In this document: positions 1 through 28,359 of the stretch, piece after piece | How positions within the stretch are numbered: position 1 is the first letter of the stretch | How the letters are laid out: the number at the start of each line of letters is the position of its first letter | Virus record (IMG/VR): IMGVR_UViG_3300030331_005519 | Location: 1-28,359 of that record | DNA: 28,359 nucleotides | Strand: one strand, 5' to 3' | Source: a virus | Notes under the pieces: generated by a model | Seen by the model: only the letters and a program-made list of their open reading frames with translations | What the model was told of the DNA's origin: nothing | Databases searched by the model: none | Program-made: the position numbers and the translations under genes

Positions 1-398
1 TGGATTTATTAGAAGGAAGAATTCCTATAGAACATTTTGATGCTCAGAAAGTTAAATCTAGAATTATTCAAGAATGTCTTTTAGAAGAGAAGTGCGCTAA
101 ATGTGACTTTATGGAAAGAAGAGTTCATGATACTAAAGTACCTTTGATTCTTACGCATAAAGATAAAAATAGAAAAAACTGGCATTTAGATAATTTAGAA
201 TTTTTATGCTACAATTGTGCATTTTTATACTATGCTGATCCTATAACTGAACAACAAGTACATGCTATGGAAGATTACGTAGATAAATCTAAAGAAGAAC
301 ATAATTGGCAATTAGATGAACATCATATTGAGCATTTAAAAGAACTTGGGTTATATGAAGATATGAAACCAGGTGACGAATACATAGAAAAATATTAA
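1..398 (+). CDS. HNH-like zinc-binding protein (5' truncated)
   Basis: The open frame enters from the left edge (first complete codon at 3) and ends with TAA at 396-398, so the true start is outside the window. An ATG at 111 is internal and not a convincing start. The visible part has a Cys-x2-Cys pair (KCAKCDF), then LILTHKDKN..NWHLDNLEFLCYNC, the layout of HNH endonuclease-type treble-clef domains: zinc pair, histidine, N..NL..LC.NC. The usual second histidine of the active site (DH or HH) is TH here, so nuclease activity is uncertain. The C-terminal ~60 residues are acidic and contain no recognised domain. It could be a homing-type HNH nuclease or a non-catalytic zinc protein. Confidence 0.6.
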   Translation, partial: DLLEGRIPIEHFDAQKVKSRIIQECLLEEKCAKCDFMERRVHDTKVPLILTHKDKNRKNWHLDNLEFLCYNCAFLYYADPITEQQVHAMEDYVDKSKEEHNWQLDEHHIEHLKELGLYEDMKPGDEYIEKY

Positions 399-408
399 CT
401 ATTTATTA
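399..408 (+). promoter_or_regulatory. CTATTTATTA motif, candidate late promoter element
   Basis: CTATTTATTA lies directly after the stop of the HNH-like gene and 2 bp before the ATG at 411. The same decamer, or a one-base variant, precedes the genes at 4238, 5766, 18379 and 20737. Its role is inferred; it might be a promoter element read with the gp55-like factor. Confidence 0.3.
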
Positions 409-410
409 TT

Positions 411-560
411 ATGAAAACTAAAAAATCTAATAAGTTTTCTACGTTTAAAAAACGTAAACCGCACGAAAGAAAAGTAGCTGACAGTTTAGTCAAGACTCAT
501 GAACGAAATGAAAAGTTACGAGAAAAAGAGATCAGTACTAATATTTTAGATCTCTTCTAG
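411..560 (+). CDS. Small basic hypothetical protein (49 aa)
   Basis: A 49-residue frame starts at ATG 411 and ends at TAG 558-560. It is rich in Lys/Arg and Glu, with a hydrophilic helical centre (HERKVADSLVKTHERNEKLR) and the C-terminus STNILDLF. There are no membrane segments and no recognised domain. It sits 12 bp after the preceding gene and 19 bp before the transglycosylase, in the same direction. Codon use resembles that of its neighbours, which supports it being real. Its function is unknown; a small nucleic-acid-binding or host-modifying role would fit the charge but is not shown. Confidence 0.6.
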   Translation: MKTKKSNKFSTFKKRKPHERKVADSLVKTHERNEKLREKEISTNILDLF

Positions 561-579
561 TTTAATTTAAAATTATTTT

Positions 580-1170
580 ATGAGAAAAATAACTTTAGTA
601 TTCACTTTAGTAGTAATTTTGTCTGTGCTTACAGCATTTGCAAATATTATAACAGTACCAATAGTTAACACTCCTCCAGTAAATCAATTAGTTTCTTATC
701 CTTTGGAGTTAAAAGAATTAGAGATAAAAGCTAACAAAGTAGAACTTATAGCAAGAGATCATAATGCATTTTTAAACGCTATAGGTTTTAGAGAATCGTC
801 AAATAATTATAAAGCAGTAAATAGATTAGGGTACTTAGGTAAGTATCAATTCGGTAAAAAGACTTTAAGAGCGATAGGTATTTCCGTATCAAAAGAAGAG
901 TTCCTTAGTAGTCCTATGATCCAAGAAGAAGCTATGCAATTGTTGTTAGACCATAATAGAAAGAACCTTAAAAGATTTATAAAAAAATATGAAGGTAAAA
1001 CTGTTCATGGCGTATTTGTAACTGAATCTGGAATACTAGCAGCAGCTCATCTTGGAGGTGCAGGTAATATAAGAAAGTGGTTTAGAAAAGGAGAAGACTT
1101 TAAAGATGGTTACGGTACTACTATTACTTCTTATATGATAAAGTTTCAAGGATATCAGTTGGAATTCTGA
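580..1170 (+). CDS. Secreted lytic transglycosylase-like endolysin
   Basis: The 196-residue protein starts with a Sec-type signal or anchor (MRKITLVFTLVVILSVLTAFA, residues 1-21). From about residue 60 it has a lysozyme-like/SLT transglycosylase core: FLNAIGFRESSNNYKAVN followed by GYLGKYQFG. Glu72 in FRESSNNY is the likely catalytic acid. The family cleaves the glycan strands of peptidoglycan. The N-terminal segment suggests export through the host Sec system rather than dependence on a holin, unless it stays membrane-anchored. The last codons (QLEF-stop) overlap the TTGG element of the promoter that serves the next gene. It is a candidate lysis protein, although a virion-associated cell-wall role is also possible. 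Confidence 0.75.
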   Translation: MRKITLVFTLVVILSVLTAFANIITVPIVNTPPVNQLVSYPLELKELEIKANKVELIARDHNAFLNAIGFRESSNNYKAVNRLGYLGKYQFGKKTLRAIGISVSKEEFLSSPMIQEEAMQLLLDHNRKNLKRFIKKYEGKTVHGVFVTESGILAAAHLGGAGNIRKWFRKGEDFKDGYGTTITSYMIKFQGYQLEF

Positions 1171-1189
1171 TATAATTTTCTTATATTTA
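1159..1189 (+). promoter_or_regulatory. Promoter TTG-N20-TATATTTA (copy 1)
   Basis: TTG at 1159-1161 and TATATTTA at 1182-1189 are separated by 20 bp, with the conserved flank CAGTTGGAATTCTGA. It lies 27 bp before ATG 1217 and overlaps the stop codon of the transglycosylase gene. The -7 box resembles the Bacteroidota TAnnTTTG box. Confidence 0.8.
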
Positions 1190-1216
1190 CGTATCAAATA
1201 TTAAAAAATAAAGGTT

Positions 1217-1408
1217 ATGTTTAAAGATATAGTATTTAGTAAATCTGATTTCGATGGAAAAGCTGAAGGAGGTATCTTCTTTAGGTCTTTTGAACTTAAT
1301 AAATTTTTAGAAAGAGTAGAAGCTAACGACGAAGAAGTAGTTGGGTTAAGGTTCGAAGGAAATAATGTTGAAATTTTGGTTAATAAAAATAAAAGAATGT
1401 CAGTATAA
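1217..1408 (+). CDS. Hypothetical protein (63 aa)
   Basis: A 63-residue acidic protein preceded by promoter copy 1 and the leader AATAAAGGTT directly before ATG. Its sequence (FKDIVFSKSDFDGKAEGGIFFRSFELNKFLERVE) suggests a small alpha/beta protein with no membrane segment. I recognise no family. It is the first gene of a run (1217-2568) in which every gene overlaps or abuts the next, so it is probably co-transcribed with the zinc-finger and SET-domain genes downstream. Its stop and the next start share one base (TAATG). Confidence 0.65.
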   Translation: MFKDIVFSKSDFDGKAEGGIFFRSFELNKFLERVEANDEEVVGLRFEGNNVEILVNKNKRMSV

Positions 1409-1731
1409 TGGCAGCAGAAAAAAGAGGTTTTACAGGTAAATTAGATTACGACTTTCCTACTCATGGAGTATGTGAAGTACAATTAGCTAATGATGAATGG
1501 TATAGAGTAACTGAAAGAGACTTTAGATCGTTTGATGGTCCTAGAAGATATAGCATACCTGATTATACTCTACATAAAGCCATGGATGTTCCTATGACTA
1601 CTACAAAGTATATAGGTCCAGTCTATCTATGGGGTACTAATACTTATGTTCCTTATCAAGGTACTAGAAAGATATTAGAGTCTGAAGAGAGAAAGAAAGA
1701 AAGAGAATTAATAAATAAACAAAGAGCATGA
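1408..1731 (+). CDS. Hypothetical protein (107 aa)
   Basis: A 107-residue soluble protein rich in aromatic residues, with the segments GKLDYDFPTHGVCEVQLANDEW and PDYTLHKAMD and a charged Lys/Glu-rich C-terminal helix (SEERKKERELINKQRA). I recognise no family. It starts on the base that ends the previous gene and overlaps the next by four bases (ATGA), which implies translational coupling. The first half looks beta-rich, the tail helical. Confidence 0.65.
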   Translation: MAAEKRGFTGKLDYDFPTHGVCEVQLANDEWYRVTERDFRSFDGPRRYSIPDYTLHKAMDVPMTTTKYIGPVYLWGTNTYVPYQGTRKILESEERKKERELINKQRA

Positions 1732-2024
1732 AAAAATTATATTTTGATACTCCAGCAGAATTTGAAAAGTTATTCTCTAAAAAAACTAGAGAGGTTACTG
1801 ATGGTATAGTAGTAGGTATAGAAACTGCTATTCAGGAACGAAAAAAATCTGCTCCATTATTTCATATAATTTTTACTTCTGAAGAAGTTTCTTTTGAAAT
1901 ATCTCTTCCTAAGTCGGAATGGGTAGGAGCATTGAAAGGGTGCTTAGATTATTATCATGAAGCTAAAGAAACTGATCTAGCTATAGACTGTTGGAAGTTA
2001 TTAGAATGTGCAAAGCTTCAATAA
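1728..2024 (+). CDS. Hypothetical protein (98 aa)
   Basis: A 98-residue soluble protein. A beta-rich middle (GIVVGIETAIQERK, FHIIFTSEEVSFEISLPKSEW) is followed by a helix (LKGCLDYYHEAKETDLAIDCWKLLE) that looks vaguely like one TPR-like hairpin, too little for an assignment. It is coupled to the upstream gene by an ATGA overlap. The gene after it begins at the very next base. Confidence 0.6.
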   Translation: MKKLYFDTPAEFEKLFSKKTREVTDGIVVGIETAIQERKKSAPLFHIIFTSEEVSFEISLPKSEWVGALKGCLDYYHEAKETDLAIDCWKLLECAKLQ

Positions 2025-2219
2025 TTGAAACCGTTCGAAGAATTATTTATTGAGCCTAGAACCTGGGAGTTCAAATCTTCCAGCTCAGATAAAATATATT
2101 TAGTTACAGAAGGTAAATGGTTATTTTGTAACTGTTGGGGATATATAGCTCATAAAAAATGTAAACATATTAAACAAGTAAATGAACTCATTAATTCAGA
2201 GTCGAAAAATAGAAGTTAA
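2025..2219 (+). CDS. SWIM-type zinc-finger miniprotein (TTG start)
   Basis: A 64-residue protein whose only plausible start is TTG 2025, directly after the preceding TAA. Residues 35-48 (FCNCWGYIAHKKCKH) give Cys-x-Cys-x8-Cys-x-His, the SWIM zinc-finger pattern. SWIM domains usually bind nucleic acid or protein partners within larger proteins; here the finger is nearly the whole product. Upstream are short beta strands (WEFKSSSSDKIYLVTEGKW). It overlaps the SET-domain gene by 38 bp. A second SWIM-like miniprotein lies at 3177-3347. Zinc binding is inferred from the pattern. Confidence 0.6.
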   Translation: MKPFEELFIEPRTWEFKSSSSDKIYLVTEGKWLFCNCWGYIAHKKCKHIKQVNELINSESKNRS

Positions 2220-2568
2220 AAAAAGTAAGATTCACGGTTATGGTGTTTTTGCTACTGACAATATTTTTAAAGGAGAAATATTAGAAGAATGTCATTTTAT
2301 GTCTATTCCTTATATTAAAGATATAGCTAAAGAATATAAAGGTATATTTAATTATCCATTTTTATTTCCGATTGAAAATCCTACTGAATTAGCATGGCCT
2401 TTTGGCAACGGATGTATTTATAATTCCAGTAAAAATTGTAATGCTGATTGGTGCATTGATTCTGAAAGAAGACTATTTATTTTTACAGCAATAAAAGATA
2501 TTAAAAAAGGTGAAGAAATATGCACTAATTATGAAGATAATGTTGATTGGGTTACTAAAAATATCTAG
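2182..2568 (+). CDS. SET-domain protein (putative protein lysine methyltransferase)
   Basis: This 128-residue protein is close to a minimal SET domain. Visible motifs are SKIHGYGVFATDNIFKGE (residues 15-32, SAM-binding start of SET), YNSSKNCNADW (80-90, equivalent of the NHSC.PN pseudoknot segment) and FTAIKDIKKGEEICTNYED (101-119, with the conserved Tyr117). The Cys-rich post-SET tail is absent, as in other short viral and bacterial SET proteins. Such enzymes transfer methyl groups from SAM to lysine side chains; the substrate here is unknown. ATG 2182 overlaps the SWIM gene, and there is no later in-frame ATG before the SET core, which supports this start. A host chromatin or ribosomal protein target is speculation. 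Confidence 0.75.
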   Translation: MNSLIQSRKIEVKKSKIHGYGVFATDNIFKGEILEECHFMSIPYIKDIAKEYKGIFNYPFLFPIENPTELAWPFGNGCIYNSSKNCNADWCIDSERRLFIFTAIKDIKKGEEICTNYEDNVDWVTKNI

Positions 2569-2576
2569 GGAAACAG

Positions 2577-2607
2577 TTGGAATTCTGAGATATTCTTCTT
2601 ATATTAA
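2577..2607 (+). promoter_or_regulatory. Promoter TTG-N20-TATATTAA (copy 2)
   Basis: TTG 2577-2579 and TATATTAA 2600-2607 are 20 bp apart, with the flank GGGAAACAGTTGGAATTCTGA. This copy is very close in sequence to the ones at 10483 and 15240. ATG 2625 follows after 17 bp. Confidence 0.8.
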
Positions 2608-2624
2608 GGTATAAAATTAAGGTT

Positions 2625-2903
2625 ATGTATAATATAAATTTCGAAGTTTGGCTTAAAGATGAAGTAAAAGATATCTTGAAAGCTAATTATGTAGATAAGT
2701 CTTTATCTACGGATGATTTTCTAAGATTAGTTTTAGAAGTAAAAGAGTATTTAAATGAGTGTGATTCTCCTGAAGAAGTTGATATAGATGAAGTAGTAAA
2801 CTTTATCTTTGAATCTTCTTCTTATAAAGATAAGATGTGGATAATTTATCCTGAAGAGCATAAGTATGCTGGTCAAGAAAGAAGTTTAACTCCTAATTGT
2901 TAA
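2625..2903 (+). CDS. Hypothetical acidic protein (92 aa)
   Basis: A 92-residue acidic, largely helical protein (EVWLKDEVKDILKANYVDKSLSTDD..RLVLEVKEYLNE), first gene behind promoter copy 2, with the leader AATTAAGGTT before ATG. It contains no membrane segment and no recognisable motif. The next gene starts two bases after its stop, so the two are likely one transcription unit. Confidence 0.65.
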   Translation: MYNINFEVWLKDEVKDILKANYVDKSLSTDDFLRLVLEVKEYLNECDSPEEVDIDEVVNFIFESSSYKDKMWIIYPEEHKYAGQERSLTPNC

Positions 2904-2905
2904 TT

Positions 2906-3193
2906 ATGACTAAAAGAGAAAAGCAAAGATCGTTGACTAAAGAATTTTTAACTTGGGTAAAAGATGTTTATCCGAAAGCTGAGTTTGATGACTCAGATGG
3001 ATATGGATATACTGATATATCTATAGATGGTGATTTTAATGGAGATAATGTAATATCTTTTAGAAGGCATCATAATCAAGTTGACGCGTATAACTGGGCT
3101 GAAGATCATATATTAGAAGCTGAGAAAGTTATGGATAAAAAATTAGATGAATTAAAAAATAAATATCAATTAGAATATGGTAGAAGTAATTAA
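2906..3193 (+). CDS. Hypothetical protein (95 aa)
   Basis: I take ATG 2906 as the start (MTKREKQRSLTKEF), two bases after the upstream stop; a TTG at 2897 in frame is less likely. The product is hydrophilic, with aspartate-rich beta strands (AEFDDSDGYGYTDISIDGDFNGDNVISF) and a C-terminal helix (AEKVMDKKLDELKNKYQLE). No family is recognised. Its last 17 bases overlap the SWIM-like miniprotein gene at 3177. Confidence 0.6.
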   Translation: MTKREKQRSLTKEFLTWVKDVYPKAEFDDSDGYGYTDISIDGDFNGDNVISFRRHHNQVDAYNWAEDHILEAEKVMDKKLDELKNKYQLEYGRSN

Positions 3194-3347
3194 GCATGCA
3201 TTAGGCTTTTGTGGAGAGCATTGGCATCCTAATATATGGACTGCTCTTGCTGGATCTCCTATTATAGCCTCGACCGTTTACTACGTTAAATGTAAATGTG
3301 GTAACTGGTTTAATCATAAAAAAGGTTGTGATCATGAAATGCATTAA
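3177..3347 (+). CDS. Second SWIM-like Cys/His miniprotein (56 aa)
   Basis: A 56-residue frame starts at ATG 3177 inside the end of the upstream gene and stops at TAA 3345-3347. Its C-terminal part (VKCKCGNWFNHKKGCDH) has Cys39-x-Cys41-x9-Cys51-x-His53, the same CxC...CxH layout as the protein at 2025. The N-terminal half (GFCGEHWHPNIWTALAGSPIIAST) has another Cys and two His and may provide extra ligands. Its last 14 bases overlap the DksA-like gene. The spacing and the shared motif with 2025-2219 suggest an old duplication or a common fold. The function is unknown. Confidence 0.5.
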   Translation: MVEVIKHALGFCGEHWHPNIWTALAGSPIIASTVYYVKCKCGNWFNHKKGCDHEMH

Positions 3348-3570
3348 ATGTTCTGAGGATATAAATCCTTTAAGGTTAAAAGCGTTACCTGAAACTAAAA
3401 CGTGTGTAAGCTGTAGTAGTACTGGAAGGTGGTATGTAAGGAATATTATTTCCGGAAAGACTACTTATGCTGAAACGGAAGTAATAAAAGATCCTAATGT
3501 AGCTAAAAGTATAGCTGCTATGGATCGAAGACAAGGATGGGGAAGTAATCTCCATAAAGTAAAAAGATAA
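3334..3570 (+). CDS. DksA/TraR-like C4 zinc-finger protein
   Basis: From ATG 3334 the product has 78 residues. A longer GTG start at 3298 is open but would run through the SWIM-like gene, so I reject it. MKCIKCSEDINPLRLKALPE..TCVSC matches the C4 zinc finger of DksA/TraR proteins: Cys3, Cys6, Cys24, Cys27, with the R-x-x-A-x-P stretch between. Full-length DksA also has a coiled coil that enters the RNA polymerase secondary channel. That is missing here, so it may be a short TraR-like factor or only share the finger. The remainder (RRQGWGSNLHKVKR) is basic. Direct action on transcription is inferred. Confidence 0.6.
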   Translation: MKCIKCSEDINPLRLKALPETKTCVSCSSTGRWYVRNIISGKTTYAETEVIKDPNVAKSIAAMDRRQGWGSNLHKVKR

Positions 3571-3584
3571 ATTTAAATTAAGTT

Positions 3585-3821
3585 ATGAATAAATTAAAAT
3601 TATATATAAGTTTATATTATCCTGTTATATTATCGTTCTTATCTTTCTTATACTCAGTAGGGTTATGGTTTAGCGGTCATAAGTTAGAAGGAATATTTGT
3701 AGGTATATGGGTACCTTCTATTTTAGCATTTGCTATCTGTATTAGACAGAGAAGAAATGATTTTTATAGAAGTTTAGCTATACAGAGAAAGTATAAAAAT
3801 AAAAGAAGAAGAAGAAGATGA
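3585..3821 (+). CDS. Small membrane protein, two TM segments
   Basis: A 78-residue protein with two hydrophobic stretches (YISLYYPVILSFLSFLYSVGLWF, about residues 7-29, and LEGIFVGIWVPSILAFAICI, about 34-53) and a very basic C-terminal tail (RRKYKNKRRRRR region). By the positive-inside rule both ends should be cytoplasmic. It overlaps the next membrane protein gene by four bases (ATGA). The function is unknown; superinfection exclusion or lysis accessory roles are possible. Confidence 0.6.
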   Translation: MNKLKLYISLYYPVILSFLSFLYSVGLWFSGHKLEGIFVGIWVPSILAFAICIRQRRNDFYRSLAIQRKYKNKRRRRR

Positions 3822-4129
3822 TTACGGATAATATGTTAATAATGTTTATAATAGGATTTATTATATTCTGTTTTTATATAGGAGGTTTACTATATGCTAT
3901 ATATTGGGGACATAGTACTCAAAGAGAAGAAATGAAAAATGATCCTGAATTAAGAAATTATTATAATAGGCATCATAATTTCGATCCAGTAGATTACGAT
4001 GGAGGAGGTAATTGGGGTAGATTTAATCCTCATGCTGAAGAAAAGTCTGATAGTTACGTAAAAAATCTCTTCAAACCTAAAAAAAAGAAAAAGAAAGAAA
4101 ACGTAGGTAAGAGTACGTTTTGGGATTAG
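3818..4129 (+). CDS. Single-TM protein with Lys-rich cytoplasmic tail
   Basis: This 103-residue protein has one N-terminal membrane helix (MLIMFIIGFIIFCFYIGGLLYAIYW, residues 6-30). A hydrophilic tail follows with NYYNRHHNFDPVDYDGGGNWGRFNP and a run of eleven basic-rich residues (KPKKKKKKEN). No family is recognised. It is coupled to the membrane genes on both sides: ATGA overlap upstream, and its TAG stop shares a base with the GTG start downstream. Confidence 0.6.
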   Translation: MITDNMLIMFIIGFIIFCFYIGGLLYAIYWGHSTQREEMKNDPELRNYYNRHHNFDPVDYDGGGNWGRFNPHAEEKSDSYVKNLFKPKKKKKKENVGKSTFWD

Positions 4130-4230
4130 TGAAAAAACGTTTTGGTAAATATCATGATTTTATAGTTTTATGGACTATGTTCTGGACTGCTATTAGCGTA
4201 GGATTAATTTTTGGCTATTTATTAAATTAA
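4129..4230 (+). CDS. 33-aa membrane microprotein (GTG start)
   Basis: The frame GTG 4129 to TAA 4228-4230 encodes MKKRFGKYHDFIVLWTMFWT followed by AISVGLIFGYLLN: a basic N-terminus and one membrane helix. The start codon overlaps the stop of the upstream gene (TAGTG), a common coupling arrangement. It is the third membrane gene in a row. The CTATTTATTA motif (4215-4224) lies inside its last codons. Confidence 0.45.
   Translation: MKKRFGKYHDFIVLWTMFWTAISVGLIFGYLLN
4215..4224 (+). promoter_or_regulatory. CTATTTATTA motif upstream of oxidoreductase gene
   Basis: CTATTTATTA sits 13 bp before TTG 4238, within the coding end of the 33-aa membrane protein. It is the same decamer as at 399, 5743 and 18359. 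A coding origin is possible, so confidence is low. Confidence 0.2.
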
Positions 4231-4237
4231 GTAAGGA

Positions 4238-4822
4238 TTGAAAAAGAAAAGACACTTAATTATTATTAGTCATCCAGATCAAAAATCATTTTGTTATAAC
4301 GGTATATATAAAACTATCGTTAGGCAAATGAGAAGACATAAAGAAAACTATAGAGTTATAGATTTATATAAACATAAATTTCATAATGACAGAGAAGATC
4401 TAGTTGAAAATTATAAGAAAGATATAAATTGGTCTTCTCACATATATTTTATTTCACCAGTATGGTGGTTTAGATTAACTCCAAAGCTTGAAACTTTCTT
4501 TGATACTGTATTTACTCCCGGATGGGCATATAAGTTTGTAAATATTACTAAACTGTATGCATACCCTAAACCATTTCTTAAAGATAAAAAAGTAAGAACT
4601 TATATCACACATGGAGCTCCTATGCTTCCAGTCATTACTTTATATTTAAACTCAGTTAAATTAAGATTAGTAATGGGAGTATATTCATTTGTATTTGGAT
4701 GGAAATTAAGTAGATGGTTTAAAACCAAACAATTTTGGTCAGTACCTTTCGTTAGCGATAGTAAACGAAGAAAATATTTGAGAGTAGTAAAAGAAGATAT
4801 TAGAAACGATTTAGGATTATGA
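4238..4822 (+). CDS. Flavodoxin-fold NAD(P)H oxidoreductase
   Basis: The 194-residue protein resembles the NAD(P)H dehydrogenase (quinone)/KefF-MdaB group of flavodoxin-2 enzymes. LIIISHPDQKSFC (7-19) is the first strand and FMN phosphate loop. SSHIYFISPVWWFRLTPKLETFFDTVFTPGWAYKF (66-100) is the typical P.WWF..P..L..FFD.VF.PG.AY region. YITHGAP (122-128) replaces the usual TTGG. The family uses FMN or FAD to reduce quinones or other acceptors with NAD(P)H. The start is TTG 4238 with AAGGA just before it. The next gene overlaps by four bases. The acceptor in the infected cell is unknown. Confidence 0.75.
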   Translation: MKKKRHLIIISHPDQKSFCYNGIYKTIVRQMRRHKENYRVIDLYKHKFHNDREDLVENYKKDINWSSHIYFISPVWWFRLTPKLETFFDTVFTPGWAYKFVNITKLYAYPKPFLKDKKVRTYITHGAPMLPVITLYLNSVKLRLVMGVYSFVFGWKLSRWFKTKQFWSVPFVSDSKRRKYLRVVKEDIRNDLGL

Positions 4823-5091
4823 GAAAAGGTAAAAAATCATTTAAAGTTCAGTTATTAAGATGGTGGGTTAAAGATAGAGAGCTCACTCCTATGGAAAGGC
4901 ATAGTAGTAAAGTAGGTTATATGGGAGCAGGTTTTCTGATGGCAGGTCATTGGACTGTAGAACCTTTGCTTTTTATGCTAGGTTTTTGCTGTATTTTATT
5001 TCAAGTTACAGTTAAGAAACAATGGAATTTAGTAGTACTTCAGCTTAATGGATTAGTAGCTTGGACTATACATTTTTTCAGCAATTTATAG
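4819..5091 (+). CDS. Membrane protein (90 aa)
   Basis: A 90-residue protein with a basic N-terminus (RKGKKSFKVQLLRWWVKDRE) and two to three hydrophobic segments: KVGYMGAGFLMAGHWTVEPL, LLFMLGFCCILFQVTV and LNGLVAWTIHFF. It overlaps the oxidoreductase gene by four bases, so it is probably co-translated with it and could serve as a membrane partner. That link rests only on position. No family is recognised. Confidence 0.6.
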   Translation: MRKGKKSFKVQLLRWWVKDRELTPMERHSSKVGYMGAGFLMAGHWTVEPLLFMLGFCCILFQVTVKKQWNLVVLQLNGLVAWTIHFFSNL

Positions 5092-5122
5092 TTGGATTTA
5101 TAGAAAAAAATAGTTATATTAT
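5092..5122 (+). promoter_or_regulatory. Promoter TTG-N20-TATATTAT (copy 3, near-leaderless)
   Basis: TTG 5092-5094 and TATATTAT 5115-5122 are spaced by 20 bp. The box ends only 3 bp before ATG 5126, so transcription would begin on or after that codon, giving a leaderless mRNA, unless ATG 5147 is the real start. Confidence 0.65.
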
Positions 5123-5125
5123 AAT

Positions 5126-5278
5126 ATGGAAACTTTTGAAGATTATATGAATAAAAAAAAGTACGAAGATCTTGTAAACGAAATACTTGATCTAAAAATG
5201 AAGCATCCTTTATCTGAAGAGGATAAACTTAAACTACAAAAACTTCAACAAAAATTAAATGGCGAAAAAAAAATATAA
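5126..5278 (+). CDS. Small helical charged protein (50 aa)
   Basis: METFEDYMNKKKYEDLVNEI continues into a Lys/Glu/Leu-rich helix (DKLKLQKLQQKLNGEKKI); it is probably a short coiled coil. ATG 5126 lies 3 bp from the promoter box. An in-frame ATG at 5147 would give a 43-residue product with a normal leader. The gene overlaps the nucleotidyltransferase start by 20 bp. No family is recognised. Confidence 0.55.
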   Translation: METFEDYMNKKKYEDLVNEILDLKMKHPLSEEDKLKLQKLQQKLNGEKKI

Positions 5279-5729
5279 AGTAATGTTACTAAGTGGAGGA
5301 TTCGATCCAGTCCACAAAGGTCATGTTCAAATGATAGAGCAAGCTAGAGAGTTAGCTGACGAAATATGGATTATATTAAATAATGATTCATGGTTAAGAG
5401 AGAAAAAAGGAAAGTCTTTTATGAAACAATCTGAAAGAGAATATATAATGTCTCAATTCAAAGGAGTAACTAGAACCTTTATTTGTAATCCTAGAATTCC
5501 TACTGATAAAACTGTTAGTGATGGAATTTACTCTGCTGTTATGGCTTATAGAAGAGACTTTACCGGTGAGATGAGAATGGCTTTCGGTAATGGAGGAGAT
5601 CGAAAAATAGGTAACATTCCGGAAGAAGATTATTGTAATTCAATGGATGTAGATATGGTTTGGAATTTAGGTAATAAAATTCAATCATCCTCTTGGTTAC
5701 TAGAAAAGTATGAAAATGCAGCAGTATAG
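5259..5729 (+). CDS. Cytidylyltransferase-like nucleotidyltransferase
   Basis: The 156-residue protein has the Rossmann-like nucleotidyltransferase core. VMLLSGGFDPVHKGHVQMIEQA contains the nucleotide-binding HxGH motif (His19-Lys-Gly-His22). ADEIWIILNNDSWLREKKGKSFM follows, and SEREYIMSQFKGV corresponds to the segment after the first half. In this superfamily (glycerol-3-phosphate cytidylyltransferase, heptose-phosphate adenylyltransferase, phosphopantetheine adenylyltransferase) the enzyme joins a nucleoside monophosphate from CTP or ATP to a phosphorylated small molecule. The C-terminal signature motif (usually ISST-like) appears as KIQSSSWLLEK. The substrate cannot be told from sequence; modification of a surface sugar or cofactor synthesis are possibilities. 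Confidence 0.8.
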   Translation: MAKKKYKVMLLSGGFDPVHKGHVQMIEQARELADEIWIILNNDSWLREKKGKSFMKQSEREYIMSQFKGVTRTFICNPRIPTDKTVSDGIYSAVMAYRRDFTGEMRMAFGNGGDRKIGNIPEEDYCNSMDVDMVWNLGNKIQSSSWLLEKYENAAV

Positions 5730-5742
5730 ACTAGTTTAGCTG

Positions 5743-5752
5743 CTATTTATTA
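5743..5752 (+). promoter_or_regulatory. CTATTTATTA motif upstream of the Hint protein
   Basis: CTATTTATTA lies 13 bp before ATG 5766 in a 36-bp intergenic gap with no TTG-N20-TATATT promoter. If the motif is a late element, the Hint protein would be expressed late. Confidence 0.35.
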
Positions 5753-5765
5753 TAAATTATTCATT

Positions 5766-7952
5766 ATGAATGGAACTTTATTTTCTTCAGACTTTGTAAT
5801 AGATGCAAATGGTAATGAAAGACTATTAGAAATCAATACTGATACTGGTTTTACTCAAGACTTTATTGATAATAATCTTTCCTTTACTGATTTTTTCTCA
5901 GTATTAAGTTCTAACAATATTACTGAAGTAGTAGTTATACATAAAGAGTTTCAAAGAGAGTTCGTAAAAAAATTAAGAACAGATTTAGAAGCTTTCGATG
6001 ATACTATTACTTTTACAGTTCAAAAAGAAAACGCAGAATCTATTTATCCAACAGCAGTAGCTGATGCTGCTAATAAATTTATATTAAGACTAGCTTATAA
6101 CGAGAATGCATTACTTGATTCAACATATGCTAAAAATAATTACAACTTATTAAAATTATTTTATGATAATGATAACTCTGGAGCAGTTACTGAATTTTAT
6201 TATTCAGGCTCAGATGGAATAGTAAACACTGTAATAGCATCTGCAAATAGCTCTTCTTTACCTGATTACGTTACTAAACCAGTAGAAGTATGGAATTCTG
6301 CTAATACTTTTTATAAGCAAGATTTCAATACATTAACTGGAAGTATAGAATCAGATGATTTTATACAAAAGTATCATCATAATACTTCAGAAGAAGAAAA
6401 TAGTAGCGTTACATCTTATAGAGTATTTTCAGTAGCATATGGTTCTAATATTGATATTCTACATTTAGGAATGTATAAGCAGATAGCTATTTTAGATATT
6501 CCTAACTCATTAACAACAGCAGCTAATGGAGCATTGGATACTAAACATTATTACGAATTTGCTTCTAATTATCCTAAATTTGATGGAGAAGGAGGAATAC
6601 CGAGTGCTGCAGCTGTATTTTTACCTTCAGGCTCTCAAATCGTTTCCAACTTAAGTGTAGGAGATGAAATAAGTTCTTTTCATGTAGAAGGATCACCAGA
6701 TGCAGATTCAGATGCAATATTAACAGATTGGAAACATCCTGGCAATGAATTACCTTCAGGTTCATTTCAAACTTCTTCTTTAGTTGAAGCTGTAAATAGT
6801 TTAAATGCTAAAAATAATATATTAGCTAAATTAGTAATGAGTAATGATGATATAGTATACTCTAGTCCTAGTACATTATTTTTGACTCATGTAACTGAAT
6901 CAAATGAATTAACTTACAAAGGAGCTTCTCATATTTACCCAGGATACTCTCTTGTAAAAAATGATGGATCTAGCATAGAAGTTTCTCAAAGTATTTTAGA
7001 AGTATACGATAGCGCTCAACAAATTTATAATTTAAATATAGAAACTACTGACCTTTATATTGTTAGTAGCTCAGGAGTATTAGTTCACAACTGCTTTGCT
7101 GCTGGTACTACGATTACAATGGCTAATGGTAGTTTAAAAGCTATAGAAGATTTAAAAGATTATGACGATGTATTATGTTGGAGTCACGCTTCAGAAGAAT
7201 TAATTTCCGGAAGAGTTGAAACAGTATCTAAAAAACTCAGCGATCAAGTTTATACTATCAAACACGGACGAGAGAAAACTTTAGTTACTGCAGAACATCC
7301 ATTTTATGTAGTTAATAAAAGTGAGTATGTTGCTGCTAAAAACTTATTAGTAGATGATATTTTTATTTCGGACGTTGGATCTGAAGTTAAAGTAAAAGAA
7401 ATCATACCTCCTGAAAAAGATGAATTTATAGAAGTTTATAACCTAGGTAACGTTTCCCCAGTCCATAATTTCTTTGCTGATGGAGTATTAGTTCATAATT
7501 TTAAATTACCTCCTGGAGGATTATGTTGTTTTGTAGAAGGTACTGAAATTAGTTTAGCTAATGAAGATATAAAAAATATAGAAGATATAGTAATTGGTGA
7601 TGAAGTATTATCTTGGAACGGAGAAGAGTTAGTAGTAAGTAAAGTAATAGATATCGAACCAACAGTAGTAGGAGATAGAGATTTATATACTATTAATGGA
7701 GAAGGAATATGTAATATCGAATTCACACCAGAGCATCCTTTCCTTACTAAACAAGGATGGAAAGCTTTAAAACCAGATGTAGAAGAATTTGGTATATTAG
7801 AACCTGGAGATGAGATAAATTGTTGCGGAGAATGGAAAGCTATTTCTTCTATAGATGTAATAGATTCTAAACCAGATCAAAGAGTATTTAACTTTACAGT
7901 AAAAGAATATCACAACTATGTTGCCAATGGTATTATAGTTCACAACAAGTAA
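5766..7952 (+). CDS. Multidomain protein with three tandem Hint (intein-like) domains
   Basis: A 728-residue protein. Residues 1-280 are unassigned; FVIDANGNERLLEINTDTGF (10-29) recalls the C-terminal D..NG..RLLEIN strand of ATP-grasp/tubulin-ligase folds, a weak hint only. Residues ~285-442, 443-578 and 588-727 are three Hint modules. Modules 2 and 3 begin CFAAGT (Cys443) and CFVEGT (Cys588), have TAEHPF (508-513) and TPEHPF (654-659), and end HNFFADGVLVHN and HNYVANGIIVHN. Module 1 ends GVLVHN (His441-Asn442) directly before Cys443, but has Phe285 where Cys1 is expected and a degraded TxxH block. Residues after HN are Cys443, Phe579 and Lys728 (the last residue). This favours cleavage-type bacterial intein-like domains over full splicing. 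It is probably expressed late. Confidence 0.8.
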   Translation: MNGTLFSSDFVIDANGNERLLEINTDTGFTQDFIDNNLSFTDFFSVLSSNNITEVVVIHKEFQREFVKKLRTDLEAFDDTITFTVQKENAESIYPTAVADAANKFILRLAYNENALLDSTYAKNNYNLLKLFYDNDNSGAVTEFYYSGSDGIVNTVIASANSSSLPDYVTKPVEVWNSANTFYKQDFNTLTGSIESDDFIQKYHHNTSEEENSSVTSYRVFSVAYGSNIDILHLGMYKQIAILDIPNSLTTAANGALDTKHYYEFASNYPKFDGEGGIPSAAAVFLPSGSQIVSNLSVGDEISSFHVEGSPDADSDAILTDWKHPGNELPSGSFQTSSLVEAVNSLNAKNNILAKLVMSNDDIVYSSPSTLFLTHVTESNELTYKGASHIYPGYSLVKNDGSSIEVSQSILEVYDSAQQIYNLNIETTDLYIVSSSGVLVHNCFAAGTTITMANGSLKAIEDLKDYDDVLCWSHASEELISGRVETVSKKLSDQVYTIKHGREKTLVTAEHPFYVVNKSEYVAAKNLLVDDIFISDVGSEVKVKEIIPPEKDEFIEVYNLGNVSPVHNFFADGVLVHNFKLPPGGLCCFVEGTEISLANEDIKNIEDIVIGDEVLSWNGEELVVSKVIDIEPTVVGDRDLYTINGEGICNIEFTPEHPFLTKQGWKALKPDVEEFGILEPGDEINCCGEWKAISSIDVIDSKPDQRVFNFTVKEYHNYVANGIIVHNK

Positions 7953-7954
7953 TT

Positions 7955-8089
7955 ATGGGATTATATAGAACACAAAATTTTGCTGCTATCAAGAATCAAA
8001 CTTCTTCAGCAGTTAGTACACAAAGACAAAATAATTTAAAAGCTATAGTAACTAATTTTATTACTTATTTTAAGGCTAAACATAGTTAG
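7955..8089 (+). CDS. Small hypothetical protein (44 aa)
   Basis: The frame ATG 7955 to TAG 8087-8089 encodes MGLYRTQNFAAIKNQTSSAV followed by a Gln/Asn-rich helix and FITYFKAKHS. It starts two bases after the Hint protein stop, so it is likely expressed with it. The product is basic and soluble with no recognised motif. It could be a partner or substrate of the Hint protein, but only position suggests this. Confidence 0.5.
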   Translation: MGLYRTQNFAAIKNQTSSAVSTQRQNNLKAIVTNFITYFKAKHS

Positions 8090-8097
8090 TAATTTAG

Positions 8098-8128
8098 TTG
8101 TTATTCTGATTATTTTTTCTTATATTTT
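8098..8128 (+). promoter_or_regulatory. Promoter TTG-N20-TATATTTT (copy 4)
   Basis: TTG 8098-8100 and TATATTTT 8121-8128 are 20 bp apart, with the conserved TTCTGAT just after TTG. ATG 8146 follows after 17 bp, the same distance as at copies 2 and 5. Confidence 0.75.
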
Positions 8129-8145
8129 AATTTAAATGTTATGTT

Positions 8146-8334
8146 ATGAAAGAGTTATACTTTTTAAGATCCTATAAAATAAATCACCGAACAATCGATT
8201 CTGTAATGGACGGTTATCATATCGAAGTAGAAGGATATAGATATGAACGTCTTAATTCAAAACCTAGAGGTAGATCAATTGAGAGAAAACTGAGAAGTGA
8301 GGATGAAAAAACTCAATTAGTTATTTACGCTTAA
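8146..8334 (+). CDS. Hypothetical protein (62 aa)
   Basis: A basic 62-residue protein (MKELYFLRSYKINHRTIDSV, then a Tyr/Arg-rich middle and RSIERKLRSEDEKTQL). There are three ATGs in the leader (8136, 8141, 8146); 8146 is the one in frame with the long product. Its stop overlaps the next start by one base (TAATG). No family is recognised. The charge could suit nucleic-acid contact. Confidence 0.55.
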   Translation: MKELYFLRSYKINHRTIDSVMDGYHIEVEGYRYERLNSKPRGRSIERKLRSEDEKTQLVIYA

Positions 8335-8690
8335 TGAAAGATTTAAACTGGTATTATATTTTTCTAGGATTTTTAGTTACAGTCTTAGCACAAGTAGGAG
8401 CTTGGTACCAACATAATCTACAATTCAAGAATCCAAAGTACGATGAAACTTGGTGGGGTATGTATGTACTTGCTATTCCTTTAACTTATGTTTTTATACT
8501 TGCTACTAAGTATAATGTTATAGGATATGGAGGTTCAATATGGGGAGGAAGATTTGTAGGTTTTGCTTTAGGTATGTTAGTATATGCAGTTTTAATTCAA
8601 TTATACTTTAAAGAACCTTTTACTGTAAAGATAGCAGTTCAATTATTATTATGTTTTACTATTTTAGCGGTACAAGCTTTTTGGAAATAA
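8334..8690 (+). CDS. Four-TM membrane protein (118 aa)
   Basis: A 118-residue hydrophobic protein with about four membrane helices: WYYIFLGFLVTVLAQVGAWY (5-24), MYVLAIPLTYVFILATKYNV (44-63), GRFVGFALGMLVYAVLIQLY (75-94) and VKIAVQLLLCFTILAVQAFW (98-117). The layout resembles small DUF-type inner-membrane proteins; I cannot name the family. It is translationally coupled to the upstream gene. The substrate and role are unknown. Confidence 0.65.
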   Translation: MKDLNWYYIFLGFLVTVLAQVGAWYQHNLQFKNPKYDETWWGMYVLAIPLTYVFILATKYNVIGYGGSIWGGRFVGFALGMLVYAVLIQLYFKEPFTVKIAVQLLLCFTILAVQAFWK

Positions 8691-8691
8691 G

Positions 8692-8722
8692 TTGGAAATA
8701 TGCTAATTTTTTCTTATATTTA
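8692..8722 (+). promoter_or_regulatory. Promoter TTG-N20-TATATTTA (copy 5)
   Basis: TTG 8692-8694 and TATATTTA 8715-8722 are spaced by 20 bp, beginning 2 bp after the membrane gene stop. ATG 8740 follows after 17 bp. The leader holds AAAGGAAG at a normal Shine-Dalgarno distance, rare in this window. Confidence 0.8.
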
Positions 8723-8739
8723 TAGATAAAGGAAGTAAT

Positions 8740-8982
8740 ATGTCAGATACAAATAGATACGTAGTAAAAATAGAAGCTTACGTTTATGGTAAAGATGATT
8801 ATCATGTAAGAATGAAAGCTCATAAAATGCTTGATAAGATCAACGCTGATAATTTAAACGCTGATGCTGAAATAAAAGAGCTAGGTTCTCAACCTTTCGG
8901 GACTATGCAGTATAGGGAGTTGGAAGATATTAGTCGTCCTACTAAGTTAGATGAGCCAGATGATAGACCTTTACCTTTTTAA
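8740..8982 (+). CDS. Hypothetical protein (80 aa)
   Basis: An 80-residue soluble protein: NRYVVKIEAYVYGKDDYHVR reads as a beta hairpin, followed by a helix (MKAHKMLDKINADNL) and an acidic tail ending DEPDDRPLPF. No family is recognised. It is one of the few genes here with a Shine-Dalgarno-like AAGGAAG well placed before ATG. The next gene starts three bases after its stop. Confidence 0.6.
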   Translation: MSDTNRYVVKIEAYVYGKDDYHVRMKAHKMLDKINADNLNADAEIKELGSQPFGTMQYRELEDISRPTKLDEPDDRPLPF

Positions 8983-8985
8983 TTT

Positions 8986-9210
8986 ATGATAGAAGTTATA
9001 AAGTCTATAAGCGGTTATTTAGTAATAGGATGTGTTTGGATAATTTGGTTTGAAAGATTCTGCTTAAATAATAAAATAGGAGGTTCTTTTTCAAATAAAG
9101 AAAGATATTATCAAATGATATTCTGGCCAATAAATTTTGGAGTATTCCTATTTACTTGGCTTAATGAAGTTTTAAAAGAAATGAACAATGATAGAAATGG
9201 CAATAATTAA
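8986..9210 (+). CDS. Small membrane protein (74 aa)
   Basis: A 74-residue protein with an N-terminal hydrophobic helix (SGYLVIGCVWIIWFERFCL, about 9-27) and a second (MIFWPINFGVFLFTWLNEVL, about 45-64), ending in a hydrophilic NDRNGNN tail. It overlaps the flavoprotein gene by 23 bp and may act with it at the membrane, though this rests only on position. No family is recognised. Confidence 0.55.
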   Translation: MIEVIKSISGYLVIGCVWIIWFERFCLNNKIGGSFSNKERYYQMIFWPINFGVFLFTWLNEVLKEMNNDRNGNN

Positions 9211-9901
9211 AGATATAATACAAGAAGCTAAAAATGTTAGAAGGTTTATTATAGAAGATCCTCTAAAAGATAAACTAATATATGAATCCGGTCAGTTAGT
9301 AAATATATATTTAGATTCAGGATCATCCGATGAGCATATAAGAAGCTATTCAGTAGCATCAGCTCCTGATAATACTAACCAGTTTGAAATAATAGTTACT
9401 GATCAACCTGGAGGTAAAATGAGTGACTTTTTATTTAACCAAGCTAAGATAGGTAGCGAAATACATTATAAAGGACCTATGGGTATGTTTACTCTTCCTA
9501 AAGTAATAGATAGAGATTTATACTTAGTATGTACCGGTTCAGGTATTAGTCCTTTTAGATCTATGGTTAAGTATTTAACTGAAAATAAAGTTAGTACTAA
9601 AAAGATACATTTAATATTTGGTTGTAGAACTAAAGAAGATTTATTATACTTTGATGAACTTAAAGCTTTAGAGCAATCTAATCCTAATTTTACTTTTAGT
9701 TGTTGTTTATCTAGAGAAGAAGTAGATGGATTTACTCATGGTTATGTTCATAAAGTTTATATGCCAGTAGTCGAATCATCTGAGAATAAACCTCTATTTT
9801 ATTTATGCGGATGGAGAAATATGATAACTGATGCTAAAGATAACTTAAGTAAACTAGGTTATAAAATGGTAAAAGATATCAAAATAGAAGTATACAACTA
9901 G
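9188..9901 (+). CDS. Ferredoxin-NADP reductase-like flavoprotein
   Basis: The 237-residue protein has the full two-domain FNR layout. RSYSVASAP (52-60) is the FAD-binding RxYS motif. KGPMGMFTL (95-103) is the FAD-domain glycine segment. CTGSGISPFRSM (115-126) is the NAD(P)H-binding GxGxxP-like motif. FYLCGWRNMI (204-213) corresponds to the C-terminal CGxxxM motif. The enzyme would pass electrons between NAD(P)H and a one-electron or flavin partner. No ferredoxin gene is visible in the window. ATG 9188 overlaps the previous gene; ATG 9197 (MAIIKD) is an equally possible start and would remove three residues. Confidence 0.85.
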   Translation: MIEMAIIKDIIQEAKNVRRFIIEDPLKDKLIYESGQLVNIYLDSGSSDEHIRSYSVASAPDNTNQFEIIVTDQPGGKMSDFLFNQAKIGSEIHYKGPMGMFTLPKVIDRDLYLVCTGSGISPFRSMVKYLTENKVSTKKIHLIFGCRTKEDLLYFDELKALEQSNPNFTFSCCLSREEVDGFTHGYVHKVYMPVVESSENKPLFYLCGWRNMITDAKDNLSKLGYKMVKDIKIEVYN

Positions 9902-9923
9902 AAAATAACTAGTAAAATAGTTG
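9895..9923 (+). promoter_or_regulatory. Inverted repeat overlapping the next promoter
   Basis: CAACTA (9895-9900) pairs with TAGTTG (9918-9923), and ACTAG (9897-9901) with CTAGT (9909-9913). The right arm contains the TTG of promoter copy 6. It could be a weak terminator for the flavoprotein gene or an operator; no long T-run follows. Confidence 0.3.
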
Positions 9924-9951
9924 CTTTTCCGGAATATATTTCGTATATTAA
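9921..9951 (+). promoter_or_regulatory. Promoter TTG-N20-TATATTAA (copy 6)
   Basis: TTG 9921-9923 and TATATTAA 9944-9951 are 20 bp apart. ATG 9975 follows after 23 bp with a leader almost identical to that of the gene at 1217. Confidence 0.75.
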
Positions 9952-9974
9952 GGTATATTAAAAAAATAAAGGTT

Positions 9975-10475
9975 ATGTATAAAAATTCAAATTCTGTTAT
10001 TTCTGGTACTGATAGTAAAAAAGCTAAAAGTGAAAAGAAAGATTGTGTAGTTAAAGCTATTGCTTCATCTACTAATGTCGACTATGATACTGCTCATAGT
10101 TGGGTAAAAGAAAACTTCGAAAGAGAAGATAAAAAAGGAACTAGTAACTGGATGATTTCTAAAAGATTCAAGAACGAAGAAATGGAAATCGGAGGTAAAA
10201 AGTTTAAAGTTAGAAAACTTAAAAACTGGGAAACTACTAATCAGTATAAACTTTATGGTGAATTAATAAATCGTCAGAAAACTGTTAAGTCTTTTAGAAA
10301 AGATAAACCTAAAGGTACTTATATGGTATTAGTTAGTAAGCATGCATTTACTATTAAAGAAGGTACTTTAATAGATAATCATGGTGAAGAATGGAGACCT
10401 ACTAGAAAGGTAATCGGAGCTTATCAGTTCTCTCCAGTTAGTAAAGAAGTTCAACTTTCCCTAGATTTTTCTTAG
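9975..10475 (+). CDS. Possible papain-like cysteine peptidase-fold protein
   Basis: I place the start at ATG 9975, behind promoter copy 6 and the AATAAAGGTT leader. A longer frame from 9921 would run through the promoter itself. The 166-residue product has DCVVKAIASSTNVDYDTAHSW (Cys24) near the N-terminus and GTYMVLVSKHAFTIKEGTLIDNHGE (His123, Asp134/Asn135) late. A D-C-V-V start with a later G-T-Y...H..-D resembles phage proteins of the papain/C39-like fold, where Cys, His and Asp form the active site. This is a pattern judgement from spacing, not a firm family match. The hairpin TTCCCTA/TAGGGAA spans its stop. Confidence 0.55.
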   Translation: MYKNSNSVISGTDSKKAKSEKKDCVVKAIASSTNVDYDTAHSWVKENFEREDKKGTSNWMISKRFKNEEMEIGGKKFKVRKLKNWETTNQYKLYGELINRQKTVKSFRKDKPKGTYMVLVSKHAFTIKEGTLIDNHGEEWRPTRKVIGAYQFSPVSKEVQLSLDFS

Positions 10476-10479
10476 GGAA
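10457..10479 (+). terminator. Hairpin across a stop codon (possible terminator or attenuator)
   Basis: TTCCCTA (10457-10463) and TAGGGAA (10473-10479) pair perfectly over 7 bp with a 9-nt loop. The TAG stop (10473-10475) is in the right arm. There is no T-run after it. The right arm is also part of the GGGAA(A)CAGTTGG flank shared by promoters, so the pairing may be incidental. Confidence 0.35.
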
Positions 10480-10482
10480 CAG

Positions 10483-10513
10483 TTGGAAGTCTGAGATATT
10501 TTTCTTATATTTA
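10483..10513 (+). promoter_or_regulatory. Promoter TTG-N20-TATATTTA (copy 7)
   Basis: TTG 10483-10485 and TATATTTA 10506-10513 are 20 bp apart, with the flank GGGAACAGTTGGAAGTCTGA close to copy 2. ATG 10542 follows after 28 bp. Confidence 0.8.
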
Positions 10514-10541
10514 AGTATATAAATCAATAATAATAAAGGTT

Positions 10542-11438
10542 ATGTCAAATAAATTAATTTTCGAAACTCTTCAAGCTAAAGAGTCTAAATTGCAAGCTAA
10601 ATTAGAAAAATTAGATAAAAAATATAGATTAGTTAGAGATGCTAAAAGTAAAGCTCTAAGTGATACTTTAAGATCTTATTTTGAAGGTACTGAAGGTATT
10701 GAAACTAACTTAGTAAATCTTAAGTATGAAAGTTCTTATGGTTCTTCTATGGAGATTACTGCTCAAGGTAATTCATACGAAAAAGAAATATGGAATGAAG
10801 ATAAGCAAGATTACGTTGTAGAAACTCGTTATAGAAGAAATGAAGTTTGTACTGTAAAGTTAAAAGAATTCAGTAAATGGGATAATGACGAAGATACTGG
10901 AGATCATTTAGGTATTAGTACTTATTCTTCTTCTGATAACTACTCAGAGTTTACTTTAGATAGAATGTTATTTACTGGTCAAGTTGCTATGATTATTAAA
11001 GACTTTAAAGATGATATCTTAGCTGATATGAATAAAGTTTATAAGCAGCAGACTAAATTAACTGATAAGTCTTGGGATAAAGTAGCTGTAGTTAAGGATC
11101 AGATCCAAGAAATTGAAGATCAAAGATCTAAATTTAAGCAAGATATCTTTATCGAAGATCTTAAGAATGGTATTAAGATATTAGGAGATAAGAAAGCTTA
11201 TATTCAGGAAAGATATGATTATGGTACTGGTAGTATTATAGCTGCTAAGATTACTAGAATGTCTTACTCAGGTAAATCTGCTGACTTAGAAGTTGAGGTA
11301 TCAGGTAGAAGATGGAATCAAGATACTGAAGCTTACGAAGATACTACTTGGAGTAAGGATCTTCAGAAGGTAAGAATTAAGAATCTGAAGGATGCTTTCT
11401 TAAATGGATATAATAACTTAGAATGGGAGAGAGTATAA
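10542..11438 (+). CDS. Coiled-coil hypothetical protein (298 aa)
   Basis: A 298-residue protein. It begins with a charged coiled coil (LQAKESKLQAKLEKLDKKYR, about 9-28), then a beta-rich part with WNEDKQDYVVETRYRRNEVC. A second helical stretch lies near 160-205 (KDQIQEIEDQRSKFKQD), and a late beta-rich repeat of the first theme follows (GRRWNQDTEAYEDTTWSKDL). The two similar segments, WNEDKQDYVVETRY and WNQDTEAYEDTTW, suggest an internal duplication. No family is recognised. It has its own promoter (copy 7) and overlaps or abuts the gene before bS21, so this protein and bS21 may share a transcript. Confidence 0.65.
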   Translation: MSNKLIFETLQAKESKLQAKLEKLDKKYRLVRDAKSKALSDTLRSYFEGTEGIETNLVNLKYESSYGSSMEITAQGNSYEKEIWNEDKQDYVVETRYRRNEVCTVKLKEFSKWDNDEDTGDHLGISTYSSSDNYSEFTLDRMLFTGQVAMIIKDFKDDILADMNKVYKQQTKLTDKSWDKVAVVKDQIQEIEDQRSKFKQDIFIEDLKNGIKILGDKKAYIQERYDYGTGSIIAAKITRMSYSGKSADLEVEVSGRRWNQDTEAYEDTTWSKDLQKVRIKNLKDAFLNGYNNLEWERV

Positions 11439-11650
11439 AGAAGATGATTGATAAAACTGATTTAGTGATCATGAGCTGTGAGAATGATGAGCAGCTCTTG
11501 GTCGCTGAAAGGTATGCTGATCTAGCTGAAAAGTTTATTCTTAGTATGTATGGATCTGATTTAACTTCTGAGCAGGCTATATTTTATAGCGAGTTTAGAG
11601 ATAATAATAAGCAGAAGTTAGCTGCTAAAAAAGTAATGTTAAAAAAATAA
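11423..11650 (+). CDS. Hypothetical helical protein (75 aa)
   Basis: A 75-residue acidic helical protein (KTDLVIMSCENDEQLLVAERYADLAEKF). ATG 11423 overlaps the upstream stop. ATG 11444 (MIDKTDLV), six bases after that stop, is an equally good start and would shorten the product by seven residues. The C-terminus is basic (KQKLAAKKVMLKK). It lies one base before the bS21 gene. No family is recognised. Confidence 0.55.
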   Translation: MGESIKKMIDKTDLVIMSCENDEQLLVAERYADLAEKFILSMYGSDLTSEQAIFYSEFRDNNKQKLAAKKVMLKK

Positions 11651-11651
11651 T

Positions 11652-11852
11652 ATGTTAGTAATTAAGGTAGGTAAAAAAGAAAATATTAATCAAGCGGTCA
11701 AGCGCTTAAAAAGAAAGGTTAGAAATGTTGGCTTAATTAAAGAGATTAGAAAGCGTCAACAGTTCGATAAACCTTCAGTAGTTAAACGAAAAGCTAAACA
11801 AAAGGCTATTCGTAAAGAAAAATGGTTAAGAGAAAATGGAGATTATGTATAG
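11652..11852 (+). CDS. rpsU: Phage-encoded ribosomal protein bS21
   Basis: A 66-residue basic protein matching bS21 along its length: ENINQAVKRLKRKVRNVG (10-27), LIKEIRKRQQFDKPSVVKR (28-46) and a Lys/Arg-rich C-terminal helix. bS21 sits on the small-subunit platform near the anti-Shine-Dalgarno end of 16S rRNA. By comparison from memory with Flavobacterium bS21, which aligns without gaps, the Tyr54 that helps hide the anti-Shine-Dalgarno in Bacteroidota is Arg54 here (QKAIRKEK against QKAAYIQ). Phage bS21 genes are known in other marine phages and may replace the host protein in ribosomes. The start ATG 11652 lies one base after the upstream stop, and the next microprotein gene overlaps its end. 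Confidence 0.85.
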   Translation: MLVIKVGKKENINQAVKRLKRKVRNVGLIKEIRKRQQFDKPSVVKRKAKQKAIRKEKWLRENGDYV

Positions 11853-11940
11853 TGATTTAAACGTAACTCAAGAAGGTATATTAGTAATACTTATTACAGC
11901 TTTACTCTTATACGGTTTAACTTACTTAATTGAAAAATAA
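11845..11940 (+). CDS. 31-aa membrane microprotein
   Basis: The frame ATG 11845 to TAA 11938-11940 encodes MYSDLNVTQEGILVILITAL continuing LLYGLTYLIEK: a short polar N-terminus, one membrane helix and a charged end. It overlaps the bS21 stop by 8 bp. No family is recognised; it is one of several single-helix microproteins in the window. Confidence 0.5.
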   Translation: MYSDLNVTQEGILVILITALLLYGLTYLIEK

Positions 11941-11941
11941 T

Positions 11942-12097
11942 ATGAATAGTTATAAAGTTGAATATTGGTATAGGTTTGATGGTGATACTATGGAACCAAG
12001 TATAATAGATGTAGAAGCTGAAGATGAGTCTACTGCATTAAAAGTAGCTAAAATAAGAGCACCGAGAGGAGCTAGAGATTTTGAAATAATTAATTAA
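11942..12097 (+). CDS. Small hypothetical protein (51 aa)
   Basis: The frame ATG 11942 to TAA 12095-12097 gives MNSYKVEYWYRFDGDTMEPS, then IIDVEAEDESTALKVAKIRA and PRGARDFEIIN. The pattern of strand, D..AEDE.TALK.AK helix and final strand resembles short phage proteins in which an E..A...A helix packs on a small sheet. No function can be named. It starts one base after the preceding stop. Confidence 0.55.
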   Translation: MNSYKVEYWYRFDGDTMEPSIIDVEAEDESTALKVAKIRAPRGARDFEIIN

Positions 12098-12104
12098 AAA
12101 TAAA

Positions 12105-12236
12105 ATGACTGAAGAAGATAAAAAATATAGACAAGGCAGAAGAAAAGAACAAGTAGAGGGACATGCTATGATGGCTATGGTAGGTATAATGGGTATAGTT
12201 ATAATGCTATTAGTTATTAGTTTTATAACATCATGA
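12105..12236 (+). CDS. 43-aa membrane microprotein
   Basis: The frame ATG 12105 to TGA 12234-12236 encodes a charged N-terminus (MTEEDKKYRQGRRKEQVEGH) and one Met/Ile-rich membrane helix (AMMAMVGIMGIVIMLLVISF). It overlaps the next gene by four bases (ATGA). The likely topology is N-in with a single span. The function is unknown. Confidence 0.5.
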   Translation: MTEEDKKYRQGRRKEQVEGHAMMAMVGIMGIVIMLLVISFITS

Positions 12237-12451
12237 TTAGATATCCAGACATAGTAGCAGTATATAAGATCTCAGATCGAGCTAATGCTAAAAAGTTTAT
12301 GAAGATATTTAAAAATACTTTAATAGATAAAGTACTTGATTCTAGATCCAGAGCTATTCCTAAAGGAGCTAAGATAGTAGACTTAGGAGTAGGAAAGGGA
12401 TTTAAAAAGAAGTGGAAACAAAAGCATAAGATTTATACTTTGACTAAATAA
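12233..12451 (+). CDS. Basic hypothetical protein (72 aa)
   Basis: A strongly basic 72-residue protein with VAVYKISDRANAKKFMKIFK at the N-terminus and KGFKKKWKQKHKIYTLTK at the C-terminus. It is coupled upstream by an ATGA overlap and directly abuts the oxygenase gene. The charge suggests nucleic-acid binding, but no family is recognised. Confidence 0.55.
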   Translation: MIRYPDIVAVYKISDRANAKKFMKIFKNTLIDKVLDSRSRAIPKGAKIVDLGVGKGFKKKWKQKHKIYTLTK

Positions 12452-12979
12452 ATGATTAACCAGGAAGTAATACTTACTAAAGAAGAATGCCAGACTATTA
12501 TAGATCTGAATCACGAGTTTAAAAGGAGTAGAGTACATTCTGGTCAATCAGAAAGAGCATTGAGTAAATCCAGAACTAGTTATGAAAGTATAATTAAATC
12601 TGAAACTATTTCAGACTTACTCCTTCCTAAATTATTAAAGTATAATATAATAAGTTTACCTGAGTATTGTAATGTATCAAGATATGTAGAAGGTCAATGG
12701 TTTGAGAAACATTCTGATGCAGGGTATGCTAATGTACATAAACGAAGATTTAAAACTTTAATAGTTCAACTATCTAACCCGAATGATTACAAAGGAGGTG
12801 AGTTAGTAATTTGGGATCAAAACGAGAATGAAACTATATCAGATACAGCAATAGGTAATATGATTTTATTTGAATCTAAGTTGCTCCATCAAGCTAATAA
12901 GATTAAAAGTGGTACAAGATATTCGTTAGTATTCTTTTTAACAACAGATAACTTTAAAATTGATAAACCTTTAATATAA
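12452..12979 (+). CDS. 2-oxoglutarate/Fe(II)-dependent oxygenase (prolyl hydroxylase-like)
   Basis: The 175-residue protein has the double-stranded beta-helix motifs of the prolyl-4-hydroxylase group. NVSRYVEGQWFEKHSDAGY holds His87-x-Asp89. YKGGELVIWD (113-122) is the conserved GG.L strand. GNMILFESKLLHQANKIKSGTRYSLVFFL holds the distal His146 and the 2-oxoglutarate-binding Arg156. The enzyme would hydroxylate a protein or small molecule using Fe(II), oxygen and 2-oxoglutarate. Related genes are common in large marine phages and their substrates are mostly unknown. It starts at the base after the upstream stop and ends 4 bp before the HAD gene. Confidence 0.85.
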   Translation: MINQEVILTKEECQTIIDLNHEFKRSRVHSGQSERALSKSRTSYESIIKSETISDLLLPKLLKYNIISLPEYCNVSRYVEGQWFEKHSDAGYANVHKRRFKTLIVQLSNPNDYKGGELVIWDQNENETISDTAIGNMILFESKLLHQANKIKSGTRYSLVFFLTTDNFKIDKPLI

Positions 12980-12983
12980 AAAT

Positions 12984-13322
12984 ATGGATAAAAAGAATAC
13001 TTACTTTGTAGATATAGATGGAACGATCTTAAAATATAGAAAGTTTGAAACTTATAAGAGTTCTAAAGCTGAAGTTATTCCTTCAACCTTAGAGTATTTA
13101 CAGAGAGTCAAAGAGGAAGGCCATATGATAATATTAACTACAGCAAGACCAGAGGAGCTAAGAATACATACAGTAATGGAGTTAAATACTAACAACGTTC
13201 CTTATGATAGATTAGTAATGGGAATAGAAAGAGGTCCAAGATATCTTATTAATGATATGGATCCAAAGATAAAACAAGAAAGAGCTATTGCATTAAACTT
13301 AATTAGAGATGAAGGGATATAA
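12984..13322 (+). CDS. HAD-superfamily phosphatase
   Basis: The 112-residue protein shows all main HAD motifs: FVDIDGTIL (nucleophile Asp10 and acid Asp12), IILTTARPE (Thr52/53, motif II), and INDMDPKIK (90-98, the metal-binding Asp of motif IV). There is no room for a large cap domain, so it is a small uncapped type like those acting on nucleic-acid ends or macromolecules. It is the last gene before the non-coding, structure-rich region. The substrate is unknown. Confidence 0.75.
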   Translation: MDKKNTYFVDIDGTILKYRKFETYKSSKAEVIPSTLEYLQRVKEEGHMIILTTARPEELRIHTVMELNTNNVPYDRLVMGIERGPRYLINDMDPKIKQERAIALNLIRDEGI

Positions 13323-13512
13323 TAAACTTACAATAAAGCAAAGACTCCGAGGGTGGGGCTTTGATATGGACCAATTGAGGGAGAGTGAGGGGGCGCTTTT
13401 CTCCTCTCTCGACCGAAGGTCGCCACGCGCATTTTCGACTAACGTCTCAAATGATCTTCCTAACTACTGCCATTACTCCGGTCTGAGGACAGTAAGGAGT
13501 TATATGGAATAA
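13309..13512 (+). CDS. Doubtful ORF across a G+C-rich structured island
   Basis: A 67-codon frame overlaps the HAD gene by 14 bp. Its codons differ sharply from the rest of the window (GGG, GCG, CGC, CTC and TCG recur), and positions 13381-13440 contain 36 G/C out of 60. The product has no recognisable fold. Several perfect hairpins occupy the same bases. I think the frame is open by chance over an RNA or DNA structure, or over transferred DNA. It is listed because it is long enough to be called automatically. Confidence 0.2.
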   Translation: MKGYNKLTIKQRLRGWGFDMDQLRESEGALFSSLDRRSPRAFSTNVSNDLPNYCHYSGLRTVRSYME

Positions 13513-13772
13513 ATAAAGGCTGAGGTATAGTAGACTTTGGTTAATACTCTATATCATTTTATATTAGATAATAGGAGAGAGACTATCTAAGCCATATTAG
13601 ATAAAGGGATATAAGCTATAGATACCATAAAGCCTATTAATAATAGTGAGTGTATATATTCATATATTAATATACTTATATAAACATATATGTTCTATAG
13701 AATAAACAGATAGTAACGTATAAAATATAAGGGTAATAGATCAGGCACCCACCTCCCTCCCTTCTTTTTTTT
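13340..13772 (+). ncRNA. Candidate large structured RNA region
   Basis: G+C-rich hairpins: GGGAGAG (13379-13385) with CTCTCTC (13404-13410, one G-U pair), CGACC-GAA-GGTCG (13410-13422), and ACTCC (13475-13479) with GGAGT (13496-13500). A+T-rich inverted repeats follow: TTAGATA/TATCTAA (13564-13590), CTATT-AAT-AATAG (13634-13646), GTATAT/ATATAC (13652-13675) and AACATATATGTT (13683-13694). A polypyrimidine tract with T8 ends the stretch (13746-13776). GAGGGAG-a-GTG-a-GG (13377-13390) can pair with CC-CAC-CTCCCTC (13748-13759), a possible long-range closing stem. Placement in a phage genome and size recall GOLLD/ROOL-type RNAs, but I cannot match a known family. It could instead be an origin or packaging site. 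Confidence 0.4.
13537..13567 (+). promoter_or_regulatory. Orphan promoter TTG-N20-TATATTAG
   Basis: TTG 13537-13539 and TATATTAG 13560-13567 have the same 20-bp spacing as the gene promoters, but no gene follows for 270 bp. Transcription would enter the inverted-repeat-rich stretch and could stop at the T8 tract near 13765-13772, giving an RNA of about 200 nt. Confidence 0.5.
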
Positions 13773-13776
13773 CTCT
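13746..13776 (+). terminator. Polypyrimidine tract with T8 run
   Basis: CACCCACCTCCCTCCC is followed by TTC, eight T and CTCT, an almost pure pyrimidine run of about 30 bases. GGG (13730-13732) may pair with CCC (13748-13750) just before it. A U-rich 3' end of an RNA is one reading; a purine/pyrimidine strand-asymmetric DNA element is another. Confidence 0.35.
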
Positions 13777-13802
13777 ATAACGGGAAATAATTAAAGAAAT
13801 AG

Positions 13803-13833
13803 TTGGATATATGAAATATTTTTACTATATTTA
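13803..13833 (+). promoter_or_regulatory. Promoter TTG-N20-TATATTTA (copy 8, leaderless)
   Basis: TTG 13803-13805 and TATATTTA 13826-13833 are 20 bp apart. The box ends 3 bp before ATG 13837 and no nearby in-frame alternative start exists, so the mRNA is predicted to begin at or next to the start codon. Confidence 0.7.
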
Positions 13834-13836
13834 AGC

Positions 13837-14112
13837 ATGAAACAAGTTAAAAAACCTTATAACCTCAATGAAGATTGTAAGCATACATTACAAGAGGTGT
13901 TTGATTATATTAAACTATCCTCTTCGCTTGATAGATCTAAAGAGGTTGTTAAACAATGGATGAGATCTAACTATGACTTTAAAAAAAGAAACATAGAAAG
14001 ATACTTCCAGAATGTAGATAGTGTTAATACCGTTGATGAGTTATTTATATACCTATTTAACTCTACCAATAAAGGGTATGTCACTAAAATGAGAATTAAT
14101 AACAATTATTAA
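13837..14112 (+). CDS. Hypothetical protein (91 aa)
   Basis: A 91-residue basic helical protein (MKQVKKPYNLNEDCKHTLQE, then SLDRSKEVVKQWMRSNYDFK). The ATG lies 3 bp after the promoter -7 box, so translation is probably leaderless. Two to three helices are likely, including one that could act as a recognition helix, but no DNA-binding family is recognised. It stands alone between two non-coding regions, with a membrane microprotein 12 bp downstream. Confidence 0.6.
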   Translation: MKQVKKPYNLNEDCKHTLQEVFDYIKLSSSLDRSKEVVKQWMRSNYDFKKRNIERYFQNVDSVNTVDELFIYLFNSTNKGYVTKMRINNNY

Positions 14113-14124
14113 ATAAAGGTTATA

Positions 14125-14235
14125 ATGAAAAGGTTATATAATAAACTCAAGGAGCCTATAGTAAGTTTCTTATTTATAGCACTAGTATTTTACTTATTGT
14201 ATATCAGCCTATGGACGTTTTGTCCTTGTCCATAA
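14125..14235 (+). CDS. 36-aa membrane microprotein
   Basis: The frame ATG 14125 to TAA 14233-14235 gives MKRLYNKLKEPIVSFLFIAL then VFYLLYISLWTFCPCP: a basic N-terminus, one membrane helix and a Cys-Pro-Cys-Pro end. AAATAAAGGTTATA precedes ATG, a variant of the leader seen at 1217, 9975 and 10542, which supports translation. The function is unknown. CPCP could bind metal or form a disulfide outside the membrane. Confidence 0.5.
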   Translation: MKRLYNKLKEPIVSFLFIALVFYLLYISLWTFCPCP

Positions 14236-14247
14236 AAGGCCTATATA

Positions 14248-14329
14248 GTACCATTAGTCTGATTTAAGACTGATCTACATATGCCATCAATCTGATATAA
14301 CACTGCCAGTATAGTTCCCTATACGGTAC
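14248..14329 (+). ncRNA. Compact multi-helix element (candidate small RNA)
   Basis: GTACC (14248-14252) pairs with GGTAC (14325-14329). Directly inside, ATTAGTCT (14253-14260) pairs with AGACTGAT (14267-14274, one G-U). GTATAG (14309-14314) pairs with CTATAC (14319-14324), ending exactly where GGTAC begins. ATCA/TGAT around 14286-14296 may form a fourth short helix. The closing stem stacks without gaps on both inner helices, as in an RNA multi-way junction. It is not a tRNA: there is no T-loop signature and no 7-bp acceptor stem. Confidence 0.4.
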
Positions 14330-14692
14330 CTCTATGGCTATATCTGCCCAGACCTATCTTCCTCTTTCTCATGACTTTTTACCTATAGGTTTATATATAA
14401 ATATATATAGATATATAGAGATACTAAGATTGGCCTATAAAAATACAGGATTTATACGGGATTAATAAAAATAAGTATAAATTATTACCTATAGTACTAT
14501 CTATTGTGGTACTTATCGTTATACTTACTGGAATAATATTGGTAATCCTTTGGTGATACCTTCAGATCCAATATACTAACAATTACTCTATAATAATATA
14601 AGAAGTTTTTTGGTAGTTTCCAACGAAAACCAGGGAAATTTTCCGAAAAAAAATTTTGTATATAGGGGTTTTTTATATATTTATATGAAATT
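14330..14692 (+). other. A+T-rich region without a firm gene
   Basis: This stretch holds alternating TA runs near 14390-14420, a possible non-ATG membrane ORF (14461-14556), A-tract/T-tract DNA near 14640-14660 (GGAAATTTTCC, CCGAAAAAAAATTTTG) and TTG-N17-TATATTTA (14656-14683) before the gene at 14693. That last pair has the right boxes but a 17-bp spacing, so it is at best a variant promoter. Nothing else is recognised. Confidence 0.4.
14461..14556 (+). CDS. Possible membrane microprotein without ATG start
   Basis: The frame ending TGA 14554-14556 reads INKNKYKLLPIVLSIVVLIV then ILTGIILVILW from the ATT at 14461, which would be the start. The hydrophobic composition and a short basic lead-in match the other membrane microproteins here, notably the one at 14125. 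There is no ATG, GTG or TTG in frame before the upstream stop, so it is either initiated at ATT or is the remnant of a gene that lost its start. Confidence 0.2.
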   Translation: MNKNKYKLLPIVLSIVVLIVILTGIILVILW

Positions 14693-15127
14693 ATGAAGAA
14701 AATCGACCCTCATACCTTATTTTCTCTGTTCGAAGCCAATGATGAACAGGTTTATGAAGAAAATAACGTCACAGAAGTGTTACAAAATCCTTATGTCCTT
14801 ATGGGTATGGTAGTAAGAGGGGTAGATAACTTTTTCCTATTAGATAAAATTTACAGCAAAAACCATAAGGAAGAATATCTTAGAAGTAAGGATAGAATAA
14901 AACATAAATACTTTTCAAAGCTTTATACCTATTTAGAAAGGATAAAATCCGATAAATTCGAAACAAAATACATTATTGGAGAGACTTTTGATAGTGGAGA
15001 AGTAAATAAATCGTTGCATACTATGTTATATTACTTTGAAAACCTCGAAGAATATGAAAAATGTGCAGTAATCAAGAAATATATCGATTTACTTTACGAA
15101 AAACCCAATGTTCGGTTGCATATTTAG
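14693..15127 (+). CDS. Hypothetical protein with UVR-like C-terminal helix
   Basis: A 144-residue soluble protein. The C-terminal part (FENLEEYEKCAVIKKYIDLL, about 115-134) resembles the UVR motif found in UvrB and ClpC-type proteins (E.LE.YE.CA..K..ID.L), which mediates helical-hairpin protein contacts. The N-terminal part is helical, with NPYVLMGMVVRGVDNFFLLD and a Lys/Tyr-rich segment. I do not recognise the rest. Codon use is slightly different from the first half of the window (more CTT and CCC). A 17-bp-spaced promoter-like sequence precedes it. Confidence 0.6.
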   Translation: MKKIDPHTLFSLFEANDEQVYEENNVTEVLQNPYVLMGMVVRGVDNFFLLDKIYSKNHKEEYLRSKDRIKHKYFSKLYTYLERIKSDKFETKYIIGETFDSGEVNKSLHTMLYYFENLEEYEKCAVIKKYIDLLYEKPNVRLHI

Positions 15128-15143
15128 TAACTAAAACTAAAAT

Positions 15144-15227
15144 ATGATAATTTTCTTAAAGGTAGTAGTATTATTTGTACTATTTTGGTTCGTTATGAAC
15201 AGGTGGTTCAAATATTTAGATAAATAA
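15144..15227 (+). CDS. 27-aa membrane microprotein
   Basis: The frame ATG 15144 to TAA 15225-15227 encodes MIIFLKVVVLFVLFWFVMNR and WFKYLDK: one membrane helix with a basic C-terminal flank. It follows the UVR-like gene by 16 bp. Short length makes chance possible, but composition and position match the other microproteins. Confidence 0.4.
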   Translation: MIIFLKVVVLFVLFWFVMNRWFKYLDK

Positions 15228-15239
15228 AAGGGGAAATAG

Positions 15240-15270
15240 TTGGAATTCTGCATATTTCTTCTTATATTAT
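15240..15270 (+). promoter_or_regulatory. Promoter TTG-N20-TATATTAT (copy 9)
   Basis: TTG 15240-15242 and TATATTAT 15263-15270 are 20 bp apart, with GGGAAATAGTTGGAATTCTG at the left, the same extended flank as copies 2 and 7. ATG 15292 follows after 21 bp. Confidence 0.8.
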
Positions 15271-15291
15271 GGTATATTTAAAAACGGTTAT

Positions 15292-15612
15292 ATGAATTAT
15301 CAAGAAAAAGTAAAGAAATCTAACAAGATTATTAAAGAAATCAACTCTCTACAACCCGGAGAGCAGTTTGAGGTTACCTATGGAGTAGATAGAAATAATA
15401 AACCCAGAGTATTCACTATAAGAGCCTATAATGGGTTTAAAGATGAAATAGATTATACTATAAGAGAGGGTAATAGTCTTCTAGGAGGTAGTATGAATAT
15501 AGAAAAGATACTTAAAACCTATATGAAAGGTTATACCTTTGATATGATGGGTAATAAGACTACTTATAATTTTCCACTGTATATGTTTAAGTTAAGAAAC
15601 GTACATAATTAG
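15292..15612 (+). CDS. Hypothetical protein (106 aa)
   Basis: A 106-residue basic soluble protein, first gene behind promoter copy 9. A helical N-terminus (NYQEKVKKSNKIIKEINSLQ) leads into beta strands (EQFEVTYGVDRNNKPRVFTI, EIDYTIREGNS). No family is recognised. The next gene starts 18 bp after its stop, so the two probably share the promoter with the lipoprotein gene that follows. Confidence 0.6.
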   Translation: MNYQEKVKKSNKIIKEINSLQPGEQFEVTYGVDRNNKPRVFTIRAYNGFKDEIDYTIREGNSLLGGSMNIEKILKTYMKGYTFDMMGNKTTYNFPLYMFKLRNVHN

Positions 15613-15630
15613 TATACTCTAACCAAAGTC

Positions 15631-15897
15631 ATGATAGTACCTCAGTATATCCAATCTCAACTCTCAGATTTTATTGCCCATAGATTCTCAGATATTACAA
15701 TAGATAGACTCTCTATGGATAAACCAGACTGGAATCTATCCGTTACCGGTAAATATTCTTTTATTATGAATTTACGTAAAGGTTATCCTATAACCGTAAT
15801 GGTATCCGAGATAGCTAATCAAAAACATACTGAAGAAGCCTTCTATAATAGAGAAGCGTTAGAAATTGAATTAAATGATAATATAAAGTATGAATAA
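15631..15897 (+). CDS. Hypothetical protein (88 aa)
   Basis: An 88-residue soluble alpha/beta protein (VPQYIQSQLSDFIAHRFSDI, then WNLSVTGKYSFIMNLRKGYP and ITVMVSEIANQ). It overlaps the start of the lipoprotein gene by 8 bp. No family is recognised. Confidence 0.55.
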   Translation: MIVPQYIQSQLSDFIAHRFSDITIDRLSMDKPDWNLSVTGKYSFIMNLRKGYPITVMVSEIANQKHTEEAFYNREALEIELNDNIKYE

Positions 15898-16513
15898 ACT
15901 AATAGAAAAAATTTCGTGGCAACTTTGCGCGTTTTGCGCGGCGAGCGCGATGCTCGTTTCTTGTACTATAGAAGAGATCCTCCCCCCTCCTTGCGTTGAC
16001 GGTGATTGCAACGCCGAAATGGTATTTCCCGTACAAGCAGATGAGAATGGATATTATCATATTGAGTTAGATTGGACAGGAGAATATTTACCTTATTTTA
16101 ACGTTGACGTTTTTGCATCTAAACTAGATGATTACTATACTTATAACGGGGTTCATAACGTTGAAGCACGTTTTGATAGCGATACATATTGGATAATAGG
16201 AGATACTCTTACCGTAACAGTAAATAACTACAATCCTTTCCAGGGACCTTACGATTATTCCGGTAATTTACTACCAAATAGTACGACTACAGTCGATCTT
16301 ACACAGTTTGCAGGTATGAAAGTTAACATGGTACAGGGAACTTCTATAAAATTTACAGATGATCATACTAGATTACGTAGTAGACGTACAGTAGGACCTA
16401 TTCCTCCTATGGCTATAGGTGATACTATTACGTTATACATGGAGGTTTATTGGGATGCAGGTAGTAACTCCGTACTAAAAAACGACTTTACGGAAAAATT
16501 TATTGTAGAATAG
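15890..16513 (+). CDS. Phage-encoded lipoprotein
   Basis: The 207-residue protein has a lipoprotein signal: a short basic start (NKLIEK), hydrophobic QLCAFCAASAMLVSC, and lipobox LVS-Cys25 for cleavage by signal peptidase II. A Cys-rich CVDGDCNAE segment follows, then a beta-rich body ending IGDTITLYMEVYWDAG, which looks like an immunoglobulin-like sandwich. It would sit on the inner or outer membrane of the host, facing the periplasm or the surface. Phage lipoproteins often block superinfection by binding receptors; that role is inferred. The signal peptide is coded by a very G+C-rich patch unlike the rest of the gene. Confidence 0.7.
   Translation: MNKLIEKISWQLCAFCAASAMLVSCTIEEILPPPCVDGDCNAEMVFPVQADENGYYHIELDWTGEYLPYFNVDVFASKLDDYYTYNGVHNVEARFDSDTYWIIGDTLTVTVNNYNPFQGPYDYSGNLLPNSTTTVDLTQFAGMKVNMVQGTSIKFTDDHTRLRSRRTVGPIPPMAIGDTITLYMEVYWDAGSNSVLKNDFTEKFIVE
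15927..15956 (+). repeat. G+C-rich direct and inverted repeats within a signal peptide
   Basis: GCGCG-TTTT-GCGCG (15927-15940) is a direct repeat whose CGCG cores are also self-complementary. CGAGC-GCGAT-GCTCG (15942-15956) is a perfect 5-bp hairpin. They form about 30 bp of high G+C in an A+T-rich genome, inside the lipoprotein signal sequence. Confidence 0.6.
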
Positions 16514-16544
16514 TTGATCTTTTGAAAAAAAATCATTATCTTAA
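16514..16544 (+). promoter_or_regulatory. Promoter TTG-N20-TATCTTAA (copy 10)
   Basis: TTG 16514-16516 and TATCTTAA 16537-16544 keep the 20-bp spacing, with a C in the variable part of the -7 box. The gene start (16633) is 88 bp away. TATAAATA (16564-16571), identical to the T4 late promoter box, lies between them and might serve the gp55-like factor; in such A+T-rich DNA it may be chance. Confidence 0.5.
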
Positions 16545-16632
16545 TTATATATTAAGAATTAAATATAAATAAATACTTAATTATAGTATAATATAAGAAT
16601 AATTTAATAATTAAACAAATAATTAATCTAAT

Positions 16633-17367
16633 ATGTCATTGCAAGCGGAGAAAATCCATTCGAATTACGAAAAACATCTTAAAATAGTTGACCATTACAT
16701 TACCGACCGTAAGGAAAAATGTAAAAAGCTTATAGAACACCTTGGCGAAGCCTATATCATGGCTCCAGCTAGTGGTAAGTCTTGGCATCATAATGCATTC
16801 CCAGGTGGTTATGTAGATCATGTTAATAGAGTAGTAGAGTTTTCACTAAAACAGATGAGACTTTACAAAGAAATGGGAGGTACTATAGACTTTACAGAAG
16901 AAGAACTAGTATTTGCAGCTTTATTTCATGATTTAGGTAAAATTGGTGATGGAACTAAAGAAAATTACGTAATACAGACCGATGAATGGAGAAAAAATAA
17001 ACTATTTGAAAACTATACATACAATCCAGACTTAGATTTTATGTTAGTACCCGATAGATCTCTGTTTATACTACAGAAATTTGGTATTCCTGTTACACAG
17101 AACGAATTTTTAGGTATAAGACTACATGATGGCGTATTCGATAAAGCTAATGAAGCTTATTTTTATAGTAATTACCCTACTTCTAGGATGAAAACCAATA
17201 TAGTATTCATTCTACACTCGGCAGACTTCTTAATGTCTAAGTTAGAATTCGATGTTTGGCGTAACAATGGGGGTAAATTAGTTCCTAAAGAAACTAAACC
17301 AAGATACGGTCAAAAAAAACCTATTAAAGCCTCTAAAGGCCTAAACAAAATGTTAAAAAACTTATAG
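16633..17367 (+). CDS. HD-domain phosphohydrolase
   Basis: The 244-residue protein has HD-domain metal ligands in order: GGYVDHVNRV (His63), ALFHDLGKIG (His99-Asp100), IRLHDGVFD (His165-Asp166) and ILHSADFLM (His195, Asp198). The family hydrolyses phosphate esters of nucleotides and related compounds using two metal ions. Similar HD proteins occur near the sigma factor and tail genes in marine T4-like phages. The basic C-terminus (RYGQKKPIKASKGLNKML) may bind nucleic acid. The start ATG 16633 follows 119 bp of non-coding DNA with promoter elements. Nucleotide salvage or removal of a signalling nucleotide are both possible. Confidence 0.75.
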   Translation: MSLQAEKIHSNYEKHLKIVDHYITDRKEKCKKLIEHLGEAYIMAPASGKSWHHNAFPGGYVDHVNRVVEFSLKQMRLYKEMGGTIDFTEEELVFAALFHDLGKIGDGTKENYVIQTDEWRKNKLFENYTYNPDLDFMLVPDRSLFILQKFGIPVTQNEFLGIRLHDGVFDKANEAYFYSNYPTSRMKTNIVFILHSADFLMSKLEFDVWRNNGGKLVPKETKPRYGQKKPIKASKGLNKMLKNL

Positions 17368-17368
17368 A

Positions 17369-17677
17369 ATGGAAATTTTTTACGTAATTATTGGAATATT
17401 AGTTGCCTTTTCGGGAACTTTAGTGTATATTATTAGAAACCTTATGGTAAAAGTAGAGAAATACGAAGATGTTACCTTAGATCAAACTGAATATCTTCAA
17501 AATATCTCTAATCTTATCGGTAGGTCAAAAAAACACTTACAAAATCTCGATGAACGAGGGGTCTTTCAAAGTGATGATGAAGTGGGAGAATTTTTTAACC
17601 AGATGAAAGCTGTCCAAGACGAATTGGATAAGTATATGCTCCCGGAAAATTATGGCAAGGAAGAGATCGAAAGCTAA
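17369..17677 (+). CDS. Single-TM protein with coiled-coil domain
   Basis: A 102-residue protein: an N-terminal membrane helix (FYVIIGILVAFSGTLVYII, about 3-21), then a long amphipathic helical region (VEKYEDVTLDQTEYLQNISN; DEVGEFFNQMKAVQDELDKY). Small proteins of this design sit beside gp55 in several T4-like marine phages. The role is unknown. It overlaps the sigma factor gene by 26 bp, suggesting coupled expression. Confidence 0.6.
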   Translation: MEIFYVIIGILVAFSGTLVYIIRNLMVKVEKYEDVTLDQTEYLQNISNLIGRSKKHLQNLDERGVFQSDDEVGEFFNQMKAVQDELDKYMLPENYGKEEIES

Positions 17678-18356
17678 CTACTTTACAAAAGAAACAGAAG
17701 AATACATAGTTAAATTTAACGAGTCTGAAGATCAGGATTATAGGAAAAAGATCTTTACAGAACACATTTACTACCCTTTTTACAAGCTAGCAGAGAATAT
17801 TATTCATACATTTAAGTTCTACTATACTGACGTAGAGAAAATAGAAGACTTAAAACATGAAATAGTATCAGTTATTTACGAAGAAAAGATTATGAAGTTT
17901 GATCCTACTAATGGAGCTAAAGCATATTCTTATTTTGGTACTATAGTAAAAAGATGGTTAATAAACTATAATAACAAAAACTACAAAAAGCTTAAACAGG
18001 TAGGAAACTTTTCAGATATAGAAGATCAGTACGAACAAGAGCTAAAAGTAGACCATAAGGCAGCTAAAAACTTAAGTGATTTTATCGATAACTGGGTAGA
18101 GCATGCATACGATATAATGGATGATATGTTTACTAAAGAAGCAGATAAACATATAGCAGATGCAGTTCTTACTATTTTTAGGACTAGACATGACTTAGAT
18201 ATTTTTAAAAAGAAAGCTCTTTATATCTATATAAGAGAAATGACTGATTGCGATACTCCTAACCTAACAAAAGTAATAAACGTATTAAAAGCAGACTTTA
18301 GAAAACGCTACCAAAAAGCCTACGATATTGGACTTTTACGAAATAATTCTGATTAA
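17652..18356 (+). CDS. Late-transcription sigma factor, T4 gp55-like
   Basis: The 234-residue protein resembles the sigma-70-like late factors of T4-type phages. The core EKIEDLKHEIVSVIYEEKIM and FDPTNGAKAYSYFGTIVKRW, followed by LINYNNKNYKKLKQV, corresponds to sigma region 2: binding to the polymerase clamp and recognition of the -10 element. There is no clear region 4, as expected for gp55. In T4, gp55 directs RNA polymerase to late promoters together with gp33 and the sliding clamp; neither partner is in this window. Its place just before the tail module fits late-gene control. Confidence 0.75.
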   Translation: MARKRSKANYFTKETEEYIVKFNESEDQDYRKKIFTEHIYYPFYKLAENIIHTFKFYYTDVEKIEDLKHEIVSVIYEEKIMKFDPTNGAKAYSYFGTIVKRWLINYNNKNYKKLKQVGNFSDIEDQYEQELKVDHKAAKNLSDFIDNWVEHAYDIMDDMFTKEADKHIADAVLTIFRTRHDLDIFKKKALYIYIREMTDCDTPNLTKVINVLKADFRKRYQKAYDIGLLRNNSD

Positions 18357-18358
18357 AA

Positions 18359-18368
18359 CTATTTATTA
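18359..18368 (+). promoter_or_regulatory. CTATTTATTA motif upstream of the tail module
   Basis: CTATTTATTA begins 2 bp after the sigma-factor stop and ends 10 bp before ATG 18379, the first gene of the structural block. It is the best-placed copy for a late-promoter reading. Confidence 0.4.
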
Positions 18369-18378
18369 ATAAAGAATT

Positions 18379-18750
18379 ATGAGCATCGATAAAGAAATAT
18401 TTAAAGGTAAAACTTTATCCGACCTTTTTGGAGAGATATACGATAACTCTAAAGAAACGAAAGCCCAGGTAAAAGGGCTTATAGGAGAGCTAAAACCTCT
18501 TATAGAAAATATTGGTGACGCTACACTCTTAGTACCTATGATAAAAGAGTATATGGAGATAGGCGTAAAAAATGATGAACACTTAATCAAGCTAGCCCAA
18601 GTAATACAAAGACTAGAAGCAACTATAGCTAGAGGTGGAGTGGAAGAATTTGATTTATCTGAACTTCAAGACTTAATAGAAGAGCAAGGTCTTATGGATG
18701 ATGAAGTAAAGCAGGTAGGAGAAGGTAAAAAAGATACAGAAGAAGAATAA
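18379..18750 (+). CDS. Hypothetical helical protein at the head of the tail module
   Basis: A 123-residue mostly helical protein (LFGEIYDNSKETKAQVKGLI; HLIKLAQVIQRLEATIARGG) with a strongly acidic C-terminus (LIEEQGLMDDEVKQVGEGKK). It has no membrane segment. The two-base gap to the putative spike gene suggests a chaperone, scaffold or small baseplate component, an inference from position only. Confidence 0.6.
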   Translation: MSIDKEIFKGKTLSDLFGEIYDNSKETKAQVKGLIGELKPLIENIGDATLLVPMIKEYMEIGVKNDEHLIKLAQVIQRLEATIARGGVEEFDLSELQDLIEEQGLMDDEVKQVGEGKKDTEEE

Positions 18751-18752
18751 AC

Positions 18753-19886
18753 ATGTTATTAGGTAATCCTGAAATTGGCAGCTTAGGAGATGCAGTAGAG
18801 TTTTCACTCAAAGGCCTTGAATTAGCTAGAGTACAAGATATAATCTTAGGTAAAGATAATACCGAGTATGAAAAATTTGGGGCTGAAAAAAGTGTTGGAG
18901 CTATTAAATATAGATTACTATCAGATAAAAATGTAACTAAAGACAAAGAAGATCTTCCTGTAGCTTTTCCATTAGATGATAGAGCAAGGAGCTACCCTTT
19001 AAAAAACGAAATTGTACTCTTAACCAAAGCCCCATCAGGATTCGAAAACGATGAAAATAGTAGAACTTACTACCTCTCTATAGTATCCCTATTTGATAAC
19101 GTAAACCATAATTCTATTCATCCTGATTATAGCACCTTAGACTTAGGAAATGACCTACCGGAAGTAAAAGTTAATAATCTTCAACCTTATTCTGGCGACT
19201 ATATCATACAGGGTAGACTTGGTAATTCATTAAGATTTTCTGGTTATGCCCATCCAGATAACAAATATACTGATGATAGCAATAACGGTAAACCTTTTAC
19301 TATAATTAGAAACGGTCAATTTGACACTGAAAATAATGGAATGTTACAAGAAGATATCAATCAAGATGATTCTTCTATATATTTAACCTCAGATCATACC
19401 ATACCACTAGAACAAATTAGAGATAAGTTTGATAGTAATACTAAAGATCCTATTTTAGGAAATGAATATAAAGGTAGGCAGATAATAGTTGACTCAGGTA
19501 GAATATTCTTAAATGCTAAAGATGAAGATATACTATTGTCAAGTAAAGAATCTTTCGGAGTATCGTCTAAAGATGTAAGCATAGATGGTGAAGACTACAT
19601 AGGTTTAGATGCTAAGAAAATATATTTAGGAGAAAGAGCCAGAAGGCTTGAAGATGAACCTGCTATTAAAGGAGATGCACTTGAAAGCTATTTAAATACA
19701 TTAAATATGTTATTAATAGATTTTTGCGATACAGTGAAAGCAGGTAGGGGTGTAGCTAAAACTCAAGCCCCTGTAGTAAATTTAGGAGTTAAAGTTTTAA
19801 AGTCAGGTATTGTAGGTCTACAAAGAATAATTAACCCAGGTGATAAAAACTCTAACTTAAAATCTAAAAAAGTCTTTATACAGTAA
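18753..19886 (+). CDS. Probable baseplate spike protein (gp5/VgrG-like)
   Basis: The 377-residue protein has an OB-fold-like first part with PLKNEIVLLTKAPSGFENDE and YYLSIVSLFDNVNHN, then GDYIIQGRLGNSLRFSG, which resembles the conserved OB domain of contractile-tail spikes. A short-repeat beta segment follows (GRIFLNAKDEDILLSSKES; SSKDVSIDGEDYIGLDAKKI), as in the beta-helical needle of gp5/gpV proteins, and a helical C-terminus. Such proteins form the trimeric point that pierces the host envelope. No lysozyme domain is visible, unlike T4 gp5. Two similar roles (hub or spike) remain open. Confidence 0.55.
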   Translation: MLLGNPEIGSLGDAVEFSLKGLELARVQDIILGKDNTEYEKFGAEKSVGAIKYRLLSDKNVTKDKEDLPVAFPLDDRARSYPLKNEIVLLTKAPSGFENDENSRTYYLSIVSLFDNVNHNSIHPDYSTLDLGNDLPEVKVNNLQPYSGDYIIQGRLGNSLRFSGYAHPDNKYTDDSNNGKPFTIIRNGQFDTENNGMLQEDINQDDSSIYLTSDHTIPLEQIRDKFDSNTKDPILGNEYKGRQIIVDSGRIFLNAKDEDILLSSKESFGVSSKDVSIDGEDYIGLDAKKIYLGERARRLEDEPAIKGDALESYLNTLNMLLIDFCDTVKAGRGVAKTQAPVVNLGVKVLKSGIVGLQRIINPGDKNSNLKSKKVFIQ

Positions 19887-20719
19887 TGCCACATACTTTA
19901 ATAAGAATAGAAGAAGGAAAAATAGCAGCTTTAGCTTCGTCACTATTAGCTGATGCTAAAATATATGCTACTAACTATGCTAATGAAAAAATAGAAGAAG
20001 AGATAAAAAAATTTTTAGATGCATGTCCACCACCTCAAGTATTAGAATCTATTGCAAATACTGTCAATAAAATCGAATCACTAGAACAGACTTTTGAAAG
20101 AAGAGTAGATAAAGTTGCACAGCTACCTAGAAAATTAGATAAACCTATAAAATTAGCTAAAATAGTAATTGATATTTTAACTCATGTTTTAGAAGCTAAA
20201 TTTACTACTATAGGAGTTATTCCACCAACCGGTGGTCCTGTACCAGGTGTATTAATACCTGAAAGACTAGGTAGAATTTTAACTCAAGCAAGTAGATTAG
20301 AAGATGCTAAAAAAATTGTATTTACTTTAGAAGATGAACAAAAAGGTGTTGAAAGCTTAGTAAGAGGGGTACAAGGAGCGTTTACTCCATTAACTGGTAG
20401 ACTTCAACGATTAAAAGATCTATTAGAAAGATGTGCTCTAGATCCTAGCCTGTCTAAAGAAGAAAGAGACAAGATATTAAATAATAAATTAAAGAAAGAT
20501 GATCTTTCATTACTCGAAGCCTATACTGGAAGAAACGGCAGAGTATATAGTATAGACGTAGTTGACGTATTAGACAATGAAATAAATGTTCCTAGACGTC
20601 AAGCTATAGCTAAAGACTTCAGGGGAATAGTAGTTTTAAGAGGACAACCCTCTTATTCTAGTAACCCTCAAGTGTTAAAAGATGAATTAAAATTCAGAAT
20701 TGACAACCAACTTCCATAA
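19886..20719 (+). CDS. Tail/baseplate structural protein (277 aa)
   Basis: A 277-residue, largely helical protein: long amphipathic helices at ~10-110 (EIKKFLDACPPPQVLESIAN; IESLEQTFERRVDKVAQLPR), a Pro/Gly-rich turn (GVIPPTGGPVPGVLIPERLG, 117-136), more helices, and a final strand region (RNGRVYSIDVVDVLD). Its start shares the last base of the spike gene. The composition and place between spike and wedge genes suggest a hub or hub-associated component; no family name is certain. Confidence 0.6.
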   Translation: MPHTLIRIEEGKIAALASSLLADAKIYATNYANEKIEEEIKKFLDACPPPQVLESIANTVNKIESLEQTFERRVDKVAQLPRKLDKPIKLAKIVIDILTHVLEAKFTTIGVIPPTGGPVPGVLIPERLGRILTQASRLEDAKKIVFTLEDEQKGVESLVRGVQGAFTPLTGRLQRLKDLLERCALDPSLSKEERDKILNNKLKKDDLSLLEAYTGRNGRVYSIDVVDVLDNEINVPRRQAIAKDFRGIVVLRGQPSYSSNPQVLKDELKFRIDNQLP

Positions 20720-20724
20720 ACTAA

Positions 20725-20734
20725 CTATTTATAA
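20725..20734 (+). promoter_or_regulatory. CTATTTATAA motif
   Basis: CTATTTATAA ends 2 bp before ATG 20737, in a 17-bp gap, and differs by one base from the other copies. TATTTATA is also the reverse complement of the T4 late box TATAAATA. Confidence 0.3.
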
Positions 20735-20736
20735 TT

Positions 20737-21186
20737 ATGAAACTAGATGTATTACGTAAAATCATTAGAGAAGAAGTAAGAGCTGCAGTTAAGGAAGAGT
20801 TACAAGATATGCTTAACGAAGCAGTTAAGTATGCTAGTAAACCCGGATTAGTTACTAAAGAAACAGCCGGCACTAACTACAGACAAGTAAAACAAAAAGA
20901 CCTTGCACGAACCTGGTCTACTGGTAAAATGAATACAGGTACAGTTCCGTTAGAAGAGATGCTTCAACAAACTGCTACTAATATGACAAGCGATGACTAT
21001 AAAAACGTAGTTAATGCTGATTCATCAATGGTTAAAAAACCAAGCTTTGCTTCTAATATAGCTACCGATATGGGACTAACTGGTCACTCAGGCCCTCAAC
21101 CAGGTATAGATATTAGTAAATTAGACTTTGTGAAAAGCGCTAAAGCTATTTATGATAAATCATTAGAGAAAGATAGTACAAGATAA
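20737..21186 (+). CDS. Hypothetical baseplate-associated protein (149 aa)
   Basis: A 149-residue protein: a charged N-terminal helix (LRKIIREEVRAAVKEELQDM) that could form a coiled coil, followed by Ser/Thr/Lys-rich low-complexity sequence and a final helix (SKLDFVKSAKAIYDKSLEKD). N-terminal helices of the form RxIIREEVRxAVKEEL are common in phage proteins that bind a partner by that helix. It starts 17 bp after the upstream stop and ends 2 bp before the gp25 gene. The function is unknown. Confidence 0.6.
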   Translation: MKLDVLRKIIREEVRAAVKEELQDMLNEAVKYASKPGLVTKETAGTNYRQVKQKDLARTWSTGKMNTGTVPLEEMLQQTATNMTSDDYKNVVNADSSMVKKPSFASNIATDMGLTGHSGPQPGIDISKLDFVKSAKAIYDKSLEKDSTR

Positions 21187-21188
21187 AA

Positions 21189-21596
21189 ATGCCTACTGAG
21201 TTTAAGAAAATAGATCCATTAGACCTGCAGCCTAGAAAGGCTATAGGAGTTGATATTCCTTTTTCAGGTAATGCAGTATTTAACTCTACCTTTACTACTA
21301 AGGATGCTATTAGAGCTAATCTAATAAACTATTTTTTAACTAACCCAGGTGAAAGATTCTTTAACGTGGATTTTGGAGCAGGACTTAGACAATTATTATT
21401 TGAACCTATAAATGAAGATAATATAGAGGAACTTAGGGGTAAGATTTTAGATGACTTACAAATATTTTTTCCCAAAGTAAAACCGACTAAAATAGAATTA
21501 AATGGCATTCCTGAATCTAATACTGTAGAGTTTACTATGAGATACGCTATAGCAGATAGTAATATAGAAGACGATATATTGATAAATTTTGAATAA
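21189..21596 (+). CDS. Baseplate wedge protein, gp25 family
   Basis: The 135-residue protein is a clear gp25/GPW-family member: KDAIRANLINYFLTNPGERF (38-57), NVDFGAGLRQLLFEPINEDN and ILDDLQIFFPKVKPTKIELN, with beta strands to the end. The ER residues in NPGERF and the FG.GL..LLFEP segment are hallmarks. gp25 is the small wedge subunit that contacts the tail sheath start and is sheath/baseplate-conserved across contractile systems. Its length is normal for the family. It overlaps the gp6-like gene by one base. Confidence 0.9.
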   Translation: MPTEFKKIDPLDLQPRKAIGVDIPFSGNAVFNSTFTTKDAIRANLINYFLTNPGERFFNVDFGAGLRQLLFEPINEDNIEELRGKILDDLQIFFPKVKPTKIELNGIPESNTVEFTMRYAIADSNIEDDILINFE

Positions 21597-23422
21597 TGGC
21601 TAAAAAAGAAAGAGAAATAAAATATTCCAACCGGGACTTTAACGACTTTAGATCCTCATTAGTGGAAATGGCTAAAAGCTACTTCCCTGATACATTTAAC
21701 GACTTTTCTGATACATCACCAGGAATGATGTTTATCGAAATGGCTGCATATGTTGGAGACGTATTATCGTTCTACCAGGATACTCAACTACAGGAAACCT
21801 TTTTAAATTACGCTCAAGACAAAAAGAACTTATTTAACTTAGCGTACATGATGGGGTATAAACCTAAAATCACAGGAGTATCAGAAGTAGAACTAACCGT
21901 ATCCTGTATAGTACCTGCTAATGCATCAGACAGTTACAATCCTAATTGGGCACACGCTGTAGTAGTTAATCCTAACTCAGTTATAACATCTACTGATAAA
22001 TCTAATACAGACTTTATAACTATGGATCCAGTAGATTTTCAATTTAGCAGCTCTTTTGATCCTACAGAAGTTATAATTAATTCTATATCTAGCGGCAACC
22101 CTGCAGAGTATACTCTTAAGAAAAAAGTAAAAGCATTTTCTGGTACTGTTAAGTCGAGTACATTTGAAATAGATTCATCGGAAAAATTTAAAACTCTCAC
22201 TATTTCGGATACAAATATAGTAGGAATATTAGACATTACCGGTAGTAGTGGAGATACGTATTTTGAAGTACCGTTTTTAGGTCAAGATACCGTTTTTGTA
22301 GACTCAACTAATGGTGGAGCTGATGCAGGACAAGTTCCTTTTGTACTTAATTTAAGAAAAGCTCCTAAAAGGTTTACAACAAGACTTCAATCTAATAACG
22401 ACCTAAAGATACAATTTGGTGCAGGAACCTATGATAGTGACGACTCAGTTCTTTTACCTGATCCTACTAACGTTGGTAGCGGAACTAATCAAGGTATAAA
22501 AAGATTAGATGCAGCATGGGATCCTTCTAACTTTACTTTTAGTAGAGCTTACGGTATAGCACCTAATGAAGACCTGCTAGTAAGGTACATAACAGGAGGA
22601 GGAGTAAGTGCTAACGTACCTGCTAATACTATTTCTACCAAATCAGGAGCTTCTATTAACCTTAGGAGTAACGCTTCAACCGATAATGTTACTTTCAATA
22701 ACACTCAACCAGCCAAAGGAGGTAGAGAAGGAGATACTGTAACTGAATTAAGAGAAAACTCTCTAAGAGCTTTTAATGAGCAAGGAAGAGCAGTAACGTT
22801 ACAGGATTATACTATAAGATCATTATCCCTTCCAAGCAAGTTTGGTAGTATAGGAAAAGTATTTGTTACTCAAGATAAAAGAACTAATACTAATACTACT
22901 GATGCAATAGTAGATAACAATCCTTTAGCACTATCAGTTTATGTATTAGCATACGATAATAATAAAAACCTAACTACAGCATCATCTACATTAAAACAAA
23001 ATCTTAAAACATACCTGAGCGAGTGGATAGTTTTATCCGATAGTGTGAATATAAAAGATGCATTTGTAGTAAATATAGGAGTAAACTATGAAATTATAGT
23101 CAGACCTAACTATACAGGTAGAAATGTACTTTTAGACTGTAACCTAGTATTACAGGATTATTTTGATATTTCAAAAAGAAGTATAAATCAAACTATTAAT
23201 TTAGCTGAACTATTTGTCTTGCTTGATAAAGTTAAAGGAGTTCAAACAGTTCAAAAAATTGAAATAGTAAACAAGACAACAAGTGATGGAGCTTATTCTC
23301 AATATGGATACGATATACCAGGAGCTACTAGAAGTAGTGTAATATACCCTTCTTTCGATCCATGTATTTTTGAAATTAAGTTTCCTACATTAGATATTAA
23401 AGGACGAATAACAACATTATAA
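21596..23422 (+). CDS. Baseplate wedge protein, gp6 / baseplate J-like
   Basis: The 608-residue protein begins KYSNRDFNDFRSSLVEMAKS, then DTSPGMMFIEMAAYVGDVLS and FYQDTQLQETFLNYAQDKKN, the standard N-terminus of gp6-like wedge proteins. RENSLRAFNEQGRAVTLQDY (about 380-400) matches the baseplate-J core, followed by YVLAYDNNKNL, a strand-rich domain and DYFDISKRSINQTINLAELF. gp6 dimers link wedges into the baseplate ring. The length is close to that of T4 gp6. It sits in the normal 25-6 order. Confidence 0.88.
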   Translation: MAKKEREIKYSNRDFNDFRSSLVEMAKSYFPDTFNDFSDTSPGMMFIEMAAYVGDVLSFYQDTQLQETFLNYAQDKKNLFNLAYMMGYKPKITGVSEVELTVSCIVPANASDSYNPNWAHAVVVNPNSVITSTDKSNTDFITMDPVDFQFSSSFDPTEVIINSISSGNPAEYTLKKKVKAFSGTVKSSTFEIDSSEKFKTLTISDTNIVGILDITGSSGDTYFEVPFLGQDTVFVDSTNGGADAGQVPFVLNLRKAPKRFTTRLQSNNDLKIQFGAGTYDSDDSVLLPDPTNVGSGTNQGIKRLDAAWDPSNFTFSRAYGIAPNEDLLVRYITGGGVSANVPANTISTKSGASINLRSNASTDNVTFNNTQPAKGGREGDTVTELRENSLRAFNEQGRAVTLQDYTIRSLSLPSKFGSIGKVFVTQDKRTNTNTTDAIVDNNPLALSVYVLAYDNNKNLTTASSTLKQNLKTYLSEWIVLSDSVNIKDAFVVNIGVNYEIIVRPNYTGRNVLLDCNLVLQDYFDISKRSINQTINLAELFVLLDKVKGVQTVQKIEIVNKTTSDGAYSQYGYDIPGATRSSVIYPSFDPCIFEIKFPTLDIKGRITTL

Positions 23423-23423
23423 G

Positions 23424-24539
23424 ATGGCAGTATTTAAAATTTTTCCAAGTGCAGATGCTTTTGTAAATACTCAAGTAGTAACAGCTAATATGGGTTTTGA
23501 TGAAATGCTTGAAATAGCAGGATACCCTGTAAACGATGTAGGGCAAACTTCAAGATCTATAGTTAGATTTAAAACTTCTGAAATACAGAACGTACTTAAT
23601 AATAAAGTAGGAAATATCCCTTTTACTGCTAGTATAGATTTAAAAGTAGCCGAAGCTTATGAAATGCCAGCTACTCATTCAATATTTTGCTACCCCTTAG
23701 CGGAATCGTGGTCTGAAGGAGTAGGTAAGTTTGCCGATGATATAAGCACAGGTTCAGCTGATAAATCAGGAGTATCTTGGTTTTATAGATCTCCTAATGA
23801 AGAAGATGCATGGAAAACTGAATCGTTTGCCACCTATCAGACAGCATCATATAACTCAACCTACCCTGGAGGGTGTTCTTGGTATACAGCATCTAATACA
23901 GCTAATTTAGAAGCTACTCAATCTTTTTCTGAAAATGACGATTTTGATATCAATATAGATGTTACTAACTCAGTACACCTTCATTATTCTGGAACCTTAG
24001 ATAATAACGGGTTTATACTTAAACTAGACGATGAACTAGAGTTTAATACTAGTGCGTCATTAATTAATAAATACTATAGTAGAAATACTAATACTATATA
24101 TCCTCCTAGCTTAATTATATCATGGGACGATCAAACATACTCTACCGGAAGCCTATCAGTTCTTGATACATCACAGGCTGTAGTAGAAGTAACTAATAAC
24201 AGAGGAGAGTACCCTGATGAAGGTAAATATAGATTTAGATTACTTTCTAGACCTAAACATCCTACAAGAACCTTCACAACCGGATCTATATTTAAAACCA
24301 ATCACGCTCTTCCTTCAGGATCAGTATATGGATTAAAAGATGAATATACAGAAGAAATGGAAATACCTTTTAATACTGCAACTACTAAAGTAAGTTGTGA
24401 TTCAAGTGGTTCATTTATAGACCTATTCATGGATGGTTTACAGCCTGAAAGATATTATAGATTATTAATAAAAAGCGAATTAGATGGAAGTACTGTTATA
24501 GACGACAGTAATATTTTTAAAGTAGTAAGACATGGGTAA
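23424..24539 (+). CDS. Beta-rich tail protein, DNRLRE-like N-terminal domain
   Basis: A 371-residue protein beginning FKIFPSADAFVNTQVVTANM, then MLEIAGYPVNDVGQTSRSIV with VRFKTSEI, similar in layout to DNRLRE/CBM-type beta-sandwich domains (a D-A-x-V start, a middle L.V strand, R....RF). Aromatic- and Ser/Thr-rich strands fill the rest, including WKTESFATYQTASYNSTYPG and GGCSWYTAS. The C-terminal part (TRTFTTGSIFKTNHALPSGS) is also beta-rich. It probably sits on the baseplate periphery or a fibre. It is separated by one base from the gp6 gene and overlaps the next gene by eight. Confidence 0.6.
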   Translation: MAVFKIFPSADAFVNTQVVTANMGFDEMLEIAGYPVNDVGQTSRSIVRFKTSEIQNVLNNKVGNIPFTASIDLKVAEAYEMPATHSIFCYPLAESWSEGVGKFADDISTGSADKSGVSWFYRSPNEEDAWKTESFATYQTASYNSTYPGGCSWYTASNTANLEATQSFSENDDFDINIDVTNSVHLHYSGTLDNNGFILKLDDELEFNTSASLINKYYSRNTNTIYPPSLIISWDDQTYSTGSLSVLDTSQAVVEVTNNRGEYPDEGKYRFRLLSRPKHPTRTFTTGSIFKTNHALPSGSVYGLKDEYTEEMEIPFNTATTKVSCDSSGSFIDLFMDGLQPERYYRLLIKSELDGSTVIDDSNIFKVVRHG

Positions 24540-24891
24540 AATAAGGCTTACAAAAAAAGTTTTAGATAAAGACGATTTTAATAAATCAATAGACTCTTCT
24601 TTTAAAACATTCATTACTCCTGAAGTAGAACCAGAAACAGATTCTATACAGGAATTATTTAGACTATATAGTAAGTTTTATTTTGAAATACCCTTAGAAG
24701 GAGAACAAGTATCTCATACTTTTCTAATAAAAGAAAGTAGCAAGCTTATACAGGTAGAAAAAGATAATGAAGCTATTCAGCCATTATTAGATGAAATAGC
24801 TGAACTAAGACAAAGATTATTAGAACAGCAACAACAAGCATTAGAAGAAGATATAGAACGATCAAATAGAGAAGCAAATGCCGCAAATTGA
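24532..24891 (+). CDS. Small tail protein with C-terminal coiled coil
   Basis: A 119-residue protein: charged N-terminal part (KIRLTKKVLDKDDFNKSIDS), a middle with LFRLYSKFYFEIPLEGEQVS, and a C-terminal Glu/Gln-rich coiled coil (IAELRQRLLEQQQQALEEDI). It overlaps its neighbours by 8 and 14 bp, so stoichiometric expression with them is likely. A connector or fibre-attachment role is possible but not shown. Confidence 0.6.
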   Translation: MGKIRLTKKVLDKDDFNKSIDSSFKTFITPEVEPETDSIQELFRLYSKFYFEIPLEGEQVSHTFLIKESSKLIQVEKDNEAIQPLLDEIAELRQRLLEQQQQALEEDIERSNREANAAN

Positions 24892-27800
24892 TTATAAAAT
24901 AAACTTAATAGAACCTGAAACGTTACAGAAATTCGAGAGTAGAGATACTACCGTAATCGAATCTTTTTCTATTAATTCTGCATTTAAAGCTTTTGAAAAT
25001 AAAGTTGAGCTTCATATATTTTCTATGGATAACGACCTCTTACAGTCTTATCCTAACTATAACGATCAAGCATATTTAGCAGGCTCTCAAGGTAATAACG
25101 ATGGTAGCGTAGTTGAGATGACCCTTGACCCGATGGGTGATATGCAAAAGAAAGGATTTACAGGCGGGGATATAAAACTTGTATACAATTTCTTAGATGA
25201 TATATACTCAGATAATAAGCTTCCAGTTACTTTTTTCATAGAAGAAATATCTAAAGATAGAACAGAATTAAGACTTCTGACTACCCAAGCTACAGATGAA
25301 TATTTAGATAAACAGACTGAAGAGTTAAAAAAAGAACTTGAAAGCAAATCTTACTTAGACGACTTTAGACTTAACTTCGGTTCTAATAATTTAGTTATAG
25401 GAGTAAATATAGACTCTCAACCTTATAGAGACTTTACCTCTATAGTAGTTAAACTGTATAAGCCTTTACCTCCTGAGTTTGGCATTAAAAGCACACTTAC
25501 CCTGGATAGGTTAGTAGCTGATTCAACAGCATACGAAATAGAAGGAACAACGATACCCGACACTATATCAGTTCCTCATATCAAACCACCAAACTTTAAT
25601 ATAGAAGAAGAAAAAGAAATAGTATCATCTACTGAATACTTTAATTATAACGAACTTTTTAACTTTCCAATCAGTGAAAGCTTTAGACAGCTTAACTCAC
25701 TATTTAGTGAAAAAGGTATAGACATAAGTATAGATTATGCAAATTTTGATGAATTCATTCACTTTGGCTCTATAACTGATAGATTAGAAAACTTTAGGTT
25801 TAAAGTAAATCAAATATCGTCTTCTCAAGCTCTGCATGATAATGCAGTAAGCGTTACCGGTACTAAGACTTCTCATTTAAACTTTTATAGTTCAAGTATA
25901 AAAAATATAATCGATAACTTTGATCATTACGAAAGATTCCTTTATTATGAATCAAGCTCTCATTCTTGGCCTAAACAGGTAGGCCCTAACGGTATAATTG
26001 AAAAGCCCTATATAATAGCTACAGGTTCTGCTACCGGGTCATGGTACGATGAAAAAATATTATCTGCTAGCAATTTTGACGTATCTAATCAAACAAGACT
26101 GATTAACGCAGTACCTGCTTATATTCAAGACGATACTGATAATGCTCCTTTTGTTACATTTGGTAATATGATAGGTCAGCATTTTGATAATGTATGGATA
26201 TACTCTAAAGCATTATCAGATAAGTACGATGCAGATAATAGAATAAATAAAGGTATCCCAGCTCAATTAGTAGAAGAAGCTTTAAGAAACTTTGGAGTTA
26301 AGTTATATGCCAGTAATAGATCAATAGAAGATTTAATATCTGTATACCAAGGAGAGCTTTACAATACCGGTAGTGAATTAATAAACTCATTTACTACTGG
26401 ATCCTTAACTGGCTCTCAAGCTTTAGTTTCAGAAGATCAGTATAGAACTCAATTATACAAAAGACTGTACCATAATTTACCTTACTTGTTAAAATCTAAA
26501 GGTACCGAAAGAGGAGTAAAAGCATTAATAACTAGCTTTGGTATACCAACTAATAATAATTATACCGGAGCTAATGGAAGTCATAATGGATTATTAGTAA
26601 GAACAGTAGGAGGAGGTATGGTTGATTCTGCATCTAATGCAGCAGGTAATACCCCTAATTTAGGACAATTTACAGAATTTACTTCTTCTCTCGGAAGAGT
26701 AAGAATAGACAATACAGGTAGTATAGAAGGCAGTACTCTATCTCAATATATTTCTATAGTAAAAAGAGATAATAAGTATGCTGACGATTTACATTCTCTT
26801 GAAGTAGGATTTTCTCCAACACACGTTTTAGACGAAAGAATAAATAACTACTTTATTGCTTCTGCTAGTGGACAATTTAATATAGATGATATATTAGGAG
26901 ATCCGGGGTATAACTATTCATCCAGCTATTCTGACTTATTTACTTCTGCTAGCGATATAGTAGGAGATATTTTGACAGGTAGCGGTACTACCCATAGACA
27001 AAATGGTAATTATGTAATATCGGGAAGTAATAATTATAGTGATATGATTAGAACTTTGAAGTTTTATGATAACGTTGTATTCAAATCAGTAAAAGACTAT
27101 ATTCCTGCAAGAAGTAGCGTTAGTGAGGGTATGATTATTAAACCCCATGTATTAGAAAGAAGTAAAATAAAACAAGTACAGATATCCGGTAGCCAACTAC
27201 CTAACTCGTCCTCTCAAGTAATAGCTGATCAATTTGTAGGAGATATCACTCTAACCGGTAGTATCTCTATTAATGAAAATACAGGAAGCTCAGGTGGGGC
27301 TTTTGGTGGTCAAAACCAACTAGAATTAACTATTCCATTAACCGCAAGCTATACAGAACAAGTAATGACATCTGGAGGTTTAGCAACTTATACATACCAT
27401 GATCATGAAGAGGCAAGATATGATGGAGAATTAAGTGGAAGTGTTCTTTCTTCTAGTTATTTTCCTAACGAATTAAATAGAGCAAACATATTTAAGTATG
27501 AAGGAGGAACAGATCTTCAGTATAAGTTCAAAAGAATTGATACTGCTACTGACCCTAGTCCTTCAGCTACTCCTACACCTACCGCTACCCCTACGGTAAC
27601 TCCAACACCGACTAGAACACCTGCTGCTACTCCTTCTAAAACACCTTCTCCTTCACCAGTATGTACACATACAGGTAGTGCAAAAATTGCACATTACGGT
27701 AGCTCCTGTGGCAGTTACAATTTTAGATTCGTATTTGGTACTTATACTGCCGGGTGTGACACTGGAATCGCTTTAGTAGATCAAGCATGCTTTACTGCAG

Positions 27801-28027
27801 GTACTTTAGTTGATACAGTATCTTATAATGCATGTCAAGACGGTACTTCATCAGATACATTCGGAAGCTGTAGTAGTCGATCATTTGGTATAATACAAGG
27901 CGGACATCCAACCTCAGGTAGTGGAGGAGTCTGGGACTGGTTAGGTTCTGGTAGTATGAGAGCTCTAGCTAGAAATGCACAAAGAGGAGCAAATTGTGGA
28001 TCACCAGCTAATTATCAAAACTGTTAA
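24878..28027 (+). CDS. Large tail protein with Pro/Thr-rich linker and Cys-rich C-terminal domain
   Basis: A 1049-residue protein. The first ~890 residues look like a baseplate/tail protein of marine T4-like phages, with the recognisable stretch YKRLYHNLPYLLKSKGTERG continuing VKALITSFGIPTNNN (~530-560) and many Ser/Gly/Tyr-rich beta strands. Residues 892-928 form a linker built of Pro-Thr/Ser-Pro steps (TPTPTATPTVTPTPTRTP). Residues 929-1049 are a separate C-terminal domain with eight cysteines (among them Cys929, then SSCGSY, GCDTG, QACFTAG, NACQD, GSCSS, ANCGSP, final NC). The layout suggests an exposed tip or host-binding module attached by a flexible linker. Confidence 0.65.
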   Translation: MPQIDYKINLIEPETLQKFESRDTTVIESFSINSAFKAFENKVELHIFSMDNDLLQSYPNYNDQAYLAGSQGNNDGSVVEMTLDPMGDMQKKGFTGGDIKLVYNFLDDIYSDNKLPVTFFIEEISKDRTELRLLTTQATDEYLDKQTEELKKELESKSYLDDFRLNFGSNNLVIGVNIDSQPYRDFTSIVVKLYKPLPPEFGIKSTLTLDRLVADSTAYEIEGTTIPDTISVPHIKPPNFNIEEEKEIVSSTEYFNYNELFNFPISESFRQLNSLFSEKGIDISIDYANFDEFIHFGSITDRLENFRFKVNQISSSQALHDNAVSVTGTKTSHLNFYSSSIKNIIDNFDHYERFLYYESSSHSWPKQVGPNGIIEKPYIIATGSATGSWYDEKILSASNFDVSNQTRLINAVPAYIQDDTDNAPFVTFGNMIGQHFDNVWIYSKALSDKYDADNRINKGIPAQLVEEALRNFGVKLYASNRSIEDLISVYQGELYNTGSELINSFTTGSLTGSQALVSEDQYRTQLYKRLYHNLPYLLKSKGTERGVKALITSFGIPTNNNYTGANGSHNGLLVRTVGGGMVDSASNAAGNTPNLGQFTEFTSSLGRVRIDNTGSIEGSTLSQYISIVKRDNKYADDLHSLEVGFSPTHVLDERINNYFIASASGQFNIDDILGDPGYNYSSSYSDLFTSASDIVGDILTGSGTTHRQNGNYVISGSNNYSDMIRTLKFYDNVVFKSVKDYIPARSSVSEGMIIKPHVLERSKIKQVQISGSQLPNSSSQVIADQFVGDITLTGSISINENTGSSGGAFGGQNQLELTIPLTASYTEQVMTSGGLATYTYHDHEEARYDGELSGSVLSSSYFPNELNRANIFKYEGGTDLQYKFKRIDTATDPSPSATPTPTATPTVTPTPTRTPAATPSKTPSPSPVCTHTGSAKIAHYGSSCGSYNFRFVFGTYTAGCDTGIALVDQACFTAGTLVDTVSYNACQDGTSSDTFGSCSSRSFGIIQGGHPTSGSGGVWDWLGSGSMRALARNAQRGANCGSPANYQNC

Positions 28028-28038
28028 TAAAAAATAAT

Positions 28039-28359
28039 ATGACCTATATTAATACAGCAACAGATTCAGGACAGCACTACACAGGCTCTTACTCTTTAAT
28101 AGGAGGTAATAATAGAATAGTAACCAGAAGAGGATTAAATCAACTATACTATTCTAATTATATATCTGCTTCTGGATTCTTAGCTCCCAACTACAATAGT
28201 GAAAGTGATCTTTTAAAATCTAGCAGTGCTGAATCTATTAGGATAGTAGGATTTGATAATTTTGAAGAAACTTCTTTTCATGCTTCTGGTTCTAGAATAT
28301 TGACTTCCAGAGGAGCAGTATACTCTATACCTAGAGAATTATTCGGTACTCATATCGAA
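28039..28359 (+). CDS. Tail protein (3' truncated)
   Basis: A frame opens at ATG 28039, 11 bp after the large tail gene, and runs without a stop to the window edge (107 codons seen). The sequence (MTYINTATDSGQHYTGSYSL; NRIVTRRGLNQLYYSNYISA; GSRILTSRGAVYSIPRELFG) is Ser/Gly/Tyr-rich like its neighbour and is most likely another structural or fibre protein. No family is assigned. Confidence 0.65.
   Translation, partial: MTYINTATDSGQHYTGSYSLIGGNNRIVTRRGLNQLYYSNYISASGFLAPNYNSESDLLKSSSAESIRIVGFDNFEETSFHASGSRILTSRGAVYSIPRELFGTHIE

Follow-up and report, generated by a model that had tools for sequence, protein, structure and literature searches.

Known Hint domains occur singly, or as inteins scattered along a gene. 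A protein in which several of them stand end to end raises the questions of why a single-turnover domain should be repeated, whether neighbouring copies cooperate on one bond, and whether a lysine placed directly after the terminal His-Asn pair (position +1) acts as a nucleophile. Such a protein is encoded by the stretch of DNA analysed here (hereafter, the window), a 28,359-base contig from an uncultured virus in which T4-like baseplate genes are present, and arrays of 2 to 9 copies are also found in other phages and in an archaeal protease. Judging from sequence comparison and predicted structure, we favour with moderate confidence the reading that this protein carries a C-terminal array of self-cleaving, possibly conjugating modules of the BIL and Hedgehog kind, fused to a distant ATP-grasp-like domain.

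Architecture of the protein

The gene and its parts are located in the window as follows:

5766..7952, plus strand, gene of the 728-residue protein: N-terminal domain followed by three tandem Hint modules, ending in ...GIIVHN-K and the stop codon
5766..6593, plus strand, N-terminal domain, residues 1-276, ATP-grasp-like by structure alone
6594..7091, plus strand, Hint module 1, residues 277-442, degenerate (hhalign probability 98.2%, E 3e-14)
7092..7499, plus strand, Hint module 2, residues 443-578 (Cys443, T508-x-x-H511, H577-N578, with Phe579 at +1)
7500..7526, plus strand, linker FKLPPGGLC, 9 residues, between modules 2 and 3
7527..7946, plus strand, Hint module 3, residues 588-727 (Cys588, T654-x-x-H657, H726-N727)
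7947..7949, plus strand, Lys728, the sole residue past the last His-Asn

Pfam recognizes Intein_splicing in three stretches of the protein (E 1.2e-19) and PT-HINT at 1e-18, and NCBIfam places the intein C-terminal model TIGR01443 in three stretches and the intein N-terminal model TIGR01445 in two. The AlphaFold2 model has a mean pLDDT of 77, falling below 50 at residues 439-446, that is, at the HN442-C443 junction. Its best Foldseek matches, not broken down by module, are Tetrahymena BIL2, a Clostridium BIL domain and the gp41-1 intein (E 1.8e-9 to 4e-7), and phmmer matches residues 442-580, which correspond to module 2, to the BIL2 structure 6tmm. Modules 2 and 3 belong to the Hint superfamily by Pfam, TIGR and Foldseek, and module 1 only by profile-profile comparison. 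The three Hint modules in direct tandem reported in the preliminary description of this DNA are confirmed by Pfam, NCBIfam, Foldseek and profile-profile alignment, and all the motif positions given there are correct except for the start of module 1. The modules end in GVLVHN at N442 and N578 and in GIIVHN at N727; modules 2 and 3 start with C443-F444 and C588-F589, followed in each case by G-T, and contain T508-A-E-H511 and T654-P-E-H657, respectively; residue 579 is Phe, and Lys728 is the last residue of the protein.

Relatives found through the N-terminal domain

A scan with the whole protein returned three full-length relatives, and a scan with an alignment about twenty. In order to avoid selecting for Hint domains, a search with the N-terminal domain only was used, in which Cys1 and the His-Asn pair played no part, and which resulted in 101 viral stretches, 80 kept loci and 62 unique proteins. 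The counting set also comprises 62 proteins, the window having been added and one fragment among the unique proteins left out. All the relatives found by this search come from uncultured phages. Module 1 is present in 62/62, followed by no further module in 2 proteins, by one in 26, by two in 30 and by three in 4; the triple layout first noticed in the window is that of the 30 proteins carrying module 1 plus two more.

The modules downstream of module 1 amount to 98, located with an HMM trained on modules picked by Cys1 and His-Asn. Cys1 and the block-B His are present in 98/98 of them and the block-B Thr motif in 89/98, and 89/98 have the terminal His-Asn, namely 38/38 middle modules and 51/60 terminal ones. 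Eight or nine of the terminal modules are Hog-like, with Cys1 and the His and without the terminal Asn, and most of these end in SEHNFIVEDFVVSGLGDN... or near it. Since they lack His-Asn yet keep Cys1 and the His, the reaction of Cys1 would be the more universal one.

In isolated phages, tblastn searches with the whole protein, with the N-terminal domain and with two modules of the L037/L054 array returned only inteins and Hint domains in terminases, helicases and hypothetical proteins, and DNA searches gave no matches. In cellular genomes, the matches were to Hint domains alone, with a relative of the N-terminal domain in 0/79 kept loci.

Two more distant relatives, L035 and L038, have three Hint modules each. 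Among the cases considered here, only L038 combines a +1 Ser with a genuine C-extein: its last His-Asn leads, through that Ser, into 305 residues of repeats that resemble a virion adhesin. Stand-alone ORFs resembling degenerate Hint domains are found near the array gene at L003:8457-8942 and L004:13538-14044.

The degenerate first module

The hhalign values listed above for module 1 result from comparing a profile of this module in 23 relatives with a profile of their other modules, where His-Asn aligned on His-Asn. When tested as single sequences against a profile trained solely on the other modules, module 1 of the window scores 19.0 bits and that of L038 58.7, the best of 400 shuffled controls reaching 7.3. 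Many other relatives score within the shuffled range, so module 1 is a Hint domain by family evidence and not by every single sequence.

Phe285 had been proposed to occupy the Cys1 position of module 1, which is wrong by about 8 residues, as Cys1 aligns with G277; the degradation of the block-B motif was correctly recognized, TxxH being lost. The residue at the Cys1 position is Gly, Ala or Val in 61/62 relatives (Gly in 58/62), Ser in one and Cys never, and the block-F His is replaced by Asp (D429 in the window) in 61/62. At the end of the module, N442 is conserved in 62/62 and H441 in 59/62. The Asn is followed by Pro in nine relatives, and two proteins, L197 and L207, consist of the N-terminal domain and module 1 only and end in HN-PP..., all of which argues against cleavage by module 1 in those proteins. 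Module 1 may therefore be structural.

A non-catalytic role could also be imagined for the whole array, with the Hint fold serving as a beta-rich module in the virion or in an enzyme complex. This would suit a first module that is degenerate and nevertheless always there, even alone as in L197 and L207, as well as the Pro following it in nine relatives, but it would give no structural reason for the invariance of Cys1 and the block-B His in 98/98 downstream modules, and we consider it quite unlikely.

The reading of module 1 as a class 3 intein, a class that lacks Cys1 as this module does, was rejected, given that it has no block-F Cys (IETTD). The Thr of THN, which belongs to the class 3 WCT motif, is present in 22/62 relatives and is Val in the window.

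Junctions and the +1 residue

According to the preliminary description, modules 1 and 2 share a junction cysteine. In the window, these modules do meet in a direct HN|Cys junction, Cys443 being at the same time the residue after the His-Asn of module 1 and the first residue of module 2, but this does not hold as a rule, as only 14/62 relatives have such a junction (e.g., L011-L013, L161 and L174). The other junctions between modules 1 and 2 are HN-AP-C in 18/62 and HN-SP-C in 6/62, the rest having longer linkers. A shared Cys443 as an essential design was discarded on these counts.

The residue after the last His-Asn is Lys in 48/51 terminal modules and Arg in 3/51, and never Cys, Ser or Thr. 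A single Lys ends the protein in 42/51, and the tail has at most 7 residues in all 51, with a Lys within every one of them. Lacking Cys, Ser or Thr at +1 and having such short tails, these proteins have no C-extein to splice. In the window, the +1 residues Phe579 and Lys728 are not those of a class 1 intein, and neither is the setting, with no conserved-site insertion between two exteins and a single residue past the last module. What modules 2 and 3 do show is the set of features of BIL domains, i.e., Cys1, TxxH, His-Asn and no conserved +1 nucleophile.

It could be argued that the modules are true mini-inteins that splice the protein, since intein splicing profiles recognize modules 2 and 3 and the distant relative L038 has a +1 Ser before its 305-residue C-terminal region. 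However, neither this protein nor any terminal His-Asn module of the 62 has a +1 Cys, Ser or Thr or a C-extein, and the modules are not set in a conserved enzyme site, which makes such a reading very improbable.

Comparison with known Hint systems

The Hedgehog Hint domain transfers its protein to cholesterol, and Hog domains have no terminal His-Asn. The window family resembles them in that C-terminal Hint modules would release an N-terminal protein and in that the terminal modules of some relatives lack His-Asn, and differs in having no sterol-recognition region (only Lys728 lies past module 3 in the window), in mostly keeping His-Asn, and in being arrayed.

BIL domains have no +1 nucleophile and mainly cleave (PMC7664689). 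Types A and B are alike to the present modules in their Hint fold, Cys1, TxxH, His-Asn, missing +1 nucleophile, location in non-conserved protein regions and cleaving tendency (PMC7664689, PMC5874633). In contrast to the single BIL domains of open-access reports, two to four modules follow one another here, at the C-terminus, often with a single Lys as the last residue and always including a degenerate copy.

The closest solved structure, by both sequence and fold, is the ciliate BIL2 (6TMM/6Y75), found in polyubiquitin genes, which conjugates through an isopeptide bond (PMC8616854). Ciliate BUBL loci also carry several Hint domains per polypeptide and do not follow canonical splicing. However, their BIL domains are placed between ubiquitin-like domains (PMC8616854, PMC9200820), whereas those of the window family follow one another directly or across linkers of up to about 13 residues (0-13), and no ubiquitin-like domain was found in the 728-residue protein, only short linkers. 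Multi-intein genes, such as those of MCM or DnaB, have more than one Hint domain per ORF as well, although there the inteins occupy distinct conserved sites and are kept apart by extein sequence (PMC10643990, PMC6195587), while no functional extein separates the modules here.

The chemistry of the domain is known and the tandem architecture is apparently undescribed. The open-access literature, to which our search was confined, contains single BIL domains, BUBL loci and separate-site inteins and no description of head-to-tail Hint arrays, in agreement with the initial impression that this serial arrangement is absent from described systems.

Proposed reactions

The chemistry and products that we infer for the array are the following. 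In modules 2 and 3, whose sets of catalytic residues are complete, Cys1 would form a thioester by N-S acyl shift, and the terminal Asn would cyclise. Because these modules have no +1 nucleophile and module 3 has no C-extein, they would be expected to cleave, or to hand the acyl group over to water, an amine or another nucleophile from outside, as in BIL domains and BIL2, and not to splice. The view that cleavage is likelier than splicing, already put forward for this protein, appears to be right given the missing +1 Cys, Ser or Thr and the missing C-extein, and canonical splicing is unlikely.

Module 1 would perform, at most, a cleavage at its C-terminal end via cyclisation of Asn442. The fragment expected to be released from modules 2 and 3 comprises residues 1-442, i.e., the ATP-grasp-like domain plus module 1, instead of the N-terminal 280 residues suggested originally, as the N-terminal edge of module 1 has nothing able to cleave. 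Lys728 would act as a minimal C-terminal leaving group. At the direct HN|Cys junction, the cyclisation of Asn442 and the acyl shift of Cys443 would hit the same bond, and the two reactions would be either redundant or cooperative.

The idea of a thioester passed between modules had to be abandoned for this protein. Module 1 has G277 in place of Cys1, so there is no thioester for Cys443 to take over, which excludes a relay from module 1 to module 2; with Phe579 and Lys728 at +1, neither of them a nucleophile of the required type, a relay from module 2 to module 3 is unlikely.

Conjugation proper is a different matter. Here, the thioester at Cys1 of the last module would be attacked by an amine, from a protein Lys or from the conserved +1 Lys, and the ATP-grasp-like domain would thereby be coupled to an acceptor, in the manner of BIL2 in the polyubiquitin genes of ciliates and of Hedgehog with cholesterol. 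This seems possible to us, though doubtful. The best match in structure and sequence, BIL2, is reported to form Lys isopeptide bonds; the +1 residue is Lys in 48/51 and Arg in 3/51, with a Lys in every such tail; Cys1 and the block-B His are universal, His-Asn being dispensable in terminal modules; and genes for protein-modifying enzymes (2OG oxygenase, SET) are neighbours. Nevertheless, the +1 Lys may merely favour the cyclisation of Asn, and AT-rich genomes favour Lys. If the arrays did conjugate proteins, they would provide phages with an ATP-independent, ubiquitin-like tagging route.

Selection and module exchange

The following block has been exchanged:

7480..7925, plus strand, module-sized DNA block that shares roughly 98-100% identity with L005 and 95-100% with L006

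This block coincides with module 3 and its linker, and module 3 has recently been exchanged between phages as a unit. Its DNA is 99.3% identical to that of L005, with flanks at 72-90%, and 96.7% identical to that of L006, with one amino-acid change, a dN/dS of about 0.02 and flanks at about 50%. Module 3, at 140 residues, is too short to accommodate a homing endonuclease domain as well, and a DNA pattern derived from it found no carriers besides two contigs already known. The dN/dS values between the window and L005 are 0.13 for the N-terminal domain, 0.15 for module 1 and 0.11 for module 2, and modules 2 and 3 inside one protein share 28-44% identity. The length of the array changes by gain, loss and exchange of modules.

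These features bear on the proposal that the repetition is functionless, with ordinary BIL-type domains forming nearly neutral arrays that change size by unequal crossing over. The copy number of 0-3 beyond module 1, the exchange of module 3 as a block and the identity of up to 93% between adjacent modules in other arrays are in line with it. However, catalytic residues are kept in essentially all copies of divergent arrays, the low identity of modules 2 and 3 (28-44%) indicates that the arrays are long-lived, and dN/dS is about 0.1, so we regard this proposal as unlikely.

Tandem Hint arrays in other proteins

The DNA pattern for V-H-N-K-C-F-x-x-G-T was found in 13 viral stretches, two of them from contigs already known (L016/L055 of the window family, and L037/L054). 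Phage proteins unrelated to the window family carry arrays of 2-7 Hint modules, separated by a spacer of exactly one Lys (often HN-Lys-Cys) or by a short linker, with neighbouring modules 36-93% identical. Such phage arrays are located at L062:7328-12841 (minus strand), L037/L054, L058-L061 and L065, the host of the L037 array being a DUF4815 protein that matches PHROG 358.

Among cellular sequences, a Thermoplasmata archaeon MAG contig (JAGGZU010000116.1, L070:159-8930) encodes a protein of 2,924 residues with subtilase and rhodanese-like domains and nine tandem Hint modules. The residue after His-Asn is mostly Thr in these modules (HNT, HNS), and on that account they are possibly splicing-competent. 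Shorter Hint arrays are present in L067-L069, likewise from Thermoplasmata. At 104 Hint ends from cellular loci, the +1 residue is Cys, Ser or Thr in 50 and Lys in 18, whereas it is Lys or Arg in 52/58 of the phage set, which is partly biased because some of its loci were found by the Lys-containing pattern. Tandem strings of Hint modules are widespread in phages and present in some archaea, and probably cleave or conjugate instead of splicing.

A more far-reaching proposal, which we put forward tentatively as a rather unlikely one, is that the arrays constitute a distinct phage system for conjugation or multi-step maturation. In such a system, one Cys1 thioester after another would either couple the upstream domain (ATP-grasp-like here, virion-type proteins elsewhere) to acceptors or set it free in a timed sequence, the conserved Lys that comes after each His-Asn serving as nucleophile or as leaving group and the length of the array setting the outcome. 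Natural arrays might also serve as tools for cleaving or ligating proteins in a defined order.

In L042 and L041, a Hint domain with a +1 Lys lies directly before a segment, DIRLKENY..., that resembles a tail-fibre intramolecular chaperone.

The N-terminal domain and neighbouring genes

The best Foldseek match of the N-terminal domain is YjfC (E 8e-8), followed by glutathione synthetases, YgiC and glutathionylspermidine synthetase (GspS) down to 2e-4, with a sharp drop thereafter; the TM score with YjfC is only about 0.45, and the rmsd 8. Comparing the profile of the domain with PDB and Pfam gave nothing useful, and a fold search of BFVD gave nothing. Residues D9, E22, D26, K60, R108, K171 and K184 are invariant in the 62 proteins, and N24 is found in 61 (one X). 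We assume that E22-x-N24, D9, K60, R108, K171 and K184 are candidate metal- or ATP-binding residues of an ATP-grasp enzyme, and we regard the domain as a putative, not a proven, distant ATP-grasp-like domain.

Two genes of the window encode putative protein-modifying enzymes:

12452..12979, plus strand, 2OG-Fe(II) oxygenase (Pfam PF13640, E 3.7e-13), 4.5 kb from the Hint gene
2182..2568, plus strand, SET-domain protein (Pfam PF00856, E 2.7e-12), with homologues near 8 relatives

Homologues of the oxygenase are present in the flanks of 50/62 relatives, in many of them immediately following the Hint gene, and in about 25 loci they start 104-169 bases downstream of it. As marine phages often carry 2OG-Fe(II) oxygenases and the loci compared are related to one another, this synteny is suggestive at most. 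At L004:8984-9379, a SET-domain protein is encoded beside a 2OG-Fe(II) oxygenase whose gene comes right after the Hint gene.

A 55-base element, AGTTGGAATTCTG...TTCTTATATTTAaGTATA, also recurs at eight scattered places in the window, in most cases immediately ahead of an ORF:

1141-1195, 2559-2613, 8080-8134, 8674-8728, 9903-9957, 10465-10519, 13785-13839 and 15222-15276, copies of the 55-base element

With a TTG about 20 bases before TATATTT, this element resembles what we take to be a phage promoter of the Bacteroidota type, which, if so, would suggest a Bacteroidota host.

Follow-up and report, generated by a model that had tools for sequence, protein, structure and literature searches.

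A short RNA element of about 58 nt, here called module A, lies beyond a HAD gene in an AT-rich virus DNA (IMG/VR record IMGVR_UViG_3300030331_005519; the window denotes all 28,359 bases of this stretch), and we are highly confident that it is a real structured RNA. Comparison of its relatives shows A to be kept as a sense-strand structure independently of protein, even though in the window it is embedded in a small protein-coding gene. The best explanation of the locus, in which we place moderate confidence, is a dual-coding transcription unit in which A serves as an RNA with a partner shared among its copies.

The window probably stems from a tailed phage of Bacteroidota, since it encodes a baseplate wedge protein, carries promoter-like GTTG-N~20-TATATTW sites and holds an element that is kin to one in Flavobacterium phages; the phages with module A are large, mostly uncultured viruses that probably have Bacteroidota as their hosts. 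The layout of the locus is given in Table 1. As originally noted, a G+C island is present (36 of 60 bases over 13381-13440, by count; GC content 0.51-0.56 vs about 30% in the surroundings), several hairpins lie in its region, and a T8 run occupies 13765-13772. What had been treated as a gap beyond the HAD gene is, however, not wholly noncoding: its 5' half overlaps the 67-aa ORF, which itself overlaps the end of the HAD gene. Elsewhere in the window, the two C-terminal segments of a 728-aa protein (5766-7952) are similar and, judged by eye, Hint-like; the protein matches only PHROGs of unknown function.

Table 1. Features of the module A locus, in window coordinates.
Feature	Position	Strand	Remarks
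67-aa small ORF (GWGFDM...PRAFSTNVSND...CHYSGLRTVRSYME), overlaps module A	13309..13512	+	flank codons pN/pS 0.13
RNA module A, full extent of the match to covariance model R1	13377..13434	+	63.7 bits, E 6e-18, the window being itself among the source sequences of R1
Stem P1, 5' arm 13383-13392, 3' arm 13401-13410	13383..13410	+	register approximate
Hairpin P2, CGACC-GAA-GGUCG	13410..13422	+	covaries in 19 versions, with 76/76 cells Watson-Crick paired
Almost invariant single-stranded tail CCACGCGC	13423..13430	+	found only in A copies in two ~170-kb genomes
Optional hairpin C (AUUU-UC-GAC-UAAC-GUC-UC-AAAU)	13431..13452	+	paired in 93.5% of cells over 11 distinct versions
Region B, AT-rich, conserved, downstream, little supported structure	13513..13780	+	no significant unguided covariation
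Polypyrimidine and T8 tract closing B, probable transcript end	13748..13772	+	T-run of at least 6 in 23/31 relatives
Phage-type promoter serving the next gene (GTTG-N20-TATATTT)	13802..13832	+	ten sites of this type occur in the window

The case for a structured RNA is made by the comparison of relatives and not by thermodynamics, since the folding energies by themselves say little: that of A is scarcely below those of shuffled sequences (mean z -0.6), and z amounts to -0.9 for 13325-13520, +0.2 for 13520-13790 and -2.2 for the whole 466 nt. Aligned cores share one architecture, in which P1 is followed by P2 and then by a tail, (C/A)CACGCGC. P2 adjoins P1 directly and takes the form NNNC-GAA-GNNN, with a GAA triloop and an invariant C-GAA-G tip. 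Its 19 distinct versions (stem variants GACC/GGUC, CCCC/GGGG, CACC/GGUG, CGAC/GUCG and CAAC/GUUG, plus extensions) are Watson-Crick paired in every one of 76 pair cells, 20 of which have both sides changed; by our home-made test, which compares such cells with shuffles, none of 500 shuffles matched this double-change score, and slid controls were paired in 10-47%. For P1 and P2 together, in 38 sequences, 85.9% of cells are paired with 35 double changes, again reached by 0/500 shuffles. P1 pairs a purine-rich 5' arm with CUCUC-type pyrimidines across a loop that is mostly CGUUU, and is less secure on account of its low-complexity arms and uncertain alignment register; swapping its arms between homologs was uninformative (p = 0.25). 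Hairpin C, which is present in a subset of the relatives and absent from others, is paired in 93.5% of cells with 11 double changes (0/500 shuffles), its outer stems reading AUUU/AAAU, GGAU/AUCC, GAAU/AUUC or AUAU/AUAU. Two copies (L115 and L116) are without P2 and keep the core alone, and a candidate pseudoknot between loop and tail (GCGU with ACGC) is retained in some, not all, copies. The tail occurs twice per genome in the two related ~170-kb genomes, on the sense strand in each case. Judged by compensating changes among relatives, the original prediction of paired stems is thus partly borne out: P2 is supported, hairpin C is supported in the subset that has it, P1 is supported in part, and the stem proposed to close the whole region is not.

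That closing stem, between 13377-13390 and 13748-13759, had been taken to enclose a single domain of about 380 nt. The window's own sequence allows this pairing (duplex -24.4 kcal/mol); nonetheless its arms do not co-vary, arms swapped between homologs pairing equally well or better (p = 0.95). Moreover, this stem and P1 compete for the same bases. Unguided covariation analysis of the whole 31-sequence alignment likewise returned no significant column pair. A conserved structured RNA does exist in the region, in the form of A and its covariation, and the single large domain does not hold up. The suggested comparison with GOLLD and ROOL is unsupported. These are large RNAs, often found near tRNA islands (PMC12286853), and like A they are structured phage RNAs that were recognized by comparison and have no assigned function (PMC12286853). 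They extend over hundreds of nt with an ornate consensus, whereas A comprises only some 58 nt, has no ornate consensus and has no match in Rfam; a large closed structure of their kind was rejected given the behavior of the closing stem and the zero significant unguided pairs. At gathering score, the Rfam covariance search of the window found no match, GOLLD, ROOL and ribozyme models included, and a search of 12950-14700 at E up to 10 yielded no relevant family and again no match to GOLLD, ROOL or any known class of ribozyme. A tRNA search found none in the window; in the two ~170-kb genomes, tRNAs are the sole Rfam matches, and these few tRNAs lie kilobases from A and B. The orphan promoter that had been placed within the region (TTTGG...TATATT) is not conserved, as it occurs in strict form in the window alone among 31 non-redundant homologs, a set from which L030, 92% identical to the window, was left out. 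Matches to the promoter-like pattern GTTG-N~20-TATATT number ten in the window (1158, 2576, 5091, 8097, 8691, 9920, 10482, 13802, 15239 and 17402), and several of them recur as similar blocks ahead of genes.

By its pattern of substitution, the ORF at 13309-13512 is a genuine 67-aa gene under protein selection, the flanks of A (WGFD...; C.Y.G(L/M)...SYM) evolving with the low pN/pS listed in Table 1. Among relatives gathered solely through B DNA or through the HAD protein encoded upstream, synonymous change drops about 4.5-fold, from 0.333 in the flanking codons to 0.073 in the codons of A. The relative L060 has A in another reading frame and retains both protein flanks; substitutions in P2 alter the encoded amino acids (DRRS, PPKG, PPKV, STKS) and never break its pairs; and A and B remain in relatives whose ORF is missing or shortened (L027, L049/L058/L093 and L103). 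For these reasons we regard the stretch as being under both protein and RNA constraint, and in this sense as dual-coding. In L035, the ORF with A continues from a gene upstream (MIIDNFKPNLTPREVIESGAFGGSYFG...) as a single fused product of 252 aa that has the A segment at its end; relatives of the upstream fusion partner in other phages directly follow another copy of A.

The relatives were collected with an 18-base pattern of GC-core DNA, which identified 18 IMG/VR stretches, and with further patterns for B and for other hairpin variants; with the exception of the immuto phage, all homologs are metagenomic contigs. In the first set of about 25 contigs, 13350-13780 is conserved throughout at roughly 68-92% identity. 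Many homologs were gathered by patterns including part of A, a choice that makes A seem more conserved than it is. With a pattern for B only, 11 of 11 contigs found also contain the GC core of A, and among 16 relatives of the upstream HAD gene the element accompanies two, the closest ones. Other contigs possess the GC-rich motif of about 60 nt alone, or the motif with the end of B located 0.6-0.9 kb further on. In four contigs (L061, L047, L048 and L083), this interval between A and the 3' end of B holds small ORFs, and here the two seem to travel together around variable cargo.

R1 detects one to three copies of A in each of 20 records and 71 matches in the collected loci, nearly all of them strong. 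The contexts of 70 unique copies are diverse: 32 lie inside small ORFs, 24 come after a stop codon and 14 are placed otherwise. Many of the after-stop copies follow groEL and a gene of about 55 aa, at the end of the groEL operon, and region B is missing there; the small gene often resembles the histone H1-like Hc1 (Pfam E 1.6e-4, just under the curated cut-off). This is also the arrangement in Flavobacterium phage immuto 2-6A, where an unannotated copy (MW353175.1, 42439-42492) lies past groES, groEL and a gene of 57 aa. An intrinsic terminator comes after A in L110-L112 and L115-L117, with its T-run beginning about 40 nt past the tail; in a simple scan, a hairpin with a T-run at about that distance was seen in eight copies, and most copies had no terminator within ~110 nt. 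The order is reversed in L113 and L103/L107, where a terminator lies before A, and in some contexts A is found 10-35 nt upstream of a start codon. Among isolate phages, a 43-nt search returned an exact core match in immuto phages only, and a 3-kb query taken from the window region had no match in known isolate phages. In the literature that was searched, no description of such an element was found.

Region B is conserved in sequence across the 31-sequence set, and in most members it ends in CAGG...pyrimidine-T-tract-CTCTATATAG. This polypyrimidine/T-tract probably ends the transcript, and the hairpin before it is weak and uneven. The alignment fold of B is only moderately more stable than column shuffles (z -2.8), and averaged base-pair probabilities reveal no strong helix. 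Given this moderate z, the lack of unguided pairs and the weak terminator hairpin, we report B as a conserved region of uncertain nature and not as a demonstrated RNA domain. In L042, about 75-80 nt of extra sequence are found in its AT-rich part (about 6279-6204, minus strand). Further downstream, about 0.5 kb past B, the window contains a second conserved noncoding element (14282-14420) with no Rfam match, whose core at 14293-14321 (TGATATAACACTG.CAGTATAGTTCCCT) is >90% identical in several phages. Between the two lies a 91-aa ORF (13837-14112), which among the viral contigs recurs in a single near-identical one (L001); the DNA match to close relatives resumes only past this ORF.

In the explanation that we favor, the small gene carries A within its coding sequence, followed by the optional hairpin C and by B, and its transcript probably ends at the polypyrimidine/T-tract of B, before the next gene's own promoter (13802). 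A would then act as a sense RNA near the 3' part of transcripts, where its unpaired CACGCGC tail would be presented to a single partner common to all copies, either a protein of phage or host or an RNA target. One common partner is suggested by what the copies share, namely sense orientation, a G-rich core and the unpaired CACGCGC. Whether A serves as a shared recognition module close to transcript ends strikes us as an evenly balanced question; that it is a released small RNA is conceivable and on the unlikely side. In the groEL context, for instance, A together with the adjacent terminator could be released as a small RNA of ~90 nt. Rather unlikely, in our estimate, is the more elaborate proposal that A forms the core of sibling small RNAs, produced by cleavage or termination from the mRNA 3' parts of the groEL operon and the small-ORF unit, which would act in trans via CACGCGC on a host or phage target, with A in the small-ORF unit also encoding part of a selected protein. 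Small RNAs derived from 3' UTRs, such as GlnZ, which is released from the 3' UTR of the glnA mRNA (PMC9731577), resemble A in being structured and near the end of a coding transcript, and some copies of A directly precede a terminator; unlike them, however, A lies inside coding sequence in the window, and several copies have no following terminator. A strict 3'-UTR role would also fail to fit every copy, since in L113 and L103/L107 A is located past a terminator. Three candidate roles, as a 3'-end small RNA, as an operator bound by a protein and as a put-like antiterminator, would each agree with some of the data.

A phage RNA-binding protein could bind A as a cis operator on several mRNAs and control their translation or stability, in the way that T4 autoregulatory proteins act on their own mRNAs. 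This alternative, which we hold to be rather unlikely, would account for a compact pair of hairpins with an invariant single-stranded stretch recurring in several transcripts per genome, and for those copies that shortly precede a start codon; nevertheless, the copies share no constant downstream gene, A often precedes a terminator or sits inside an ORF, and a candidate binding protein was not found. In our view it is improbable that A works in cis on transcription, for instance as a pause signal or put-like antiterminator, with the nascent RNA contacting RNA polymerase and altering nearby termination. The HK022 put antiterminator RNA (PMC9378689) provides the precedent, being like A a short phage RNA with neighboring stem-loops that works as the sense strand, and part of the A copies do place two adjacent stem-loops near terminators. 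However, A is situated at operon ends or within small ORFs, and not near an early promoter, and in L113 and L103/L107 the terminator lies upstream of it.

We consider it very doubtful that A and B act as DNA, whether as a dispersed repeat or as a site of replication or recombination with its AT-rich part serving for binding or unwinding. GC-rich hairpins beside an AT-rich, sequence-conserved region of weak RNA structure, in one to three copies per genome, would suit such a role, but P1 is rich in G.U pairs on the sense strand, where the opposite strand would have A.C, and the groEL copies do without B. A replication origin was discarded after GC skew displayed no switch at the element in the two ~170-kb genomes, which have nearly all of their coding sequence on one strand. 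Finally, it is extremely improbable that protein alone explains A, with its hairpins as by-products of codon use: 31 of the 32 copies inside ORFs keep an identical frame, which like the selected flanks would agree with this, but the synonymous drop, the copies past stop codons or without an ORF, the intact P2 pairs over varying amino acids and the other frame in L060 all contradict it.

Several further candidates were considered. Rickettsia palindromic elements are palindromes embedded in protein reading frames and elsewhere, as A is; unlike them, A has one covarying RNA architecture, fixed genomic positions and few copies per genome. A host-derived element was dismissed, as R1 gave no credible match in 792 Bacteroidota genomes, only five tail-less, chance-like hits of 23-29 bits, in a search whose stricter filters could let rare copies escape; the same result makes a CRISPR-repeat mimic (RNA anti-CRISPR), which would resemble the repeats of host arrays, somewhat less likely. 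An HDV-like ribozyme layout, judged by eye, was set aside because the element offers no space for the P3 helix. Targeting of rRNA by the tail was set aside, one 16S and one 23S rRNA offering no notable complement; two phage genomes offered none beyond 8 nt.

Taken together, we argue that module A very probably represents a new structured RNA family, absent from Rfam 15 and clean in its base-pair covariation, in a group of large phages that are almost uncultured. Its link to the groEL operon and its overlap with protein-coding sequence make it unusual, and the copy in the cultured phage immuto 2-6A, which infects Flavobacterium sp. LMO8, renders its expression and function directly testable.
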